Assembly (NCBI RefSeq): GCF_017356245.1
Contig: NZ_JAFMZZ010000001.1
Coordinates: forward strand, 2,023,489 to 2,087,488
Reading direction: 5' to 3'
Origin: Bordetella petrii
GTDB lineage: Bacteria; Pseudomonadota; Gammaproteobacteria; Burkholderiales; Burkholderiaceae_B
Length of the DNA stretch: 64,000 nt
The position numbers and the translations under genes are program-made. The notes under the pieces are model-generated. The model was not told the origin of the DNA. It did not search any database and was given only the letters and a program-made list of their open reading frames with translations. Shown here piece by piece: positions 1-64,000 of the stretch (its first letter is position 1; every line of letters begins with the position of its first letter).

Positions 1-164
1 CCACCCAGGCCCTGCTGGCGATCCTGCGCAGCGCGCCGTGGCAGGCGGCCCTGTCGCGCATGCCGGGCTACGCGCCGGCGCAAAGCGGCCAGGTACTGTC
101 GATGCGGCGGGTGCTGCCGTGGTGGAGCTTTCCTACCCGGAAACCGCCGCGCCGGGCCCGCTAG
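1..164 (+). CDS. C-terminal fragment of a PBP-like-domain transcriptional regulator
   Basis: Only the last 53 codons are present; the reading frame enters from the left edge at base 3 and ends at TAG 162-164. The tail contains the segment MPGY, then a G-Q-V-L stretch, then LPWW. That pattern recalls the end of the periplasmic-binding-protein-like (PF12727-type) sensor domain found in HTH regulators beside molybdoenzyme and formate dehydrogenase loci. The family assignment is from memory of the motif and not certain. The gene converges on fdhD, and the two stop codons overlap within the palindrome CTAG at 161-164. It could regulate the formate dehydrogenase cluster in response to molybdate or a related oxyanion, but that is inference from position only. 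Confidence 0.5.
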   Translation, partial: TQALLAILRSAPWQAALSRMPGYAPAQSGQVLSMRRVLPWWSFPTRKPPRRAR

Positions 165-1024
165 GGCGCGGTGGCGCGCGCGGCCGCCAGCTCGGGCTGG
201 GGCACCAGCCGCTCGGGCGCGGTGTAGCACACGAAATGCCGGTTCACCGCGCGGCCGATGGCGCACAGCCCCAGGCCCCGGGCGATTTCGTAGCCCATCT
301 GGGTCATGCCGCTGCGCGACACCACGATGGGCACGCCCATCTGGGCCGACTTCATGATCATTTCGCTGGTCAGGCGGCCGGTGGTGTAGAAGATCTTGTC
401 CGCGCCGCCCTGCTCGGCCGGCGGCTGCATCCACATCCAGCCCGCCAGCGTGTCGATGGCGTTGTGGCGGCCGACGTCTTCCACGAACATCAGCATGGTC
501 TCGCCGCGGAACAGCGCACAGCCATGCACCGAACCCGCCGACTTGTAGGTGGTTTCCTGCAGCCGGATGGCGTTGAGCAGGCCGTACAACTGCGCCTGGG
601 TCACGCGGGCCTGCGGGGCCAGGCGGATGTAGTCCAGTTCTTCCATCAGCCCGCCGAACACGCTGCCCTGCCCGCATCCGGTGGTGACCACGCGCTGGGC
701 CGTGCGGGATTCGATATCGGCGATGCCTTCGCGCGTAACCACCGAGGCGGCGTTGACTTCCCAGTCGACCATGATCGACAGCACATCGCTCACATCATGG
801 ATCAGGCGCTGATTGCGCAGGTAGCCCAGCACCAGCAGTTCGGGCATGGCGCCCAGCGTCATCAGCGTGACCAGTTCGCGCCGGTCGACGTAGATGGTCA
901 GGGGCCGTTCGGCGGGAATGGAAACGGTTTCGGACCCGCCGTGTTCATTGACCACGGAGACTTCCCGCGTCAGCGGGGCGCGCGCCTGGGTCAGCCGCGG
1001 CAGGGACAGGCTGGAAGCGGTCAC
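161..1024 (-). CDS. fdhD: FdhD, formate dehydrogenase sulfur-transfer accessory protein
   Basis: 287 residues, close to the roughly 280 usual for the family. FdhD moves sulfur from a cysteine desulfurase to the molybdenum-bis-MGD cofactor before it is inserted into formate dehydrogenase, in the cytoplasm. The conserved core is visible, including the loop TTGCGQGS around Cys117 and the segment FVEDVGRHNAIDTLAG. E. coli FdhD has a CxxC pair here (Cys121/Cys124). This protein keeps the first Cys, but the third position after it is Gly. The start is GTG at 1022-1024, chosen because it overlaps the stop of the upstream gene as GTGA, which indicates translational coupling. It is the last gene of the minus-strand formate dehydrogenase operon. 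Confidence 0.93.
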   Translation of the reverse strand: MTASSLSLPRLTQARAPLTREVSVVNEHGGSETVSIPAERPLTIYVDRRELVTLMTLGAMPELLVLGYLRNQRLIHDVSDVLSIMVDWEVNAASVVTREGIADIESRTAQRVVTTGCGQGSVFGGLMEELDYIRLAPQARVTQAQLYGLLNAIRLQETTYKSAGSVHGCALFRGETMLMFVEDVGRHNAIDTLAGWMWMQPPAEQGGADKIFYTTGRLTSEMIMKSAQMGVPIVVSRSGMTQMGYEIARGLGLCAIGRAVNRHFVCYTAPERLVPQPELAAARATAP

Positions 1025-1398
1025 TTGGCGGTCTTGCCGTCGGCCTCGGGCTGCGGCGAACTGGGCGGCTGGCTGGCGGTTTCGGCGGGCGAATGCGCGC
1101 CCGAGCCCTCGCGCGGCTGCACCGGCGCCGGCGCGTATACGAACGGACCGGGGTCTTTGCATTCGGGCGTGGGCACGGCCGGTGCGGGGTTCTTGCCCGC
1201 CGCCCGGGCGCTTGCAAAAAACCGCTCGGCCACGGCATCCTGCACCCGGCACAGCTTGTAGGCGGCGACGTTGGCGCTCCAGGCCGCCTTGGCCTTGGTT
1301 TCGGCAGCCTTGGCCTGGGCCTCGGGGCTGGGTGCAGGCAGGGTTGCGTGGGCGGCGGCGGCAGCCAGGGCCAGCGGCAGCGCGGCAAGCAGTTTCAT
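1021..1398 (-). CDS. small exported Ala/Pro-rich protein of the formate dehydrogenase operon
   Basis: 125 residues. The N-terminus (MKLLAALPLALAAAAAHA) is a clear Sec signal peptide with a likely AHA cleavage site. The mature part is rich in Ala, Lys and Pro. It has two cysteines, in YKLCRVQ and PECKDPG, about 30 residues apart, which could form a disulfide in the periplasm, and a low-complexity Pro/Gln/Ser tail. I do not recognise a characterised family. An AAAGGAG ribosome binding site lies just upstream. It sits between the cytochrome b subunit gene (18 nt upstream) and fdhD (4-nt overlap), so it is probably co-expressed with formate dehydrogenase. A periplasmic accessory role is inferred from this context alone. 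Confidence 0.75.
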   Translation of the reverse strand: MKLLAALPLALAAAAAHATLPAPSPEAQAKAAETKAKAAWSANVAAYKLCRVQDAVAERFFASARAAGKNPAPAVPTPECKDPGPFVYAPAPVQPREGSGAHSPAETASQPPSSPQPEADGKTAK

Positions 1399-1416
1399 GG
1401 CGTGCTCCTTTGCAGG

Positions 1417-2577
1417 TCAGGCGCCGGCCGGACGGGCGCGGCGCCGCTTGGCGGCCTTGTCGGCCGTGCGCTGGGCCGGGACCTTGCCCGACTGGATGTC
1501 GTCGTACCAGACGTCGTGGTGTTCGCGCGCCCAGGCCTCGTCGACATAACCGGTTTTCATGGCCTTGTAGGCGCCCTTCATGCCGATGGTGCCCAGGTAG
1601 ATATGGCCCATCAGCATGCACATCATCAGGATGACCGACACGGCGTGGACCATGTGGGCGATCTGCATGTTGCCGCGCGTGTACACCATGGCGCCCGGCA
1701 CCACCCGGTCGAGGAACAGCCCCGATCCGACGGCAAGCACGCCCAGCAACAGCATGCCGATCCAGAACATGACTTTTTCGCCGGCATTGAAGCGGCCCGA
1801 CGGCACATGGGTGACGCGCAGCAGCCCGCCGCCCTTGCGCAGCCAGGTCAGGTCGTAACGCTTGAAGAGATTGTCTTTGGCGAAAGTGGCCAGAACCACC
1901 AGCAGCGACACCGCGAAGACCGGGCCCACGAAATTGTGGGTGGTCTTGAGCACCCAGGTCAGCCAGCCGAAGACGGCGCTGCCCACCAGGGGCAACAGGA
2001 AGAACTTGCCGAAGGCCATCACGATGCCCGACAGGGCCAGGATGACGAAGGCCGTGGCGTTGACCCAGTGGGCCGCGCGCTCGAAATAGGTAAAGCGCTC
2101 GATCTTGCGGCCGGTTTCGACGCCATGCACCTTGATGGGCCCTTTGGCCAGGTAGAACAGCAGGATGGCCACCAGCACGATCAGCAGCAGTCCGCCCCCG
2201 TACGGAACCAGCCAGTGGTTGCGCACCTGGCGCCAGGCTTCGCCGGCGGTGGTGTACGCGGACCCGGGGTACTGCACGAAGCGCTGGATCAGTACGCCGG
2301 CCTCGGGCGCCTGGCTGGCCGGCAGGCTGGTAAAGCCCGGCTGGCCGGAATTGACCTGGCGCCACATCGGCGCGTTGTTGCCGGGCTGGACCTTGGCGCG
2401 CTGCGCATTGGTCTGTTCCGCGTAGCCGGGCAGTTCATTGGCATCCGGCCTGACTTCGAAGATGTTGGCGTTCTTGATGCCGCCCAGGCCGCCGTCGTCC
2501 GGCGCGGTATTCTGCGCCGCCGCCGGCGCCGCCAGCAAGGCGCCCATCAAGAGTGCCGCGAAGAATGACCGTACCAT
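1417..2577 (-). CDS. fdhI: formate dehydrogenase gamma subunit (cytochrome b556)
   Basis: 386 residues, longer than the roughly 210-residue E. coli FdnI because of an N-terminal extension. It starts with a signal-like segment (residues 1-22), then a periplasmic stretch of about 90 residues, then about five membrane helices from residue 115 on. Histidines placed to bind two hemes occur in RAAHW, THNF, MVHAV and GHIYLG. This subunit anchors the periplasmic enzyme and passes electrons from formate to the quinone pool. The ATG at 2575-2577 is preceded by GGAGG at a good distance; an in-frame extension upstream lacks such support. The gene follows the small lipoprotein gene by 13 nt and precedes the 125-residue exported protein. 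Confidence 0.93.
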   Translation of the reverse strand: MVRSFFAALLMGALLAAPAAAQNTAPDDGGLGGIKNANIFEVRPDANELPGYAEQTNAQRAKVQPGNNAPMWRQVNSGQPGFTSLPASQAPEAGVLIQRFVQYPGSAYTTAGEAWRQVRNHWLVPYGGGLLLIVLVAILLFYLAKGPIKVHGVETGRKIERFTYFERAAHWVNATAFVILALSGIVMAFGKFFLLPLVGSAVFGWLTWVLKTTHNFVGPVFAVSLLVVLATFAKDNLFKRYDLTWLRKGGGLLRVTHVPSGRFNAGEKVMFWIGMLLLGVLAVGSGLFLDRVVPGAMVYTRGNMQIAHMVHAVSVILMMCMLMGHIYLGTIGMKGAYKAMKTGYVDEAWAREHHDVWYDDIQSGKVPAQRTADKAAKRRRARPAGA

Positions 2578-2590
2578 GGCTGCCTCCGGT

Positions 2591-2815
2591 CTACATTCTG
2601 GTGTAGTCGTTCTGGCCGTGCTGGGTGCGCACGGTAAGCTGGCGCACCCAGCTGGCCCGGTCGCCCGGCGTCCAGCCGGGCGCGACAAAATTGCTGCCCG
2701 TGCCCATATAGGCGGGCGTGCCGGTGTTGCGGCCCGAATGCAGCTCTTGCGAAGGCTCGGAACACGCCGCCAGGGCCAGCACCAGTGCCGCCGCGAAACC
2801 GATGCGCGCGATCAT
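2591..2815 (-). CDS. small lipoprotein in the formate dehydrogenase operon
   Basis: 74 residues. The N-terminus (MIARIGFAAALVLALAACSE) has a type II signal peptide with lipobox LAAC, so Cys18 would be lipidated. The mature protein is about 57 residues, hydrophilic, with a YMGTGSNFVAPGWTPGD segment and no cysteines. The ATG overlaps the stop of the iron-sulfur subunit gene (ATGA at 2812-2815), so it is translationally coupled to fdhB. I do not know its function. Its tight packing between the beta and gamma subunit genes suggests a part in assembling or stabilising the membrane-bound enzyme at the periplasmic face. Confidence 0.8.
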   Translation of the reverse strand: MIARIGFAAALVLALAACSEPSQELHSGRNTGTPAYMGTGSNFVAPGWTPGDRASWVRQLTVRTQHGQNDYTRM

Positions 2816-3447
2816 GATTTTTCCTTTGTGCCGGCCGGCTTCTGCGGTGGCTGCCCGGCCTGCTGCGACCCGTAGGCCGTGCCCCAGCCCCAGACTTCGG
2901 CACCCTTGCCGCGGTGCACCACCCGCGTACGGAAGATGTCGGCCACCACGTCGCCGTCGCCGGCCAGCAGCGCCTTGGTCGAGCACATTTCGGCACAGGC
3001 GGGCAGCTTGCCCTCGGCCAGGCGGTTGCGGCCGTACTTTTCGAATTCGGCCTCGCTGCCGTGCTCTTCGGGGCCGCCGGCACAGAAGGTGCATTTGTCC
3101 ATCTTGCCGCGCACGCCGAAGGTGCCCTGCGAGGGGAATTGCGGCGCGCCGAACGGACAGGCGTACGAGCAATACCCGCAGCCGATACAGGTATCTTTGT
3201 TGTGCAGCACCACGCCTTCATCGGTGCGGTAGAAGCAGTTCACCGGGCACACGGCCATGCAGGGCGCGTCGCTGCAATGCATGCAGGCCACCGAAATGGA
3301 TTTTTCGCCCGGCACGCCGTCGTTCAGCGTGACCACGCGGCGGCGGTTCACGCCCCAGGGAATCTCGTGCTCGTTCTTGCAGGCGGTGACGCAGCTGTTG
3401 CACTCGATACAACGCTCTGCATCACAGACGAATTTCATTCTTGCCAT
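2812..3447 (-). CDS. fdhB: formate dehydrogenase beta (iron-sulfur) subunit
   Basis: 211 residues. Four ferredoxin-type cysteine clusters can be read: CIECNSCVTACKN near the N-terminus, CMHCSDAPCMAVCP, CIGCGYCSYACP, and a split set CTFC with CAEMCS near residues 120-160. This is the four-[4Fe-4S] electron wire of the DmsB/FdnH family, which takes electrons from the catalytic subunit to the cytochrome b subunit. Unlike E. coli FdnH it has no obvious C-terminal membrane helix; the tail is Gln/Pro/Lys-rich. An AGGAG ribosome binding site precedes the ATG. The gene lies 9 nt after fdhA. Confidence 0.95.
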   Translation of the reverse strand: MARMKFVCDAERCIECNSCVTACKNEHEIPWGVNRRRVVTLNDGVPGEKSISVACMHCSDAPCMAVCPVNCFYRTDEGVVLHNKDTCIGCGYCSYACPFGAPQFPSQGTFGVRGKMDKCTFCAGGPEEHGSEAEFEKYGRNRLAEGKLPACAEMCSTKALLAGDGDVVADIFRTRVVHRGKGAEVWGWGTAYGSQQAGQPPQKPAGTKEKS

Positions 3448-3456
3448 GGCGGTCTC

Positions 3457-6423
3457 CTAGGCTTTCGCGATGTTGCAGATCGTGGTTTTGGTTTCCTGCA
3501 TCATCGTGACGGAGTCGTAGCCGTACGTCGTGCCGGTATTGACTGCCTCGCCGCGCACGATGGGCGCCGCGCCTTCCGGGTAGCTGGACAGCAGGTCGGC
3601 CCCCTGCCAGCGCCCCGCGAAGTGAAACGGAATGAATGCCGTGTCGGGCCCCACCCGCTCGGTGACCAGCGCCTGCACATTCAGGCGCGCGCCGGTAGGC
3701 GTGGACACCCACACCCGGTCGCCGTTGCTGATGCCGCGATCGGCGGCCGCCTTGGGGTTGATCTCGACGAAGCATTCTTGCTGCAGTTCGGCCAGCCAGG
3801 GGTTCGAGCGGGTTTCGTCGCCCCCGCCCTCGTATTCGACCAGCCGCCCCGAGGTGAGAATGATGGGGAATTTCTCGTACAGCTTGTCGGCCACGTTCTT
3901 TTGCTGCAGCGACTTGTACAGCGTGGGCAGGCGCCAGAAGTTTTTCAGGTCGTCGTGCGAGGGGTACTTGGCGACCAGGTCGGGACGGGTGCCGTAGATG
4001 GGCTCGCGATGCTGGGGAATGGGATCCGGGAAGTTCCACACCAGCGCGCGCGCCTTGGCATTGCCGAACGGATAGCAGCCGTGGTTCTGCATGACCACCC
4101 GGATGATGCCGCCCGAGGAATCGGTTTTCCAGTTCTTGCCTTCGGCCGCGGCCTTTTCGGTGTCGGTCAGCTCGTTCCACCAGCCCAGCTTCTTGAGCAG
4201 TATGTGGTCGAACTCGGGATAGCCGGTGGTAAGGGCGGCCCCCTTGGAATGCGAGCCGTCTTCGGCCAGCAGGTTCACGCCATCGCGCTCGACGCCGAAA
4301 TTGGCGCGGAAGTTCCCGCCGCCATCCATGACGTGCAGGCTGGTGTCGTACAAATTGGCCGTGCCCGGGTGCTTGAGTTCGGGCGTGCCCCAACAGGGCC
4401 ACGGCAGGCCGAAGTAGTCGCCGGTGAGGTCGTAGCCGGTTTCGGCGTCTTTGCCGCCCTTGGCGCGCAAGGTCTTGATGTCGAACACATGCATGTTGCG
4501 CATGTGGGCCTTCAGGCGCTCGGGGCTTTGCCCGGTGTAACCGATGGTCCAGCAGCAGGCGTTGATTTCACGCAGCACGTCTTCGATGACGGGCTCATCC
4601 ATGCCCTTGACCTTCTGCAGCTTGTAGTTCTTGACGAACTCTTTGCCGAAGCCCAGCTTGTCGGCCAGCTGGTACATGATCATGTGGTCGGTGCGGCTTT
4701 CCCACAGCGGGTCGATGACCTTGTCGCGCCACTGCAGCGAGCGGTTGGACGCCGTACAGGACCCGCTGGTCTCGAATTGCGTGGCCGCCGGCAGCAGGTA
4801 GACCGCCCGCTTGGGGTTGAGGTCTTCGGCCTTGCCCGGCATGGCGGCCATGGCCGCCGTGGCCGACGGATAGGGATCGACCACCACGAGCAGGTCGAGC
4901 TTGTCCATGGCGCGCTTCATTTCGAGCCCGCGCGTCTGCGAGTTGGGCGCATGGCCCCAATAGATGACGGCCCGCAGGTTGGTGGGCTGGTCGATGACGT
5001 CGGGGTCTTCGAGCACCCCGTCGATCCAGCGCGACACGGTGATGCCGGGCTTGCTCATGAGATCGGGCGAGGTGTAGCGGCCCTTGATCCATTCGTAGTC
5101 GACGCCCCACGCCTTGGCGAAGTGCTTCCACGAACCTTCGGTCAGGCCGTAATAGCCCGGCAGCGAATCGGGGTTGGGGCCGATGTCGGTGGCGCCCTGC
5201 ACGTTGTCGTGGCCGCGGAAGATGTTGGCGCCGCCGCCGGAAACCCCGATGTTGCCCAGCGCCAGCTGCACGATACAGGAGGCGCGCACCATGGCGTTGC
5301 CGATGGAGTGCTGCGTCTGGCCCATGCACCACACCAGCGTGCCGGGGCGGTTTTCATGCAGGGTCTTGGCCACGCCGTACATGGTGGCCTCGTCGACGCC
5401 GCAGGCGTCGTGCACCTTGTCGGGCGTCCATTTGGCCAGCACGTCGGCCTTGACCTTGTCCATGCCGTAGACGCGCGCGTCGATGAAGGCCTGGTCTTCC
5501 CAGCCGTTCTTGAAGATGTGGTACAGCAGGCCGAACAGGAACGGGATGTCGGTGCCGGAACGGATGCGGACGTGCTGGTCGGCCTTGGCGGCGGTGCGGG
5601 TAAAGCGCGGATCGACCACGATCATCTTGCAGCCGGTTTCCTTGGCATGCAGCATGTGCAGCATCGAAACCGGATGGGCCTCGGCGGCGTTCGACCCGAT
5701 GTACAACGCGACCTTGGAATTCTGCATGTCGTTGTACGAGTTGGTCATGGCGCCGTAGCCCCACGTGTTGGCCACGCCGGCCACCGTGGTGGAATGGCAG
5801 ATGCGCGCCTGGTGGTCGCAGTTGTTGCTGCCCCAGTAGCTGACAAACTTGCGCATCAGGTAAGACTGTTCGTTGCTGTGCTTGGACGAGCCGATCCAGT
5901 AGACGGAATCGGGCCCGGTTTCCTTGCGCAGCTGCATCAGGTGGGCGCTGATCTCGTTCAGGGCGGTGTCCCAGCTGATGCGCTGGTACTTGCCGTCGAC
6001 CAGCTTCATGGGGTAGCGCAGGCGATGTTCGCCGTGGCCGTGCTCGCGCACCGCGGCGCCCTTGGCGCAGTGCGACCCCAGGTTGATGGGCGAGTCGAAC
6101 ACCGGTTCCTGGCGCACCCAGACGCCGTTCTCGACCACGGCGTCGATGGCGCAGCCCACCGAACAGTGCGTACAGACCGTACGGTGGGTGGTGGTCTTGG
6201 TCTTGCCGATGAGCGCCTGGCGGTCGTCGGCGGCCTGGGCCTGCCTGACCAGCGCCAGCGGCGCGGCCGCCAGGCCGGCCCCCACGCCGATGCCGGAACG
6301 GCGCAGAAAGGCGCGGCGGTCCATGGTGGGCAGCGCCTGCGACATGCCGCGGCGCAGGCTTTGCACGAAGCTCGACTCGGCCGCGGCATCGCGCGCGGCA
6401 TCGGTTTTTTTGGTTAGCAGCAT
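3457..6423 (-). CDS. fdhA: formate dehydrogenase alpha (catalytic, molybdenum) subunit
   Basis: 988 residues, the size of FdnG/FdoG. It oxidises formate to CO2 at a bis-MGD molybdenum centre. The TAT signal (DRRAFLRRSGIGVGAG, residues about 35-50) directs the folded enzyme to the periplasm. One [4Fe-4S] cluster is bound by Cys84, Cys87, Cys91 and Cys119 (CTHCSVGC, then HCAKG). At the active site, where E. coli enzymes have selenocysteine, this protein has Cys209 (QARICHSTTVAG), so no UGA recoding is needed. The start (ATG at 6421-6423) is 11 nt after the small TAT gene. The open frame extends upstream without a stop, but the TAT motif and spacing favour this start. Confidence 0.96.
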   Translation of the reverse strand: MLLTKKTDAARDAAAESSFVQSLRRGMSQALPTMDRRAFLRRSGIGVGAGLAAAPLALVRQAQAADDRQALIGKTKTTTHRTVCTHCSVGCAIDAVVENGVWVRQEPVFDSPINLGSHCAKGAAVREHGHGEHRLRYPMKLVDGKYQRISWDTALNEISAHLMQLRKETGPDSVYWIGSSKHSNEQSYLMRKFVSYWGSNNCDHQARICHSTTVAGVANTWGYGAMTNSYNDMQNSKVALYIGSNAAEAHPVSMLHMLHAKETGCKMIVVDPRFTRTAAKADQHVRIRSGTDIPFLFGLLYHIFKNGWEDQAFIDARVYGMDKVKADVLAKWTPDKVHDACGVDEATMYGVAKTLHENRPGTLVWCMGQTQHSIGNAMVRASCIVQLALGNIGVSGGGANIFRGHDNVQGATDIGPNPDSLPGYYGLTEGSWKHFAKAWGVDYEWIKGRYTSPDLMSKPGITVSRWIDGVLEDPDVIDQPTNLRAVIYWGHAPNSQTRGLEMKRAMDKLDLLVVVDPYPSATAAMAAMPGKAEDLNPKRAVYLLPAATQFETSGSCTASNRSLQWRDKVIDPLWESRTDHMIMYQLADKLGFGKEFVKNYKLQKVKGMDEPVIEDVLREINACCWTIGYTGQSPERLKAHMRNMHVFDIKTLRAKGGKDAETGYDLTGDYFGLPWPCWGTPELKHPGTANLYDTSLHVMDGGGNFRANFGVERDGVNLLAEDGSHSKGAALTTGYPEFDHILLKKLGWWNELTDTEKAAAEGKNWKTDSSGGIIRVVMQNHGCYPFGNAKARALVWNFPDPIPQHREPIYGTRPDLVAKYPSHDDLKNFWRLPTLYKSLQQKNVADKLYEKFPIILTSGRLVEYEGGGDETRSNPWLAELQQECFVEINPKAAADRGISNGDRVWVSTPTGARLNVQALVTERVGPDTAFIPFHFAGRWQGADLLSSYPEGAAPIVRGEAVNTGTTYGYDSVTMMQETKTTICNIAKA

Positions 6424-6434
6424 GCCGGGCTCCG

Positions 6435-6644
6435 TCAGACGAGAGTGGTCTTGTAGTAACGCTTGACGTGTTCGCTGAGGCGATAGCCGCCGCCCCGCTC
6501 GGGCGCGGAAGGCGGCACGGCGGCGGAGGATTGCGGCTGCGCCGCGGCCCCGGGCAAGGCGGCCGCGCCGGCCGCCGCGGCGCCCGCGGTGGCCGCGCCT
6601 GCCAGGAATACCCGGCGTGAAAGTCGGGGATGGGTCTTGGACAT
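6435..6644 (-). CDS. small TAT-signal protein of formate dehydrogenase loci
   Basis: 69 residues. It begins with a twin-arginine signal (SRRVFLAG) followed by a long Ala/Gly-rich segment, and ends in a conserved-looking stretch (YRLSEHVKRYYKTTLV). It matches the family known as 'formate dehydrogenase region TAT target' (TIGR02811 type), which lies directly before the catalytic subunit gene in many proteobacteria. Its biochemical role is not established; it may be exported with the enzyme or help maturation. The GGAGGAG ribosome binding site sits just before the ATG at 6642-6644. It is the first gene of the structural fdh block, with 101 nt separating it from the chaperone gene upstream. Confidence 0.87.
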   Translation of the reverse strand: MSKTHPRLSRRVFLAGAATAGAAAAGAAALPGAAAQPQSSAAVPPSAPERGGGYRLSEHVKRYYKTTLV

Positions 6645-6745
6645 GTCCGTCTCCTCCGGGGCAACCAGATATGAAATGCTTTGCATACTGTACCCCTACA
6701 CTACGCCCGCGGCAATGTCCCCGCAGACAGCAGGGTGAATGGCGG

Positions 6746-7369
6746 CTAGGCCAGCATGTCGAAGCCCTGCGCCTCGACCTGGAAGAAATCGCGCGTGAAA
6801 CCGGCCGCGCGGGCGTAGAACCGCGCAGCCGGCTGGGCCGCGACCGCATCGCACAGGTCGCCGGCCCAGGGCTGGATATGCGCGGCGAAGAACGTGCTTT
6901 GCCGCGCCAGGTTGGCCACCGCGGCGTCGGGGCCGGTGATCAGCAGCCGCATGACTTCGCACAGACAGGCGATGTGGTCTTCGGTTTCGGGCATGGCCGG
7001 ATCGCGCGCCAGGCCCAGGGCGGACAGGTCGTCGCGCAGCCGCACCAGCGGCTTTTCGTTCAGGAAGCCCGCCAGGTAGTGCGAGCCGAACAGGTAGACC
7101 TCGGGCTTGCCGACGCCGCCGAACAGGGCGTCGTACTCGGCCGCCACCGCCGCGGTGGAAAGTTCGCGCGCGCCGGCGGCCAGGGCGTTCCAGGACGCTT
7201 CCAGCAGGCTGCCGGGCGCGGCGGCCGGCGCCTGGCGCAATTGCGCCAGCAATGGGTCGGGCGGCGGCGCGTAGAACAAGTGCGCCAGCAAGCCGTAGAT
7301 CTCGGCGCGCGCGGCGTCTTCGTCGAGGCCGGCGGGGGCGATGGCGGCGGGCGGGACGGTAGCGTTCAT
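6746..7369 (-). CDS. TorD/DmsD-family molybdoenzyme chaperone
   Basis: 207 residues. It looks like the all-helical TorD family: an N-terminal helix with AEIYGLLAHLFYAPPPDPLL, then EYDALFGG, and the family-typical E-D-H-I segment near residue 130. These chaperones bind the TAT signal of a molybdoenzyme and hold it until the cofactor is inserted. Here the obvious client is the formate dehydrogenase alpha subunit encoded next door, which is an inference. The ATG overlaps the stop of the upstream polyferredoxin gene (ATGA at 7366-7369), so the two are coupled. Confidence 0.9.
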   Translation of the reverse strand: MNATVPPAAIAPAGLDEDAARAEIYGLLAHLFYAPPPDPLLAQLRQAPAAAPGSLLEASWNALAAGARELSTAAVAAEYDALFGGVGKPEVYLFGSHYLAGFLNEKPLVRLRDDLSALGLARDPAMPETEDHIACLCEVMRLLITGPDAAVANLARQSTFFAAHIQPWAGDLCDAVAAQPAARFYARAAGFTRDFFQVEAQGFDMLA

Positions 7370-9462
7370 AGGTCGGTAATGCGGGTTTCGTCAGGCGAGG
7401 AATACAGGTCGATGACACGGCAGTCGCCGCACATTTTCAGGCGTTCGAGCGCCGCCCCCTGGAACATGGCGTGGCCGCCCAGCCGCTGCAGCATGGCGTC
7501 GATGCCCTTCTGGGTGCCGAAGGCCTTGCCGCAGCGCACGCAATGGAAAGGCTGGGTTTCATTGAGCACCACGGCCTCTTTGCGGCGTTCGGACAGCAGC
7601 AGGCGCGGCACCAGCTGGATGGCATCTTCGGGGCAGGTTTTTTCGCACAGCCCGCATTGCACGCAATTCTTTTCGATGAAACGCAGCTGCGGAAGTTGCG
7701 GATTGTCTTGCAGCGCCTGGGCCGGGCAGGCGCTGACACAGCTCATGCACAGCGTACAGGCCTGGGTATCGACCGCCACCGCGCCAAACGGCGCGCCGGC
7801 CCCGGGCGCGCCCGCCGGCAGGGCGATGGCCGGCGGCAGCGGCCCGGGCGCCTGGGCCGTCAGGTGGTCCAGGGCCAGGGCCAGGGTGGCGCGCTTCTCG
7901 GGCGCCGCCGCGAAGCGCGCCGGCCGGGCCGGCACACGCGGAGACTGCGCCGCGATGTTCTGCAGGTGGGTGTCCAGGGCGTCGGCGGTATCGGCGCGCA
8001 GGATGTGCAGATGCGTGCCGGCATAGCCCAGTCCGTTCAGGATGGCCTGCGCGGTTTCCATCTGGGCGGCCAGCGCATCCAGGTACTGCGGCGCCTCTTC
8101 GCCGGTGACCAGCACGGCCACCTGCGCGGCGCCGAAGGCCACGCACGACAGCCACAGGTCGGCGCCCAGGCTGGCCACGTGCCACAGGGCCACCGGAATC
8201 ACATTGGCCGGCACGCCGTGCGCCAGCTTGAGCTGCGCGGCGCGGCCCAGTGTTTCCACCAGGCGCTGGCCGCCCTGCTGGCTGTGCAGCAGCAGCACCG
8301 CGTCGCGCCCGCCGGCCTGGGCGTAGGTGGACAACAGCGTGCGCAGCTTATGGCCCTGGTCGGGGTTGCGCGGATACGTATAGGCCATGGCCCCGGACGG
8401 GCACACGGTGGTGCAGGCCCCGCACCCGGCGCACAAGTGCGGATCGACCACGATCTGCTGGCGATGCGCGTCGCTGCGGATGGCCTCGGCCGAACAGACA
8501 TCGACACAGGCGTTGCAGCCGATGGTTTCGTTGCGGCTGTGCGCGCACAGCGACTGCTTGTAGTCGAAGAACCGGGGCTTTTCGAATTCGCCCACCATGT
8601 CGCGCAGCTTGAGCAGCGTGCCGGGGTCGCGGCCGTCCCAGGTGAAATAGCCCTGCGGCGGTTCGTGGCGGCGGATCTGCGGGGTGGCGCCCAGGTCGAG
8701 CACCAGGTCGTACTGTTCGGTTAGCTGGCGGGGCGGGCGCTGGAAATCGATGGCGCCCGCCACCGTACAGGACGCCACGCAGTCGCGATGCGAGGTACAT
8801 CGTTCGCGGTCGACCTGGTAGTCGAAGCCGATGGCGCCTTCGGGACAGGCGGCCAGGCAGGCATTGCAGCGGGTGCACAGGTCGAGGTCGATGGGGTTGT
8901 CTTGCGACCAGGCCAGCTCGAACGCGCCGAGCCGCCCCCGCAGGCGTTCCAGCCGGCCGGCCAGCACCGGATGGCGGCGCGCCTGGGCGCCGCCATCGCG
9001 GCCTTCGCCCTGCACGAACAGCGTCACCTGCAGCACATCGTCGAGCAAGGCGGCGGCCTGCTCGGCGCGGTCGAGCGGGCCGATGATCAGCAGGCGGCCC
9101 GCGCTGCGGTACGTAACCGTGGCGACCGGGTCGGGGTCGGGCAGGTGCGCCGCCGCCAGCAGGGCGGCCAGCTTGGGCATGGCCTGGGCGGCGTCGCGGC
9201 TCCAGCCGCCGGTTTCACGGATATTGACGAAGCGCACCGGCGCCACGGCGCCTTCGGTGGCGCGGCCCAGTTCGCCGAACAGGCGCTGTTCTTGCGTACA
9301 GGCCACCACCACCGGCCCGGTGCCGCGAATGGCCTGCTGGAAATCGCCGGCCTGGCTGCGGCACAGCAGGGAATGCGGCGCCAGCGGCTCGCCCAGCGCG
9401 CGGCCCAGTTCGTCGGGGGCCAGCGGCATGGTGCGGTTGCAGTCGCAGATCAGCGTGGTCAT
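7366..9462 (-). CDS. multi-cluster 4Fe-4S ferredoxin protein of formate dehydrogenase loci
   Basis: 698 residues, cytoplasmic, with no signal peptide or clear membrane helix. Cysteine motifs for several [4Fe-4S] clusters are spread along it: CTRCNACLAACP near residue 195, CTSHRDCVASCT near 222, CNACVDVCS near 318, CAGCGACTTVCP near 342, CTLCMSCVSACP near 572 and CVQCGLCEKTCP near 604, plus a CxxC in HCVRCGKAFG. An N-terminal CDCN motif and the central VLLLHSQQGGQ region are unassigned. Similar proteins accompany fdh genes in betaproteobacteria. The electron partner is not known; it could connect formate oxidation to a soluble acceptor or help cofactor maturation. It overlaps the chaperone gene by 4 nt. 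Confidence 0.85.
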   Translation of the reverse strand: MTTLICDCNRTMPLAPDELGRALGEPLAPHSLLCRSQAGDFQQAIRGTGPVVVACTQEQRLFGELGRATEGAVAPVRFVNIRETGGWSRDAAQAMPKLAALLAAAHLPDPDPVATVTYRSAGRLLIIGPLDRAEQAAALLDDVLQVTLFVQGEGRDGGAQARRHPVLAGRLERLRGRLGAFELAWSQDNPIDLDLCTRCNACLAACPEGAIGFDYQVDRERCTSHRDCVASCTVAGAIDFQRPPRQLTEQYDLVLDLGATPQIRRHEPPQGYFTWDGRDPGTLLKLRDMVGEFEKPRFFDYKQSLCAHSRNETIGCNACVDVCSAEAIRSDAHRQQIVVDPHLCAGCGACTTVCPSGAMAYTYPRNPDQGHKLRTLLSTYAQAGGRDAVLLLHSQQGGQRLVETLGRAAQLKLAHGVPANVIPVALWHVASLGADLWLSCVAFGAAQVAVLVTGEEAPQYLDALAAQMETAQAILNGLGYAGTHLHILRADTADALDTHLQNIAAQSPRVPARPARFAAAPEKRATLALALDHLTAQAPGPLPPAIALPAGAPGAGAPFGAVAVDTQACTLCMSCVSACPAQALQDNPQLPQLRFIEKNCVQCGLCEKTCPEDAIQLVPRLLLSERRKEAVVLNETQPFHCVRCGKAFGTQKGIDAMLQRLGGHAMFQGAALERLKMCGDCRVIDLYSSPDETRITDL

Positions 9463-9486
9463 GGGTGGGGTCGCATAAAAGGAAGC

Positions 9487-10086
9487 CTAGCCTTGCCGGC
9501 GCGCTGCGGCCTGGCCTGGCGCCGCGGCGGCGGAATCGGATTCGCGGCCGGGTTCGGCGTCGGCGGCGGGATCGGGAACAGGCGCGTCCGCCGACTGGGC
9601 CGTGGCCGTGGGCGGATCGGACGGAACTTGCGTTTGCGGCGGCACGGCGGCCCGGCCGTCCGGCGCATCGTCGGGGGATTCAAGCATCGCCAGCGCCTGC
9701 GCGCTGGCCAGGCGGCGCAGCATCGGCGCCGGCAGCGCTTCCATGCGCGAGTAGTCGTCGATGTAGGTGTCCAGCCCGTCCATCACGTTGTAGTGCGGAT
9801 CGGCAAACAGCTTTTTCAGGGCGGCGTTCTTGACATCGGGCGCCACCTGCCGCGCCACGAAAGGCGCGAAATCGGATTCCGGGGTCAGCGCCCGCACGTC
9901 GTCGAGCGTAAGAGGCGGCGGTTCGTCGGGCGTCTGGCCAGGCGCCGCGGCGGCCCCGGCATCGGCGGGCGCGGCTGCCGGGGTATCGGGCGGCGCCGCA
10001 TCGTCGGGCGCCTGCCCGGTGCGGGCCCGCACCTTGCGGCGCGACCAGCGGCGCAGGAAGCCGTCGTCGTGCTCGGGGGCTGTCAT
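9487..10086 (-). CDS. DUF3306 domain protein
   Basis: 199 residues. The conserved part is the first 135 residues: an N-terminal GFLRRWSRRK motif, then LTLDDVRALTPESDFAPFVA, then VKNAALKKLFADPHYNVMDGLDTYIDDYS. This matches DUF3306, found almost only beside formate dehydrogenase genes together with DUF3305. The last 60 residues are Ala/Pro/Asp-rich low complexity, as is the stretch from about 25 to 60. The function is unknown. The ATG at 10084-10086 overlaps the DUF3305 stop as ATGA; the polyferredoxin gene follows after 24 nt. Confidence 0.88.
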   Translation of the reverse strand: MTAPEHDDGFLRRWSRRKVRARTGQAPDDAAPPDTPAAAPADAGAAAAPGQTPDEPPPLTLDDVRALTPESDFAPFVARQVAPDVKNAALKKLFADPHYNVMDGLDTYIDDYSRMEALPAPMLRRLASAQALAMLESPDDAPDGRAAVPPQTQVPSDPPTATAQSADAPVPDPAADAEPGRESDSAAAAPGQAAARRQG

Positions 10087-10643
10087 GACGACCCTTCGCC
10101 ACCGAATTTCTTCAGGGTGGACACCGATGCCGGATTGCCGAAGCGGTCTTGCAGCGACTGGAAGCTGGCCGGGCGCTTGCGGCGCTTGGGCTCGGGCACG
10201 TAGTGCGCGGCAATGAACGCATTCAGCCAATCGATGATCACGGGCGGCGCCGGCACCTGCTCGACGGTTTCCTGGGCGTCGAGCCAGCGGCCGGCGTCGT
10301 GATAGCTGAGCGTGACGATGGCGGGCCGCGCGCGCGGCTCGCCGCCGTCTTCGGGTTCGTGCATGCGCCACAGCACGAACCAGCACGGCGCCGGCGTAGT
10401 GGCATTGAGCACGTAGCCTTCGGCGTCGTCTTTGAACAGCCGCACGGTGTAGCCCGGATGCAGCCAGCGTTCTTGCGACTCGTCTTTATAAAGCAGGCGC
10501 TCGGCCGTGCCGAACGCGGCCTCGTTGGTGACGACGTCGTCGAGCACCCAGCGCCATTCCTGCCAGCGCCGCATCGGCCCGGTGATGCGCTCTTTGCGCA
10601 TCACCACGGCAACGTCCAGGCTGATGGGCAGGGATTCGCTCAT
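10083..10643 (-). CDS. DUF3305 domain protein
   Basis: 186 residues. Typical DUF3305 features are visible: an early [15 protein letters not shown] strand, W-x-x-W-R-W, then [16 protein letters not shown] and a Trp-rich segment WFVLWRM. The C-terminal basic tail ([19 protein letters not shown]) recurs in the family. It is soluble, has no signal peptide, and its function is unknown. It is encoded with DUF3306 and formate dehydrogenase in many betaproteobacteria, which suggests a role in biogenesis of the enzyme. The start at 10641-10643 lies 14 nt after the mrp stop, so the operon may begin with mrp. Confidence 0.87.
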
Positions 10644-10657
10644 GGCATGCTGCCCGG

Positions 10658-11746
10658 CTAGGTGGTCCGGCTGATGGAAATGGCGGACAGCTTGGCGGAA
10701 TGGTCGCGGGCCATGGCCGCCACCGACACCGCCACCTGGCGGGCCACGGCCTTGTACAGGCCGGCCACCTCGCCGTCGGGGTCGGCCACCACCGAGGGCT
10801 GGCCGCTGTCGGCCTGCAGGCGGATGTTGATGTCGAGCGGCAGCGCGCCCAGATAGGCCAGGTTGTAGTCCGCCGCCATTTTCTTGCCTCCGCCCGCGCC
10901 GAATATGTGTTCGGCGTGACCGCACTGGCTACAGACATGCACCGCCATGTTTTCGACCACGCCCAGGATCGGTACCCCGACCTTTTCGAACATTTTGACC
11001 CCCTTTCGCGCATCCAGCAAGGCGATGTCCTGGGGCGTGGTGACGATGACCGCGCCGGTGACGGGCACCTTCTGGCTGAGCGACAGGTGGATGTCGCCCG
11101 TGCCGGGCGGCATGTCGACCACCAGGTAGTCGAGGTCTTTCCAGTTGGTCTGGCGCAGCAGCTGTTCGAGCGCCTGCACCGCCATGGGACCGCGCCAGAT
11201 CATGGCTTCGTCGGAATCGACCAGGAACCCGATGGACATGACCTGCACGCCGTAGTTTTCGAGCGGTTCCATGGTGTTGCCGTCTTCGCTTTGCGGGCGC
11301 GCGTCGATACCCATCATGAGCGACTGGCTGGGGCCGTAGATGTCGGCATCGAGCAGGCCCACCCGCGCGCCTTCGGCGGCCAGCGCCAGCGCCAGGTTGA
11401 CGGCGGTGGTGCTCTTGCCCACCCCGCCCTTGCCCGAGGCCACGGCGATCACGTTCTTGATATTGGGCAGCAGGGCCACGCCGCGCTGCGCCGAGTGCGG
11501 CACGATGACCGAGCGCAGGTTGACCGAGACATTGCCCACGCCGGGCACGCCGCGGGCGGCGGCGATCAGGGCGGTGCGCAGGGCCGGAATCTGGCTTTTG
11601 GCGGGATAGCCGAGTTCGACGTCGAAGGCGACGTCGCCGCCGTCGATCTGGAGATTCTTGACCGCCTTGGGGCCGGCCAGGGGCTTGCCCGTGTTGGGAT
11701 CGATGACGGCCTGCAAGGCCTGCAGCAAGAGTTCGGAAGCGACCAT
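10658..11746 (-). CDS. mrp: Mrp/ApbC iron-sulfur cluster carrier ATPase
   Basis: 362 residues, the usual length. An N-terminal DUF59-type domain (about residues 1-85) precedes a deviant Walker A P-loop ([12 protein letters not shown], about residue 105) and the switch region [10 protein letters not shown]. The C-terminal CSQCGH motif binds a bridging [4Fe-4S] cluster in the homodimer. The protein carries and transfers Fe-S clusters to apoproteins in the cytoplasm. Its place upstream of the fdh genes, whose products contain many clusters, fits that job, though mrp is also a general housekeeping gene. The ATG at 11744-11746 was chosen by family length; the frame stays open far upstream. Confidence 0.94.
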
Positions 11747-11782
11747 GGGGTCTTGTGCGTGGAAGTCGGAAAAAGGAAAAAT

Positions 11783-11813
11783 GGCCGCCGCGGCGGCCGT
11801 CCGATCCATCTTA
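11783..11813 (-). promoter_or_regulatory. possible mrp -10 element and leader palindrome
   Basis: Read on the minus strand, TAAGAT (11808-11813) is a fair -10 hexamer for mrp; I see no convincing -35. Just downstream, a perfect 16-bp palindrome (GGCCGCCG followed by CGGCGGCC, 11783-11798) lies in the predicted 5' leader and would form a hairpin. The whole mrp-mobA gap (11747-11929) is otherwise unremarkable. Confidence 0.35.
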
Positions 11814-11878
11814 GCAGAGCGCTTTGCGCTGCCGCAGAAGGCCCGCCGTGCGCCCGCGGAACTGCCGCCGGGCTGGTC

Positions 11879-11884
11879 TATACT
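11879..11884 (+). promoter_or_regulatory. possible -10 element for mobA-moeA-mobB
   Basis: TATACT lies about 45 nt before the mobA start codon and matches the sigma-70 -10 consensus at five of six positions. No good -35 box is seen at 16-18 nt, so the site is only a candidate. Confidence 0.35.
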
Positions 11885-11929
11885 GGCCGCCATACCACGC
11901 TGTTTAACGCGGCTTTCCCATCGCATCCC

Positions 11930-12517
11930 ATGATCGACAAAACCGACATCACGGGCCTGATTCTCGCGGGCGGGCGCGGCAGCCGCATGGGCGGCGTCGA
12001 CAAGGGCCTGCAGAACTACCAGGGCATTCCCATGGCCATGCATGCCTTGCTGCGGCTGTCGCCGCAGGTGGGCCAGGCTATGATCAACGCCAACCGCAAC
12101 CTGGGCGCCTACGAAGCCATGGGCGTGCCGGTATGGCCCGACACCCTGCCCGATTTCGCCGGCCCCCTGGCCGGGCTGGCGGCGGGCCTGGAACGCTGCG
12201 AAACCCGCTATCTGGCCACCGTGCCCTGCGACAGCCCGCGCTTTCCGCTCGACCTGGTCGAGCGCCTGGCCGGCGAACTGGCCGGGCACGACGCCGACAT
12301 CGCCATGGCCGCCACGCTGCAGAACGGCCAGCTGCGCACCCAGCCGGTGTTCTGCCTGATGAAGACCTCGCTGCTGCCCAGCCTGCTGGCCTTCCTGCAA
12401 AGCGGGCAGCGCAAGATCGACGCCTGGACGGCCATGCACCGCTGCGTCGAGGTGCGCTTCGACGATGCGCCGGCCTTCGCCGGCGCCAACACGCTGGCCG
12501 AACTGCAACAGCTATGA
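11930..12517 (+). CDS. mobA: MobA, molybdenum cofactor guanylyltransferase
   Basis: 195 residues. The nucleotidyltransferase signature [18 protein letters not shown] starts near residue 10, followed by [17 protein letters not shown] and [10 protein letters not shown] (the metal-binding Asp region). MobA joins GMP from GTP to Mo-molybdopterin to make the MGD cofactor that formate dehydrogenase needs. The start ATG is at 11930. The stop overlaps the moeA start (ATGA at 12514-12517), so mobA, moeA and mobB form one operon, divergent from the mrp-fdh genes. Confidence 0.95.
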
Positions 12518-13806
12518 CCCGCCCCCTGCCTCCCAGCCTCGCTTCCATCGCCTCGTGCATCAGCGGCTACGACCCGGCCGCCCTGCCGGTGGCCCAGGCC
12601 CGCGCCTTCATCGACCAGCTCGTGCCGCGCGTGCGCGCCGCCGAAATGCTGCCGCTGCGCTCGGCCCTGGGCCGCGTGCTGGCCAGCGACGTGGTCTCGC
12701 ACCTGAATGTGCCCGCGCACGACAATTCCGCCATGGACGGCTACGCCTTCGCCGGGCGCGACCTGGCCGGCGATGCCGACACGGTGCTGCAGGTGGCCGG
12801 CAGCGGGCTGGCCGGCACGCCGTTCAGCGGCCAGGCGGGCGCGGGCCAATGCGTGCGCATCATGACCGGCGCGGTCATGCCCGCCGGGCTGGACACCGTC
12901 ATCCCGCAAGAATTCGTGCGCCAGGACGGCGACCGCATCGTCATTCCCGCCGGCGCCGTGCGCGCCGGCGACAACCGCCGCCTGGCCGGCGAAGACCTGG
13001 CCATGGGCGATGCCGCCCTGGCCGCCGGCCGGATACTGCGGCCCGCCGACATCGGCATGCTGGCCTCGCTGGGGCGCGCCGAAGTCCCGGTGCTGCGGCG
13101 CCTGCGCGTGGCGTTCTTTTCCACCGGCAACGAACTGCGCTCCATCGGCGAGCCGCTCGACGAAGGCAGCGTGTACGACAGCAATCGCTACACCCTGCAT
13201 TGCATGCTGCAGCGCCTGGGCGTGGACATCATCGACCTGGGCGTGGTGCGCGACGACCCGCAGGCGCTGGCCGAGGCCTTCGCCACGGCCGCCGCCAATG
13301 CCGACGCGGTCATTACTTCGGGCGGGGTCAGCGTAGGCGAGGCCGACCACACCAAGACCGTCATGGCGCAGCTGGGCGACGTGCTGTTCTGGCGCATCGC
13401 CATGCGGCCGGGCCGGCCCATGGCCATTGGCCGCATCCACGCCGAACACGGCGACGCCATCCTGTTCGGCCTGCCAGGCAACCCGGTGGCCGTGATGGTC
13501 ACGTTCTACGCACTGGTGCGCGACGCCCTTCTGGCCATGGCCGGCGCCACGCCGCAGCCGCTGCCGCTGTTGCGCTGCGCCGCCGCGCGCCCCATCCGCA
13601 AGAAGCCCGGCCGCACCGAGTACCAGCGCGCCATCGTCACGCCGGCGCCCGACGGCGGCTGGCAGGCCAGCACCACCGGGTCGCAGGGTTCGGGTATCTT
13701 GCGCAGCATGAGCCAGGCCAACGGCCTGATGGTGCTGCACCACGAACAGGGCGATGTCGCGGCGGGGCAGCTGGTCGATGTCCTGCCCTTCGAAGGCCTG
13801 ATCTGA
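12514..13806 (+). CDS. moeA: MoeA, molybdopterin molybdenumtransferase
   Basis: 430 residues, slightly longer than E. coli MoeA (411). Family motifs are present: [10 protein letters not shown] near residue 70, [11 protein letters not shown] near 112, [14 protein letters not shown] near 270 and [10 protein letters not shown] near 320. MoeA inserts molybdate into adenylylated molybdopterin. The C-terminal domain (from about 355) is complete. It overlaps mobA by 4 nt and is followed after 20 nt by mobB. Confidence 0.95.
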
Positions 13807-13826
13807 ACGCCTGTTACGAGCCCCGA

Positions 13827-14366
13827 ATGACAAGAATCATAGGCTTTGCCGGATGGAGCGGCGCGGGCAAGACCTCGCTGCTGACCAAGCTGATCCCCTG
13901 CCTGAAAGCGCGCGGCTACAGCGTGTCGACCCTGAAACACGCCCACCATGCGTTCGACATCGACACGCCGGGCAAAGACTCCCACCGGCACCGGGAATCG
14001 GGCGCCACCGAAGTGCTGGTGGCCTCGTCGGCGCGCTGGGCGCTGATGCACGAGCTGCGCGGCGCCACCGAGCCCGAACTGGGCGAACTGCTGGGCGCCA
14101 TGAGCCCGGTGGATTTCATCCTGGTCGAAGGCTTCAAGCGCAACGCCCACATCAAGATCGAAGTCCACCGGCAGGCCAATGATAAGCCCTGGCTGTACCC
14201 CGATGACCCCAGCATCGGCGCCATCGCCAGCGACGTCGCGCCCGACGGCGCGCCGCTGCCGCGCGTGCTGCTCGATGACACCGAAGCGGTAGCCGACCTG
14301 GTCGAGGTGCTGGCCTGGCCGCTGGATGTGGCGGTGGCGCGGCTGGCCGAACCCGCCGGCAAGTAA
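13827..14366 (+). CDS. mobB: MobB, molybdopterin-guanine dinucleotide biosynthesis GTP-binding protein
   Basis: 179 residues. The P-loop GWSGAGKTS is at residues 9-17, followed by the family's STLKHAHHAFDIDTPGKDSHRHRESG segment and FILVEGFKR. MobB binds GTP and interacts with MobA, and is thought to aid MGD formation or delivery; it is not essential in E. coli. It is the last gene of the Mo-cofactor operon. Just after its stop (14366-14378) lies a 13-nt match to one arm of the 62 kb copy of the paired-hairpin repeat. Confidence 0.93.
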   Translation: MTRIIGFAGWSGAGKTSLLTKLIPCLKARGYSVSTLKHAHHAFDIDTPGKDSHRHRESGATEVLVASSARWALMHELRGATEPELGELLGAMSPVDFILVEGFKRNAHIKIEVHRQANDKPWLYPDDPSIGAIASDVAPDGAPLPRVLLDDTEAVADLVEVLAWPLDVAVARLAEPAGK

Positions 14367-14451
14367 TATCTGACTTCCCTGTCCAAAAGTGGCAGTAAAG
14401 TACCTGCTGCGACAATCGCCTTCAGCAAATATCCCCGCGCGAGGAAGCCCC

Positions 14452-15213
14452 TTGAACTTCATTTTCCGTGGCAACGAACTGCTGGTGCACGAGGCCGGAC
14501 TGGATCTGCCTGACGCCGCCACCTGCGCCGTCCTGGGACTTCAGCCCGAGACCCTGCAGCAGGTATGGCTGGACAATCCGCAGATCCGCACGGTGCACGT
14601 GTCCGCCACGGCCGAAGCCCCGCCAGGCTATGCGTTCCGCAAGCTGCGCGCCCTGCTGGCCGACCTGGGCGAGCGCGCCGCGCTGGCCGGACGGGCCTTC
14701 CAGATTGCCGAATGGGCCCGCACCCACCGCTATTGCGGGGTGTGCGCCACGCCCATGCAGCCGGTGGGCCACGAATTCTGCATGCGCTGCCCGTCCTGCG
14801 GCATGTCGGCCTACCCGCGCATTTCGCCGGCCATGATGGTGCTGGTGCGCAAGGGCGACAGCATCCTGCTGGCGCGCCACGCCACCTATGCCACGGCCCG
14901 CCATACCGCCCTGGCGGGCTTCGTGGAAGCCGGCGAAAGCATCGAAGACGCCATCCACCGCGAAGTCATGGAAGAAGTCGGCCTGCGGGTCGACAGGCTG
15001 CAGTACTTCGGCAGCCAGTCGTGGCCGTTCCCGCATTCGCTGATGATCGCCTTCACCGCCGAATATGCCGGCGGCGAGATCCGCCTGCAGGCCGATGAAA
15101 TCGCCGAAGCGCGCTGGTACGGGCCGGGCGACACCCTGCCCGAGATCCCCATGCGCGAATCCATCGCGGGCAGCCTGGTGCGCGCCAACCTGCCGGCCGG
15201 CATCCGTTCCTGA
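14452..15213 (+). CDS. nudC: NudC, NAD(H) pyrophosphatase / RNA deNADding Nudix hydrolase
   Basis: 253 residues from a TTG start at 14452, chosen because GAGGAA (14441-14446) is well placed before it; a GTG at 14389 would add 21 residues but lacks a ribosome binding site. The zinc ribbon reads CGVCATPMQ then CMRCPSCG. The Nudix box GFVEAGESIEDAIHREVMEEVG is intact, followed by the NADH-pyrophosphatase signature in the variant form SQSWPFPHS. It hydrolyses NAD(H) to NMN(H) and AMP and can remove NAD caps from RNA. It is followed after 49 nt by the sulfatase gene. Confidence 0.93.
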   Translation: MNFIFRGNELLVHEAGLDLPDAATCAVLGLQPETLQQVWLDNPQIRTVHVSATAEAPPGYAFRKLRALLADLGERAALAGRAFQIAEWARTHRYCGVCATPMQPVGHEFCMRCPSCGMSAYPRISPAMMVLVRKGDSILLARHATYATARHTALAGFVEAGESIEDAIHREVMEEVGLRVDRLQYFGSQSWPFPHSLMIAFTAEYAGGEIRLQADEIAEARWYGPGDTLPEIPMRESIAGSLVRANLPAGIRS

Positions 15214-15262
15214 CCCAGCTGCGCCGCCCCGGCGCCTGGCGCCGGAGGCGGGGCCGAAGACT

Positions 15263-17155
15263 ATGCGACATTCGACCCTACTGTTCATTATCGCGGCCTA
15301 TGTGCTGCTGACCGCCAGCCGCCTGGCGCTGGCCGCCTGGCAATGGCGCCGCGTGCAGAATGCGGGCGGCCTGAAGCCCATTCTGCTGGGTGGCCTGCGC
15401 ATCGACACCAACCAGATCGCCGTGCTGGTGGCCTGGCCCGCCGTGCTGTCGCCCTGGCTGGGGCACCTGCCGGGCGCCGCCACGGTCACCGGCATCTGGC
15501 TGCAAGTGTGCTGGGTGCTGCTGGGCTTCCTGGAAGTGGCCACCCCGGCCTTCATCACGGAATACGACACCCGGCCCAACCGGCTGTTCGTCGAATACCT
15601 GAAGCATCCGCGCGAAGTCTCGGGCATGCTGTGGCGCGGCTACAAACTGGAACTGGCCGGCGCGCTGGTGTCTCTGGTAGTGCTGGTGGCCATTGGCCAT
15701 GCGCTGTTCGGCAACGCCGAGGCGGGCGCGCGCTGGGACTGGTGGCAAATGGCCCTGGGCAGCCTGGCCATCCTGGCCGCGGTGATCCTGGCCATACGGG
15801 GCACCCTGGGGCACCGCCCCATCAATCCGTCTACTGTGGCCTACAGCAACGACGGCATGCTGAACACCCTGGCGCTGAACTCGCTGTACAACGTGCTGTA
15901 CGCGATCTACAGCATGAAGTACGAAAAATCGGCTGCCGCCGTCTACGGCCGCATGCCGGAAGAACGCATGCACGAAGTGGTGCTGTCGTGCGCCGGCCTG
16001 CCCCGCCCGCCGGCCGTGGCCACACACCCCAGCGTGCACCGCCAGGCGCCCACGCGCACCCGCGAGCGCCCGGCCAAGATCGTGATCATCCTGCAGGAAA
16101 GCCTGGGCGCGCAGTACAGCGCCGCGCTGGGCGGCGCCAACCTGACGCCGCAGCTGGATGCGCTGGCGCGCGAGGGCTGGGCCTTCACGCGCGCCTACGC
16201 CACCGGCACGCGCTCGGTGCGCGGGCTGGAAGCCGTGACGGCCGGCTTTCTGCCCACCCCCGCCCAGGCGGTGCTGAAGCTGCCCGCCGCGCAGCGCGGC
16301 TTTTTCACGCTGGCCGACGTGCTGGGCCGCCACGGCTACCACTCGCGCTTCATCTATGGCGGCGAATCGCACTTCGACAACATGAAGGCGTTCTTCCTGG
16401 GCAACGGCTTCGACGAAATCGTCGACCGCCCGGATTTCACCGACCCGGCCTTCGTGGGCACCTGGGGCGCGTCGGACGAAGACATGTTCACGCAGCTGGA
16501 CGCCCGCCTGCGCGCCGACGGCGACCAGCCCTCATTCACCCTGGCCTTCACCGTATCGAACCATTCGCCCTGGGAATATCCGGCCGGGCGCATCGTGGTG
16601 GACGGCAACCCCGCCACGGTCGAGAACACGGTGCGCTATGCCGACTGGGCGCTGGGCCAGTTTTTCGAGCGCGCACGGCAGGCGCCCTACTGGGACGACA
16701 CCGTGTTCCTGGTGGTGGCCGACCACGATTCGCGCGTGTTCGGCGACACCCTGGTGCCGGTGCGCCACTTCCACATTCCGGCGGTCATCCTGGGCGGCGG
16801 CATCGAGCCGCGGCGCGACGACAGCATCATCAGCCAGATCGACCTGCCGCCCACCCTGCTGTCGCTGGCCGGCGTGGCGTGCACGCACCCCATGGTGGGC
16901 CGTGACCTGACCCGCGCCGCCCCCAACCGCGCCATCATGCAATACGAGAACCACTACGGCTACCTGAAGGGCGAAGACCTGCTGGTGCTGCTGCCGGGCA
17001 AGGCGCCGGTGCAGTTCCGCTATGCCATGCCCGAAACCTTCGAACCCGCCGCCACCGACCCGGCGCTGGCCGAAGAGGCCCTGGCGCACGCGCTGTGGCC
17101 CAGCTGGGCGTACCGGGAAGAGCGGTATTGCGTGCCGGGTGATGTTCACGCCTGA
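15263..17155 (+). CDS. LTA-synthase-family membrane sulfatase (phosphoglycerol transferase-like)
   Basis: 630 residues. The first 200 residues hold about five membrane helices. The C-terminal domain, from about residue 270, is an alkaline-phosphatase/sulfatase fold facing the periplasm. Catalytic features of the LtaS family can be read: IILQES (metal Glu), ATGTRSVRG (nucleophile Thr region), VSNHSPW (His) and VVADHDSR (Asp-His metal pair). Gram-negative members include OpgB-like phosphoglycerol transferases and phosphoethanolamine transferases, so the exact acceptor cannot be said. A 17-nt palindrome (15229-15245) sits just upstream and runs into a GGAGG sequence, 14 nt from the ATG. Confidence 0.85.
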   Translation: MRHSTLLFIIAAYVLLTASRLALAAWQWRRVQNAGGLKPILLGGLRIDTNQIAVLVAWPAVLSPWLGHLPGAATVTGIWLQVCWVLLGFLEVATPAFITEYDTRPNRLFVEYLKHPREVSGMLWRGYKLELAGALVSLVVLVAIGHALFGNAEAGARWDWWQMALGSLAILAAVILAIRGTLGHRPINPSTVAYSNDGMLNTLALNSLYNVLYAIYSMKYEKSAAAVYGRMPEERMHEVVLSCAGLPRPPAVATHPSVHRQAPTRTRERPAKIVIILQESLGAQYSAALGGANLTPQLDALAREGWAFTRAYATGTRSVRGLEAVTAGFLPTPAQAVLKLPAAQRGFFTLADVLGRHGYHSRFIYGGESHFDNMKAFFLGNGFDEIVDRPDFTDPAFVGTWGASDEDMFTQLDARLRADGDQPSFTLAFTVSNHSPWEYPAGRIVVDGNPATVENTVRYADWALGQFFERARQAPYWDDTVFLVVADHDSRVFGDTLVPVRHFHIPAVILGGGIEPRRDDSIISQIDLPPTLLSLAGVACTHPMVGRDLTRAAPNRAIMQYENHYGYLKGEDLLVLLPGKAPVQFRYAMPETFEPAATDPALAEEALAHALWPSWAYREERYCVPGDVHA

Positions 17156-17196
17156 CGGCTCGCCGCCCTGCGCGGCCCAGATAGCCATTCATGCCG

Positions 17197-17285
17197 GGTG
17201 TCAGGCTCCGCAGGTGCCTGACACCGCTGTGTGCCATCGCTGCCTCAGTCGTACGGTGTCTGGCACCCTGCGGGAGCCAGACACC
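17197..17285. repeat. paired-hairpin repeat, copy 1 (REPIN-like)
   Basis: Two hairpins, 17197-17225 (arms GGTGTCAGGC/GCCTGACACC) and 17255-17285 (arms GGTGTCTGGC/GCCAGACACC), are separated by 29 nt. The linker, read on the minus strand, aligns with the linkers of the two other copies at 32 and 62 kb (GT-C near one end, CACAC near the other), so this copy is inverted relative to them. Its first hairpin has a loop shortened by 2 nt. It lies between two convergent genes (sulfatase and class II aldolase); the rest of the 195-nt gap shows nothing else. Confidence 0.85.
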
Positions 17286-17350
17286 TAACAGCCCGTGGCG
17301 ATGACGCGGCCTTCCTATACTGCGGTTTTCATATGGGCCGCTTCCCCGGT

Positions 17351-18121
17351 TCAAGTGCGATACGACGGATCGCGCCGGTTCAGCAAGCGCAGCATCGCCG
17401 GCCATTCCAGGATGCCGTGCGGCCGCCTGACCTCGGGCTTGTACAGGTGCTCGGTCTTGGCCACCACCGCGGCGTCCGGAATGTTCAGCTCGGTGTTGCA
17501 GGCCATGGCGTCCACCTGCGCGCGGCAGGCCATTTCCAGCCAGTAGATCGTATTGAAGGCCTGCGGGATATCGGCGCCGGTGACCAGCAGGCCGTGGTTG
17601 CGCAGCACCATCGCATCGCCCTTGCCCAGGTCGCGCAGCAGGCGCTCGCGCTCTTGCAGATCGATGGCCGGCCCCTCGAAGTCGTGATAGGCAATGCTGG
17701 CGAAGCGCATGGCCGTCTGGGTCAGCGGCAGCAGCCCGCACTTCAGCGCCGACACCGCCATGCCGGCGCGGCTGTGGGTATGGATGACACACTGCGCATC
17801 GTGGCGCGCGCCGTGCACGGCGCTGTGGATGACGTAGCCCGCGGGGTTCACGCCGTAGTCCTGGTGCGGGTTGAGCAGCACATTGCCGGCCACGTCGATG
17901 GTGATCAGGCTGGACGCCGTGATCTCTTCATACAGGTAGCCGTACGGATTGATCAGCAGCCGGTCGGCTTCACCCGGAATGCGCGCCGTGATGTGGTTGT
18001 AGATCAGGTCGCTCATGCCGTACATCGGCATCAACCGGTAGCAGGCGGCCAGTTCGACGCGGGTTTCCCATTCTTGCGCCGACACGGCCGACTTCACGTC
18101 CATGGTCAGGTCTTCGTTCAT
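17351..18121 (-). CDS. class II aldolase/adducin family protein
   Basis: 256 residues. Zinc ligands are visible as H-T-H in VIHTHSRAGMAV and a later His in VLRNHGLLVTG. An early segment (YGMSDLIYNHITARIPG) and LINPYGYLYEEITASSLITID are typical of the longer class II aldolase-like proteins in proteobacteria. The family includes fuculose/ribulose phosphate aldolases and decarboxylase-like enzymes; the substrate cannot be deduced. The start (ATG at 18119-18121) has a strong AAAGGAGG site. It lies downstream of an IclR regulator on the same strand, with a 180-nt gap that shows no other feature. Confidence 0.85.
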   Translation of the reverse strand: MNEDLTMDVKSAVSAQEWETRVELAACYRLMPMYGMSDLIYNHITARIPGEADRLLINPYGYLYEEITASSLITIDVAGNVLLNPHQDYGVNPAGYVIHSAVHGARHDAQCVIHTHSRAGMAVSALKCGLLPLTQTAMRFASIAYHDFEGPAIDLQERERLLRDLGKGDAMVLRNHGLLVTGADIPQAFNTIYWLEMACRAQVDAMACNTELNIPDAAVVAKTEHLYKPEVRRPHGILEWPAMLRLLNRRDPSYRT

Positions 18122-18301
18122 GCAACGCCTCCTTTGCGGCAACAGGCCAGAACTCGCGCGGCGCGAAATGCGCACGGCGCCTGACCATCGATGCTAGGGA
18201 GGCCCGCGGGCGCCCACAAGACCAGCCCCGGCGCGCGCGCCCGCTTTTTTTCATGAGACGAAATTACCGGTGCCCGGCGGCACGCCAGGCGCCCCGCACG
18301 C

Positions 18302-19183
18302 TCAGGTTCCGGCAATATGCGTGGGCGCGCGGAAGCACTGCAGCGCATCCGATTCGATGTCCGCCGCCGCCTCGACCATCTGCGCGTGGTACGTGTCGAT
18401 GATGCCGGCGTGCAGCGTGGCATTGCTGCCGGTCAGTGTCAGCCCTGCAAACGGCCGCCCGGCCGCATCTCGGATCGCCACCCCCATGGCGGAAATGCCC
18501 GGCGCCAGGTCGCTGGTAGTGAACCCGAAGCCCGCCTGCGCGCTGCTGTCGCGCATGTGCTCCAGGGCCGGCAGCCGGTGGGTACCGCGCGTGCGGATCT
18601 CGCGCTGCGTGTTCTCTTCAATGATGCGGGCCCGCTCGGCGGCCGGCAGCAACTGCAATATGGCCAGGCCGGCCACGGCGGCGAACAGCGGGCGGCGCGA
18701 CCCCACGCGGATCAGCATGCCGGGCAGGTCGGCGCTGCCGCGATTCTGGAAGACGCACACGATGTCGTTGCCGCTGCGCAGGCTCAGGCTGGCGATGCAG
18801 CCGGTGCCGGCGCCGACCTGCTCCAGGCGCGGCGCGGTCAGGTCCTGGAAATGGGCATAGCCCGGCAGGGCCAGGCCCATCTCGAACAGCAGCTGGCCGG
18901 GGTAATACTTGACGTCATGCGGATAGCGCTGGGCATACCCTTCCTTGACCAGGCAGGCCAGCATGCGATGACAAGTGGCGCGATCCAGCCCGGCCTGCTC
19001 GGCCAGGTCGGACAGGCGCCAACCGAACTCGCCCCGCGTGCTCAGCGCCTTCAGCAGCCACAGGGTGCGTTCGACGCAGCGCGCGCCCACTGGCGCCTTG
19101 GTGCCCGGCGTGCCGGAATCGCCCCGCGGCAACAGCGGCGCGGCATCCATCGACAGGCCCAGGGGAATGTCCCGTCCACCCAT
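18302..19183 (-). CDS. IclR-family transcriptional regulator
   Basis: 293 residues. A winged HTH (about residues 35-95: ERTLWLLKALSTRGEFGWRLSDLAEQAGLDRATCHRMLACLVKEGYA) is followed by the IclR effector domain with SGNDIVCVFQNRG and the C-terminal GVAIRDAAGRPFAGLTLTG. The N-terminus has an extra 30 residues. The ATG at 19181-19183 has AAAGGAGAG just upstream. It faces an SDR gene across a spacer that carries a good palindromic operator (19289-19313), so it probably regulates itself and the SDR, and perhaps the aldolase downstream. Confidence 0.9.
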   Translation of the reverse strand: MGGRDIPLGLSMDAAPLLPRGDSGTPGTKAPVGARCVERTLWLLKALSTRGEFGWRLSDLAEQAGLDRATCHRMLACLVKEGYAQRYPHDVKYYPGQLLFEMGLALPGYAHFQDLTAPRLEQVGAGTGCIASLSLRSGNDIVCVFQNRGSADLPGMLIRVGSRRPLFAAVAGLAILQLLPAAERARIIEENTQREIRTRGTHRLPALEHMRDSSAQAGFGFTTSDLAPGISAMGVAIRDAAGRPFAGLTLTGSNATLHAGIIDTYHAQMVEAAADIESDALQCFRAPTHIAGT

Positions 19184-19288
19184 GTCTCTCTCCTTTCCGG
19201 TCACAAGCGCCGCGCAGGAGTATTTTTTAGTGTCCGGCGGCATCACCCATTCTAGAAGCGCGGTTTCGCGCGGCGCGGCCCGGGGAAT

Positions 19289-19313
19289 GGAAGTTTCACC
19301 ATATGAACTTTCC
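19289..19313. promoter_or_regulatory. candidate IclR operator between iclR-type gene and SDR
   Basis: An interrupted palindrome with ends GGAAGTT and AACTTTCC encloses TCACCATATG. It lies in the divergent promoter region, 70-90 nt before the SDR start. The outer GGAA...TTCC symmetry resembles binding sites of IclR-family proteins. An in-frame ATG at 19303 lies inside it, which argues that the SDR starts further downstream. Confidence 0.5.
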
Positions 19314-19383
19314 GGCCGGCTGGCAGCGGCGGCCCGGCACGGGCTGCGCCATAGTGGCGGCTCTACAGGCAACCGACCCGGCC

Positions 19384-20163
19384 ATGGCCATGACCACACC
19401 AGACCCGTCCACATCGCCATTCGACCTGGCCGGCAAGACCGCCCTGGTCACGGGCTCGAACAGCGGCATCGGCCTGGAAATCGCCCGGGGCCTGCTGCGG
19501 CTGGGCGCGCGCGTGGCCATTCATGGCCGCGACGCCGCCCGCGCCCGCCAGCTTGCCGCACAACTGGGGCCCCAGGCGTGCTGGTGCGCCTTCGACCTGG
19601 CCGACGCGGCACAGCGCGAGCAGGGCTTGGCCGCGGCGCGGCAGTCGCTGGGCGAAATCGACATCCTGGTCAACAATGCCGGCGCGCGGCATCGACGGCC
19701 GCTGGCCGACCTGTCGCTGGACGATATCCGGCAGGTGTTCGAAGTGAACCTGTTCGGCGCGATCGAGCTGTGCCGCGCCGTGCTGCCGGCCATGTGCCGC
19801 TCCGGCTTCGGACGGATCGTGAACGTGTCGTCGGTCAGCGGACACCTGTCGCGCGAAGGCGACTTCGCCTACCCCATCAGCAAGCAGGCCCTCGAAGCCA
19901 TGACGCGCGGCCTGGCGGTGGAATACGGCCGCCACGGCGTCACCTGCAACGCCGTCGCGCCGGCCACCATCGCCACCGAGTTCAACCGCGAACTGCTTTC
20001 CCAGGAAGCCAACCAGGCGCGCATCCGCGCCCGCAGCCCCCTGATGCGCTGTGGCGAGCCGTCCGAAGTGGTGGGCGCCGTGCTGTTCTTCGCTTCGCCC
20101 GCGGCCTCGTACGTGAACGGGCAGACGCTGCGGGTGGATGGGGGATATAGCGTCAAGTTCTAG
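19384..20163 (+). CDS. short-chain dehydrogenase/reductase (SDR)
   Basis: 259 residues. The Rossmann motif GSNSGIG lies near residue 24, NNAGA near 98, and the catalytic Ser-Tyr-Lys set is in NVSSVSG and YPISK. The C-terminal NGQTLRVDGGYSVKF is typical of classical SDRs of the gluconate 5-dehydrogenase / 3-oxoacyl-ACP reductase type. It oxidises or reduces an unidentified hydroxy/keto substrate with NAD(P). The start is uncertain: ATG at 19384 or 19390, or the upstream ATG at 19303, which sits in a probable operator. It is divergent from the IclR regulator and likely controlled by it. Confidence 0.88.
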   Translation: MAMTTPDPSTSPFDLAGKTALVTGSNSGIGLEIARGLLRLGARVAIHGRDAARARQLAAQLGPQACWCAFDLADAAQREQGLAAARQSLGEIDILVNNAGARHRRPLADLSLDDIRQVFEVNLFGAIELCRAVLPAMCRSGFGRIVNVSSVSGHLSREGDFAYPISKQALEAMTRGLAVEYGRHGVTCNAVAPATIATEFNRELLSQEANQARIRARSPLMRCGEPSEVVGAVLFFASPAASYVNGQTLRVDGGYSVKF

Positions 20164-20294
20164 GGGCGGATTTGGAATCGGTGGCCTGGCATCTTGCAAC
20201 ACTCGACCAGCCTGGGACAGATTCGTCCACTTGTTTCCCCGCCTATGTCAGCGTACGATGGTATATCCCAATTGTATATGGCAAGGAGAGCGAT

Positions 20295-20522
20295 GTGAAT
20301 CAGGGAGCCGTTTTCAAAATCAACCGCAGTCAGGCGGTACGCCTGCCCAAGGCGGTCGCGTTGCCCGCCGATGTCACTCGGGTCGATGTTCTGGTAGTTG
20401 GCCGAGCCCGGATCCTGGTGCCCGCAGGCGAGTCGTGGGATACCTGGTTCGCTGGCGACTCCGTGACCGGCGATTTCGCCGAGCGAGAGCAGCCGGACGA
20501 CCAAACCCGCGAGGGATTCTGA
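20295..20522 (+). CDS. vapB: VapB-type antitoxin
   Basis: 75 residues from GTG at 20295, preceded by AAGGAGAG. The N-terminal VFKINRSQAVRLPKAVALP is the AbrB/SpoVT swapped-hairpin DNA-binding domain typical of VapB. The C-terminus (residues 45-75) would wrap the toxin. It neutralises VapC and represses its own operon. Its stop shares one base with the vapC ATG (TGATG at 20520-20524). The 131-nt spacer upstream is less GC-rich than the neighbours and must hold the promoter. Confidence 0.9.
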   Translation: MNQGAVFKINRSQAVRLPKAVALPADVTRVDVLVVGRARILVPAGESWDTWFAGDSVTGDFAEREQPDDQTREGF

Positions 20523-20932
20523 TGCTGAAGTTCATGCTCGATACGAACATCTGCATCTTCACGATCAGGAACAAACCGGAGGCCGTGCGCCTGGCGCTCA
20601 ATCATCACCAAGGCCAGTTGTGTGTCAGCATGGTGACCGCGATGGAGCTCGTCTATGGCGCGGAAAAATCTGCAGTGCCGGCGCGCAATCAACCCGTGAT
20701 CGAAGGATTTCTCGCACGGCTTGAAGTACTGGATTATGACCGGGCGGCCGCCGCCAATACCGGTCAATTGCGAGCAGAACTGGCACGCGTCGGCACTCCC
20801 ATCGGCCCGTACGACGCAATGATTGCGGGACATGCCCGATCACAAGGCCTGGTGCTGGTCACCAACAACACGCGCGAGTTTTCCCGTGTGCCTGGATTGC
20901 GAATCGAGGACTGGTCCCAGGCCGCGGCATGA
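20522..20932 (+). CDS. vapC: VapC-type PIN-domain RNase toxin
   Basis: 136 residues. PIN-domain acidic residues are in place: Asp7 in MLDTNICIF, Glu42 in TAMELVYGA and Asp98 in GPYDAMIAGHA, with the late NNTREFSRVPGL segment. VapC toxins cut RNA, often initiator tRNA or 23S rRNA. This one looks intact. The pair sits between an SDR gene and tRNA-Pro, and its base composition is lower in GC than its surroundings, which suggests acquisition by transfer. Confidence 0.92.
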   Translation: MLKFMLDTNICIFTIRNKPEAVRLALNHHQGQLCVSMVTAMELVYGAEKSAVPARNQPVIEGFLARLEVLDYDRAAAANTGQLRAELARVGTPIGPYDAMIAGHARSQGLVLVTNNTREFSRVPGLRIEDWSQAAA

Positions 20933-21002
20933 TCGCCGCTGGCGCCGTGGTCAACGCCAACGTCATCTCGCCCGCAGCATCCAGAAAGAACGCACCACAC
21001 GC

Positions 21003-21034
21003 AAAAAAGCCGGCACCGCTTGCGCGATACCGGC
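21003..21034 (-). terminator. Rho-independent terminator after tRNA-Pro
   Basis: On the minus strand a GC-rich hairpin (GCCGGTA ... TGCCGGC) is followed directly by six T residues. It lies about 47 nt after the 3' end of the tRNA and would end transcription coming from the polyprenyl synthase gene and the tRNA. Confidence 0.7.
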
Positions 21035-21080
21035 CTATGCAGTGGCGTGGGAAGCGCCACCAGGAATTCGACCAAATCAA

Positions 21081-21157
<77 letters not shown>

Positions 21158-21199
21158 GCGTACCCCGCGGTTTTCGCCACGGGTTTTCAACAACCGCTT

Positions 21200-22165
21200 T
21201 CAACGATCACGATTGACCGCGAAAGCGCAGAATTCTAGCAGGGATTTCTGATAAACGGAAATGGGAAAGCCGGCCAGCGCCTGACGCGCGGCTTCGGCTT
21301 CGGCTTCGGCCGCCTGGCGGGCGTGTTCCAGCGCGTCGGTGGCCTGGATGGCCCGGGCCACGGCGGCGAAGTCGGCGTCGCCCGTCTTGATGGCGTTGCG
21401 GATCAGTTCGCGCTGCGCCGGCGTGCCGGTTTCCATGACGCGGATCAGCGGCAGCGTGGGCTTGCCCTCGCGCAGATCGTCGCCCACGTTCTTGCCCAGG
21501 GCCTGGGCATCGCCGCTGTAGTCGAGCACGTCGTCAACTAGCTGGAAGGCCGTGCCGATGTGCCGGCCATAGGCGGCGGCGGCCTCTTCCTGTTCGGGCG
21601 ACGCGCCGGCCAGCACCGCGCCCACCTGGGCGGCGGCCTCGAACAGCTTGGCGGTCTTGTAGCGCACCACCTGCAGGTAGCGGCTCTGGGACACGTCGGG
21701 GTCGTGCACGTTCAGCAGCTGCAGCACCTCGCCCTCGGCGATGATGGTGGTGGCTTCGGACAGGATCTGCATGATGCGCATCGAGCCGGCCTCGACCATC
21801 ATTTCGAACGAGCGCGAATACAGGTAGTCGCCCACCAGCACGCTGGCGGCGTTGCCGAACATGGCATTGGCGGTTTCGCGGCCGCGGCGCAGGTCGGATT
21901 CGTCGACCACGTCGTCGTGCAGCAGAGTGGCGGTGTGGATGAACTCGACCACGGCGGCCAGCAGGCGATGGTGCTCGCCTTGGTAGCCCAGCGCGCGCGC
22001 CACCATCAGCACCATGGCCGGCCGCATGCGCTTGCCGCCGGCGCCGATGATGTAGTCGGCGATCGTCCGGATGAGTACGACTTCCGAATCCAGGCGTGCG
22101 CGGATAACCGCGTCGACGGCCTTCATGTCATCGGCAATGGGGGCGATCAGCTCAGGGAGATTCAA
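21200..22165 (-). CDS. ispB: polyprenyl (octaprenyl) diphosphate synthase
   Basis: 321 residues. The first aspartate-rich motif is LLHDDVVDESDLRRG (about residue 83) and the second is QLVDDVLDYSG (about 212); GGKRMRP near residue 44 binds the allylic substrate. It makes the isoprenoid side chain of ubiquinone; the C8 length is assumed from relatives. The likely start is TTG at 22163-22165 (reading LNLPELIAPIADDMK), with only a weak ribosome binding site; an internal ATG at residue 14 is the alternative. In related genomes I recall this gene lying divergent from rplU; here an FAH/IclR pair lies between them. Confidence 0.93.
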   Translation of the reverse strand: MNLPELIAPIADDMKAVDAVIRARLDSEVVLIRTIADYIIGAGGKRMRPAMVLMVARALGYQGEHHRLLAAVVEFIHTATLLHDDVVDESDLRRGRETANAMFGNAASVLVGDYLYSRSFEMMVEAGSMRIMQILSEATTIIAEGEVLQLLNVHDPDVSQSRYLQVVRYKTAKLFEAAAQVGAVLAGASPEQEEAAAAYGRHIGTAFQLVDDVLDYSGDAQALGKNVGDDLREGKPTLPLIRVMETGTPAQRELIRNAIKTGDADFAAVARAIQATDALEHARQAAEAEAEAARQALAGFPISVYQKSLLEFCAFAVNRDR

Positions 22166-22308
22166 GACGTATCCGGCACATTACAAGTCGAGCCGACCCG
22201 TGGCTCGGTGGTCCGCCGGCGCGGGCCTGCCGCGCCGGAACCCGGGGTCTGGCGAATTATACGGGGTATGCGTCCCCGTTCGCGGCGCCGGCGGCCGCGC
22301 CCGCCGCG

Positions 22309-23466
22309 CTACAGCCCGCGGCGGCGCAGATTGGCGTAAAGCGCGCGCACGCCGAAAGTCCAGGGCGCGATGCCATTGCACAGGCCCACGCGGTTGACCA
22401 GCGCGCCCAGGCGCGGCGTGGCGATGCGCACGACGTCGCCGGGCCGGTGTGTAAAGCCGCTGCCCTGCCCGCCGCGGTCTTGGGTGGGCGAGAACATGGT
22501 GCCCAGAAACAGCATGAAGCCATCGGGATACTGATGGTATTCGCAGGCCTGGCGCACCAGGTCGAGAGGGTCGCGGCTGATTTCGCGCATGTGGCTGACC
22601 CCGTCGAGCACGAAGCCGTCTTCGCCCTCGATGCGCAGCGACACGTCGTCCTGGCGCAGGTCGTCGAGCGTGTAGTGCTCGTCGAACAGGCGCACGAACG
22701 GGCCGATGGCGCACGATCCATTATTGTCCTTGGCCTTGGTCAGCAGCAAGGCGCTGCGCCCTTCCACGTCGCGCAGGTTGACGTCGTTGCCCAGCGCGGC
22801 GCCGACGGCCTGGCCGCCGCTGTCGACCGCCAGCACCACTTCGGGCTCGGGGTTGTTCCATTCGGACTGCGGCAGCAGCCCCACCCAGGCCCCGGTGCCC
22901 ACCGACGCCATCGGCGGCGCCTTGGAGAACACCTCGGCATCGGGGCCGATGCCCACTTCCAGATACTGCGACCACTGCCCGCGCGCCTGCAGCTCGGCCT
23001 TCAGGGCCATGGCCTGCGGCGAGCCGGGCCGCAGCTGCGACAAGTCGGAGCCGATCAGCGCGTGGATGCGCGCGCGTACGGCTTCGGCCTGGCCGGCGTC
23101 GCCGCCGGCCTGCTCTTCGATCAGGCGTTCCAGCAAGCTGACCGCGAAGGTGACGCCGGCGGCCTTGACCGGCTGCAGGTCGCACGGCGCCAGCAGCACC
23201 GGCCCGGCGGCGGCATCGCCCGCCAGGCTGCGCGCCAGCAAATCGGCCACCGGCCCCAGGTCTTCGCCCCGGCCGTCGCGCGCGATGGCCAGCCGGTCGG
23301 GGTGGTCGAGCAGGTCGGCCAGGGTGGGCGCCAGGGCGGTCAGGTCTACCACCCGCCCCTGGCGCACCGCCACCACGCTGGGGCCGTCGATGGGGGCGGG
23401 ACGCCAGGCGCGGCCCACCAGCAGGGCGCGGTCGAGGTCTACGGGCAAATCGTTCAAGGCGGTCAT
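22309..23466 (-). CDS. fumarylacetoacetate hydrolase-family protein (AraD1-like)
   Basis: 385 residues. The C-terminal half is an FAH fold with metal ligands in EPEVVLAVD and GNDVNLRDVEG, and a Lys-rich loop TKAKDNNGSCAIGP; the N-terminal third is a family-specific extension. Proteins of this layout include the AraD1-type sugar-acid dehydratases (2-keto-3-deoxy-L-arabinonate and relatives), so a role in sugar-acid breakdown is plausible but not proven. It is divergent from an IclR regulator, with paired operators between them (23537-23570), so it is probably the regulator's target. Confidence 0.83.
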   Translation of the reverse strand: MTALNDLPVDLDRALLVGRAWRPAPIDGPSVVAVRQGRVVDLTALAPTLADLLDHPDRLAIARDGRGEDLGPVADLLARSLAGDAAAGPVLLAPCDLQPVKAAGVTFAVSLLERLIEEQAGGDAGQAEAVRARIHALIGSDLSQLRPGSPQAMALKAELQARGQWSQYLEVGIGPDAEVFSKAPPMASVGTGAWVGLLPQSEWNNPEPEVVLAVDSGGQAVGAALGNDVNLRDVEGRSALLLTKAKDNNGSCAIGPFVRLFDEHYTLDDLRQDDVSLRIEGEDGFVLDGVSHMREISRDPLDLVRQACEYHQYPDGFMLFLGTMFSPTQDRGGQGSGFTHRPGDVVRIATPRLGALVNRVGLCNGIAPWTFGVRALYANLRRRGL

Positions 23467-23536
23467 GCGGGCTCCGGTGGCGGGGCGCGGGCCGCCCCAT
23501 CTCGTGCCGCCAGTCTAGGAAAGCGGCTTGCGGATG

Positions 23537-23570
23537 TCCAATATAATGACTTTGAATCCAATATATTGGA
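23537..23570. promoter_or_regulatory. paired IclR operator sites
   Basis: TCCAATATATTGGA at 23557-23570 is a perfect 14-bp palindrome. TCCAATATAATGA at 23537-23549 is a degenerate second copy 20 bp upstream, two helical turns away. The palindrome ends only 5 nt before the iclR-type ATG, so bound protein would block its own expression and that of the divergent FAH gene. Confidence 0.75.
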
Positions 23571-23575
23571 CAACT

Positions 23576-24346
23576 ATGCCCGCCCCCGATTACGACGTGC
23601 CGGCCATCCGCCGCGCCCACGACATCCTGCGCGCGCTGGCCGGCCAGCGCGGGCCGCTGCGCGCGGCCGATCTGGCGCGCGCCTGCGCCATGCCGCGCAG
23701 CTCGCTGTACCTGCTGCTGGATTCGCTGGTGCGGCGGCGCTGGATCGACCGGGCCGGCGACGGCTATGTCATCGGCCTGGAGCTGATGGCGCTGGGCGCG
23801 GCCTACCTGCGGCACGACGGCCTGCAGGCGGCGTTTCGCGCGGCCGCCAGCGAGTTCGTCGAACGCCACAACGAAGTCATGCAGCTGGCGGCGCTGGACG
23901 GCGCCGAGGTGGTGTACCTGGCCCGCGAAGACGCGCGCCGCCCGGTGCGGCTGGTGTCCGAGCTGGGCTCGCGCCTGCCTGCGCACGCCTGCGCGCTGGG
24001 CAAGGCGCTGCTGGCGGGCCTGCCCGAGGCGGCCCTGGCCGGGATACTGCCGCCGGTGCTGGCGCAGGTCAGCGAGCGCACCCAGACCGACCGTACCGCC
24101 CTGCTGCGTGAGCTGGCCCGGGCGCGGGCCGACGGCCTGGCGCAGGAACACGAAGAAGTGGCCGCCGGCCTGCACTGCTACGCCGCGTATGTGGGCGAAA
24201 CCGCCCTGGGCAAGCGGGTGGCGGTCAGCACGTCGATTCCGGGCGACCGCCTGGAAGCCGCCCATGTGCGGGCCGTGGCGCAGGGCGTGCAGCGGGCCGC
24301 GCGGGCCATCGCCGCGCGCGTGGCGCTGGCGCCGGATGCCCGCTAA
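23576..24346 (+). CDS. IclR-family transcriptional regulator
   Basis: 256 residues. The HTH spans about residues 8-60 (AIRRAHDILRALAGQRGPLRAADLARACAMPRSSLYLLLDSLV), and the IclR effector domain follows (ALDGAEVVYLAREDARRPVRLVSELGSRLPAHACALGKALLAG). The ATG at 23576 was preferred over in-frame upstream starts because it gives the normal N-terminus; those upstream codons lie inside the operators. No clear ribosome binding site precedes it. It is divergent from the FAH-family gene and likely an autorepressor that answers to the FAH gene's substrate or product. Confidence 0.9.
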   Translation: MPAPDYDVPAIRRAHDILRALAGQRGPLRAADLARACAMPRSSLYLLLDSLVRRRWIDRAGDGYVIGLELMALGAAYLRHDGLQAAFRAAASEFVERHNEVMQLAALDGAEVVYLAREDARRPVRLVSELGSRLPAHACALGKALLAGLPEAALAGILPPVLAQVSERTQTDRTALLRELARARADGLAQEHEEVAAGLHCYAAYVGETALGKRVAVSTSIPGDRLEAAHVRAVAQGVQRAARAIAARVALAPDAR

Positions 24347-24368
24347 GCGCCCGGCCTGTAAGGGGTTT

Positions 24369-24397
24369 TTGACTTTTCCACAGGGGCACGCTAGAAT
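24369..24397 (+). promoter_or_regulatory. sigma-70 promoter for rplU-rpmA
   Basis: TTGACT (24369-24374), a 17-nt spacer, then TAGAAT (24392-24397). Both boxes are one base from consensus and the spacing is ideal, so this is a strong housekeeping promoter. A start near 24404 would place a perfect 6-bp hairpin (TTCGGT CAAT ACCGAA, 24404-24419) at the extreme 5' end of the transcript. Confidence 0.8.
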
Positions 24398-24453
24398 CTA
24401 CGGTTCGGTCAATACCGAAATTCATTCGTAGTACTCCCATTAAGGAACACCCC

Positions 24454-24765
24454 ATGTACGCGGTCGTAAAAACCGGTGGCAAGCAGTATCGCGTTGCCGC
24501 TGGCGAAAAACTCAAGGTAGAACAGATACCTGCTGACATTGGGCAAGAAATCACCCTGGACCAGGTCCTGTCGGTGGGCGAAGGCGACCAACTGAAAGTT
24601 GGTACTCCTCTCGTCGCTGGCGCCGTGGTCAAGGCAACGGTTCTTGCGCATGGCCGGCACGACAAGGTCAAGATCTTCAAGATGCGCCGTCGCAAGCACT
24701 ACCAGAAGCATCAGGGCCACCGTCAGAACTACACCGAAATCCGCATCGAAGCCATCACGGCTTGA
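24454..24765 (+). CDS. rplU: 50S ribosomal protein L21
   Basis: 103 residues, standard length. It begins [20 protein letters not shown] and has the [26 protein letters not shown] basic segment of L21, which binds 23S rRNA in the large subunit. AAGGA lies before the ATG. It forms the usual operon with rpmA 37 nt downstream, served by the strong promoter at 24369-24397. Confidence 0.99.
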
Positions 24766-24802
24766 TGACCCGATCCGGTATTGATTAGCAGGAGCTATCA
24801 AC

Positions 24803-25063
24803 ATGGCACAGAAGAAGGGCGGCGGCTCTACGCGTAACGGTCGCGACTCAGAATCGAAGCGACTGGGCGTCAAGGTTTTTGGCGGCCAACAAATTCCGGC
24901 TGGCTCGATCATCGTGCGCCAGCGCGGCACCCGTTTCCACCCCGGCACCAACGTCGGCATCGGCAAGGACCACACCTTGTTCGCGCTGATCGACGGCAAG
25001 GTTCAATTCGGCTTCAAGGGCGCATTGAACAAGCAGGTCGTGTCGGTCGTGGCGGCCGAGTAA
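24803..25063 (+). CDS. rpmA: 50S ribosomal protein L27
   Basis: 86 residues. The N-terminus [24 protein letters not shown] is the flexible tail that reaches the peptidyl-transferase centre; no Firmicutes-type cleavable extension is present. AGGAG precedes the ATG. A strong terminator follows at 25087-25118. Confidence 0.99.
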
Positions 25064-25086
25064 CGGCAACCCGTTACCCGAACGGC

Positions 25087-25118
25087 AAAAGCCCTGTCGC
25101 ATGCGGCAGGGCTTTTTT
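25087..25118 (+). terminator. Rho-independent terminator after rpmA
   Basis: A hairpin with stem AGCCCTG/CAGGGCT and an inner CGCATGCG is flanked by AAAA on the left and TTTTTT on the right. It starts 23 nt after the rpmA stop and separates the ribosomal operon from obgE. Confidence 0.9.
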
Positions 25119-25136
25119 GCTTAACGGGCCGGCTAA

Positions 25137-26291
<1,155 letters not shown>

Positions 26292-26364
26292 GCCATAATC
26301 GCATTCTCGTCTACCGCCGGCCGCCCCCGCGGCCTTTCATCACCGCAACACCCCGGTCATCGCC

Positions 26365-27501
26365 ATGACTGCCGACACTACCGCTGTTTCCGTTATTGCC
26401 TCTGCCACCCGGCTGGTGGCCAAGGTCGGATCTTCCCTGGTCACCAATGAAGGGCGTGGCCTGGACCGCGCCGCCGTGGCGCACTGGGCCGCCCAGATCG
26501 CCGCCCTGCGCCAGCAAGGCAAGCAGGTGGTGCTGGTGTCCAGCGGCGCCATCGCCGAAGGCATGGCGCGCCTGGGCTGGCGCAAGCGGCCGTCGGTCAT
26601 GCACGAACTGCAGGCCGCCGCCGCCGTGGGCCAGATGGGCCTGTGCCAGGCCTACGAAGCCGCGTTCGCCGAACACGGGCTGCGCACGGCGCAGATCCTG
26701 CTTACCCACGAAGACCTGGCCGACCGGCACCGCTACCTGAATGCGCGCAGCACCCTGTTCGCCCTGCTGCGCCTGGGCGTGGTGCCCATCGTCAATGAAA
26801 ACGACACGGTGGTCACCGATGAAATCCGCCTGGGCGACAACGACACCCTGGGCGCCCTGGTCACCAACCTGATCGAAGCCGATGCGCTGATCATCCTGAC
26901 CGACCAGCGCGGCCTGTACGACTCGGACCCGCGCAAGAACCCGGCGGCGGTATTCGTGTCGCACGCCCAGGCGGGCGACCCGGCGCTGGAAGCCATGGCC
27001 GGCGGCGCCGGCTCGGGCATCGGCACCGGGGGCATGCTGACCAAGATACTGGCGGCCAAGCGGGCGGCGCACAGCGGCGCGCACACGGTCATCGCGTCGG
27101 GCCGCGAACGCCACGTATTGACCCGCCTGGCGCAGGGCGAGTGCATCGGCTCGGAATTGCGGGCCGTGCTGCCGGTGTGGTCGGCGCGCAAGCAGTGGCT
27201 GGCCGACCACCTGCGCCTGCGCGGCCGGGTGGTGCTGGACGCCGGCGCGGTGCGCGCCCTGCTGCACGAAGGCAAGAGCCTGCTGCCGATCGGGGTGACC
27301 GACGTGCAGGGCGAATTCGAACGCGGCGACGTGGTGGCCTGCGTCGACCCGCAGGGCGCCGAGTGCGCCCGCGGCCTGATCAACTATTCATCGGCCGACA
27401 CGCGGCGCATTCTGCGCCAGCCGTCGTCGCAGATTGCGCGCATCCTGGGCAGCATGACCGACCCCGAGCTGATGCACCGCGACAACCTGGTGGTGATCTA
27501 G
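26365..27501 (+). CDS. proB: glutamate 5-kinase
   Basis: 378 residues. The amino-acid-kinase domain has [13 protein letters not shown] near the N-terminus, [21 protein letters not shown] and the D-N-D-T segment of the glutamate site, then [11 protein letters not shown]-terminal PUA domain (from about 285: [25 protein letters not shown]) is present. It catalyses the first step of proline synthesis from glutamate. The gene converges on the response-regulator-like gene, with only 6 nt between them. Confidence 0.97.
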
Positions 27502-27507
27502 GGCGAC

Positions 27508-28242
27508 CTAGGCGCCCGGCTGGCCGGGCGCGTGGGCGATGGCCGACGCATCGACATTGCCGGTGGGATTGTCGGCCAGGAAAATGTACCCCCACTGCCG
27601 CACCGCCAGCAGCGGCAATTCGACCCCCAGCCGCTGCGCCTTGGCGCGCAGGCGCGACACCATGACATCGACACTGCGCGCCGAACGTGCCTGATTCGGG
27701 CCCGACGGCGACGCCAGCAGCTGCGCGCGCGGCAGGCGATAGCCTGGCGCGGCGAGCAGGCGCCGGAAAAATGCGCTTTCGGTGAAAGTCAGCGGCAGGC
27801 GCTGGCCGCGCGGGCCGGCCAGTACCCGACCGCCGCTGGCCAGGCACCATCGGGATGCCTCGGACGGCGATTCGCCGCTGCGCAGCAGGGCCTGGGCGCG
27901 GCCCAGGGCGGCCAGCTCGCGCACTTCGACGTGCAATGAGCAGGTGGCGTCGGCGCCGGCGGCCAGTGCCACGATGCGCGATTCGACCTCGGCATCGTCG
28001 GCCAGCACGATCACGGCGGCCCGTGGCACGGTAAAGCGCGCGATGCCGGTCAGGGTGCACAAGGCATGGGCGGGCCCTTCCAGCACCAGCACCTGCGGCG
28101 CGCGGGCTTCGGCCAGCTCGCCCAGGCGGCCAATGGCGGCGCAGTCGCGCACGGACCAGCCCGTGGCGGCCAGGGCATCGGACAAATGTGGACGGCGCGG
28201 CACGCCGCCCCGGATGACAATGGCTTCAATGACCGCTTGCAT
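27508..28242 (-). CDS. orphan response-regulator-like protein with degenerate receiver and winged HTH
   Basis: 244 residues. The C-terminal 100 residues form an OmpR-type winged helix (LTFTESAFFRRLLAAPGYRLPRAQLLAS, then VDVMVSRLRAKAQRLG and RQWGYIFLA). The N-terminal 120 residues follow receiver topology, but key residues are lost: the strand that should end in the phospho-Asp reads VLVLEGP, the Thr/Ser strand reads VIVLADD, and no Lys is seen before the last helix. It is therefore unlikely to be phosphorylated. No histidine kinase is adjacent. The ATG at 28240-28242 has GGAGA upstream. It is divergent from an XRE regulator across 54 nt. Confidence 0.8.
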   Translation of the reverse strand: MQAVIEAIVIRGGVPRRPHLSDALAATGWSVRDCAAIGRLGELAEARAPQVLVLEGPAHALCTLTGIARFTVPRAAVIVLADDAEVESRIVALAAGADATCSLHVEVRELAALGRAQALLRSGESPSEASRWCLASGGRVLAGPRGQRLPLTFTESAFFRRLLAAPGYRLPRAQLLASPSGPNQARSARSVDVMVSRLRAKAQRLGVELPLLAVRQWGYIFLADNPTGNVDASAIAHAPGQPGA

Positions 28243-28263
28243 GGATTCTCCGGCGAATATGAC

Positions 28264-28293
28264 AAAAGTAATAATAGTGATCGCCAAAGTAAT
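28264..28293. promoter_or_regulatory. direct-repeat operator candidate in the divergent spacer
   Basis: AAAGTAAT occurs at 28265-28272 and again at 28286-28293, exactly 21 bp apart, in an AT-rich 54-nt gap between two divergent regulator genes. Repeats on one face of the helix suggest a binding site for one of the two proteins, most likely the XRE regulator. Confidence 0.5.
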
Positions 28294-28296
28294 CTG

Positions 28297-28758
28297 ATGG
28301 CACGGTTCAATCGGCCGGTGAAGACATTTTCGGACCGACTGAAGCACGCCAGATTGCTGCGCCACCACACGCAGAAATCGCTGGCGCGCGCCTGCGGGTT
28401 GTCACAAAGCACAATGTCGGGCTATGAAAGCGGCTTGCGCCGCTCCAGCCGTTCGCTGCGCAAGATCGCCCAGGTGCTGCGGGTCGAGCTGGATTGGCTG
28501 GATACCGGCAAGGGCCCGATGGAAAAGCGCGACGCCTACAGCCTGCCGGATACCGCGGACACACACACGCTGATGGAACCCGGCAGCGCGGGCGGCAAGG
28601 CGCCGCCGGCGCCCTGGCCGTTTCCCAGCGTGCCGCCGGCACAGATCAACGCCCTGACGGCCAGCGACAGGCGCGAAGTCGACAAATTGCTGCGCATGCT
28701 CGTGGACGGCTATCTGCGCTCGTACAGCGAGGGCAAGGGGCGCAAGCGGCGCGGCTGA
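28297..28758 (+). CDS. XRE-family transcriptional regulator
   Basis: 153 residues. An HTH_3 domain lies at about residues 12-66 (SDRLKHARLLRHHTQKSLARACGLSQSTMSGYESGLRRSSRSLRKIAQVLRV). The C-terminal part is a Pro-rich linker and a helix (ASDRREVDKLLRMLVDGYLRSY) that may dimerise. The ATG at 28297 is the only one that fits the domain start. Its target is unknown; the shared spacer with the degenerate response regulator suggests mutual control. Confidence 0.85.
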   Translation: MARFNRPVKTFSDRLKHARLLRHHTQKSLARACGLSQSTMSGYESGLRRSSRSLRKIAQVLRVELDWLDTGKGPMEKRDAYSLPDTADTHTLMEPGSAGGKAPPAPWPFPSVPPAQINALTASDRREVDKLLRMLVDGYLRSYSEGKGRKRRG

Positions 28759-28772
28759 GCCCCCATCATGCG

Positions 28773-28830
28773 GCAAGGCGCCCGCGGGCGCCTTGCGATG
28801 GGTTGCTTGCCGGGGCCTGGCCGGCCCCGG
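28773..28830. terminator. strong palindromes between convergent genes
   Basis: A perfect 24-bp palindrome (28773-28796, half-site GCAAGGCGCCCG) is followed by an 8-bp hairpin (CCGGGGCC ... GGCCCCGG, 28810-28830). The first is flanked by CCCATC and GATGGG, which extend the symmetry. There is no T-tract, but the position between two convergent genes fits a bidirectional transcription barrier. Confidence 0.5.
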
Positions 28831-28844
28831 GTACGCACAAGGCC

Positions 28845-29429
28845 TTACTGCGCCTTGGGAGCCTGCGATGCCGGCGCAGCGGGATCGGCCGGCGACGGCG
28901 GCGTGGCGCTGCCGCCATTGGCGGCGGGCTGGTCGCCACGGATCTTGGCGGCGATTTCAGAGGCCGCCTGGGCCGACGACACGCTGAAGGCCAGCACGCC
29001 GCGGTTGAGCGGCTCGGCGATGCGCGGGGCGGCGACCAGTTCGCGGTCGATGACCAGGGCCAGCATGTTGCCGATGTTCTGGCTGCTGACGTCGTTGAGC
29101 TTGCGGGCGCCTTCTTCGGTAAAGCGCAGGCCCACGAAATTCTGCCCCTTGCGGTCGACCAGGGCGGCGGCTTCGGTAAGGTCGCCGCGGGTCAGCACGG
29201 GCTGGCGCTGCATGAACAGCGAACCGTCGGGGATTTTCACTTCCATCAGGCCGGGCCCGGTCTGGGACTGGGCCACATAGAACTCGACCACGGCGGCCGT
29301 GGCGGGCTGGGTGGCCTGGGGCTTGGCAGCCGCCTCGGCGGCGTCTTTCTGGGGCGCGGTCTTGCAGCCCGCGAGCACGAGCGTCAGGACTGCGAGAGCC
29401 GGGGCCAGTTTACGTAGGGAGGGTTGCAT
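28845..29429 (-). CDS. lipoprotein with SecD/SecDF P1-head-like domain
   Basis: 194 residues. The lipobox LAGC places lipidated Cys22 after a type II signal. Residues 45-155 resemble the P1 head region of SecD: FVGLRFTEEGARKLNDVSSQNIGNMLALVIDRELVAAPRIAEPLNRGVLAFSVSSAQAASEIAAKIR. No membrane helices of SecD follow, so it is a stand-alone periplasmic domain anchored by lipid. The C-terminus is Pro/Ala-rich. Its function is unknown; it could bind or mimic part of the Sec translocon. AAGGAA precedes the ATG at 29427-29429. Confidence 0.8.
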   Translation of the reverse strand: MQPSLRKLAPALAVLTLVLAGCKTAPQKDAAEAAAKPQATQPATAAVVEFYVAQSQTGPGLMEVKIPDGSLFMQRQPVLTRGDLTEAAALVDRKGQNFVGLRFTEEGARKLNDVSSQNIGNMLALVIDRELVAAPRIAEPLNRGVLAFSVSSAQAASEIAAKIRGDQPAANGGSATPPSPADPAAPASQAPKAQ

Positions 29430-29504
29430 ATCGGGTTCCTTCTTCAATGACTGGGGGCTGGCATGCCAGGCTACGTGCATCCCGGCGTTACAAAAAAGTG
29501 TACA

Positions 29505-29521
29505 GGTCTGGCGCGCAGACC
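29505..29521. other. short hairpin upstream of the lipoprotein gene
   Basis: GGTCTG, loop GCGCG, CAGACC. Read on the minus strand it is followed by TGTACACTTTTTT, which gives a terminator-like look in the leader of the SecD-P1-like lipoprotein gene. Too little is visible to say whether it is an attenuator. Confidence 0.3.
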
Positions 29522-29548
29522 GATAGCCCCAAGCGTATACAGATGTAA

Positions 29549-31663
<2,115 letters not shown>

Positions 31664-31687
31664 AGGTGGTGGTGGCTTTCTGTTGGC

Positions 31688-31845
31688 GTCGAGGCCGTGC
31701 CTGGGGGCGGGGGCGGGCTTCACGGGGCCGGTCGGCCGCCTTCGCGGCCGACATCGCGTTGTCAACCTCGTCAGCCTGCGGCTTCCTTCGGTTTCCCTCG
31801 CTCGGCCCCGAGGCGCCCGCCCCCGCCCCCAGGCACGCCCTCGAC
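31688..31845. repeat. long near-perfect inverted repeat after thiC
   Basis: Arms 31688-31718 and 31815-31845 are 31 nt each and match at 30 positions; the core of the left arm is GCCTGGGGGCGGGGGCGGGC. They enclose 96 nt, which itself holds a 9-bp hairpin (GTCGGCCGC CTTC GCGGCCGAC, 31731-31752). No transposase or target-site duplication is evident. It could act as a terminator or be the remnant of a small mobile element. Confidence 0.75.
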
Positions 31846-31937
31846 TCGCAACGGATGATCATCGCCGCATTGCTGGGGAGAATCGCGTTCTTTTGCTTCG
31901 TGGGGGGCCACCGGCCAGGAAAAGAAAATCGTGCGGG

Positions 31938-31990
31938 GCCGCCATGGCACGCCGCCCTGCGCGGCGCGCCATGGCATTCGGATGGCGGCC
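31938..31990. repeat. second strong hairpin after thiC
   Basis: Arms 31942-31956 and 31962-31976 pair at 14 of 15 positions, built from GCCATGGC and CGCCGC, with a 5-nt loop. Outer blocks GGCCGCCAT (31938-31946) and ATGGCGGCC (31982-31990) are also inverted. Together with the long repeat at 31688 and the paired hairpins at 32022, it fills the 500-nt gap between thiC and the aldehyde dehydrogenase gene; I see no gene there. Confidence 0.65.
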
Positions 31991-32021
31991 GGCTTGAGGG
32001 CTGATGCTGATTGGATTGCCA

Positions 32022-32112
32022 GGTGTCAGGCTCCCGAAGGGTGCCTGACACCGTGCTGTTGAGATAGCTGCTGCACACATCGGTGTCAGGCACCCTTCGG
32101 GAGCCTGACACC
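32022..32112. repeat. paired-hairpin repeat, copy 2 (REPIN-like, most regular)
   Basis: Hairpins 32022-32052 and 32082-32112 have identical 10-bp arms (GGTGTCAGGC/GCCTGACACC). Their 11-nt loops, TCCCGAAGGGT and ACCCTTCGGGA, are exact reverse complements, so the two units are in opposite orientation. The linker is 29 nt, with GT-C at the left and CACAC near the right. The copy lies between convergent thiC and the aldehyde dehydrogenase gene. Confidence 0.9.
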
Positions 32113-32163
32113 TGGCAACGACGTCAATAGAACGCCAACCTGACGCGCCCCGGGGCAAACGGC

Positions 32164-33594
32164 TTAGGCCGCGGTGTAAGCCGTCTTGACGCTGGTGTAG
32201 AACTCTGCCGCGTAGCGCCCCTGCTCGCGCGGGCCGTAGCTGGAGCCCTTGCGGCCGCCGAACGGCACATGGTAGTCGACGCCCGCCGTGGGGCAGTTGA
32301 CCATCACCATGCCGGCCTGGGAATCGCGCTTGAACTGCGTGGCGTACTTCAGCGACGTGGTGCAGATGCCGGACGACAGGCCGAATTCAGTGTCGTTGGC
32401 CAGTTCCAGCGCATGCTCGAACGAATCGGCCGGGATCACCGCGGCCACGGGGCCGAAGATTTCTTCGCGGCTGATGCGCAGGTCGTTGCTGCAATCGACG
32501 AACAGCGCCGGCGTCATGTAGAAGCCGTCGGTGGCGCGCTTGACGCGTTCGCCGCCATAGGCCAGCTTGGCGCCCTCTTCGCGGCCGATGCCGACGTATT
32601 GTTCGTTTTGCGCCAGCTGGCTTTCATCGACCACCGGGCCGATGTCGGTGCCGGCCAGCAAGGCGTCGTCGATTTTCAGGCCCTGCAGGCGCTCTTGCAT
32701 GGCGGCGACAAAACGCGGGTAGATGCCCTTTTGCACGATCAGGCGGCTGGATGCCGTGCAACGCTGGCCGGTGGAAAAGAACGCGCCATTGACGCAGCTT
32801 TCCACCGCCACTTTCAGATCGGCGTCGTCCAGCACCACCATGGGGTTCTTGCCGCCCATTTCCAGCTGCACCTTGGCCAGGCGCGTCATCGCGGCCTGCG
32901 CCACGCGGCGGCCAGTGGCCACCGAGCCGGTGAAGCTGATGGCGTCGACGCGCTTGTCGTCCAGGATGGCCTGGCCGACGATGCCGCCGCGGCCCATGAC
33001 CAGGTTGAACACGCCCGGCGGCAGGCCGGCGCGGCTGAGGATCTCGGCCAGCGCCCAGGCGCTGCCCGGCACCAGGTCGGCCGGCTTGAACACCACCGTA
33101 TTGCCGTAGGCCAGGGCGGGCGCGATCTTCCAGGCCGGGATCGCAATGGGGAAATTCCAGGGCGCGATGATGCCGACCACGCCCACCGGCTCGCGGGTGA
33201 CGTCGGCTTCGACGCCGGGGCGCGTCATGGGCAGTTTCTCGCCCTGAATGCGCAGCGCCTCGCCGGCGAAGAACTTGAAGATGTAGCCGGCGCGGCTGGC
33301 TTCGCCGATGCCCTCGGGCAAGGTCTTGCCTTCTTCGCGCGACAGCAGGCGGCCCAGCTCTTCTTTGCGCGCCAGGATCTCGGTGCCCACGGCGTCCAGG
33401 ATGTCGGCGCGGCGCTGGCCGGTGGTGCGGGCCCAGTCATACGCGGCGGCGCGCGCGGCCGCAATGGCCTGGGCGGTCTGGGCGGCGTCGGCCTGGGCAT
33501 ATTCGCCCACGATGTCGGCCAGGTTCGAGGGATTGATGTTGTTGCGCGTGTCGACGCCGTCGACCCAGGCCCCGTTTATGTAATTCGCATGCAT
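32164..33594 (-). CDS. aldehyde dehydrogenase (alpha-ketoglutarate semialdehyde type)
   Basis: 476 residues. NAD(P)-dependent ALDH fold: PWNFPIAIPAWKIAPALAYGNTVVFKPADLVP, FTGSVATG, general base Glu in QLEMGGKNP, and nucleophile Cys in FFSTGQRCTASS. The ending VPFGGRKGSSYGPREQGRYAAEFYTSVKTAY resembles ketoglutarate-semialdehyde dehydrogenases used in sugar-acid and hydroxyproline breakdown; the exact substrate is inferred. The start ATG is 33592-33594, with GGAAGAG upstream. It is the last gene of a GntR / FAD-oxidase / ALDH operon on the minus strand, 107 nt after the oxidase gene. Confidence 0.9.
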   Translation of the reverse strand: MHANYINGAWVDGVDTRNNINPSNLADIVGEYAQADAAQTAQAIAAARAAAYDWARTTGQRRADILDAVGTEILARKEELGRLLSREEGKTLPEGIGEASRAGYIFKFFAGEALRIQGEKLPMTRPGVEADVTREPVGVVGIIAPWNFPIAIPAWKIAPALAYGNTVVFKPADLVPGSAWALAEILSRAGLPPGVFNLVMGRGGIVGQAILDDKRVDAISFTGSVATGRRVAQAAMTRLAKVQLEMGGKNPMVVLDDADLKVAVESCVNGAFFSTGQRCTASSRLIVQKGIYPRFVAAMQERLQGLKIDDALLAGTDIGPVVDESQLAQNEQYVGIGREEGAKLAYGGERVKRATDGFYMTPALFVDCSNDLRISREEIFGPVAAVIPADSFEHALELANDTEFGLSSGICTTSLKYATQFKRDSQAGMVMVNCPTAGVDYHVPFGGRKGSSYGPREQGRYAAEFYTSVKTAYTAA

Positions 33595-33701
33595 GTGTCT
33601 CTTCCCGTAGGGTGGATGAATGAAATGCCTCCGCGCCGCAGCGTTGGCAAGCCCGTCCGGAAGCGGCGGGCCCGCCGCTGCGCGGCTGGCGGCGCAGAAA
33701 A

Positions 33702-35114
33702 CTACAGCAGCTTGCCAGGATTCAGAATGCCGGCCGGATCGAGCAGCCGCTTGATGTCGCGCATCAGCCGAAGTTCCAGCGGATCTTTGCTGTGCAGGAA
33801 ATGGTCGCGCTTGAGCTGGCCGATGCCGTGCTCGGCGCTGATGCTGCCGCCATAGCGGTTGACCTCGTCGAGCACGATGTCGGTAATGGCCGCGCCATGC
33901 TGCGCCGCCCAGTCGCGCGGCGCGCCGGCCGGGCGCGACAGGTTGTAGTGCAGGTTGCCGTCGCCGAAATGGCCGAAGATGAACGGCCGGATATCGGCAT
34001 GGGCGCCGCGCAGCCGCTGTTCGGCCGACTGCATGAAATCGGGGATGCGCTCGATGGGCAGGGAAATATCGTGCTTCAGGTGCGGGCCGTCGGCGCGCTG
34101 GGCCTCGGAGATTTCTTCGCGCAGCTTCCACAACGCCTGCAGCTGCGCCAGCGACGCGGACACCGCGGCATCCAGGCACAGCTCGCGCTCGAGCGCGGCG
34201 CCGATCACGTTTTCCAGCAGCGTGTTCAGGGCGGCTTCGTCGGCCGTGTCGGCCAGTTCCATCAGCACGTAGCCGGGATAGCGCTGCGCGAAAGGCTCTT
34301 GCACGCCCTGCGCATGGGCCAGCACCAGGTCGACGCACTGGCCGGTGAAGAATTCATAGGCCTGCAGGCGCGAACCGCATTGTTCGTAGACCAGCTCGAA
34401 CAATTGCAGCGCCTGGGCGGGCGACTGTACCGCCGCCAGCACCACCGAGCGCACGCTGGTGCGCGGGAACAGGCGCAGCGCCACCGCGGTGATCACGCCC
34501 AGCGTGCCTTCGGCGCCGATCAGCAGCTGCTTCAGGTCATAGCCGGTGTTGTCTTTGCGCAGGGTGCGCAGGCCATGGAAGATTTCGCCGGTGGGCAGCA
34601 CCGCCTCGATGCCCAGCACCAGTTCGCGCGTCATGCCGTAACGCACCACATTCACGCCGCCGGCGTTGGTGGACACGTTGCCGCCGATCTGGCACGAGTC
34701 TTCGGCCGCCAGGCTGAGCGGCAGCAGGCGCCCGGCCTCGTCGGCCGCGCGGCGCAGGTTGCCCAGAATGCAACCCGCTTCGGCCACCATGGTGTTGGCG
34801 ATGGTGTCGATGGAGCGCACGGCGTTCATGCGGTCGAGCGCCAGCACCACATTGGCCGGCTGCGCGTCGGGCGTGGCGCCGCCGCACATGCCGGTATTGC
34901 CGCCGCGCGGCACCACCGGCACGCCGGCCTGCTGGCACAGCGCCAGGCACTGGGCCACGTCTTCCGTGCGGCGCGGCCGCACCACCGCCTGGGCCTGGCC
35001 GTTGTACAGGCCGCGCCAATCGGACAGCCAGGGGGCGATGTCGTCGGGCGCGGTCAGGACGGTATCGGGGCCCAGCGCCTGCACCAGGCGCTGTGAGAAA
35101 TCTGACGGGTTCAT
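33702..35114 (-). CDS. FAD-linked 2-hydroxyacid dehydrogenase (D-2-hydroxyglutarate/lactate type)
   Basis: 470 residues. The FAD-binding PCMH domain has PRGGNTGMCGGATP (about residue 70), SLAAEDSCQIGGNVSTNAGG and IGAEGTLGVIT. The C-terminal cap domain has GHFGDGNLHYN and SAEHGIGQLKRD, which hold metal and substrate ligands in D-lactate and D-2-hydroxyglutarate dehydrogenases. It probably oxidises a D-2-hydroxy acid and passes electrons to a quinone or flavoprotein. The ATG overlaps the stop of the GntR gene as ATGA (35111-35114), so the regulator and enzyme are coupled. Confidence 0.9.
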   Translation of the reverse strand: MNPSDFSQRLVQALGPDTVLTAPDDIAPWLSDWRGLYNGQAQAVVRPRRTEDVAQCLALCQQAGVPVVPRGGNTGMCGGATPDAQPANVVLALDRMNAVRSIDTIANTMVAEAGCILGNLRRAADEAGRLLPLSLAAEDSCQIGGNVSTNAGGVNVVRYGMTRELVLGIEAVLPTGEIFHGLRTLRKDNTGYDLKQLLIGAEGTLGVITAVALRLFPRTSVRSVVLAAVQSPAQALQLFELVYEQCGSRLQAYEFFTGQCVDLVLAHAQGVQEPFAQRYPGYVLMELADTADEAALNTLLENVIGAALERELCLDAAVSASLAQLQALWKLREEISEAQRADGPHLKHDISLPIERIPDFMQSAEQRLRGAHADIRPFIFGHFGDGNLHYNLSRPAGAPRDWAAQHGAAITDIVLDEVNRYGGSISAEHGIGQLKRDHFLHSKDPLELRLMRDIKRLLDPAGILNPGKLL

Positions 35115-35836
35115 GGCGTAGGCTTGGAATCGAACGAAGAGAAATCGAGCCGCAGGCGGGCGGCGGCGCGCTGCAGGTGCAGCACGGCGGCGGCGCGGGC
35201 GCGCTGCGGGTCGCGCGCGGCAATGGCCTGGTACAGGGCGACGTGTTCCTGGTGCACGTCGACCACCAAATCGGCCTGATGCTGCTGGGTATTTTCCCGC
35301 GCAATGCGCACGGCCGCACGCACTTGCAGATTCAGATACTGCAGCAACTGCTGGTAGTAAGTGTTGTGGGTGGCCACGGCGATGGCGCCATGGAAGCCGA
35401 TGTCCTGCTCGACGCCCTGGTCGTCGGCGTGGCTGAGGGGGTTTTCCAGCGCCGCCAGGCAGGCGGCCATGCAGGCCAGGTCGGCCTCGCTGCGCCGGGC
35501 GGCGGCCAGGGCCGCGGCCCCGCCTTCGAGTTCCATGCGCAGTTCGTACACGCTGGCCAGTTGGGCCCGGTCGAGCGTGGCGCGGCCGGGCACCTGGAAA
35601 CCCGGGCTGGCGGTGCGCGACACCACCGTGCAGCCGGCGCCCTGGCGGCTTTCTACCAGCCCCTGGGCCCGCAGGCGCTCGGTGGCCTCGCGGATGACCG
35701 CCGCGCTGACGCCGTACAGCTGCGCCAGGGCCTTGCCGGTGGGCAGCTTGCCGCCCACCGGATACACGCCGGCGGTAATGTCGGAAGCCAGCTTGCCGGC
35801 GACCTGCTCGGTCAGGGTGAGCGACTTGGTTAGCAT
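35111..35836 (-). CDS. GntR/FadR-family transcriptional regulator
   Basis: 241 residues. A winged HTH occupies residues 10-75 (QVAGKLASDITAGVYPVGGKLPTGKALAQLYGVSAAVIREATERLRAQGLVESRQGAG), and an FCD ligand domain follows with metal-binding His residues (ELRMELEGGAAALAA, DIGFHGAIAVATHN, HQEHVALYQAI). It likely controls the hydroxyacid dehydrogenase and aldehyde dehydrogenase genes with which it forms an operon. A palindromic operator (35854-35874) lies 17-38 nt upstream of its start. Confidence 0.92.
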   Translation of the reverse strand: MLTKSLTLTEQVAGKLASDITAGVYPVGGKLPTGKALAQLYGVSAAVIREATERLRAQGLVESRQGAGCTVVSRTASPGFQVPGRATLDRAQLASVYELRMELEGGAAALAAARRSEADLACMAACLAALENPLSHADDQGVEQDIGFHGAIAVATHNTYYQQLLQYLNLQVRAAVRIARENTQQHQADLVVDVHQEHVALYQAIAARDPQRARAAAVLHLQRAAARLRLDFSSFDSKPTP

Positions 35837-35853
35837 CCGGGTATTGTACGGTG

Positions 35854-35874
35854 GTTTTCAGGTTATATGAAAAC
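35854..35874. promoter_or_regulatory. candidate GntR operator
   Basis: GTTTTCA, spacer GGTTATA, TGAAAAC: a perfect 7-bp inverted repeat in the AT-rich stretch directly upstream of the FadR-type regulator. Its position over the expected promoter suggests autoregulation. Confidence 0.6.
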
Positions 35875-35913
35875 TTTCACGGCGAGCCTGTCCCCAGGTG
35901 CCCTCCGGTGGCC

Positions 35914-36489
35914 CTAGGCCAGCAGCGACAGGGCCTCGGCCAGCGACAGCACCGTCGTGCGCGACTCGAATGCGGTCGAGAACAGATGCTCGTGCACCAC
36001 CGGGTCCGGGTCGTAGCAGCAATCCTTGACGGTCAACAGGCGGAAATCCGCGTCGCTGGCATACGCCACCGACGACAGCACCACCCCGGTCGAGGCAATG
36101 CCCGCCATGATCAGCGTATCGATTCCCCGCGCGGCAAGCTGCGGCATCAGGTCGGTGCCGAAGAACACACTGGCCCGGTGCGCCATGACAATCGGCTCGT
36201 CGGGCCGCCGGCCCAGCTGCGGCGACACCTGGTCATTAACGAAAAGCCCCAGCTGCTTCATGCCCTGGCCGTTCTTGTTGCGCGGGCTGACTTCCGGGTA
36301 GCCGGGGCTGAAGTGAATCTTGGCGAAATAGACCCCGACGCCCTTGCCGCGCGCCGCGTCGCACAGCTGGCGGGTATTGGCGAGCAACGCGGGGGCGACC
36401 GACGGGAAGAGATTCAGGATGTCGGTTTGATAATGCATGACCAGCAAGGCGGTCTGGCAAGGGGTGATGGCCAGGGGAGTGTGGGTCAC
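35914..36489 (-). CDS. isochorismatase-fold protein lacking the catalytic residues
   Basis: 191 residues with the isochorismatase-like hydrolase fold. The usual catalytic Asp motif (ID-x-Q) is replaced by LLVMHYQTD, and the usual nucleophilic Cys position reads GIASTGVVLSSV, with Val instead of Cys. The later CCYDPDPVVHEHL segment is family-typical. Such members exist and probably do not hydrolyse by the standard mechanism. The start is GTG at 36487-36489, overlapping the stop of the YdeI-family gene (GTGA), so the two are translationally coupled. Confidence 0.85.
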   Translation of the reverse strand: MTHTPLAITPCQTALLVMHYQTDILNLFPSVAPALLANTRQLCDAARGKGVGVYFAKIHFSPGYPEVSPRNKNGQGMKQLGLFVNDQVSPQLGRRPDEPIVMAHRASVFFGTDLMPQLAARGIDTLIMAGIASTGVVLSSVAYASDADFRLLTVKDCCYDPDPVVHEHLFSTAFESRTTVLSLAEALSLLA

Positions 36490-37079
36490 GGATGTACCTT
36501 TTCGTGTCGTTCCAGCATTTGCACGAACTGTGAAATTCGCTTGGCGCGCGTTTCGGCCTTCTTGGCAGTTTGTATTCTGAACAGAACGGCGTATCGATTC
36601 CGACCGTCGAGCGTTCCGAAGAAGTCCTTCGCTCGCGCATTGCCGTCTAGCGCCGACTGAAAATCACCGGGTACCGTTGCCTTGCTGGCCGAATCATATG
36701 CAGCATCCCAGCGCCCGTCGGCCTTTGCGCGCTCAATTTCTCTGAGCCCGGCTGGTTTCATGGCGCCTGCTTTGACCAGGGCTAGCGCTTTTTCCTTATT
36801 GATTTTGGACCAAATGCTTTTGTCTGAGCGTCGAGTAAATTTCTGGAGCCAGAATTGCTCGCTGTGAGCTTGCTTTTGTCCATCTATCCATCCAAAGCAA
36901 AGGGCAATCTCAACGGCTTCGTTGTATGAAACCGACTGGACATCGGCGCTTTTTTTTGCAAATTTCAGCCACACGCCAGACGATGTGTCGTGATTTTCTA
37001 TCAGCCAGGCAGCCCAGTCTTGTTGCTGCTCAAAGTGACAAACCGGCAGGGCGGTAGACGACTTAGGTGGAGATTTCAT
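36486..37079 (-). CDS. YdeI/OmpD-associated-family protein
   Basis: 197 residues. It has the family's CHFEQQQDWAAWLIENHDTSSGVWLKFAKK start, VEIALCFGWIDGQ and FTRRSDKSIWSKINKEKA, with a basic C-terminal AKKAETRAKRISQFVQML. Members have been linked to antimicrobial peptide or bacteriocin resistance, but the biochemical role is unclear. The ATG at 37077-37079 gives the normal length; an upstream in-frame ATG at 37112 is an alternative. Base composition is visibly lower in GC than its neighbours, with an A8 run (36951-36958 on the minus strand), suggesting recent transfer. Confidence 0.85.
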   Translation of the reverse strand: MKSPPKSSTALPVCHFEQQQDWAAWLIENHDTSSGVWLKFAKKSADVQSVSYNEAVEIALCFGWIDGQKQAHSEQFWLQKFTRRSDKSIWSKINKEKALALVKAGAMKPAGLREIERAKADGRWDAAYDSASKATVPGDFQSALDGNARAKDFFGTLDGRNRYAVLFRIQTAKKAETRAKRISQFVQMLERHEKVHP

Positions 37080-37238
37080 CCTGGACTCATCTTCGGGCAC
37101 GACGCGTGCCATAGGTGTACACGAATAACAAACCCGATGAAAGCGCCAATCCTCCGATTCAGGCAAGTGGCATGTACCTGGACACCCGCCCCCAACCCTA
37201 TTGATAATCACAACATCGCCCTCTCACCCCCAATCTCC

Positions 37239-37649
37239 ATGTTCTCCCACATCTTCGTCGGCATTACCGACTTCGACCGCGCCCTGCGCTTCTACGAACG
37301 CCTGTTCGAAGTCCTGGGCCTGGAACAGCGCTTCTTCGACGCCGACATCCCCTGGGCAGGCTGGCAGTCCAAGGGAGCCGACCGCCCGTTGTTCGCGATC
37401 GCCAGGCCCTTTGACGGCAACCCCCACGAGCCGGGCAACGGCCAGATGACAGCCTTTCTGGCCGTGACACGCGAGCAAGTACGCCAAGCGCATGCCGCAG
37501 CGCTGCAGGCGGGCGGAACTTGCGAAGGACAACCGGGCCTGCGGCCGCAATACCATCCGCATTACTACGGGGCCTACTTCCGCGACCCGGACGGCAATAA
37601 GTTGTGCGTGGTCTGCCATCATCCGGAACAGGCCGACACCGCCACCTGA
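37239..37649 (+). CDS. VOC-family (glyoxalase-like) protein
   Basis: 136 residues. Vicinal oxygen chelate fold: MFSHIFVGITDFDRALRFYERLFEVLGL at the start and YYGAYFRDPDGNKLCVVCH at the end, with His and Glu-type metal positions at the beta-strand ends. Family members include glyoxalases, dioxygenases and fosfomycin-type resistance proteins; the substrate is not known. It stands alone, divergent from the YdeI-family gene. Confidence 0.88.
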   Translation: MFSHIFVGITDFDRALRFYERLFEVLGLEQRFFDADIPWAGWQSKGADRPLFAIARPFDGNPHEPGNGQMTAFLAVTREQVRQAHAAALQAGGTCEGQPGLRPQYHPHYYGAYFRDPDGNKLCVVCHHPEQADTAT

Positions 37650-37659
37650 CCCTTCCCCA

Positions 37660-37869
37660 ATGAACCAGCCCTTCGTTCCCCCCGGCTACGACAACGCTCC
37701 CGACGCCACCTGGGCCACCGATCACGCCGTCCTCGTCCGCATAGCGTACTGGCCCGCCGGCACACAGAGCTGCGCGCCGGCTGAGGCCGCGAATTTCAGC
37801 CGGTGTGGCGTGCCTGCAGTTCGGCGAACGACACCAGTTCGCCAGCCAGCGCGCTGGCCACGACGGTAG
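37660..37869 (+). pseudogene. possible truncated ORF after the VOC gene
   Basis: An open frame of 69 codons begins MNQPFVPPGYDNAPDATWATDHAVLVRIAYWPAG. The first 45 codons lie in otherwise non-coding DNA; the rest is antisense to the 3' end of the aconitase-family gene (overlap from 37796). The first part reads like a real protein start, and the second half has the arginine- and proline-rich look of an antisense frame. It may be the remnant of a gene cut off at a rearrangement near 37795, or chance. I do not recognise it. Confidence 0.25.
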
Positions 37870-39781
37870 GCGGGCTGGCCAGCCAGACCTTTCCGGGGCC
37901 CGACCGGCCGGGGAAATTGCGATTGATCGCGCTGACAGTAACTTGCCCGGCATCGGTGGACGAGCCCGGCCCGCAGTTGGCGCAGGCGCCGCACGACGGC
38001 TGCAGGATGCGCGCGCCCACTGCCGCGAAGGTGCGGTCATAGCCGCGGGCAATGCAGTAATCGCGCACGGCGGTGGTGCCGTATTGCAGGTACAGGGAAA
38101 CGCCCGGCGCGATGCGCAAGCCACGCTCCACCGCCCAGGCCAGCACGGCATGGTAGTGGTCGAAGTCTTCCCGCTTGCCGGCGGTGCACGAGCCGCCGTA
38201 GGCGATGTCGACGCGGGGCCGCTCGCGCAGGGCGGCCAGCGCGGTGCCATTGCCCGGGTCGCCGGGCGCCGCGACCCAGGGCGATAGCGATGCGCAATCC
38301 ACGCGCAGTTCGGCGGCGTACGCGGCGCCGGGGTCGCTGCGCATCCAGGGCTCGAGTTCGAATGCGATGCCTCGCCGCGCCTGCAGGAAACACAGGGTTT
38401 GCGCATCGGGCGCGACGATGCCGGTCAGCCCGCCCAGTTCGGCGGTCATGTTGGTCAGGGTGGCGCGTTCATCGATCGACAGCCGGGCCACGGCCGGGCC
38501 GGTGAATTCGAAGACTTTGCCCACGCCGGCGCCGGCGCGGATCTGCGGCAGGGCCAGCAGATGCAGCACGATGTCCTTGGCGGTGACACCGTCCGGCAGA
38601 GCGCCGTCCAGCTGCACTTTCAGGCATTGCGGCAGGGTCATCCGCACGGCGCCCGTGACGAAGGCGTTAGCCATGTCGGTGGTGCCGACGCCGAAGGCGA
38701 CGCAGCCCAGCGCGCCGCTGTGCGGAGTGTGCGAATCGGTGCCCACCACGACCTGGCCGGGCAAGGCGTAGTGCTCGGCCATCATGGCGTGGGAAATACC
38801 GGCCACGTTGCCCCCCGCATCGCGCGCCGCCTCGGCCTCGGTCAGCGTGCGATGCTGGTGCAGGCCATAGGCTTGCACAAAGTCGCGCTGGGCCTGGCAC
38901 ATGGCGCGCACGTTGGGCACGATGCCGGCGCGCACGTGGTTGGGGCTGTCGTCCACGTACGAGGTGTGGTCTTCGAACACGACGATGCTGCCGGGTTCCA
39001 CCAGGCGCAGCGGCCGGCCGAACTGGGCATGCAGCATGTTCGCGGCCATGCCCGTGTAGTACTCGTGGATGAAGCGCCAGTCGGCGCGCACGAACATGCC
39101 TTCGCCCGGCATCGGGCAGGCGGGCGTGGCGGGCGTGGCCAGCAGATGGCGCCGCACGATTTTCTCGAACAGGGTCTGGGGCGCGCCAGCCCCGCCTTGC
39201 CGGCCGGCCGGCGCGGGCCGGCTTTGGGCCAGGTGCGCCTGCCCGAACGCCAGCAGGCCGCCCGCCTTCAGAATGGCGGCGGCCAGGGCGTCGCGGCCGG
39301 CGACGAGTTCGTCCACGGTGATGGCTTCGCCGCGCTGCAGGCGTTCGACCAGGCCCAGGTCGGTGCTGGTGTACAGGCCGATGTTGTCGGCGTTCTGCCG
39401 GTAGATGCGCTCGAAACTTTCCGCGATGACCAGGCGGATGCCGGCCAGTTTTTCCGCCATGGGGCTGTGCTCGCGCGACGAGCCCTTGCCGTAGCGTTTG
39501 CCGGCCACCACCACGTTGAATGCCGACTGCTGGACCGCGCCGGCCGCGATGGGCCGCTGTTCGCCTGCGGTCAGGCCGGTGTACGGATAGCGGCCCAGCT
39601 TCTGGTCGAAGTGGGTCAGGATGGGAACGGGCGTGATCTCGTCGGTAGACACGTCGTCGCGCAGCGGCAGCGCGTCGGCCAGGGACACCGCCGCCCCATC
39701 GAGCTGGGCGGCGATGCAGGCCGGCTTGCTGGACAGGAACAGCAGCCGCGCGGGGGCATCGGACAAGAAAGCGTCGGGCAT
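37796..39781 (-). CDS. fused aconitase-family hydro-lyase with swivel domain first
   Basis: 661 residues. The N-terminal 190 residues resemble the small LeuD/swivel domain (DDVSTDEITPVPILTHFDQ, then GKRYGKGSSREHSPMAEKLAGIRLVIAESFERIYRQNADNIG). The remainder resembles the LeuC/aconitase catalytic domains, with cluster ligands in YGGSCTAGK and PSCGACANCGPG, and GTDSHTPHSGALG. The order small-then-large is the reverse of ordinary aconitases, where the swivel domain is C-terminal. It should be a [4Fe-4S] dehydratase of a 2- or 3-hydroxy tricarboxylate or malate derivative. The Bug protein gene lies 13 nt upstream on the same strand, suggesting use of an imported organic acid. Confidence 0.88.
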   Translation of the reverse strand: MPDAFLSDAPARLLFLSSKPACIAAQLDGAAVSLADALPLRDDVSTDEITPVPILTHFDQKLGRYPYTGLTAGEQRPIAAGAVQQSAFNVVVAGKRYGKGSSREHSPMAEKLAGIRLVIAESFERIYRQNADNIGLYTSTDLGLVERLQRGEAITVDELVAGRDALAAAILKAGGLLAFGQAHLAQSRPAPAGRQGGAGAPQTLFEKIVRRHLLATPATPACPMPGEGMFVRADWRFIHEYYTGMAANMLHAQFGRPLRLVEPGSIVVFEDHTSYVDDSPNHVRAGIVPNVRAMCQAQRDFVQAYGLHQHRTLTEAEAARDAGGNVAGISHAMMAEHYALPGQVVVGTDSHTPHSGALGCVAFGVGTTDMANAFVTGAVRMTLPQCLKVQLDGALPDGVTAKDIVLHLLALPQIRAGAGVGKVFEFTGPAVARLSIDERATLTNMTAELGGLTGIVAPDAQTLCFLQARRGIAFELEPWMRSDPGAAYAAELRVDCASLSPWVAAPGDPGNGTALAALRERPRVDIAYGGSCTAGKREDFDHYHAVLAWAVERGLRIAPGVSLYLQYGTTAVRDYCIARGYDRTFAAVGARILQPSCGACANCGPGSSTDAGQVTVSAINRNFPGRSGPGKVWLASPPTVVASALAGELVSFAELQARHTG

Positions 39782-39794
39782 GTGGCGGGCGGCG

Positions 39795-40769
39795 TTACTC
39801 GGGGGACAGCCCGGCCGCGGATACCAGCATGCGGGTGCGCGAGATCTCGTCGGTCAGGGTGCGGGCAGCCTGTTCGCTGGTGCCGCCGTCAGAGACGAAG
39901 CCTTGCGGCGACAGCGCATTCAGCACTTGCTTGTCGCGCATGGCCTGCTGGGTGGCCTGCTGCAGTTTGGCGACGATGGCGGGCGGCAGGCCGGCCGGGC
40001 CGATCAGGGCGATCCAGGCATCGTAGGCGTAGCCTTTGACGCCGGCTTCGTCCAGGGTGGGCACGTCGGGCAGCACGGCCAGCCGCTTGGGCGTGCTGAC
40101 GGCCAGGGCGCGCAGCTTGCCCGCCTGGATCTGTGCCAGCACCGAGGGCACGGCCAGGAAGGCGGTTTGCACCTGGCCGGACATGACGTCGGTGATCAGC
40201 GCGTTGCCGCCGCGGTAGGGGATGTGCATCATGTCGATGCCGGCCCTGGATTTCAGCAGCTCGCCCGCCAGGTGCAGCACGCTGCCGGTGCCGGACGACC
40301 CGTAGTTGATCTTGCCGGGCTGGGCTTTGGCGGCCTTGAGCAGTGCGCCGATAGAGGTGTAGGGCGACGAGTCGGAGACGACGACGACCAGCGGCGTGGT
40401 GCCGATGATAGAAATGGGCGTGATGTCGCGCACGGAATCGTACGGAATGGTCTTGTACAGGCTGGGGTTGATGGCGTGGTTGGACGATATGATCGCCAGG
40501 GTGTAGCCGTCGGGCTTGGCGGCCACCAGTTGCCGGGTGCCGGGAATGCCGGCGGCGCCCGCCAGGTTTTCGACGATGAGCGACTGCGCCAGGGTCTGGC
40601 CGAGTTTGTCGGCAACGACGCGCGCCACGACGTCGGCGGTCGAGCCGGGCGACGTGGGAACGATCAGGCGTATGGGGCGGTCGGGGTAGCCGTCGGCCAG
40701 GGCGGAGGCGGCCTGGCACAGCATGGCCAGGCCCAGCGCACAGGCGGCCAGCGGTTTGGCGATGTTCAT
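39795..40769 (-). CDS. TctC/Bug-family tripartite tricarboxylate periplasmic binding protein
   Basis: 324 residues. Signal peptide at residues 1-25 (MNIAKPLAACALGLAMLCQAASALA). The mature protein starts DGYPDRPIRLIVPTSPGSTADVVAR and has the Bug hallmarks NLAGAAGIPGTRQLVAAKPDGYTL and NYGSSGTGSVLHLAGELLK. It binds a carboxylate ligand in the periplasm; no tctAB genes are next to it, as is usual for the many orphan Bug proteins of Bordetella-type genomes. It lies between a LysR regulator and the aconitase-family gene. The ATG at 40767-40769 has AAAGGAGA. Confidence 0.92.
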   Translation of the reverse strand: MNIAKPLAACALGLAMLCQAASALADGYPDRPIRLIVPTSPGSTADVVARVVADKLGQTLAQSLIVENLAGAAGIPGTRQLVAAKPDGYTLAIISSNHAINPSLYKTIPYDSVRDITPISIIGTTPLVVVVSDSSPYTSIGALLKAAKAQPGKINYGSSGTGSVLHLAGELLKSRAGIDMMHIPYRGGNALITDVMSGQVQTAFLAVPSVLAQIQAGKLRALAVSTPKRLAVLPDVPTLDEAGVKGYAYDAWIALIGPAGLPPAIVAKLQQATQQAMRDKQVLNALSPQGFVSDGGTSEQAARTLTDEISRTRMLVSAAGLSPE

Positions 40770-40899
40770 GTTTGTCTCCTTTGTCGAGAGGACGGAGTCT
40801 GCGCCCCGCCTCGATGCGAAATGCGCCTTGACTATAAGGAGATGCGGCGGCGTGGCGAAGCGACATCTCGGCATGCCCGCCATCGCAAAACGAGATGCC

Positions 40900-41802
40900 T
40901 CAGGGCTGCTGCGCCAGGAACCTGACCAGCGCCGCCGCTGTCGCGGAAAGCTGGCCTTCGCCGGGAAATACGATGCAGATCTCCCGCTGCGCCCAGGGGT
41001 CGGACAAGGGCCGGACCACCACGTCGAGCGCCTGCAGGTACAGCTCGGCCACCTGTTGCGGCAGGATGGCGATGCCCAGCCCGGCATGGGCCATGCGGCA
41101 CAGCGCGTCCAGGCTGGCGACGCGTATTTTCACGGCCGGCGCGGCGCCCAGCGCCTGGGCCTGGGCCGCCAGCAGCTGGGTCAGCGCGCTGTTCTCGCGC
41201 AGGCCCACGAAAGTTTCGTCGGCCAGGTCCCGGAAATGAAAGTGGCGCGCCGCCGCCTTGGGATGTCCGGCCGGCAGCATCACGGCCAACCGGTCGCGGC
41301 GGTAAGGCTTGACCTCCAGGCCCTGCACGCCGGCGATGCGGTTGCAGATGCCGAAGTCGGCCGCGCGCTCGCGCACCAGGCGCAAGACATCGGGGCTGTG
41401 CTGCTCTTCCAGGTCGATGTCCACGTCGGGAAACAGCCGCTGGAAGGCGGCCACGTCTTCGGGCAGGAACTGCACGATGGCCGACAGGTTCGCCACCACG
41501 CGGACGTGGCCTTTCACGCCGCTATACATGCGCGACAGTTCCGCGCCCATGGCCTCGACGTCGCCGATGATCTGGCGCGCATGGCGCAGGATGGTCTGCC
41601 CCGCGGGCGTGACCGTGATGCCGCGGGCGTGGCGCCGCATCAGCGGCAGGCCGACCAGCGATTCCATTTCGGCGATGCGCCGGCTGACGGCCGAGGGCGC
41701 GATGAATTCGCGCTCGGCCGCCCGGGCGATGCTGTTTTCCTGGCATACGGCCACGAACAGCCGCAGCGTGGTGAAGTCCAGCTTGCGGAGTAGGTTTTCC
41801 AT
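40900..41802 (-). CDS. LysR-family transcriptional regulator
   Basis: 300 residues. HTH at residues 9-66 (FTTLRLFVAVCQENSIARAAEREFIAPSAVSRRIAEMESLVGLPLMRRHARGITVTPAG) and a LysR substrate-binding domain with YSGVKGHVRVVANLSAIVQFLPEDVAAFQRLFPDVDIDL. It lies upstream of and in the same direction as the Bug and aconitase-family genes (130-nt gap), so it probably regulates them. The stop of the indolepyruvate oxidoreductase gene is 58 nt upstream. Confidence 0.92.
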   Translation of the reverse strand: MENLLRKLDFTTLRLFVAVCQENSIARAAEREFIAPSAVSRRIAEMESLVGLPLMRRHARGITVTPAGQTILRHARQIIGDVEAMGAELSRMYSGVKGHVRVVANLSAIVQFLPEDVAAFQRLFPDVDIDLEEQHSPDVLRLVRERAADFGICNRIAGVQGLEVKPYRRDRLAVMLPAGHPKAAARHFHFRDLADETFVGLRENSALTQLLAAQAQALGAAPAVKIRVASLDALCRMAHAGLGIAILPQQVAELYLQALDVVVRPLSDPWAQREICIVFPGEGQLSATAAALVRFLAQQP

Positions 41803-41860
41803 GGTGCGCCCCCGCCCTTTCAAGAGGGTGGGCGATGATGGTACTACAGCCGCTGCCCGC

Positions 41861-44800
41861 CTATGCCGCCTTGCCGACGGGCAGCGCGGCGCGATACTGC
41901 CGCAGCAGCGTGTCGCGCTGGCGCAGGGCCTGTTGTACGCTGCGCGCCTTGACGTGCCCATAGCCGCGGATGGCGTCGGGCAGTTCGGCCAGCGCCAGCG
42001 CCGCCTCGCGGTTGTCCGGGTCCAGGGTGCGCGCGAATTCGGCGGCCAGGTCCAGATAGTCCTGCGCCAGCCCGCGCTCCATGCGGCGTTCGGCGGTCTT
42101 GCCGAATACGTCCCAGGCGGTGCCGCGCAGGCGTTTCATGGGCGCCAGCGCGCGGAACACCCATTCAACCCACGGCCCGAAAGCCCGCTTGCGGGGGCGG
42201 CCCTGCGCATCGCGCAGCGCCAGGACCGGCGGCGCCAGGTGATAGCGCAGGCGGTAGTCCTTGCCGGGCTCGCCCGCGAACTGCGCGCGCAGGCGGTTCT
42301 TGAAATCGGGATGCGTATGCAGGCGCGCCACTTCGTATTCGTCTTTGTAGCTCATCAGCCTGGCCAGGTTGCGCGCCACGGCGCGGGTCAGTTCCAGCCG
42401 CTGGCCTTGCGGCAAAGCGGCTTCGCGCGCGCGCAGCGCCTCGACGGCGGCGAGGTAGCGCCGGGCGTAGCCGTCGCTCTGGTAGTCGCGCAGATGGTCC
42501 GCCAGGCGGCGGACCATGGCATCCAGCGATTCGGGCAGGTGCGCCACCCGCTGCGCCGGGGCGGGGCGCAGCGCCTGCACGCCGTGATGGGCGGCCTGGC
42601 GGCCCAGTTCGAACGCGGCCAGGTTCTTGTCCACCGCCACGCCATTGCGCGTGATCGCGTCGCGCAGGCTCTGCCGGGCGAGCGGCAGCCGGCCCTGCTG
42701 CCAGGCATAGCCCAGCAGCAGCGGATTGGCATAGATGGCGTCGCCCAGCAGCGCTTCTGAAAGCGCCCCGGCATCCAGCACATCGCACTGGCCGGACGTC
42801 GCCTGCTGCAGTGCCTGTTCGGCCCGCCCGGCCGGAAAACGCCAGCCGGGGTTGGACAGGAACGCGGCCGTGGGCGCCGCGGCGCTGTTGACCACGGCGC
42901 GGCCCCGCTGCGGCTTGAGCCGCGACAGCACATCGGGCGACGCCGCCACCAGCGCGTCGCAGCCGATGACCAGGTCGGCCTCGCCCAGCGCCACCCGGGT
43001 CGATTGCAGGCCGTCCGGGCTCGCGGCCAGCTGCACGTGGCTGAGCACCGCGCCGCCCTTCTGGGCCAGGCCGGCCATGTCCAGCACCGTAACGCCCTTG
43101 CCTTCGATATGCGCGGCGGCGCCCAGCAGCGCGCCGACCGTCACCACACCGGTGCCGCCCACGCCCGCGACCACGATGCGATAGGCCTGGCCGGCGGGAA
43201 TGGCCGCCGGCGCAGCGGGCGGCGGCTCGGCCAGCACGGCGCGCGCGGCCGGTTCGGGCTTGCGCGGCACGGCGCCTTCGGCGGTGACGAAGCTGGGGCA
43301 GAAGCCCTCGACACAGGAGAAATCCTTGTTGCAGGACGACTGGTTGATGCGCCGCTTGGTGCCCATGGGCGTGTCCAGCGGCTCGACCGACAGGCAGTTG
43401 GATTGCACCGAGCAATCGCCGCAGCCTTCGCACACAGCTTCGTTGATGAACGCGCGCCGCGCCGGATCGGGATACGCGCCGCGCTTGCGGCGGCGGCGTT
43501 TTTCGGTGGCGCAGGTCTGGTCGTAGATCAGCACGGTGGCGCCGGGCACTTCGCGCAGTTCGCGCTGCACCGCATCCAGTTCCCGGCGGTGGTGCACGGC
43601 CACGCCGGACGGCAGCGTGCCGGCCGGGTATTTGTGCGGCTCGTCGGTCACGACCACGGCGCGCGCCACGCCTTCGGCCAGCACCTGCGCCGCGATCCGC
43701 GGCACGGTAAGCACGCCGTCCACCGGCTGGCCGCCGGTCATGGCCACGGCATCGTTGAACAGGATCTTGTACGTGATGCCGGCCTTGGCCGCGACAGCGG
43801 CGCGAATGGCCAGCAGGCCGGAATGAAAGTACGTGCCGTCGCCCAGGTTGGCGAAGATATGCCGCTCGCTGGTGAAATCCTTCTGTCCCAGCCAGGCCAC
43901 GCCTTCGCCGCCCATCTGGCTGAAGGTGTCGGTATTGCGGTCCATCCACATCGCCATGTAGTGGCAGCCGATGCCGGCCACGGCGCGCGAGCCTTCGGGC
44001 ACGCGCGTGGACGTGTTGTGCGGGCAGCCCGAACAGAACCACGGCTTGCGCTCTTCGACCAGGATGGGGCGCGACGCCTCGCGTTCCTTGGCGTCGATCA
44101 CGGCCAGCCGCGCGGCAATGCGCGCGCGCAGGCCGTCGGGCAATTGCGCCTTTTCCAGGCGGGCGGCGATGGCACGCGCGATCAGCGCGGGCGACAATTC
44201 ATAGCGGGCCGGCAACAGCCAGCCGCCGCGCGGCACCGACCATTCGCCGCCGCCATTGCTGCGCTCGTCGAATTTGCCGTAGATGCGCGGGCGCACGTCG
44301 TCGCGCCAGTTGTACAGCTCTTCCTTCAATGCATATTCGAGGATCTGCCGCTTTTCCTCGACCACCAGGATTTCATGCAGGCCGGTTGCGAATGCCCGCG
44401 CGTCCTGCGCGTCCAGCGGCCAGATGCATCCGACTTTCATCAGGCGTATGCCCACGGCGCGGCAGGCCTCGTCGTCCAGCCCCAGGTCGCACAGCGCCTG
44501 CCGCACATCCAGATAGGCCTTGCCTGCGGCCATGATGCCGAAGCGGGCCTGCGGGCCATCGATCACCACGCGGTTCAGCCGATTGGCGCGCACGTATTCC
44601 AGCGCCGCGTACCATTTGTGGTCCAGCAGGCGGGCTTCCTGCGCCAGCGGCGTATCGGGCCAGCGGATATTCAGGCCGCCTTCGGGCAACGGACCGGCCG
44701 GCAGCACCACCCGCAGCCGCGCGGGGTCGACCTGCACCGAGGCGCTGGACTCCACCACGTCGGTCACGCACTTCATCGCCACCCACAGGCCGGTATAGCG

Positions 44801-45382
44801 GCTCATGGCCCAGCCGTGCAGGCCATAGTCCAGGTATTCCTGCACATTGGCGGGGTACAGCACCGGAATGCCGCTGGCGATCAGCACGTGCTCGGACTGG
44901 TGCGCCACCGACGAGGATTTGGCCGCGTGGTCGTCGCCGGCCAGCAGCAGCACGCCGCCGTGCGCGGCCGTGCCCGCCGAGTTGGCATGCTTGAGCACGT
45001 CGATGGAACGATCCACTCCCGGCCCCTTGCCGTACCACATACCGAATACACCGTCGCGCGCCGCGCCGGGAAACAGGTTCAGCTGCTGGGATCCCCACAC
45101 CGCCGTGGCGGCCAGGTCTTCGTTCAGGCCCGGCTGGAAGACCACGTCGTGCGCCTGCAGCTGCGCCCTGGATTTCCACAGCGCCAGATCCAGGCCGCCC
45201 AGCGGCGACCCCCGGTAGCCCGACACGTAGCCGGCGGTGTTCAGCCCGGCCTGCCGGTCGCGGATTTTCTGCAGCAGGGGCAATTGCGCCAGCGCCTGGG
45301 TGCCGCTCAGGTAGGCGCGGCCGGTGTCGAACCCAGGCGGCGCGTCGAGGGCCGGCGCGGCGGCCGAAAGCGGGGTATCCAT
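41861..45382 (-). CDS. indolepyruvate ferredoxin oxidoreductase family protein (fused)
   Basis: 1173 residues. The N-terminal part (to about 700) resembles the IorA-type TPP enzyme: GYRGSPLGGLDLALW, PGLNEDLAATAVWGSQQ, CSGCPHNTSTRVPEGSRAVAGIGCHYMA and NLGDGTYFHSGLLAIRAA. A ferredoxin-like Cys set follows (CEGCGDCSVQSNC ... CNKDFSCVEGFC). The C-terminal part from about 745 is an IorB/gamma domain (AGVGGTGVVTVGALLG). It oxidatively decarboxylates arylpyruvates to acyl-CoA with ferredoxin. Fused enzymes of this length are common in betaproteobacteria. It is divergent from a LysR regulator that likely controls it. Confidence 0.93.
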   Translation of the reverse strand: MDTPLSAAAPALDAPPGFDTGRAYLSGTQALAQLPLLQKIRDRQAGLNTAGYVSGYRGSPLGGLDLALWKSRAQLQAHDVVFQPGLNEDLAATAVWGSQQLNLFPGAARDGVFGMWYGKGPGVDRSIDVLKHANSAGTAAHGGVLLLAGDDHAAKSSSVAHQSEHVLIASGIPVLYPANVQEYLDYGLHGWAMSRYTGLWVAMKCVTDVVESSASVQVDPARLRVVLPAGPLPEGGLNIRWPDTPLAQEARLLDHKWYAALEYVRANRLNRVVIDGPQARFGIMAAGKAYLDVRQALCDLGLDDEACRAVGIRLMKVGCIWPLDAQDARAFATGLHEILVVEEKRQILEYALKEELYNWRDDVRPRIYGKFDERSNGGGEWSVPRGGWLLPARYELSPALIARAIAARLEKAQLPDGLRARIAARLAVIDAKEREASRPILVEERKPWFCSGCPHNTSTRVPEGSRAVAGIGCHYMAMWMDRNTDTFSQMGGEGVAWLGQKDFTSERHIFANLGDGTYFHSGLLAIRAAVAAKAGITYKILFNDAVAMTGGQPVDGVLTVPRIAAQVLAEGVARAVVVTDEPHKYPAGTLPSGVAVHHRRELDAVQRELREVPGATVLIYDQTCATEKRRRRKRGAYPDPARRAFINEAVCEGCGDCSVQSNCLSVEPLDTPMGTKRRINQSSCNKDFSCVEGFCPSFVTAEGAVPRKPEPAARAVLAEPPPAAPAAIPAGQAYRIVVAGVGGTGVVTVGALLGAAAHIEGKGVTVLDMAGLAQKGGAVLSHVQLAASPDGLQSTRVALGEADLVIGCDALVAASPDVLSRLKPQRGRAVVNSAAAPTAAFLSNPGWRFPAGRAEQALQQATSGQCDVLDAGALSEALLGDAIYANPLLLGYAWQQGRLPLARQSLRDAITRNGVAVDKNLAAFELGRQAAHHGVQALRPAPAQRVAHLPESLDAMVRRLADHLRDYQSDGYARRYLAAVEALRAREAALPQGQRLELTRAVARNLARLMSYKDEYEVARLHTHPDFKNRLRAQFAGEPGKDYRLRYHLAPPVLALRDAQGRPRKRAFGPWVEWVFRALAPMKRLRGTAWDVFGKTAERRMERGLAQDYLDLAAEFARTLDPDNREAALALAELPDAIRGYGHVKARSVQQALRQRDTLLRQYRAALPVGKAA

Positions 45383-45430
45383 GGCAGTTGTCTCCTGTGT
45401 GCCGGCATATTTCCGCGCAGTGTAGGAACA

Positions 45431-45482
45431 GACATGGTTATCGTATATTCATATATTCTGGTATCAGGTATCTGAAAAACAC
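45431..45482. promoter_or_regulatory. divergent promoter/operator region of the LysR and oxidoreductase genes
   Basis: This AT-rich spacer holds two in-line repeats: ATATTC twice (TATATTCATATATTC) and GGTAT twice (GGTATCAGGTATCTG). It contrasts with the GC-rich genes on both sides. Such repeats are compatible with a LysR binding region, though no clean T-N11-A palindrome stands out. Confidence 0.4.
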
Positions 45483-46388
45483 ATGCCTAAAGACATCACC
45501 CTGCGCCAGCTGCGCTATTTTTCCGCGGCGGCCCGCAGCGGCCGGCTTTCCATGGCGGCCACCGACGAACACGTATCGCAGTCCGCCATTACCAACGCCG
45601 TGCTGGCGCTGGAAGCGCAATTGGGCGTGCGCCTGTTCGACCGCCATCCGCACGGGGTTACGCTGACGCCCGAAGGGCACCGTTTTCACCTGCGCGCGCG
45701 CGAAGTGCTGGACACCCTGGAGGACGCGCTGCGCGAGCCCGGCTTCCAGCGCTATGCGCTGCGCGGGTCGGTGCGCATCGCGGCGTCGTACACGGTGCTG
45801 GGGTATTTTCTGCCCGACCTGCTGGCGCGCTTCCGCAAACGCTACCCGGACGTGGTGCTGGAACTGGTCGACATGGACCGGCCCGCCATCGAAGCCGCCG
45901 TCGCCAGCGGCGAAATGGAACTGGGCGTGGCGCTGCTTTCCAACATGGAAAAGCGCCAACGCTTCGGCCACCATGTGCTGGTCAAATCGCGCCGCCAGCT
46001 GTGGACGGCAGCGGGACACCCCCTGCTGGAACGCCCCGCGCCCACGCTGGCCGATATTGCCGGGCACCCGTACATCCTGCTGGAAATGGACGAAGGCGAG
46101 CAGTCGACGCTGGGCTACTGGCAGGCCCACGGCCTGCGGCCCGACATCGCCTTCCGGACGCGCTCGATGGAGGCCCTGCGCGGACTGGTGGCGCACGGCT
46201 TCGGGGTCACCATGCTGTCGGACATGGTGTACCGGCCATGGTCGCTGGAGGGCCGCAAGATAGAGGCAGTACCCATTGCCGACGCCGTGCCGGCCATGGA
46301 AGCGGGGCTGCTGTGGCACCCCCGCGCAGCCCTGGCCAGGCCGGCCGAGGCGTTCCGGCAGTTCATGATCTATGCCTGCGGCACCTGA
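45483..46388 (+). CDS. LysR-family transcriptional regulator
   Basis: 301 residues. HTH at residues 6-65 (LRQLRYFSAAARSGRLSMAATDEHVSQSAITNAVLALEAQLGVRLFDRHPHGVTLTPEG) and the effector-binding domain from about 90. It is divergent from the indolepyruvate oxidoreductase gene and probably activates it. Its 3' end overlaps the convergent TetR gene by 19 nt (46370-46388). Confidence 0.93.
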   Translation: MPKDITLRQLRYFSAAARSGRLSMAATDEHVSQSAITNAVLALEAQLGVRLFDRHPHGVTLTPEGHRFHLRAREVLDTLEDALREPGFQRYALRGSVRIAASYTVLGYFLPDLLARFRKRYPDVVLELVDMDRPAIEAAVASGEMELGVALLSNMEKRQRFGHHVLVKSRRQLWTAAGHPLLERPAPTLADIAGHPYILLEMDEGEQSTLGYWQAHGLRPDIAFRTRSMEALRGLVAHGFGVTMLSDMVYRPWSLEGRKIEAVPIADAVPAMEAGLLWHPRAALARPAEAFRQFMIYACGT

Positions 46389-47026
46389 TCGTCCGCCCCG
46401 GCGCCCAGGCTGCGCAGATAAGCGCAGAACATGTCGGACATGGCCTGGGCGTAGGCCTCGATTTCCTGCTCGGTGCGGGGGCTTTCCGAGAACTGCTTGC
46501 CCGCGGCGCTGAGCGTCGTGGTGATCAGGTTGGCCGCCGATAAGCAGGCCGCGTCCGAAGCGCCGGGCAGGGCCTGCCGCATGAAAGCCTGCACGGTGCG
46601 ATGCCCCTCTGCCTTGGCCTCTTTGGCCTGCGGCGCGGCGCGATAAAGCGGCGCGGCATCGCTGAGCGCCACGCGCATGGCGGCCTCGTCGCATTCCGAG
46701 CGGATGAAGGCGTGCACCAGCGCGCGCACCCGGTCCAGCGGCGGCCGGCGCGCATCTTCGAGAATATTGCGCAGCAGCGCCGAGGTCTGCCGCCATTCAT
46801 CGCTTTGCAGCCGGAAAAGAATCGCGGCCTTGTTGGGAAAGTACTGGTACAGCGACCCGATGCTGACCCCGGCCTGCTCGGCCACCCGCGCGGTGGTGAA
46901 GCGCCGCGCGCCCTCTTTGGCCAAAACCTGAGCCGCGGCCTGCAGAACCGCGGCGACCAGGCTTGCCGAACGCGCCTGCCTGGGCTGTTTGCGCGAGGAA
47001 ATCTGCGGGTCTGCGTGGCGAGTCAT
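46370..47026 (-). CDS. TetR-family transcriptional regulator
   Basis: 218 residues. The HTH is at about residues 20-65 (LVAAVLQAAAQVLAKEGARRFTTARVAEQAGVSIGSLYQYFPNKAAIL), with the family-typical GSLYQYFPNK helix. The C-terminal helical domain has two Cys. The ATG at 47024-47026 was chosen over a longer frame. It is divergent from the O-methyltransferase gene and probably represses it through the palindrome at 47069-47083. Confidence 0.92.
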   Translation of the reverse strand: MTRHADPQISSRKQPRQARSASLVAAVLQAAAQVLAKEGARRFTTARVAEQAGVSIGSLYQYFPNKAAILFRLQSDEWRQTSALLRNILEDARRPPLDRVRALVHAFIRSECDEAAMRVALSDAAPLYRAAPQAKEAKAEGHRTVQAFMRQALPGASDAACLSAANLITTTLSAAGKQFSESPRTEQEIEAYAQAMSDMFCAYLRSLGAGADDQVPQA

Positions 47027-47068
47027 GGCGGCTGGCGGGAATGCGAATAGAAAACCTGAATGTTTCGT

Positions 47069-47083
47069 CGCATTATAGATGCG
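47069..47083. promoter_or_regulatory. candidate TetR operator
   Basis: CGCAT, spacer TATAG, ATGCG: a perfect 5-bp inverted repeat in the 83-nt gap between the TetR gene and the methyltransferase gene, 27 nt before the latter's start. The spacer TATAG may also be part of a -10 box. Confidence 0.5.
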
Positions 47084-47109
47084 CCTACTCCACACACAGG
47101 ATCTCGTCC

Positions 47110-47775
47110 ATGACTACCCTTGCCCACCCCACCGTCGCGTCGCTGCTGGACCGCCTGTTCGCCGAAGCGGATGCCCTGGCGCCCGCCGCCGGCGCCGTCT
47201 TCGCCGGCCTTTCCGAGACCGAGCAGGACCGCCTGATGCGCAGCAGGACCGATTACCGCGACCTTTATGGCCGCCTGAAAGACGCGCCGCTGCCCGTATC
47301 GCGCGAGACAGGCACGCTGCTTTACATGCTGGCGCGCGGCGGCAAGGCGCGAAGCATCGTCGAATTCGGCACCTCGTTCGGTATTTCGACGCTGCACCTG
47401 GCCGCCGCCCTGCGCGACAACGGCGGAGGCCGCCTGATCACCAGCGAGTTCGAGCCGTCGAAAGTGGCACGGGCCCAGGCCAATCTGGCGGCTGGCGGCC
47501 TGGCCGACCTGGTGGAGTTCCGCGCGGGCGACGCGCTGCAGACCTTGCGCGACGACCTGCCGCCGGCCATCGACCTGGTGCTGCTGGACGGCGCCAAGGC
47601 GCTCTACCCCGACATCCTGGCGCTACTGGAAAGCCGCCTGCGGCCCGGCGCGTACATCGTCGCGGACAATGCCGACTACAGCCCCGACTATCTGGCATAC
47701 GTACGGTCGCCGGCGCACGGCTATCTGTCCACGCCGTTCGGCGGCGACGTCGAGCTTTCCATCCGCCTGGGCTGA
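47110..47775 (+). CDS. class I SAM-dependent O-methyltransferase family protein
   Basis: 221 residues. The SAM-binding motif is IVEFGTSFGISTLHLAAAL (about residue 85), then the acidic LITSEFEPSK strand and VLLDGAKALYPDILALLESRLRPGAYIVADNA, which follow the catechol O-methyltransferase pattern (metal Asp and Asn). The substrate is unknown. It is divergent from a TetR repressor, a layout common for detoxification genes. The gap to moeB is 29 nt and holds a GC-rich hairpin (47782-47800, 9-bp arms). Confidence 0.87.
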   Translation: MTTLAHPTVASLLDRLFAEADALAPAAGAVFAGLSETEQDRLMRSRTDYRDLYGRLKDAPLPVSRETGTLLYMLARGGKARSIVEFGTSFGISTLHLAAALRDNGGGRLITSEFEPSKVARAQANLAAGGLADLVEFRAGDALQTLRDDLPPAIDLVLLDGAKALYPDILALLESRLRPGAYIVADNADYSPDYLAYVRSPAHGYLSTPFGGDVELSIRLG

Positions 47776-47804
47776 AGGCATGCCGGCCGCGGCGGCCGGC
47801 GGGG

Positions 47805-48563
47805 TCATCGCCTGTGGGCCGGGCCGCACACCGCGCATTCCGGGTCGCGCTGCACATTGACGCTGCGCCACTGCATGGTGCGCACGTCCAGCCACAGCAG
47901 CCGGCCCGACAGGCTTTCGCCGATGCCGGCCAGCAGCTTCAGGGCTTCGGCCGCCTGCATGGCGCCGATAATGCCCACCAGCGGCGCGAACACGCCCATG
48001 GTGGCGCAATTGGCCTCTTCGACCTCGTCGGCTTCGGGAAACAGGCAGTGATAGCAGGGGGCGTCGTCGCGGCGCAGGTCGTACACGCTGACCTGGCCGT
48101 CGAAGCGGATGGCCGCCCCGGACACCAGCGGCTTGCGGTGATGCACGCAGGCGCGGTTGATGGCGTGCCGCGTGGTGAAGTTGTCGGTGCAGTCCAGCAC
48201 CAGGTCGGCCGCCGCCACGGCGTCGTCCAGGCGCTGACCGTCCAGGCGCTCGACGCGCGGCGTGACGCGGGTTTCGGGGTTGTAGGCAGCCAGCGTGTCG
48301 CGCCCCGATTCGGCCTTGGGCCGGCCGACGCTGGCGTCGACGTGCAATATCTGGCGCTGCAGGTTGCTGAGCTCGACGATGTCGTCATCGGCCAGGGTGA
48401 TGTCGCCCACCCCCGCGGTGGCCAGGTACAGCGCCGCGGGCGACCCCAGGCCGCCCGCACCAACGATCAGGACCTTGCCGGCCAGGAATTTTTCCTGGCC
48501 TTCGATGCCCAGCTCGTCGAGCAGGATGTGCCGGGCATAGCGCAGCAACTGCTGGTCGTTCAT
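47805..48563 (-). CDS. moeB: MoeB/ThiF-family sulfur-carrier adenylyltransferase
   Basis: 252 residues. ATP-binding motif VLIVGAGGLGSPAALYLATAGVG, then DDDIVELSNLQRQ, DCTDNFTTRHAINRAC, the zinc Cys pairs CYHC and CAVC, and the Cys in EEANCATMG. It adenylates the C-terminus of MoaD and/or ThiS; no C-terminal rhodanese domain is fused. In this window it can serve both the molybdenum-cofactor and thiamine routes, which is inference. The ATG overlaps the ctpA stop as ATGA. Confidence 0.93.
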   Translation of the reverse strand: MNDQQLLRYARHILLDELGIEGQEKFLAGKVLIVGAGGLGSPAALYLATAGVGDITLADDDIVELSNLQRQILHVDASVGRPKAESGRDTLAAYNPETRVTPRVERLDGQRLDDAVAAADLVLDCTDNFTTRHAINRACVHHRKPLVSGAAIRFDGQVSVYDLRRDDAPCYHCLFPEADEVEEANCATMGVFAPLVGIIGAMQAAEALKLLAGIGESLSGRLLWLDVRTMQWRSVNVQRDPECAVCGPAHRR

Positions 48564-50002
48564 TTTTCCTTGGCGGGCTGGACTCCGGACGGCGTGATGG
48601 TCAGGCGCTCGGGCGTGCCGACGCCCGGCTTGGCCGAGGCCTTGGCCTGCGCGCGCGCGCTGCCCTTCTGCACCGGCTTGCCGGCCAGCAGGTTCAGGGC
48701 CTGCTGCAGTTGGAAATCGTCTTTGCCGCCGAACTCGAACATCTTGACCGGCGCGGGCGTGTCGGGGGCGTCGGGCGAAGACTTGACCTCGTCGCTCTGG
48801 TTGTTGGCCAGGTGGCGCTGCAGGTCGGCTTCGCGCGGCAGGCGGAACAGGTCGCCTTCGGCGGTGTCGGCCACCACGTAGTCGGGCTCGATGCCGGTGG
48901 CCTGGATGGAACGGCCGCTGGGCGTGAAATAGCGCGACGTGGTGAGCTTGACGCCGGTGTCCTGGGAAAGCGGCAGGATGATCTGCACCGAGCCCTTGCC
49001 GAACGTGCGGTTGCCCAGCACCTTGGCGCGCTTGTGGTCTTGCAGGGCGCCCGCCACGATTTCAGAGGCCGAGGCCGAGCCCACGTTGACCAGCACCACC
49101 ATGGGCACCTTCTTGACCCATGCGGGCAGGCCCGACAGGTAGTTGCCTTCGCCGCGCGCATACTCGGCCGGCGTGGCCAGGTACTTGTGGCGCGAATCGG
49201 GCGTGCGGCCGTCGGTGGACACCACCAGCACGTCGGGCGGCAGGAACGCCGCGGCCACGCCGATGGCGCTGGTAAGCAGGCCGCCCGGGTCGTTGCGCAG
49301 GTCGAGCACCAGGCTCTTGGGTTCGGCCTTGGCGCCCAGTTCTTTCAGCTGGCGGGCCAGGTCGGCGCCGGTTTTTTCCTGGAACTGCGCGATGCGCACG
49401 TAGGCCACGCCGTTGTCGAGCATCTTGCTGCGCACGCTGCGCACCTTGATGATGTCGCGCACGATGTGCACCACCACCGGCTGCGGGTTGTCGGCGCGCA
49501 TGATGGTCAGCGTGATGGGCGTCTTGGGGGCGCCGCGCATGAGCTTGACCGCTTCGCTCAGCGACATGCCCTTGGTGGGCGTGTCGTCGATCTTGATGAT
49601 GAGGTCGCCGGCCAGCACGCCGGCGCGCGCGGCCGGCGTGTCTTCGATGGGCGAGATGACCTTGACGAAGCCGTCTTCGGCGCCGACCTCGATGCCCAGG
49701 CCGCCGAATTCGCCCTGCGTGGTGGTCTGCATTTCGCGGAACGCGTCGGCATCCAGGTAGGCGGAATGGGGGTCCAGGTTGGACACCATGCCCGAAATGG
49801 CATTGTCGATCAGGGTCTTGTCGTCGACCGCCTCGACGTAGTTGTTCTTGATGGCGGCGAACACGTTGCTGAGCTGCCTGAGTTCATCGAGCGGCAGCGG
49901 GCTGCCGCGCTGCGCCAGTGCCGTGACACCTACGCTGAGCAAGATGCCCGCCACCACGCCGATGGCAACCAAACCGAAACCGCGAAACTTGCGAGTGCCC
50001 AT
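48560..50002 (-). CDS. ctpA: C-terminal processing peptidase (S41 family)
   Basis: 480 residues. An N-terminal signal/anchor helix (VAIGVVAGILLSVGVTALA) is followed by a PDZ domain (about 95-180: GGLGIEVGAEDGFVKVISPIEDTPAARAGVLAGDLIIKIDD) and the S41 protease domain with catalytic Ser in GSASASEIVAGAL and Lys in QDHKRAK. It degrades periplasmic proteins from their C-termini. The start at 50000-50002 has AGGAAG. The envC gene ends 26 nt upstream, so envC-ctpA-moeB appear to be co-transcribed. Confidence 0.96.
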   Translation of the reverse strand: MGTRKFRGFGLVAIGVVAGILLSVGVTALAQRGSPLPLDELRQLSNVFAAIKNNYVEAVDDKTLIDNAISGMVSNLDPHSAYLDADAFREMQTTTQGEFGGLGIEVGAEDGFVKVISPIEDTPAARAGVLAGDLIIKIDDTPTKGMSLSEAVKLMRGAPKTPITLTIMRADNPQPVVVHIVRDIIKVRSVRSKMLDNGVAYVRIAQFQEKTGADLARQLKELGAKAEPKSLVLDLRNDPGGLLTSAIGVAAAFLPPDVLVVSTDGRTPDSRHKYLATPAEYARGEGNYLSGLPAWVKKVPMVVLVNVGSASASEIVAGALQDHKRAKVLGNRTFGKGSVQIILPLSQDTGVKLTTSRYFTPSGRSIQATGIEPDYVVADTAEGDLFRLPREADLQRHLANNQSDEVKSSPDAPDTPAPVKMFEFGGKDDFQLQQALNLLAGKPVQKGSARAQAKASAKPGVGTPERLTITPSGVQPAKEK

Positions 50003-50028
50003 GCACACTTCCTGATTTTGATACCGGG

Positions 50029-51561
50029 TTATAGGGCCAGCCATTGGGCCGGATCCACCGGAGCGCCACGATAGCGAATCTCAAAGTATAGGCCCGATTC
50101 CACCTGCCCGCCGGTGGCGCCCACCGTGGCGATGGCGTCACCCGCGGCGACCGGGTCTCCGACCTGCTTGAGCAGGCTCTGGTTGTAAGCGTACACGGTC
50201 AGGTACTGCTTGCCGTGGTCGACGATGATCAGGTTGCCGAAGCCCCGCAGCCAATTGGCATAAACCACCGTGCCCGGCGCCACGGCCTTGACCGGCGTGC
50301 CGGCGGCCGCGCGCAGCACGATGCCGCGCCAGACGCCGCCGTCGGGCCGGTCGACCCCGAAACGCCCCTGTACCGTACCACGCACCGGCACCGGCAGGCC
50401 GTGGTGCAGGCCGTTGCCGCCCCCGGGCGGCGGAGCGGCCGCCCGGCGGGGGGCCGGGCGGCGGGCGGCTTCGTCGTCGGGCGTGTCGCCGGCGGCATCG
50501 TCGGGCCGGGCGGCGGGGCGCGCATCCGATGGCGGCGCGACCCGCCCCGAGCCGGAGCCGGCCGGCTTCAGCCCGGCGGCGTCGGGATCGGCCAGCGCCA
50601 CGGGGCCGCGCTCGCGCTCGCGCGCGGCGGCGGCCTCGACCTGCTCGCGCGCCCGCGCCGCGTCGCGCGCCTCTTCGCTGCGGCGCGCCTGGCGCGCGGC
50701 TTCGGCGCGGCGCTCGGCTTCGGCCTTGCGGCGGGCCTCTTCGGCCAGGCGGGCTTCCTGGGCGCGCCGCACGGCCTCGGCGCGGCGGCGGGCCTCTTCG
50801 GCGCGGCGCGCGGCTTCCGCCTGCTCGGCGATGGCGGTTTCCAGATCGCCGATCAGGCGCGACAGGCGGTTGTCGTCGCGGCCCAGCTGGCGGGCCTCGG
50901 CGCGCTGCGCGGCAATCTGCCCTTCCAGGCGCGCCAGCAGCGTGGCGCGTTCTTTCTGCTGGGCCACCAGTTCGGTTTTCTGTTCGGCGGCCTCGGCCGC
51001 CATGGCCTGGATGTCGGCCCGGCGCGCATCGGCCTGGCCCTGCAGCTGCGCCAGGCGGTCGATGTCCTGCCGCAGCGCGTGCACCGCCTGGGCGCGGGCC
51101 CGCGACACATAGCCCAGGTAGCCCAGGTTGCGCCCCAGCTGCTGGGGGTCGTCGCCCGACAGCAGCGCGGTCCAGGGCGACAGGCCGCTGGTGTACTGCG
51201 TGCGCAGTTGTTCGGCCAGCTGGGCGCGGCGCTGTTGCAGGGCTTGCTGCTGCTCGCCGATCTGGCGGTTCAGGCCGGCCAGCTCGGCCTCGGCGCGGCG
51301 ATTGTCGTCGGCCAGCTCGCGCAGGCGGCGATTGATGCGCGAAATGGCCGACTCGGATTCTTTCAGGGCATCGGCCGCCTCTTTGCGGGCGGCCTCGCGG
51401 CCGTCGATTTCTTTTTGCAGCGAACCGATGCGGTCGCGCAGCGCGGCTTGCTGCTTTTCGGCCTCGGACTGGCGGTCGGCCAGCTCAGAAGACGCCGCCA
51501 TGGCCGGCCACGGCGCCGCCGCCACCGCCGCCATCAACAGCAAACCCGCCGCAAACCGCAT
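50029..51561 (-). CDS. envC: EnvC-type murein hydrolase activator
   Basis: 510 residues. A signal peptide (1-22) precedes a long coiled coil (about 25-275, rich in Glu, Arg, Gln and Ala) and a Pro/Ala-rich linker. The C-terminal LytM (M23) domain starts at about 395. The LytM zinc ligands are lost: the segment before AAGTPVKAVAPG reads RPDGGVWRGIVLR, then TVYAYNQ and LYFEIR replace the usual His motifs. This is the mark of EnvC-type proteins, which activate amidases at the septum instead of cutting peptidoglycan. It is encoded 3 nt after gpmA, as in many betaproteobacteria. Confidence 0.93.
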   Translation of the reverse strand: MRFAAGLLLMAAVAAAPWPAMAASSELADRQSEAEKQQAALRDRIGSLQKEIDGREAARKEAADALKESESAISRINRRLRELADDNRRAEAELAGLNRQIGEQQQALQQRRAQLAEQLRTQYTSGLSPWTALLSGDDPQQLGRNLGYLGYVSRARAQAVHALRQDIDRLAQLQGQADARRADIQAMAAEAAEQKTELVAQQKERATLLARLEGQIAAQRAEARQLGRDDNRLSRLIGDLETAIAEQAEAARRAEEARRRAEAVRRAQEARLAEEARRKAEAERRAEAARQARRSEEARDAARAREQVEAAAARERERGPVALADPDAAGLKPAGSGSGRVAPPSDARPAARPDDAAGDTPDDEAARRPAPRRAAAPPPGGGNGLHHGLPVPVRGTVQGRFGVDRPDGGVWRGIVLRAAAGTPVKAVAPGTVVYANWLRGFGNLIIVDHGKQYLTVYAYNQSLLKQVGDPVAAGDAIATVGATGGQVESGLYFEIRYRGAPVDPAQWLAL

Positions 51562-51564
51562 GAA

Positions 51565-52317
51565 TCAGTCCTTTTTTGCCTTGCCCTGGGCCGCGACCGC
51601 CGCCATGGCGGCTTCGATTTCAGCGGCATCGCCCAGATAATAATGGCGGATCGGGCGCAGCGCGTCGTCAAGTTCATATACCAGCGGCTGGCCGGTGGGA
51701 ATATTCAGGCCCACGATGTCGTCGTCCGAGATATTGTCCAGGTGCTTGATCAGGGCGCGCAGGCTGTTGCCGTGCGCGGCCACCAGCACCCGGCGGCCGG
51801 CGCGGATGGCCGGGGCGATCGAATCGTTCCAGAACGGCAGCACCCGCGCCACCGTGTCTTGCAGGCATTCGGTGGCCGGCAGCTGGTCGGCCGGGATCTT
51901 GGCGTAGCGGCCATCGAAGCGCGGATGGCGCTCGTCGTCCAGCGGCAGCGGCTCGGGCGCGATGGCGTAGGCGCGGCGCCAGATCAGCACTTGCTCGTCG
52001 CCGTACTTGGCGGCCGTCTCGGCCTTGTTCAGGCCCTGCAAATTGCCATAATGGCGCTCGTTCAGGCGCCAGCTGATGCCCACCGGGGTGTACATGGCGT
52101 CCATGGCGTCCAGCGCGATCCAGAGGGTGCGGATGGCGCGCTTCAGTACCGAGGTATAGGCCAGGTCGAATTCGTAGCCTTCTTTCTTGAGCAGCTCGCC
52201 GGCCTTGCGGGCCTGTTCGCGGCCGGTATCGGTCAGGTCCACGTCAGTCCAGCCCGTGAAGCGGTTTTCCAGGTTCCACTGGCTTTCGCCGTGACGCATC
52301 AGAACGAGTTTGTGCAT
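51565..52317 (-). CDS. gpmA: 2,3-bisphosphoglycerate-dependent phosphoglycerate mutase
   Basis: 250 residues. The phosphohistidine motif [10 protein letters not shown] is at the start, and the second His motif is [21 protein letters not shown]-like and [14 protein letters not shown] segments are also present. It interconverts 3- and 2-phosphoglycerate in glycolysis and gluconeogenesis. The ATG at 52315-52317 sits in a divergent promoter region facing the rhodanese gene. Confidence 0.97.
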
Positions 52318-52504
52318 GGTTTTCAGCCGCGCGCGGGCGGGTTTGAAGTTAAAGAATGGGCTCATTTTATAATTGAGCGATTTTGCCCCTGGTTTTCACC
52401 CCGGCAGGCGGTTGGCGCCGCCCGCCGGCCCAGGCCGGGCCGCCGTTTCCAGGCGGGCTGCGCACCCCTTGCAGGCCCGCCGCACTTTCAGTTCAGGAAC
52501 CTCC

Positions 52505-52927
52505 GTGGATCTTCTGCAATTTTTGGTAGACAAAAACAACATCTTCATCGTCGCCGTGGCCGTGGTTTCGGGCGTCATGCTGGCCGTGCCGGCCCTGCGC
52601 AAGGGCCGCAGCGGCTCGGGCATCAGCACCTCGGAAGCCATCCAGATGATCAACCAGCGCCAGGCCGTATGGGTCGACGTGCGCCCGGCCGAGCAGTTCC
52701 GCGCCGGCCACATCGCCCAGGCACGCAATATGCCGGCAGCCGAAGTCGAGCAGAAGGCCGGTTCGCTGCCCAAGAACAAGCCCCTGGTGCTGGTGTGCGA
52801 AACCGGCCGCGATGCCGGCCGCGTGGCCAGCCGCCTGCGCTCGCAGGGGTTTGCCGAGGTGGCCGTCATGGAAGGCGGCATGCGCGCCTGGTCGTCGGCC
52901 AACCTGCCTGTCACCCAGAAATCCTGA
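52505..52927 (+). CDS. membrane-anchored rhodanese-domain protein
   Basis: 140 residues from GTG at 52505, with AGGAACC upstream. One N-terminal membrane helix (IFIVAVAVVSGVMLAVPAL) is followed by a rhodanese domain from about 40, with active-site loop CETGRDAG (CxxGxR). It probably handles persulfide sulfur at the inner membrane. In many proteobacteria this gene type precedes grxC and secB, as here (YibN-like). The operon continues rhodanese-grxC-secB-gpsA. Confidence 0.92.
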   Translation: MDLLQFLVDKNNIFIVAVAVVSGVMLAVPALRKGRSGSGISTSEAIQMINQRQAVWVDVRPAEQFRAGHIAQARNMPAAEVEQKAGSLPKNKPLVLVCETGRDAGRVASRLRSQGFAEVAVMEGGMRAWSSANLPVTQKS

Positions 52928-52940
52928 TCCGGAGCCCGAC

Positions 52941-53198
52941 ATGGACAAAGTTGTCATGTATTCGAAGGATTATTGTCCCTTCTGCGCGCGCGCCCAGGCC
53001 CTGCTGAAGCAGCGCGGCGTCACCGACCTGGAAATCATCCGCATCGACCAGGACCCGGCCCAGCGCGACATCATGATCGAACGCACCGGCCGGCGCACCG
53101 TGCCGCAGATTTTCATCGGCGACAGGCACATCGGCGGCTGCGACGACCTGATGGCGCTGGACCGTGCCGGCGGCCTGGCCCCGCTGCTCAACGGCTGA
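52941..53198 (+). CDS. grxC: glutaredoxin 3
   Basis: 85 residues. The redox motif is CPFC (SKDYCPFCARAQALL), with TVPQIFIGDRHIGGCDDL for glutathione binding. It reduces disulfides and glutathionylated proteins using GSH. It lies 13 nt after the rhodanese gene and 48 nt before secB. Confidence 0.97.
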   Translation: MDKVVMYSKDYCPFCARAQALLKQRGVTDLEIIRIDQDPAQRDIMIERTGRRTVPQIFIGDRHIGGCDDLMALDRAGGLAPLLNG

Positions 53199-53246
53199 GC
53201 GCCGCGCAACCTTATTTCTTTTGCCCACCCCAACCCGGAAATTGTC

Positions 53247-53771
53247 ATGGCTGAACAGGATCAAAACACCCAGCAAGCAGGCGGCGACGCGCCGTCGTTC
53301 AATCTGCAGCGCGTCTACCTGAAAGACCTGTCGCTGGAAATGCCCAATGCGCCGCACGTGTTCCTGGAACAAGAGCAGCCGCAAGTCGAGGTCAGCATCA
53401 ACGTGGGCGGCCAGCGCCTGGCCGAGACGGTGTTCGAATCCACGGTTACCGCCACCGTCACGACCCGCATCAACGACAAGGTGCTGTACCTGGTCGAAGG
53501 CACGCAGGCCGGTATTTTCGAACTGGCCAACATCCCGCCCGAGCAAATGGACGCGCTGCTGGGCATCGTGTGCCCCACCATGCTGTACCCCTACCTGCGC
53601 GCCAACGTGGCCGACGCCATCACCCGCACCTCGCTGCCGGCGCTGCACCTGGCCGAAGTAAACTTCCAGGCCCTGTACGAGCAGCGCCTGGCCGAAATGG
53701 CCCAGCAGCAAGGCGGCAACAACGGCTCCGATTCGGGCATCATCCTGCCGCCCGGCACCACCCGCCAATAA
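53247..53771 (+). CDS. secB: SecB protein-export chaperone
   Basis: 174 residues. Typical segments are [81 protein letters not shown]. SecB keeps preproteins unfolded and hands them to SecA. The C-terminal tail after 155 is Gln/Asn/Gly-rich. gpsA follows after 14 nt. Confidence 0.98.
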
Positions 53772-53785
53772 GCCCGCCAGCCGCC

Positions 53786-54829
53786 ATGAACCAAGCGCCC
53801 GCCCCCTTGAGCGTCGCCGTTCTGGGCGCGGGCAGCTGGGGCACCGCGCTGGCCGCCGTGGCCAGCCGCCGCCATCGCACCGTCTTGTGGGCGCGCGACG
53901 CCGCCCAGGCGGACGCCATGGCCGACACCCGCGAAAACGCCCGCTACCTGCCGGGCACCCGCCTGCCCGACGCCCTGGCCGTCACCAGCGACCTGTCGGC
54001 GGCCCTGGCGCCGCTGGCGGCCGCGCCCGAGCGCGCCCTGTTCATCCTGGGCGTGCCGGTGGCCGGCCTGCATGCCACCTGCCTGGAGCTGGCCGCGCGC
54101 CTGCCGGGCCTGGGGCTGGCGCAGGCGCCCATCGTCTGGACCTGCAAGGGCTTCGAGGCCGACAGCGCCCGCCTGCCGCACGAAATCGTGGCCGATGCCC
54201 TGTCCGGCATTCCCGACGCCCGCGGCGGCGTGCTGTCGGGTCCGTCGTTCGCCCGCGAAGTGGCTCAGGGCCTGCCGGTGGCGCTGACCATCGCCAGCGG
54301 CCATGACTCGGTGCGCGAGGCCGCCACCCGCGCCCTGCACGGCGGCGCGGTGCGCGTCTACGCCAGCACCGACGTCGCCGGCGTGGAAGTCGGCGGGGCG
54401 CTGAAGAATGTCATCGCCGTGGCCTGCGGCATTGCCGACGGGCTGGCCCTGGGCACCAATGCCCGGGCGGCGCTGATCACCCGCGGCCTGGCCGAAATGC
54501 GCCGCTTCGGCGTCGCGCTGGGCGCGCAGGCCGAAACCTTCGCGGGCCTGACCGGCCTGGGCGACCTGGTTCTGACGGCCACTGGCGAACTGTCGCGCAA
54601 TCGCCGCGTGGGCCTGGAAATCGGCGCCGGCCGCAAGCTCGGCGACATCCTGGCCAGCGGCATCACCGCCGAAGGCGTGCGCTGCGCCCGCGCGGCCCTG
54701 CAGCGCGCCCGCGCCCTGAACGTCGAGCTGCCCATCACCGAGGCCGTCTGCGCGGTGCTGTTCGACGGCGTGGCTCCCATGACCGCGGTATCGGCGCTGC
54801 TGGCGCGCGAGGCCCGCCTTGAAATCTGA
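53786..54829 (+). CDS. gpsA: glycerol-3-phosphate dehydrogenase [NAD(P)+]
   Basis: 347 residues. The NAD motif is [12 protein letters not shown]; further motifs are [11 protein letters not shown], the catalytic Lys in [18 protein letters not shown], and [21 protein letters not shown]. It makes sn-glycerol 3-phosphate for phospholipid synthesis. It forms the end of the secB operon. Confidence 0.97.
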
Positions 54830-54893
54830 TTCCCGACGATAAGCCACCTATAACGGCCCGTTCATTCTCAAAACAACCAAAGGAGCTTCCGCC

Positions 54894-55892
54894 ATGTTTC
54901 CCGTCCGCCCCCTGCGGGCCGGCGCGCTGCTGCGCCGCCTTGCCCTGGCGCTGGCCGCCGCCGCCGTGCTGCCGGCCGCCGCTCATGCCGAATGGCCTGA
55001 ACGTCCCATTCACATGGTGGTGCCGTTCCCGCCCGGCTCGTCGCCCGACTTGCTGGCGCGCACGATCGCCGAGCCGCTGGCCCAGGCCCTGGGCCAGCCG
55101 GTGGTGATCGACAACAAGCCGGGGGCCGGCGGCAACATCGGCACGCGCATCGTGGCCAAGAGCGCGCCCGACGGCTACACCCTGGTCTACACCATCAACG
55201 GCCCGCTGGTAACCGCGCCGACGCTGTACAAGAAGACCCTGGGCTACGACCCGCTGAAAGACCTGGCGCCCATCACCCTGGTGGCCACCAGCCCCAACGT
55301 GCTGACGGTGCCCGCCGGCCTGCCGGTGGCCAGCGTCGCCGATTTCGTCAAGCTGGCGCGCGAGCGCAAGGGCGCCCTGAACTACGGTTCGGTGGGCCCG
55401 GGCAGCTCGGCCCACCTGGCCATGGAAATGTTCAAGAACGAAGCCGGCATCGACCTGGCGCACATTCCGTATTCCGGCTTCCCGCAGGTGATCAGCGCCA
55501 TCATCGCCGGCGACGTGCAGGCCGGGTTCATGGTGCCGGCCATCGCCATGCCGCAGGTGCGCAACGGCAAGGCCAAGGCGCTGGCCATCACCAGCCTGGA
55601 ACCCAGCGAATCGCTGGCGGGCATTCCCACCATGGACAAGCAGGGCTACCCGGGCTTCGAGGCGATTTCCTGGAACGCCATCCTGGCCCCGGCCGGCACG
55701 CCCGCCCCCATCATCGACCGCCTGAACCGCGAGTTGGCCGGCATCATCAACAGCGAAGCCGTGCGCAAGCAGCTGGCGCAGCAATACTTCACGGCCGCGC
55801 CGTCCACCCCGCAGGGCCTGACCGACCGCGTCAAGAAAGACAAGGCCCGCTGGGACGAAGTCATCAAGCGGCTGGGGCTGTCGCTGGATTGA
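54894..55892 (+). CDS. TctC/Bug-family tripartite tricarboxylate periplasmic binding protein
   Basis: 332 residues. Signal peptide to about residue 31 (ends AAAHA), then EWPERPIHMVVPFPPGSSPDLLARTIAEPLAQALGQPVVIDNKPGAGGNIGTR, the classic Bug opening. NYGSVGPGSSAHLAMEMFK and HIPYSGFPQVISAIIAGDVQ are also typical. The ligand is unknown. It lies before an M81 peptidase-family gene and after gpsA, with AAAGGAGC before the ATG. Confidence 0.93.
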   Translation: MFPVRPLRAGALLRRLALALAAAAVLPAAAHAEWPERPIHMVVPFPPGSSPDLLARTIAEPLAQALGQPVVIDNKPGAGGNIGTRIVAKSAPDGYTLVYTINGPLVTAPTLYKKTLGYDPLKDLAPITLVATSPNVLTVPAGLPVASVADFVKLARERKGALNYGSVGPGSSAHLAMEMFKNEAGIDLAHIPYSGFPQVISAIIAGDVQAGFMVPAIAMPQVRNGKAKALAITSLEPSESLAGIPTMDKQGYPGFEAISWNAILAPAGTPAPIIDRLNRELAGIINSEAVRKQLAQQYFTAAPSTPQGLTDRVKKDKARWDEVIKRLGLSLD

Positions 55893-55911
55893 GCGGCCGG
55901 CTGTCAAGCCA

Positions 55912-55949
55912 GGTGTCTGATCAACCGCATCTGGTACTGTCACAGACAC
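55912..55949. promoter_or_regulatory. inverted repeat upstream of the M81 peptidase gene
   Basis: GTGTCTG (55913-55919) and CAGACAC (55943-55949) are perfect 7-bp inverted arms with a 23-nt interior, lying between the Bug gene and the M81 gene. The arms resemble those of the dispersed paired-hairpin repeat, but the interior does not. It may be an operator or a decayed repeat copy. Confidence 0.35.
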
Positions 55950-55972
55950 GCCGTTCGCCGTGGAGCCTGTGC

Positions 55973-57463
55973 ATGAAAGTCCTGATTGCCCGCCTGAACC
56001 ACGAAACCAATACGTTTTCGCCCGTGCCCACACCTTTATCGGCCTTCGGCGAGAACGGGCCGCAGTATGACGGCGATGCGTACCACGCCAACCGCGGCCA
56101 GCGCACCGCCATGGCCGCCTTCATCGACCTGGCCGAGGCGCGCGGCGCCGAACTGGTGACGCCGGTATCGGGCTGGGCCTATCCCAGCGGGCCCGTGGCG
56201 GCCGATGCGTACGACGAGATGTGCGCGCGTATCGTCGCCGCCGCCCCCGGCTGCGGCGCCATCCTGCTGGATCTGCACGGCGCCATGGTGGCCGAGCACC
56301 GCGACGACGGCGAGGGCGACCTGCTGCGGCGCGTGCGCGCCGCGGCGCCCGGCGTGCCCATCGGCGTGGCGCTGGACCTGCACGGCAATGTCACACAAGC
56401 CATGATCGACCACGCCGACGTGATCGTCGGCTTCAAGACGTACCCGCACATCGACATGTACGAAACCGGCGAGCACGCCGGCCGGCTGCTGTTCGGCATG
56501 CTGGACGGCCGCTGCCGGCCCGCCCTGGCCTGGCGCCAGTTGCCGCTGATGACCCACACCCTGCGCTCGGCCACCGACCAGGGCGCCATGCGGGCGGCGG
56601 TCGAGGCGGCGCGGCAGCTGGAAGCGCAGGGCCTGCTGGCCGTGTCGGTGCTGGCCGGCTTCAGCCTGGCCGACATCGAGCGGCCCTGCATCAGCGTGGT
56701 GGCCGTTGCCGATGGCGACGCGGCGGCCGCCGACCGGGCCGCCGCCCAGGTGGCGGCGCAGATCTGGCGCGAACGCGACGGCTTCGTGTACCGCAGCGAG
56801 CCGCTGAACGACTCGCTGGCGCGCGCGCGCGACATGGCGCGCGGCCAGAGCCGCCCCGTACTGCTGCTGGATCACGGCGACAACTGCAATTCCGGCGGCA
56901 CCTGCGACACGACCGCCGTGCTGGAAGCCGCGCTGGCCCAAGGCATGGACGGCATCCTGGCCGGCCCCCTGTGCGACCCCGAAGCCGTGGCCCAATTGAT
57001 CGCGGCCGGCCAGGGCGCACGCGTGTCGGTGGCGGTGGGCAACAAGCGCCCGCTGGCGCACCTGGGCATCGCCGCCCGGCCGTTCGTGCTGGACGGCGTG
57101 GTGCGCGCCGTCACCGACGGCCAGTACCGCATCAGCGGCCCCACCTACACCGGCATGCTGTGCCACATGGGGCGCACGGCCGTGCTCGATGCCGGCGCGG
57201 TATGCCTCGTGCTGTGCGAACGCCCCCACGAGCCCTGGGACCTGGGCGTGTTCGAAAGCGTGGGGCAAGACCCGCGCCGCGCCCGCTATCTGCTGCTGAA
57301 GTCGCGCATGTACTGCCGCCCGGTGTTCGTGCCGATCTCGGCCAGCCTGGTGGAATGCGACAGCCCGGGCGCCACGACGTCGGACTATGGCGTCTTTCCG
57401 TACCGCAAGCGCGCCCGGCCGCTGTACCCGCTGGAGCCCACCCAATACGACGACGGCCGCTGA
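55973..57463 (+). CDS. M81-family metallopeptidase (MlrC-like)
   Basis: 496 residues. The opening KVLIARLNHETNTFSPVPT is the M81/DUF1485 signature with a metal His/Glu; LDLHGAMVAEHRDDGEGDLLRRVR, ALDLHGNVTQ and GFKTYPHIDMYETGEHAGRLL carry further conserved His and Asp residues. DHGDNCNSGGTCDTTAVLEAAL marks the C-terminal MlrC domain. The family takes its name from microcystin degradation, but most members are in organisms that never see microcystin and their substrates are unknown. It follows a Bug binding protein gene, a pairing that suggests uptake and cleavage of an amide. Confidence 0.88.
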   Translation: MKVLIARLNHETNTFSPVPTPLSAFGENGPQYDGDAYHANRGQRTAMAAFIDLAEARGAELVTPVSGWAYPSGPVAADAYDEMCARIVAAAPGCGAILLDLHGAMVAEHRDDGEGDLLRRVRAAAPGVPIGVALDLHGNVTQAMIDHADVIVGFKTYPHIDMYETGEHAGRLLFGMLDGRCRPALAWRQLPLMTHTLRSATDQGAMRAAVEAARQLEAQGLLAVSVLAGFSLADIERPCISVVAVADGDAAAADRAAAQVAAQIWRERDGFVYRSEPLNDSLARARDMARGQSRPVLLLDHGDNCNSGGTCDTTAVLEAALAQGMDGILAGPLCDPEAVAQLIAAGQGARVSVAVGNKRPLAHLGIAARPFVLDGVVRAVTDGQYRISGPTYTGMLCHMGRTAVLDAGAVCLVLCERPHEPWDLGVFESVGQDPRRARYLLLKSRMYCRPVFVPISASLVECDSPGATTSDYGVFPYRKRARPLYPLEPTQYDDGR

Positions 57464-57472
57464 CGCGGCCCG

Positions 57473-57943
57473 CTACACCCCGCCGGCATAGCCCTGCTGG
57501 CGCCACGCCTCGAACACCGTGACGGCCACCGCATTCGACAGGTTCAGGCTGCGCTGGCCCGCGCGCATGGGCAGGCGCAGGCACTGCTGGGGCGCGAACA
57601 GCGCCATGTGCTGGTCGGACAGGCCCGCGGTCTCGCGGCCGAACACGAACACGTCGCCCGGGCTGAACGCCACGTCGGCCACGTTGCGCTGCGCGCGGGT
57701 GGTCAGGGCATAAATATGCGCGGCCGGGGCTGCGGTGGCCGCCAGCGCCTGCGCCAGGGTGTCGTGCACCTGCACCGGCTGCCATTCGTGATAGTCGAGC
57801 CCGGCGCGGCGCAGGCGCGCGTCGTCGAGTTCGAAGCCCAGCGGGCGCACCAGGTGCAGCTGCGCGCCGGTATTGGCGCACAGGCGGATGGCATTGCCGG
57901 TGTTGGGCGGAATTTCGGGGCAGACGAGTACGACGTGGAACAT
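57473..57943 (-). CDS. trmL: TrmL, tRNA (cytidine/uridine-34-2'-O)-methyltransferase
   Basis: 156 residues. The SPOUT-fold motifs are [47 protein letters not shown] and [28 protein letters not shown]. It methylates the wobble ribose of tRNA-Leu isoacceptors. The gene converges on the M81 gene with 9 nt between stops. Confidence 0.95.
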
Positions 57944-58156
57944 GGTTTCATCCTGGCGCGCCGCGGGGCCGCGGCGCGCGACGACCGCTATTGTGCCAGG
58001 GCGGCGGGCGGGCTTATGCAGCCGCAAACCCGTCCTTTCAGAAAAGCGAAGCGCAATCGGGCAGGCAATCGTACGCGCGGCCGGGGCATTGCGCCACAAT
58101 AGGCAGCTTCAGTGCAGGCCCCGCACCTGGACGGCAAAACCATAACGGAGGCAATC

Positions 58157-59635
58157 TTGAAGCGTTACCAGCTCTACATCGACGGCAAATATGTCGACCC
58201 CGCTTCGGGCGAGTGGTTCGAATCCGACAATCCCTGCGACGGCAAGCCCTGGGCCAGCATCCCCAAGGGCAATGCCGAAGACGTCGACCGCGCCGTGCAG
58301 GCGGCCTACCGCGCCGGCCGCGAAGGCCCGTGGGCCACGTACACGCCCAGCCAGCGCGGGCAATTGCTGCACCGCCTGGGCGACCTGATCGCCCGCGACG
58401 CCGAGGCGCTGGCCCGCACCGAAGTGCGCGACAACGGCAAGCTGTACGCAGAAATGGCCGGCCAGCTGAAATATGTACCGCAATGGTTTTATTACTACGG
58501 CGGCCTGGCCGACAAGATCGAAGGCACTGTCCCGCCCATCGACAAACCCGGCCACTTCGGCTACACCCGCCGCGAACCGCTGGGCGTGGTGGCCGCCATC
58601 ACGCCCTGGAATTCGCCGCTGCTGCTCACCGCCTGGAAAATCGCGCCGGCGCTGGCCGCGGGCTGCACGCTGGTGCTCAAGCCGTCGGAATTCACCTCGG
58701 CCTCCACCCTGGAATTCGTCAAGCTGTTCGAAGAAGCCGGCTTCCCGCCCGGCGTGGTCAATGCCGTTACCGGCTTTGGCGCCGAAGTGGGCACGCCGCT
58801 GGTCACGCACCCGCAAGTGCGCAAAATCACCTTCACCGGCTCTGACGCCACCGGCCGGCTCATCAACGAGCAGGCCTCGCGCGACTTCAAGCACGTCAGC
58901 CTCGAGCTGGGCGGCAAATCGCCCAACATCGTGTTCGACGACGCCAACCTCGACGACGCCGTCAACGGCGCGGTGTCCGGCATTTTCGCCGCCACCGGCC
59001 AGACCTGCATCGCCGGCTCGCGCCTGCTGCTGCAAGACAGCATCTACGACACCTTCGTCGAAAAGCTGCTGGCGCTGGCGCGCACCGCCAGGATGGGCGA
59101 TCCGATGCAGGCCGACACCCAAGTGGGCCCCATCACCACGCCGCCGCAGTACCGCAAGGTGCTCGAATACATCGACATCGCCCGCAACGAAGGCGCGCGG
59201 CTGCTGCTGGGCGGCGACCCGGTGCGCGAAGGCCCCTGGAAAGACGGCCGCTTCATCCAGCCCACCATCTTCGGCGACGTCGACAACGCCATGCGCATCG
59301 CGCAAGAAGAAGTCTTCGGGCCGGTGCTGTCCATCATCCGCTTCAAGGATGAAGACGAGGCCGTCAGGCTGGGCAACGACGTGCGCTTCGGCCTGGGTGC
59401 GGGCGTCTGGACGCGCGACATCGGCCGCGCGCTGCGCATGGCCGAACGGATCCAGTCGGGCACGGTGTGGGTCAATACGTATCGCCTGGTCAGCTACCTG
59501 ATGCCGTTCGGCGGCTACAAGGATTCGGGCCTGGGCCGGGAAAGCGGCATCGACGCCATGCGCGAATACCAGCAGGTGAAAAGCGTGGTCATCAACGCCG
59601 GCGCGCCGGTGGGCAATCCGTTCGTGATGCGCTAG
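58157..59635 (+). CDS. aldehyde dehydrogenase family protein
   Basis: 492 residues from TTG at 58157, selected because GGAGG (58147-58151) precedes it at the right distance and no ATG fits. ALDH motifs: PWNSPLLLTAWKIAPALAAGCTLVLKPSE, FTGSDATGRL, general base Glu in SLELGGKSPN and nucleophile Cys in TGQTCIAGSR. The ending PFGGYKDSGLGRESGIDAMREYQQVKSV is typical. The substrate is not clear; similar proteins include vanillin/aromatic aldehyde and carnitine-type enzymes. It stands alone; its 3' end overlaps the higA stop by 4 nt. Confidence 0.9.
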   Translation: MKRYQLYIDGKYVDPASGEWFESDNPCDGKPWASIPKGNAEDVDRAVQAAYRAGREGPWATYTPSQRGQLLHRLGDLIARDAEALARTEVRDNGKLYAEMAGQLKYVPQWFYYYGGLADKIEGTVPPIDKPGHFGYTRREPLGVVAAITPWNSPLLLTAWKIAPALAAGCTLVLKPSEFTSASTLEFVKLFEEAGFPPGVVNAVTGFGAEVGTPLVTHPQVRKITFTGSDATGRLINEQASRDFKHVSLELGGKSPNIVFDDANLDDAVNGAVSGIFAATGQTCIAGSRLLLQDSIYDTFVEKLLALARTARMGDPMQADTQVGPITTPPQYRKVLEYIDIARNEGARLLLGGDPVREGPWKDGRFIQPTIFGDVDNAMRIAQEEVFGPVLSIIRFKDEDEAVRLGNDVRFGLGAGVWTRDIGRALRMAERIQSGTVWVNTYRLVSYLMPFGGYKDSGLGRESGIDAMREYQQVKSVVINAGAPVGNPFVMR

Positions 59636-59937
59636 CGTACGGGTTGCGCGACCCGCCGCGCAGCCCGTACTTTCAGGTCGCGACCTGAATGTCTCGCCCG
59701 CCATAAGTCGTACTCGGCCTGCATCTGCAACCACATGATGGCCGTGGGGGCGGGCACCCATTGGGCAAGGCGTATCGCCAACTCTGGCGACACGCCGGCA
59801 TGCCCATGCACAAAACGCGACAGCTGCACACGCGACACGCCCAACTGCGCAGCCGCGTCGGTAAGGCTGAGGCCCAACTCGGGCAGGATGTCGTCCCGCA
59901 GGATGCTGCCGGGATGAGGCGGATCATGCATAAGCAT
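59632..59937 (-). CDS. higA: HigA-type antitoxin
   Basis: 101 residues. The opening PPHPGSILRDDILPELGLSLTDAAAQLGVSRVQLSRFVHGHAGVSPELAIRLAQ is the HigA/VapI-type HTH domain. It neutralises HigB and represses the operon. It lies 9 nt downstream of higB; TAGGAAC precedes its ATG. It is convergent with the aldehyde dehydrogenase gene. Confidence 0.93.
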   Translation of the reverse strand: MLMHDPPHPGSILRDDILPELGLSLTDAAAQLGVSRVQLSRFVHGHAGVSPELAIRLAQWVPAPTAIMWLQMQAEYDLWRARHSGRDLKVRAARRVAQPVR

Positions 59938-59946
59938 GGCGAGTTC

Positions 59947-60225
59947 CTAATGGTAATCCTGGTAATCAACCTGCAGCGCGTCGTGCCCCTCGAAGGCAAA
60001 TGTCAGGCGCCAATTACCGCTGACCCACACTGACCAATGTCCGTCCAAGTCATATCCCAACGGATGCAGGCGCCATCCGGGTATTGCCATATCTTTCGGC
60101 ACAGCAGCGTGATGAAGAGCCAGCAATTGACGTTTGAGCCTGGCGGCATGGGCGGCCTGTATTTTCGCGGTCGAGCCCGTGCGAAAAAACAATTCAAGCA
60201 CTTTATGTCGAAAGTGTTTGATCAT
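59947..60225 (-). CDS. higB: HigB-type RelE-family mRNA interferase toxin
   Basis: 92 residues. It begins MIKHFRHKVLELFF and has LKRQLLALHHA, IPGWRLHPLGYDLDGHWSVWVSGNWRLTFAFEG and DYQDYH, which match HigB/killer proteins. HigB cuts ribosome-bound mRNA. The toxin gene comes first, as is usual for higBA. No ribosome binding site is seen before the ATG at 60223-60225, and an operator palindrome lies directly upstream, so translation may be leaderless. Confidence 0.93.
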   Translation of the reverse strand: MIKHFRHKVLELFFRTGSTAKIQAAHAARLKRQLLALHHAAVPKDMAIPGWRLHPLGYDLDGHWSVWVSGNWRLTFAFEGHDALQVDYQDYH

Positions 60226-60229
60226 TTGA

Positions 60230-60257
60230 TTGTATCTTGTATCTATACACGATACAA
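60230..60257. promoter_or_regulatory. higBA operator palindrome
   Basis: A 28-bp palindrome with outer arms TTGTATC and GATACAA and a mostly symmetric centre (12 of 14 base pairs match). It begins 5 nt upstream of the higB ATG and overlaps the last codons and stop of comF (60243-60257). HigA would bind here to shut off the operon. Confidence 0.75.
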
Positions 60258-61040
60258 ACCTAAGCTGTCCTGCCGGCCGTCTTCCCTATCCCGAATCGGC
60301 GTGCGGGCGGCCACCAGTACGGTGACATCGGCGGCGCCTGCCCGCAGCAGGGCACGGGCGGCGGCGTCGACGGTGCTGCCGGTGGTCATCACGTCATCGA
60401 CCAGCCCCACCGGACGCCCGTGCCATGGCTGGCCGCAGTGGAACAGGCCGTGCGCGCCCTGGCGCCGGGCGCGGCGATTGCCGGCCGCCTGCCGGGGCCC
60501 TTCGCGCAGGCGGCGCAGGGCGCCGCGCCGCAGCGGCAGGCGCAGCTGCCCGGCCAGGCTGGCGGCCAGTTCGGCGGCGGGATTGAAGCCGCGCCGCCGC
60601 AACGACGCCTGGCTGGACGGAATGGGCACCAGCACCGTGTCCCGGTGCAGGGGCACGGCCTGGCGCGCCACTGCGTCGGCCAGCAATTGCGCCAGCGCCG
60701 TGGCCAGCCCGTAGCGCCGCTCGCCTTTGTAGCGGCCGATCAGGCTGTCGTAGGGCGGCTCGTAATCGAAGGCCGCGATGGCGCGCGCGAACGCCGGCGC
60801 GGCCCGCGCGCAGTCGGGGCAGTGATGGCGGGCCTGCGCATCCAAGCGCAGAGCGCAGCGCGCGCAACGCGGGCTGCCGCCGCGCATGCTGTGCGCGATA
60901 TCGCCGGCGCAGCCCGGGCACAGCCGCCCGCCCGCGGCGGTTTCGCCGCACAGCGGGCAGTCCGAGGGCAAGCCGGCCAGCAGGCGCCGGGCGGCATGCA
61001 GCGGGAACGAAAGCAGCGAATGGGCAATAATGGGTGGCAT
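60243..61040 (-). CDS. comF: ComF-family phosphoribosyltransferase-like protein
   Basis: 265 residues. An N-terminal zinc-finger-like set (CPLCGETAAGGRLCPGC, CARCALRL, HHCPDCARA) precedes the phosphoribosyltransferase-like domain with YKGERRYGLATALAQLLADAV, VPIPSSQASLRRRGFNPAAELA and VGLVDDVMTTGSTVDAAARALLRAGA (PRPP loop). ComF proteins aid DNA uptake in competent bacteria; many others have unknown roles. The 3' end lies inside the higBA operator. It is divergent from the bioC-like gene. Confidence 0.93.
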   Translation of the reverse strand: MPPIIAHSLLSFPLHAARRLLAGLPSDCPLCGETAAGGRLCPGCAGDIAHSMRGGSPRCARCALRLDAQARHHCPDCARAAPAFARAIAAFDYEPPYDSLIGRYKGERRYGLATALAQLLADAVARQAVPLHRDTVLVPIPSSQASLRRRGFNPAAELAASLAGQLRLPLRRGALRRLREGPRQAAGNRRARRQGAHGLFHCGQPWHGRPVGLVDDVMTTGSTVDAAARALLRAGAADVTVLVAARTPIRDREDGRQDSLGLYRV

Positions 61041-61113
61041 GGCGGCAGGTACGGAACCGGGCCGCCCATCACATCACGCTTTTGCAGCGCCGCGCTCCGG
61101 CGGCGCGCCCTTC

Positions 61114-62046
61114 ATGTCACAGTCTTCGCCCGAATCCCCGCCCACCCTGCCCCTGGTGCCCGCCCACGTCATCCGGCAATTCGCGCGCCGCGGCGACTTG
61201 TCCGATGCGCAATTCCTGTATGGCGAGATCGCCCGCCGCATGCTGGGCCGGCTGCAATACATCCGCCTGCAACCGGCCGCCCTGCTGGATGCCGGCTGCG
61301 GCGCCGGCGACAATCTGCCGCTGCTGCGCGAACGCTATCCCGACGCCGCCTACCTGGGCCTGGACGCCAGCGAGGCGCTGCTGGCGCACGCCCGCCAGCG
61401 CCATGCCGGCGGCGGGGTAGCCCACTGGCTGGGCAAGCTGGTGGGCCGGCAGGGCCACGGCCCGCGCTTCGTGCGCGCCGACCTGGCCGACACCGGCCTG
61501 GCCGCCGAATCCCTGGACCTGGTGTGGTCCAACCTGGCGCTGCACTGGCATCCCGCGCCGCACGCGGTGCTGGCTGAATGGCGGCGCGTACTCAAGGTGG
61601 GCGGGCTGGCGATGTTTTCCTGTCTGGGGCCGGGCACGCTGCGCGAATTGCGCCAGGCGCTGGACGACGCCGGCCTGCGCACCGCCACGCCCTCGTTCGT
61701 GGACATGCACGACTTCGGCGACCTGCTGGTGGAAAGCGGCTTCACCGACCCCGTAATGGACCAGGAAACCCTGACGCTGACCTACCGCAGCCCGCAACGC
61801 CTGCTGGAAGACGTACGCGCGCTGGGCGGCAACCCGGCCCGCGACCGCCGCCGCGGCCTGGCCGGACGCGGCTGGCGCGACCGCCTGTGCGCCGCGCTGG
61901 AAGCGCAGCGCAATGCCGAAGGGGTCATTCCGCTGACCATCGAGGCGGCCTACGGCCACGCATGGCGCGCCGCGGCGCGCCACAGCGCGCCGGGCGAAAC
62001 CCGGTTGTCGGTCAGTGCAATAGGCGGACGCCGCGCGGGCGGCTGA
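61114..62046 (+). CDS. bioC: BioC-like malonyl-ACP O-methyltransferase / SAM methyltransferase
   Basis: 310 residues. The SAM motif I is LLDAGCGAGDNLPLL, then YLGLDASEALLAHAR, LDLVWSNLALHWHPAPHAVLAEWRRVLKVGGLAMFSCLGPGTLRELRQAL, a stretch characteristic of BioC (the WSNLALHW part). BioC methylates malonyl-ACP to begin biotin synthesis. The usual partners bioH/F/B are not adjacent here, so the assignment to biotin is from sequence alone. It is divergent from comF. Confidence 0.82.
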   Translation: MSQSSPESPPTLPLVPAHVIRQFARRGDLSDAQFLYGEIARRMLGRLQYIRLQPAALLDAGCGAGDNLPLLRERYPDAAYLGLDASEALLAHARQRHAGGGVAHWLGKLVGRQGHGPRFVRADLADTGLAAESLDLVWSNLALHWHPAPHAVLAEWRRVLKVGGLAMFSCLGPGTLRELRQALDDAGLRTATPSFVDMHDFGDLLVESGFTDPVMDQETLTLTYRSPQRLLEDVRALGGNPARDRRRGLAGRGWRDRLCAALEAQRNAEGVIPLTIEAAYGHAWRAAARHSAPGETRLSVSAIGGRRAGG

Positions 62047-62063
62047 GCGCGGCAAGGCATTCG

Positions 62064-62154
62064 GATATCTGACTTCCGCAGGGTGTCGGATATCGTTCTA
62101 TTGGGACGATCTCGCCACACTTCGGTGTCTGACACCCTGCGGGAGTCAGACACC
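62064..62154. repeat. paired-hairpin repeat, copy 3 (REPIN-like, diverged)
   Basis: Hairpins 62064-62094 (arms GATATCTGAC/GTCGGATATC, one mismatch) and 62124-62154 (arms GGTGTCTGAC/GTCAGACACC) are separated by 29 nt. The left stem has changed from the GGTGTC type to GATATC on both arms. Loops TTCCGCAGGGT and ACCCTGCGGGA keep the inverted relation. It lies between convergent bioC-like and carboxylate-amine ligase genes. Confidence 0.85.
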
Positions 62155-62169
62155 TTGTATCTTGGCGCC

Positions 62170-63414
62170 TCAGTGCAGGCGGTCGGGGCGCCAGCCGGGC
62201 GTGACGCCCGCTTCGGGCGTGGCCAGGGCCTGCACCCCGTGCACCGGCTCGGACGTGGCGCGGATCCGGCGCCGCGGCACGTCGGCCGCCGGGCCGGTTT
62301 CGCGTTCGCCGCGCCAGGTGCGCGTCATCGATTCGACCACCAGCGGCAGGTCGCGCAGCCGGTGGAACTGGCTGCGCAGCCAGCGGGCATCGTTGCCGTT
62401 GCGGATGGACTCATCGCGCAGCGCCGCCAGCATATCGCCGGTGCCCAGCTCGTCGGCAATCGGCATCAGGCGCTGGAACAGGCCGCGCAGATGATCGATC
62501 AGGCGCAGGCGCTGGCCGTCGGGCGTAACGTAGCTGCCCTGCAGGCCGAAGCGGCACGCCTGGAAATGATTGCTGCGGTACGCCAGCCAGGCGGCCGGCG
62601 CGGGTTCGGGCTCGCGCGAGACCAGCACCGCCAGCGCCTGCGCGAAGGCGGCCAGCTGGCAGGCCCGTTCGACCGTCAGGGGCGTATCGCACACGCGGAT
62701 CTCGACCGTGCCGAACTCGGGCTTGGGCCGGATGTCCCAGTACAGGTCTTTGATGCTTTCGGCCAGGCCGCTGGTGCGCAGCTGCGCCATGTGGGCCTCG
62801 AACCGGTACCAGTCGGTAACGTCGGCCGGCAGGTGGCCGGCCAGCGGAAAGCTGCTGACCGCATTCAGGCGGCAGCACGAAAACAGGGTGTCCACGCCCT
62901 CGTAGTAGGGCGACGAGGCCGACAGGGCGATGAAATGCGGCACATAGGGCGACAGCCCGCGCACCATGCGCACCGCCGCGTCGCCCGAGGGCACGCCCAG
63001 GTGGATGTGCTGGCCGAACACCGTGAACTGGCGGGCCAGGTAGCCGTACATCTCGGCCAGGTACTGGAACCGGGGCGAATCGGAAATGGCGCGTTCCTGC
63101 CAGCGCATGAAGGGGTGCGCGCCGCCACCGGCCACGGATACGCCGACGGCATCGGCCGCGTCGCACAGGGCATCGCGCATTTCGCGCATTTCGGCCAGCA
63201 GGCCCATGGGGTGCTCGTGCACCGAGGAATTCAGTTCGATCATGGACCGGGTGATTTCGGGCTTGACCCGGTCTGCAATGGGGTGGTTGGCCATCTGGGC
63301 CAGCAGTTCGTCGGCAGCGGCGGCCAGGTCGAAGCTGCGCTGATTGATGAGTTGCAACTCGAGCTCGATGCCGAGTGTGTTGGGGGCGGACGAAATGAAC
63401 GGGATCTGTTCCAT
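62170..63414 (-). CDS. YbdK-type carboxylate-amine ligase (GCS2 family)
   Basis: 414 residues. The opening [20 protein letters not shown] and [16 protein letters not shown] carry Glu residues that bind metal and [69 protein letters not shown] and [20 protein letters not shown] are typical of the GCS2/YbdK family. E. coli YbdK has weak glutamate-cysteine ligase activity; the true role is unclear. GAAGGAG precedes the ATG. A 363-nt spacer separates it from the TRAP permease gene upstream. Confidence 0.92.
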
Positions 63415-63777
63415 CTCCGACTCCTTCAGATATGTTGGTGGGGGCGCATCGTTCGGCCTTGAAGCCCGGCAGCTTCCCGGGGGGCTCTTGACGACGTCTT
63501 ATGTCTGCATGATAGCCGCAACTTTATGTCGGGAAGATTCGAAATCGTGACAATTGTGCGCAACTTGGAGATGCATTGCGTTTTTGTCTGTGACGACAAT
63601 GTGAGTAAACGCTTACAGCCCAATATTGGCGCGGCTGCCAGCCCGATACCCGGCGCAATCGCGCCAAAAATGTGGGTATTTGGGTGTGGGCGGGATAACC
63701 CTATATCGGGTAATCCCCTATATTTTGCGGCCGGCAGCTGACCAGATCGTGACAGGATCCCGCCCGCCGCCCAGCCG
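63415..63777. other. AT-richer intergenic region upstream of the YbdK-type gene
   Basis: No gene is seen. The region is less GC-rich than the genes on both sides. It holds an inverted repeat (GGGATAACCC TATATC GGGTAATCCC, 63692-63717, 9 of 10 pairs), two copies of CCCTATAT (63699-63706 and 63716-63723), and a short TTGTC/GACAA inversion near 63581-63596. It must contain the promoter of the ligase gene and perhaps the end of the TRAP operon; I cannot assign exact promoter boxes. Confidence 0.5.
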
Positions 63778-64000
63778 CTATTTGAAAGCCGCCGCGGGGT
63801 CGCCCGAACCGCCGCCGTAGACGCTGCTGCCGTAGGTGGTTTCGATCTCGATCTTGACGGTGCTGGGGTCGACGGTGGACATGCCGGCCTTGTAGTGCAT
63901 GACGATGCCGGGGAAGACCATAACGGCGATCACCATGGCCAGCTGGATCACGATGAACGGCACCGAGCCCCAGTAGATCTGGCCGGTGGTCACCGGCTCG
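63778..64000 (-). CDS. TRAP transporter large permease (DctM), C-terminal fragment
   Basis: The last 73 codons of a gene that continues beyond the right edge. The visible end (EPVTTGQIYWGSVPFIVIQLAMVIAVMVFPGIVMHYK) is one membrane helix with the ending typical of DctM/TRAP large subunits, followed by a hydrophilic tail of about 35 residues that is longer than usual. TRAP permeases import organic acids with sodium, together with a periplasmic binding protein. A GTG inside the visible part could look like a start but is internal. Confidence 0.75.
   Translation of the reverse strand, partial: EPVTTGQIYWGSVPFIVIQLAMVIAVMVFPGIVMHYKAGMSTVDPSTVKIEIETTYGSSVYGGGSGDPAAAFK

What the first reader, a model, noticed from the sequence alone, without database searches (positions are those of the whole stretch)
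32022..32112. A dispersed REPIN-like element: two opposed hairpins with a fixed 29-nt linker
Copy 2 has two identical 10-bp stems (GGTGTCAGGC/GCCTGACACC). Their loops, TCCCGAAGGGT and ACCCTTCGGGA, are reverse complements, so the units point in opposite directions, as in REPINs. The same design recurs at 17197-17285 and 62064-62154, and the linker is exactly 29 nt in all three. All three copies sit between convergent gene pairs, the place where insertion does least harm or where a two-way terminator is useful. Orientation is readable from a T-T or A-A mismatch next to an inner CCC/GGG stem.
Basis: partly seen in the sequence, partly recalled or inferred. Interest (0 to 1): 0.75.

Follow-up and report, generated by a model that had tools for sequence, protein, structure and literature searches.

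The report
Orphan REPIN-like paired hairpins in Bordetella
The three paired DNA hairpins belong to a family of more than a hundred small repeats scattered behind genes; sister species carry a matching hairpin-cutting enzyme flanked by the same repeats, but this bacterium appears to have lost it, leaving its repeats stranded yet still well formed.

Summary
In detail: three 89-91-bp elements, each two opposed hairpins around a 29-nt linker. The genome (Bordetella petrii group) holds at least 151 such elements at 141 sites; the linker is 29 nt in 101 of 126, and the stems covary.

The REPIN reading is largely right, with corrections. (1) No RAYT/Y1 transposase was found in this genome. Six of eight congeners have one, flanked on both sides by these repeats; the other two lack both. 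At the RAYT locus of close relative G001 this genome has 92-93% identical flanks 183 bp apart instead of 1449, holding only hairpin remnants: most simply, RAYT was deleted and the repeats are orphaned. (2) Of 138 sites 78 are convergent, 56 co-directional and 4 divergent, mostly just behind stop codons. (3) The GTAG/GTGG tag is absent (CCA instead), and U-tracts are no commoner than background, so a two-way intrinsic terminator is unsupported.

Compared with G001, this genome has no array above two and no identical copies, yet equal stem integrity (96.25 versus 96.75% Watson-Crick). A RAYT-like protein without catalytic residues is conserved across the family. Verdict: a new variant of a known kind.

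The parts
32022..32112 (+). Copy 2, full REPIN-like element; with the outer CCA/TGG tags 32019-32115
   Evidence: R1 114 bits
32022..32052 (.). Left hairpin of copy 2: 10-bp stem, T-T mismatch, inner CCC/GGG stem
32053..32081 (+). 29-nt linker of copy 2, '+' orientation
32082..32112 (.). Right hairpin of copy 2, reverse complement of the left, A-A mismatch
17197..17285 (-). Copy 1, full element, linker in '-' orientation
   Evidence: R1 100 bits
62064..62154 (+). Copy 3, full element; left hairpin with paired changes (GATATC...GATATC)
   Evidence: R1 95.2 bits
15302..17155 (+). Sulfatase-domain gene on the left of copy 1
17351..18121 (-). Class II aldolase-domain gene, convergent, on the right of copy 1
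29750..31663 (+). thiC, on the left of copy 2
32164..33594 (-). Aldehyde dehydrogenase gene, convergent, on the right of copy 2
61156..62046 (+). BioC-like methyltransferase gene on the left of copy 3
62170..63414 (-). YbdK-family carboxylate-amine ligase gene, convergent, on the right of copy 3

Best explanation
The elements are non-autonomous, REPIN-like substrates of a RAYT-type HUH/Y1 transposase of the Bordetella petrii group. As single strands each half can fold into a hairpin with an internal mismatch and, when the arms match, the whole element folds on itself; the RAYT is thought to recognise these hairpins and copy or move the doublet as a unit (taken from the REPIN/TnpA-REP literature, not shown here). 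Copies are found mainly just behind stop codons (shown). In this genome the single RAYT gene was most likely deleted between its flanking elements (inferred from synteny and parsimony), so the family no longer multiplies and persists as an old, dispersed population at gene 3' ends. Its stems remain intact because of a 3'-end role, or template-switch repair of palindromes, or because the loss is recent (not decided).
For: RAYT and elements go together: 6 of 9 genus genomes have one PF01797 match, all 6 have R1 elements; G004 and G007 have neither; G000 has elements only. G001's RAYT passes the NCBIfam NF047646 REP_Tyr_transpos cut-off (86.6 vs 80 bits) and matches PDB 4er8 TnpA-REP (E 1.9e-5). 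All 6 RAYT loci have R1 matches on both sides, some of them partial, one side of one locus a six-copy array. Loss: RAYT lies beside the same hydrolase gene in G001, G002 and G005; in G000 the flanks align to G001 at 91.7 and 93.1% but stand 183 bp apart instead of 1449 and hold a truncated element and a further partial one, with no RAYT-coding trace. Occupancy differs between relatives: the YbdK site is filled in the window and L206 and has no element in L207-L211; the thiC site is filled in G001 and G008, empty in G006. Turnover: G000 131 of 141 sites single, none above 2, no identical elements, median nearest-neighbour identity 0.872; G001 147 of 176 elements in arrays of 2-11, 14 identical to another, 0.958. 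Stems covary: 57 two-sided cells, shuffled mean 22.7, 0 of 500 shuffles.
Against: The canonical GTAG/GTGG tetranucleotide is absent. No transposition was observed. G007 has the same hydrolase-to-ugpC interval without RAYT, and I built no tree, so that RAYT was never at this locus in the own lineage is not excluded; RAYT sits elsewhere in G003, G006 and G008. G005's RAYT match has an in-frame stop. The G000-G001 contrast is one pair; both samples derive from lists capped at 150 scored candidates with a model built on G000 copies, and about 6 listed G001 sites were not fetched. Stem integrity is not lower in G000, so decay after loss does not show in the stems. In the covariation test one measure, further pair types, is no higher than in shuffles (17 vs 16.7, 287 of 500). 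G010, G027 and G062 have PF01797 genes and no R1 match.
Confidence: 0.8

Rival explanations
1. The elements are primarily functional mRNA 3'-end structures (barrier to 3' exonucleases, Rho-related ends, or stop-proximal ribosome effects) kept by selection on the host; mobility is only their origin. Not exclusive of the best explanation.
For: 78 of 138 sites convergent against 72 of 693 element-free neighbour pairs; co-directional sites lie a median 21.5 bp behind the upstream stop, and 53 of 56 are nearer that stop than the next start. Between 15 orthologous G000/G001 pairs linkers differ at 26% and stems at 8.5% of positions; of 33 changed stem pairs 18 changed on both sides and stayed paired. 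Stems as intact without RAYT as with it.
Against: The same placement follows from selection against insertions near promoters. Two-sided changes concentrate at two stem positions, as expected if whole hairpins are exchanged by conversion or template switching. Orthologous elements are less alike (median 0.81) than their flanks (0.90). U-tracts no commoner than background.
Confidence: 0.35
2. They are intrinsic two-way transcription terminators that evolved as such.
For: Strong hairpins between convergent genes; at the YbdK site two other Bordetella (L233, L236) have hairpins with T-tracts, by eye, where the window has the element.
Against: 8 of 252 outer ends have a U-tract, 10 of the control windows do; the terminator scan of 31500-32700 found 4 sites (1.4 expected), none at the element; 56 of 138 sites are co-directional; the family tracks RAYT in the genus.
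Confidence: 0.05
3. They are MITEs of an unrelated (DDE) insertion sequence.
For: Inverted ends, about 90 bp, dispersed, occupancy differs between relatives.
Against: Each end is itself a hairpin, and the gene flanked by these repeats in six congeners is a RAYT. Target-site duplications were not examined, nor was a DDE insertion sequence with these ends sought.
Confidence: 0.04
4. They are the already named Bordetella repeats BRE (about 90 bp) or Bor (26-30-bp stem-loops), or close relatives of them.
For: Length, tandem arrays and host genus fit BRE; hairpin size fits Bor (PMC3110155, section 14; PMC1590033, passages).
Against: BRE is listed with 1-29 copies per genome and in Comamonadaceae and Rhodocyclaceae too; R1 matched 5 of 121 genomes of the own family, under stricter filters and with the genomes unnamed. 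The sequences are in figures or supplements that I could not open, so this is untested.
Confidence: 0.15

Closest known systems
REPIN / RAYT (TnpA-REP) systems of Pseudomonas, Stenotrophomonas and Enterobacteria
   Same: Two inverted hairpins with a spacer, over 100 extragenic copies; in congeners one RAYT flanked by the same repeats; a mismatch within the stem, as described for E. coli REP (PMC8266576, passages)
   Different: Outer tag CCA before the stem instead of GTAG/GTGG; linker mostly exactly 29 nt; strong bias to gene 3' ends, where SBW25 doublets are called randomly distributed in extragenic space (PMC3116915, passages); no RAYT found in this genome
TIRYT / TIRtrons: RAYT-like genes flanked by inverted repeats unrelated to GTAG REPs (PMC3733652, passages)
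   Same: RAYT-type gene flanked by repeats without the GTAG tag
   Different: Here the flanking repeats are paired hairpins with very many dispersed copies
BRE, Beta-proteobacterial repeat element (PMC3110155, section 14)
   Same: About 90 bp, mostly intergenic, tandem arrays of variable number in Bordetella
   Different: 1-29 copies per genome and no RAYT mentioned in the section read; sequence identity not testable here
Bor repeats (PMC1590033, passages)
   Same: 26-30-bp stem-loops abundant in Bordetellae, said to share some similarity with E. coli REPs
   Different: Described as single stem-loops; sequence not seen

Membership tests
REPIN | Two REP-like hairpins in inverted orientation with a short spacer | tested here: met
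   linker 29 nt in 101 of 126
REPIN | High copy number, extragenic | tested here: met
   at least 151 elements at 141 sites; 1 of 142 sites inside a called gene
REPIN | 5' tetranucleotide GTAG/GTGG at the foot of the palindrome (definition in PMC3686654, passages) | tested here: not met
   before the stem GGTGTC stand C 62%, C 90%, A 92% of 126 copies; no GTRG
REPIN | Cognate RAYT in the same genome | tested here: not met
   PF01797 0 matches, control positive in E. coli; RAYT protein finds only a paralogue without catalytic residues; remnant locus
REPIN | RAYT flanked by the same repeat (tested in relatives) | tested here: met
   6 of 6 RAYT loci have R1 matches on both sides at E <= 1, the weakest side E 3e-4
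REPIN | Site occupancy differs between relatives (sign of mobility) | tested here: met
   YbdK and thiC sites
REPIN | RAYT cuts the hairpin as single-stranded DNA | not testable with these tools
   needs biochemistry
RAYT (the protein of the congeners) | HUH motif, catalytic Tyr, NF047646 above its cut-off | tested here: met
   PNHVH printed for 5 of 6 loci, L046 not printed; NF047646 86.6 vs 80 bits, tested for G001's only; Tyr of RYIELNPVR aligned to 4er8 DYIYINPV (that this is the catalytic Tyr is recalled)
RAYT (the own genome's paralogue, G000:C4:918765-919502) | HUH motif and catalytic Tyr | tested here: not met
   HUH region reads NDRI here; Trp stands at the Tyr position in 36 of 36 aligned relatives; no Pfam or NCBIfam match at E <= 0.001
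Intrinsic terminator | U-tract after the stem | tested here: not met
   8 of 252 outer ends; 10 in control windows
BRE / Bor repeats | Sequence identity to the published consensus | not testable with these tools
   sequences are in figures or supplements; no supplement look-ups were allowed

The most novel reading that the evidence does not exclude
Loss of the active RAYT did not end the system: the hairpins have been taken over by the host as mRNA 3'-end elements, and the family-wide RAYT descendant without catalytic residues (its GRPRK tail looks like an AT-hook to me; an element lies 17 bp behind its own stop codon here) is their binding protein: a fully domesticated repeat-protein pair in which stem pairing is under selection without transposition.
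Probability: 0.1. Interest if true: 0.8.

Novelty: new variant of a known kind. Interest (0 to 1): 0.5.

Why it matters
A published model of REP evolution predicts that repeats stop multiplying and gradually degrade once RAYT is lost (PMC3686654, passages). Here two close relatives, one with RAYT and one apparently after its loss, form a natural experiment. Turnover (arrays, identical copies) differs in the predicted direction, hairpin integrity does not. That makes the question whether REPINs are kept by their transposase or by the host directly testable. The conserved RAYT homologue without catalytic residues is a candidate host factor.

Tried and rejected
RAYT in the own genome: sought by family and by protein; only a paralogue without catalytic residues. 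Rfam: no family at the elements at gathering scores, only a tRNA in the window. Intrinsic terminator: rejected. Arm-to-arm dependence: same arm type in 28 of 85 pairs of the four common types, 26.5 expected; 8 of 118 parsed pairs have identical arms, so the arms vary largely independently; left open. Target-site duplications: not tested; the flanks show no strong motif beyond the tags. R1 in the family: 5 of 121 genomes (stricter filters). YbdK in viral contigs: nothing. Structure of the paralogue: tool switched off; its PDB sequence search gave 14 rows, the two aligned being antibody light chains and the others named likewise, at E >= 0.027, taken as chance. Literature: no paper held both 'Bordetella petrii' and 'repetitive extragenic palindromic'; 'RAYT' with 'Bordetella' gave 31 papers, 20 listed, of which by title and abstract only PMC3733652 looked relevant.

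Full report
Observation. The three elements are as described: two opposed hairpins around a 29-nt linker at 17197-17285, 32022-32112 and 62064-62154. In copy 2 the 10-bp stems are identical and the loops reverse-complementary. Thirty-two copies oriented by their linker give the consensus CCA-GGTGTCnGrCTCC..GGTGyCnGACACC-linker-GGTGTCnGrCACC..GGAGyCnGACACC-TGG. In the left hairpin the mismatch position holds T in 32 of 32 copies, opposite T in most; the right hairpin holds A opposite A in most. The ends are thus symmetric, and only the linker tells the orientation of an element.

Size of the family. BLAST with copy 2 gave 77 rows in the own genome, 40 of 177 candidates scored. Model R1 matched all 150 candidates that it scored, of 3250. 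In the 113 stretches nhmmer at E <= 1e-3 finds 151 distinct elements at 141 sites, 130 nearly full length (one search counted 154 before stretches that overlap were reconciled). The seven 20-kb stretches had none, but I had picked them away from known matches. The linker is 29 nt in 101 of 126 measured copies and 27-31 nt in 117 (4 of 130 full copies not placed). Conservation stops at the CCA/TGG tags.

Structure. In the 32-copy alignment 7 of 24 pairs have two-sided changes, 57 cells in all, shuffled mean 22.7, 0 of 500 shuffles; sliding the partners lowers pairing from 98.7% to 42% or less. One measure, the number of further pair types, is not above shuffles (287 of 500 reach it). The two-sided changes concentrate at two positions of each stem. 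Arms of one element vary independently: same type in 28 of 85 pairs of the four common types, 26.5 expected. The RNA fold of copy 2, whose arms match, is one long hairpin (-85.3 kcal/mol, z -13.6).

Gene context. A codon-usage gene caller that I wrote (it recovers the Pfam-supported genes beside the three copies) gives 142 sites: 78 convergent, 56 co-directional, 4 divergent, 3 at stretch ends, 1 inside a called gene. Element-free neighbour pairs in the same stretches: 72 convergent, 487 co-directional, 134 divergent; with gaps of at least 60 bp 20, 213 and 129. Fisher p is 1e-30 and 2e-34. Co-directional sites lie a median 21.5 bp behind the upstream stop, 53 of 56 nearer to it than to the next start. 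The element is a gene-3'-end element rather than a convergent-gap element. U-tracts follow 8 of 252 outer ends, against 10 of the windows 25 nt further out.

The transposase. PF01797 has no match in the own genome, with a positive control. In the genus search 6 of 9 genomes, own included, have one match each. R1 elements occur in these 6 and in the own genome and were not found in G004 and G007. All 6 RAYT loci have R1 matches on both sides, some partial; one has a six-copy array. G001's RAYT passes the NF047646 cut-off and aligns with TnpA-REP 4er8. Outside the genus G031 has a PF01797 gene and 26 R1 match rows, with weak R1 matches near the gene; G097 has 3 weak R1 rows and is not among the 22 of 121 genomes with PF01797; G010, G027 and G062 have such genes and no R1 match. 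R1 may miss other hairpin sequences.

The loss. RAYT lies beside one hydrolase gene in G001, G002 and G005, with an ABC-transporter ATPase gene beyond it in G001 and, by alignment, in G005; that the two genes look RBBP9-like and ugpC-like is my reading. In the own genome these flanks align to G001 at 91.7 and 93.1% but are 183 bp apart instead of 1449. The interval holds a truncated element and a further partial one and no RAYT-coding trace (best E 2.4). The own genome is closer to G001 than G002 and G005 are (91.7 against 89.4 and 84.6% for the hydrolase flank, all compared with G000), so deletion between flanking repeats is the simplest reading. Against it: G007 has the interval without RAYT, RAYT is elsewhere in G003, G006 and G008, and no tree was made.

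After the loss. G000: 131 of 141 sites single, 10 double, no two full elements identical, median nearest-neighbour identity 0.872. G001: 176 elements at 70 fetched sites, 147 of them in arrays of 2-11, 14 identical to another, 0.958; by eye about 6 listed G001 sites were not fetched. At 31 of 141 G000 sites an element is present between matching flanks in G001, a lower bound. For 15 orthologous pairs (14 G000 elements; 2 of 17 pairs not parsed) linkers differ at 26%, loops at 10.5% and stems at 8.5% of positions; of 33 changed stem pairs 18 changed on both sides and stayed paired, 5 changed on one side and stayed paired, 6 are unpaired in G000 and 4 in G001. Watson-Crick stem pairs: 96.25% in G000 (116 of 130 elements parsed), 96.75% in G001 (106 of 128). 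Turnover differs; stem integrity does not.

Mobility. At the YbdK site L206 has an element and L207-L211 have none (L210 has one about 2 kb further on). Over all 52 loci searched only L206 and L210 gave R1 matches. At the thiC site G001 and G008 are filled; in G003 the two genes lie on different contigs, each with an R1 match near it; G005 has weak matches; G006 is empty; for G002, G004 and G007 only single flanks were recovered, without R1 matches.

The paralogue. The own genome's only RAYT-like protein found (246 aa, G000:C4:918765-919502) has 31% identity to G001's RAYT. It has NDRI where RAYTs have the HUH motif, and Trp stands at the Tyr position in all 36 aligned relatives. Matches occur in 94 of 121 family genomes, 89 of them at 42% identity or more by my count of the rows, and 2831 database proteins match, named putative or IS200-like transposase or hypothetical by sources. 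It is present in G004 and G007, which lack the repeats, so it does not by itself maintain them. An element lies at L115:3051-3145, 17 bp behind its stop.

Organism. Names come from the YbdK scan: Bordetella petrii BT 1 9.2 (97%), Bordetella sp. BOR01 (95%; contig length equals that of G008:C22), B. genomosp. 2 (95%), 4 and 7 (90%). That G001 is B. petrii DSM 12804 is recalled from its length only.

Literature. PMC3686654 (passages) defines REPs by GTRG plus palindrome and predicts degradation after RAYT loss. PMC3733652 (passages) describes TIRYTs and mentions loss of REPtrons by deletion in E. coli strains. PMC8049555, PMC3116915, PMC6006769, PMC8266576, PMC2817692, PMC12306157, PMC1590033, PMC2267715 and PMC2572626 were seen as passages, PMC3110155 as passages and section 14. 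In the listings, which show only part of the hits in several cases, I saw no report of this family in B. petrii.

Noticed in passing
G000:C4:918765-919502 (L115:3163-3903, minus): RAYT-like protein without HUH and Tyr, with a GRPRK tail, beside what I read as an S-(hydroxymethyl)glutathione dehydrogenase gene; matches in 94 of 121 family genomes; no Pfam or NCBIfam match.
   Followed up: partly
window 31664-32018: A second dispersed repeat on the thiC side of copy 2: a large imperfect hairpin (about 31679-31855) and a part that recurs beside REPIN-like elements, in L071 and L112 as an inverted pair around one. G004, which lacks the elements, has many matches to it.
   Followed up: partly
L233 and L236, behind YbdK: Hairpins with T-tracts, by eye two-way terminators, in Bordetella genomosp. 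1 and 5 at the site where the window carries copy 3.
   Followed up: no
G001:C1:3908124-3909696 and other places: Tandem arrays of the element in the RAYT-bearing relative, here mostly at a period of 181 bp.
   Followed up: partly
G003, G006, G008: RAYT lies away from the hydrolase gene that it neighbours in G001, G002 and G005, so the RAYT gene has moved or been replaced within the genus.
   Followed up: no
4 of 17 orthologous element pairs G000/G001: The linker scores in the opposite orientation at the same site in the two species, as if the element was inverted in place or re-inserted; the strand call could be ambiguous.
   Followed up: no
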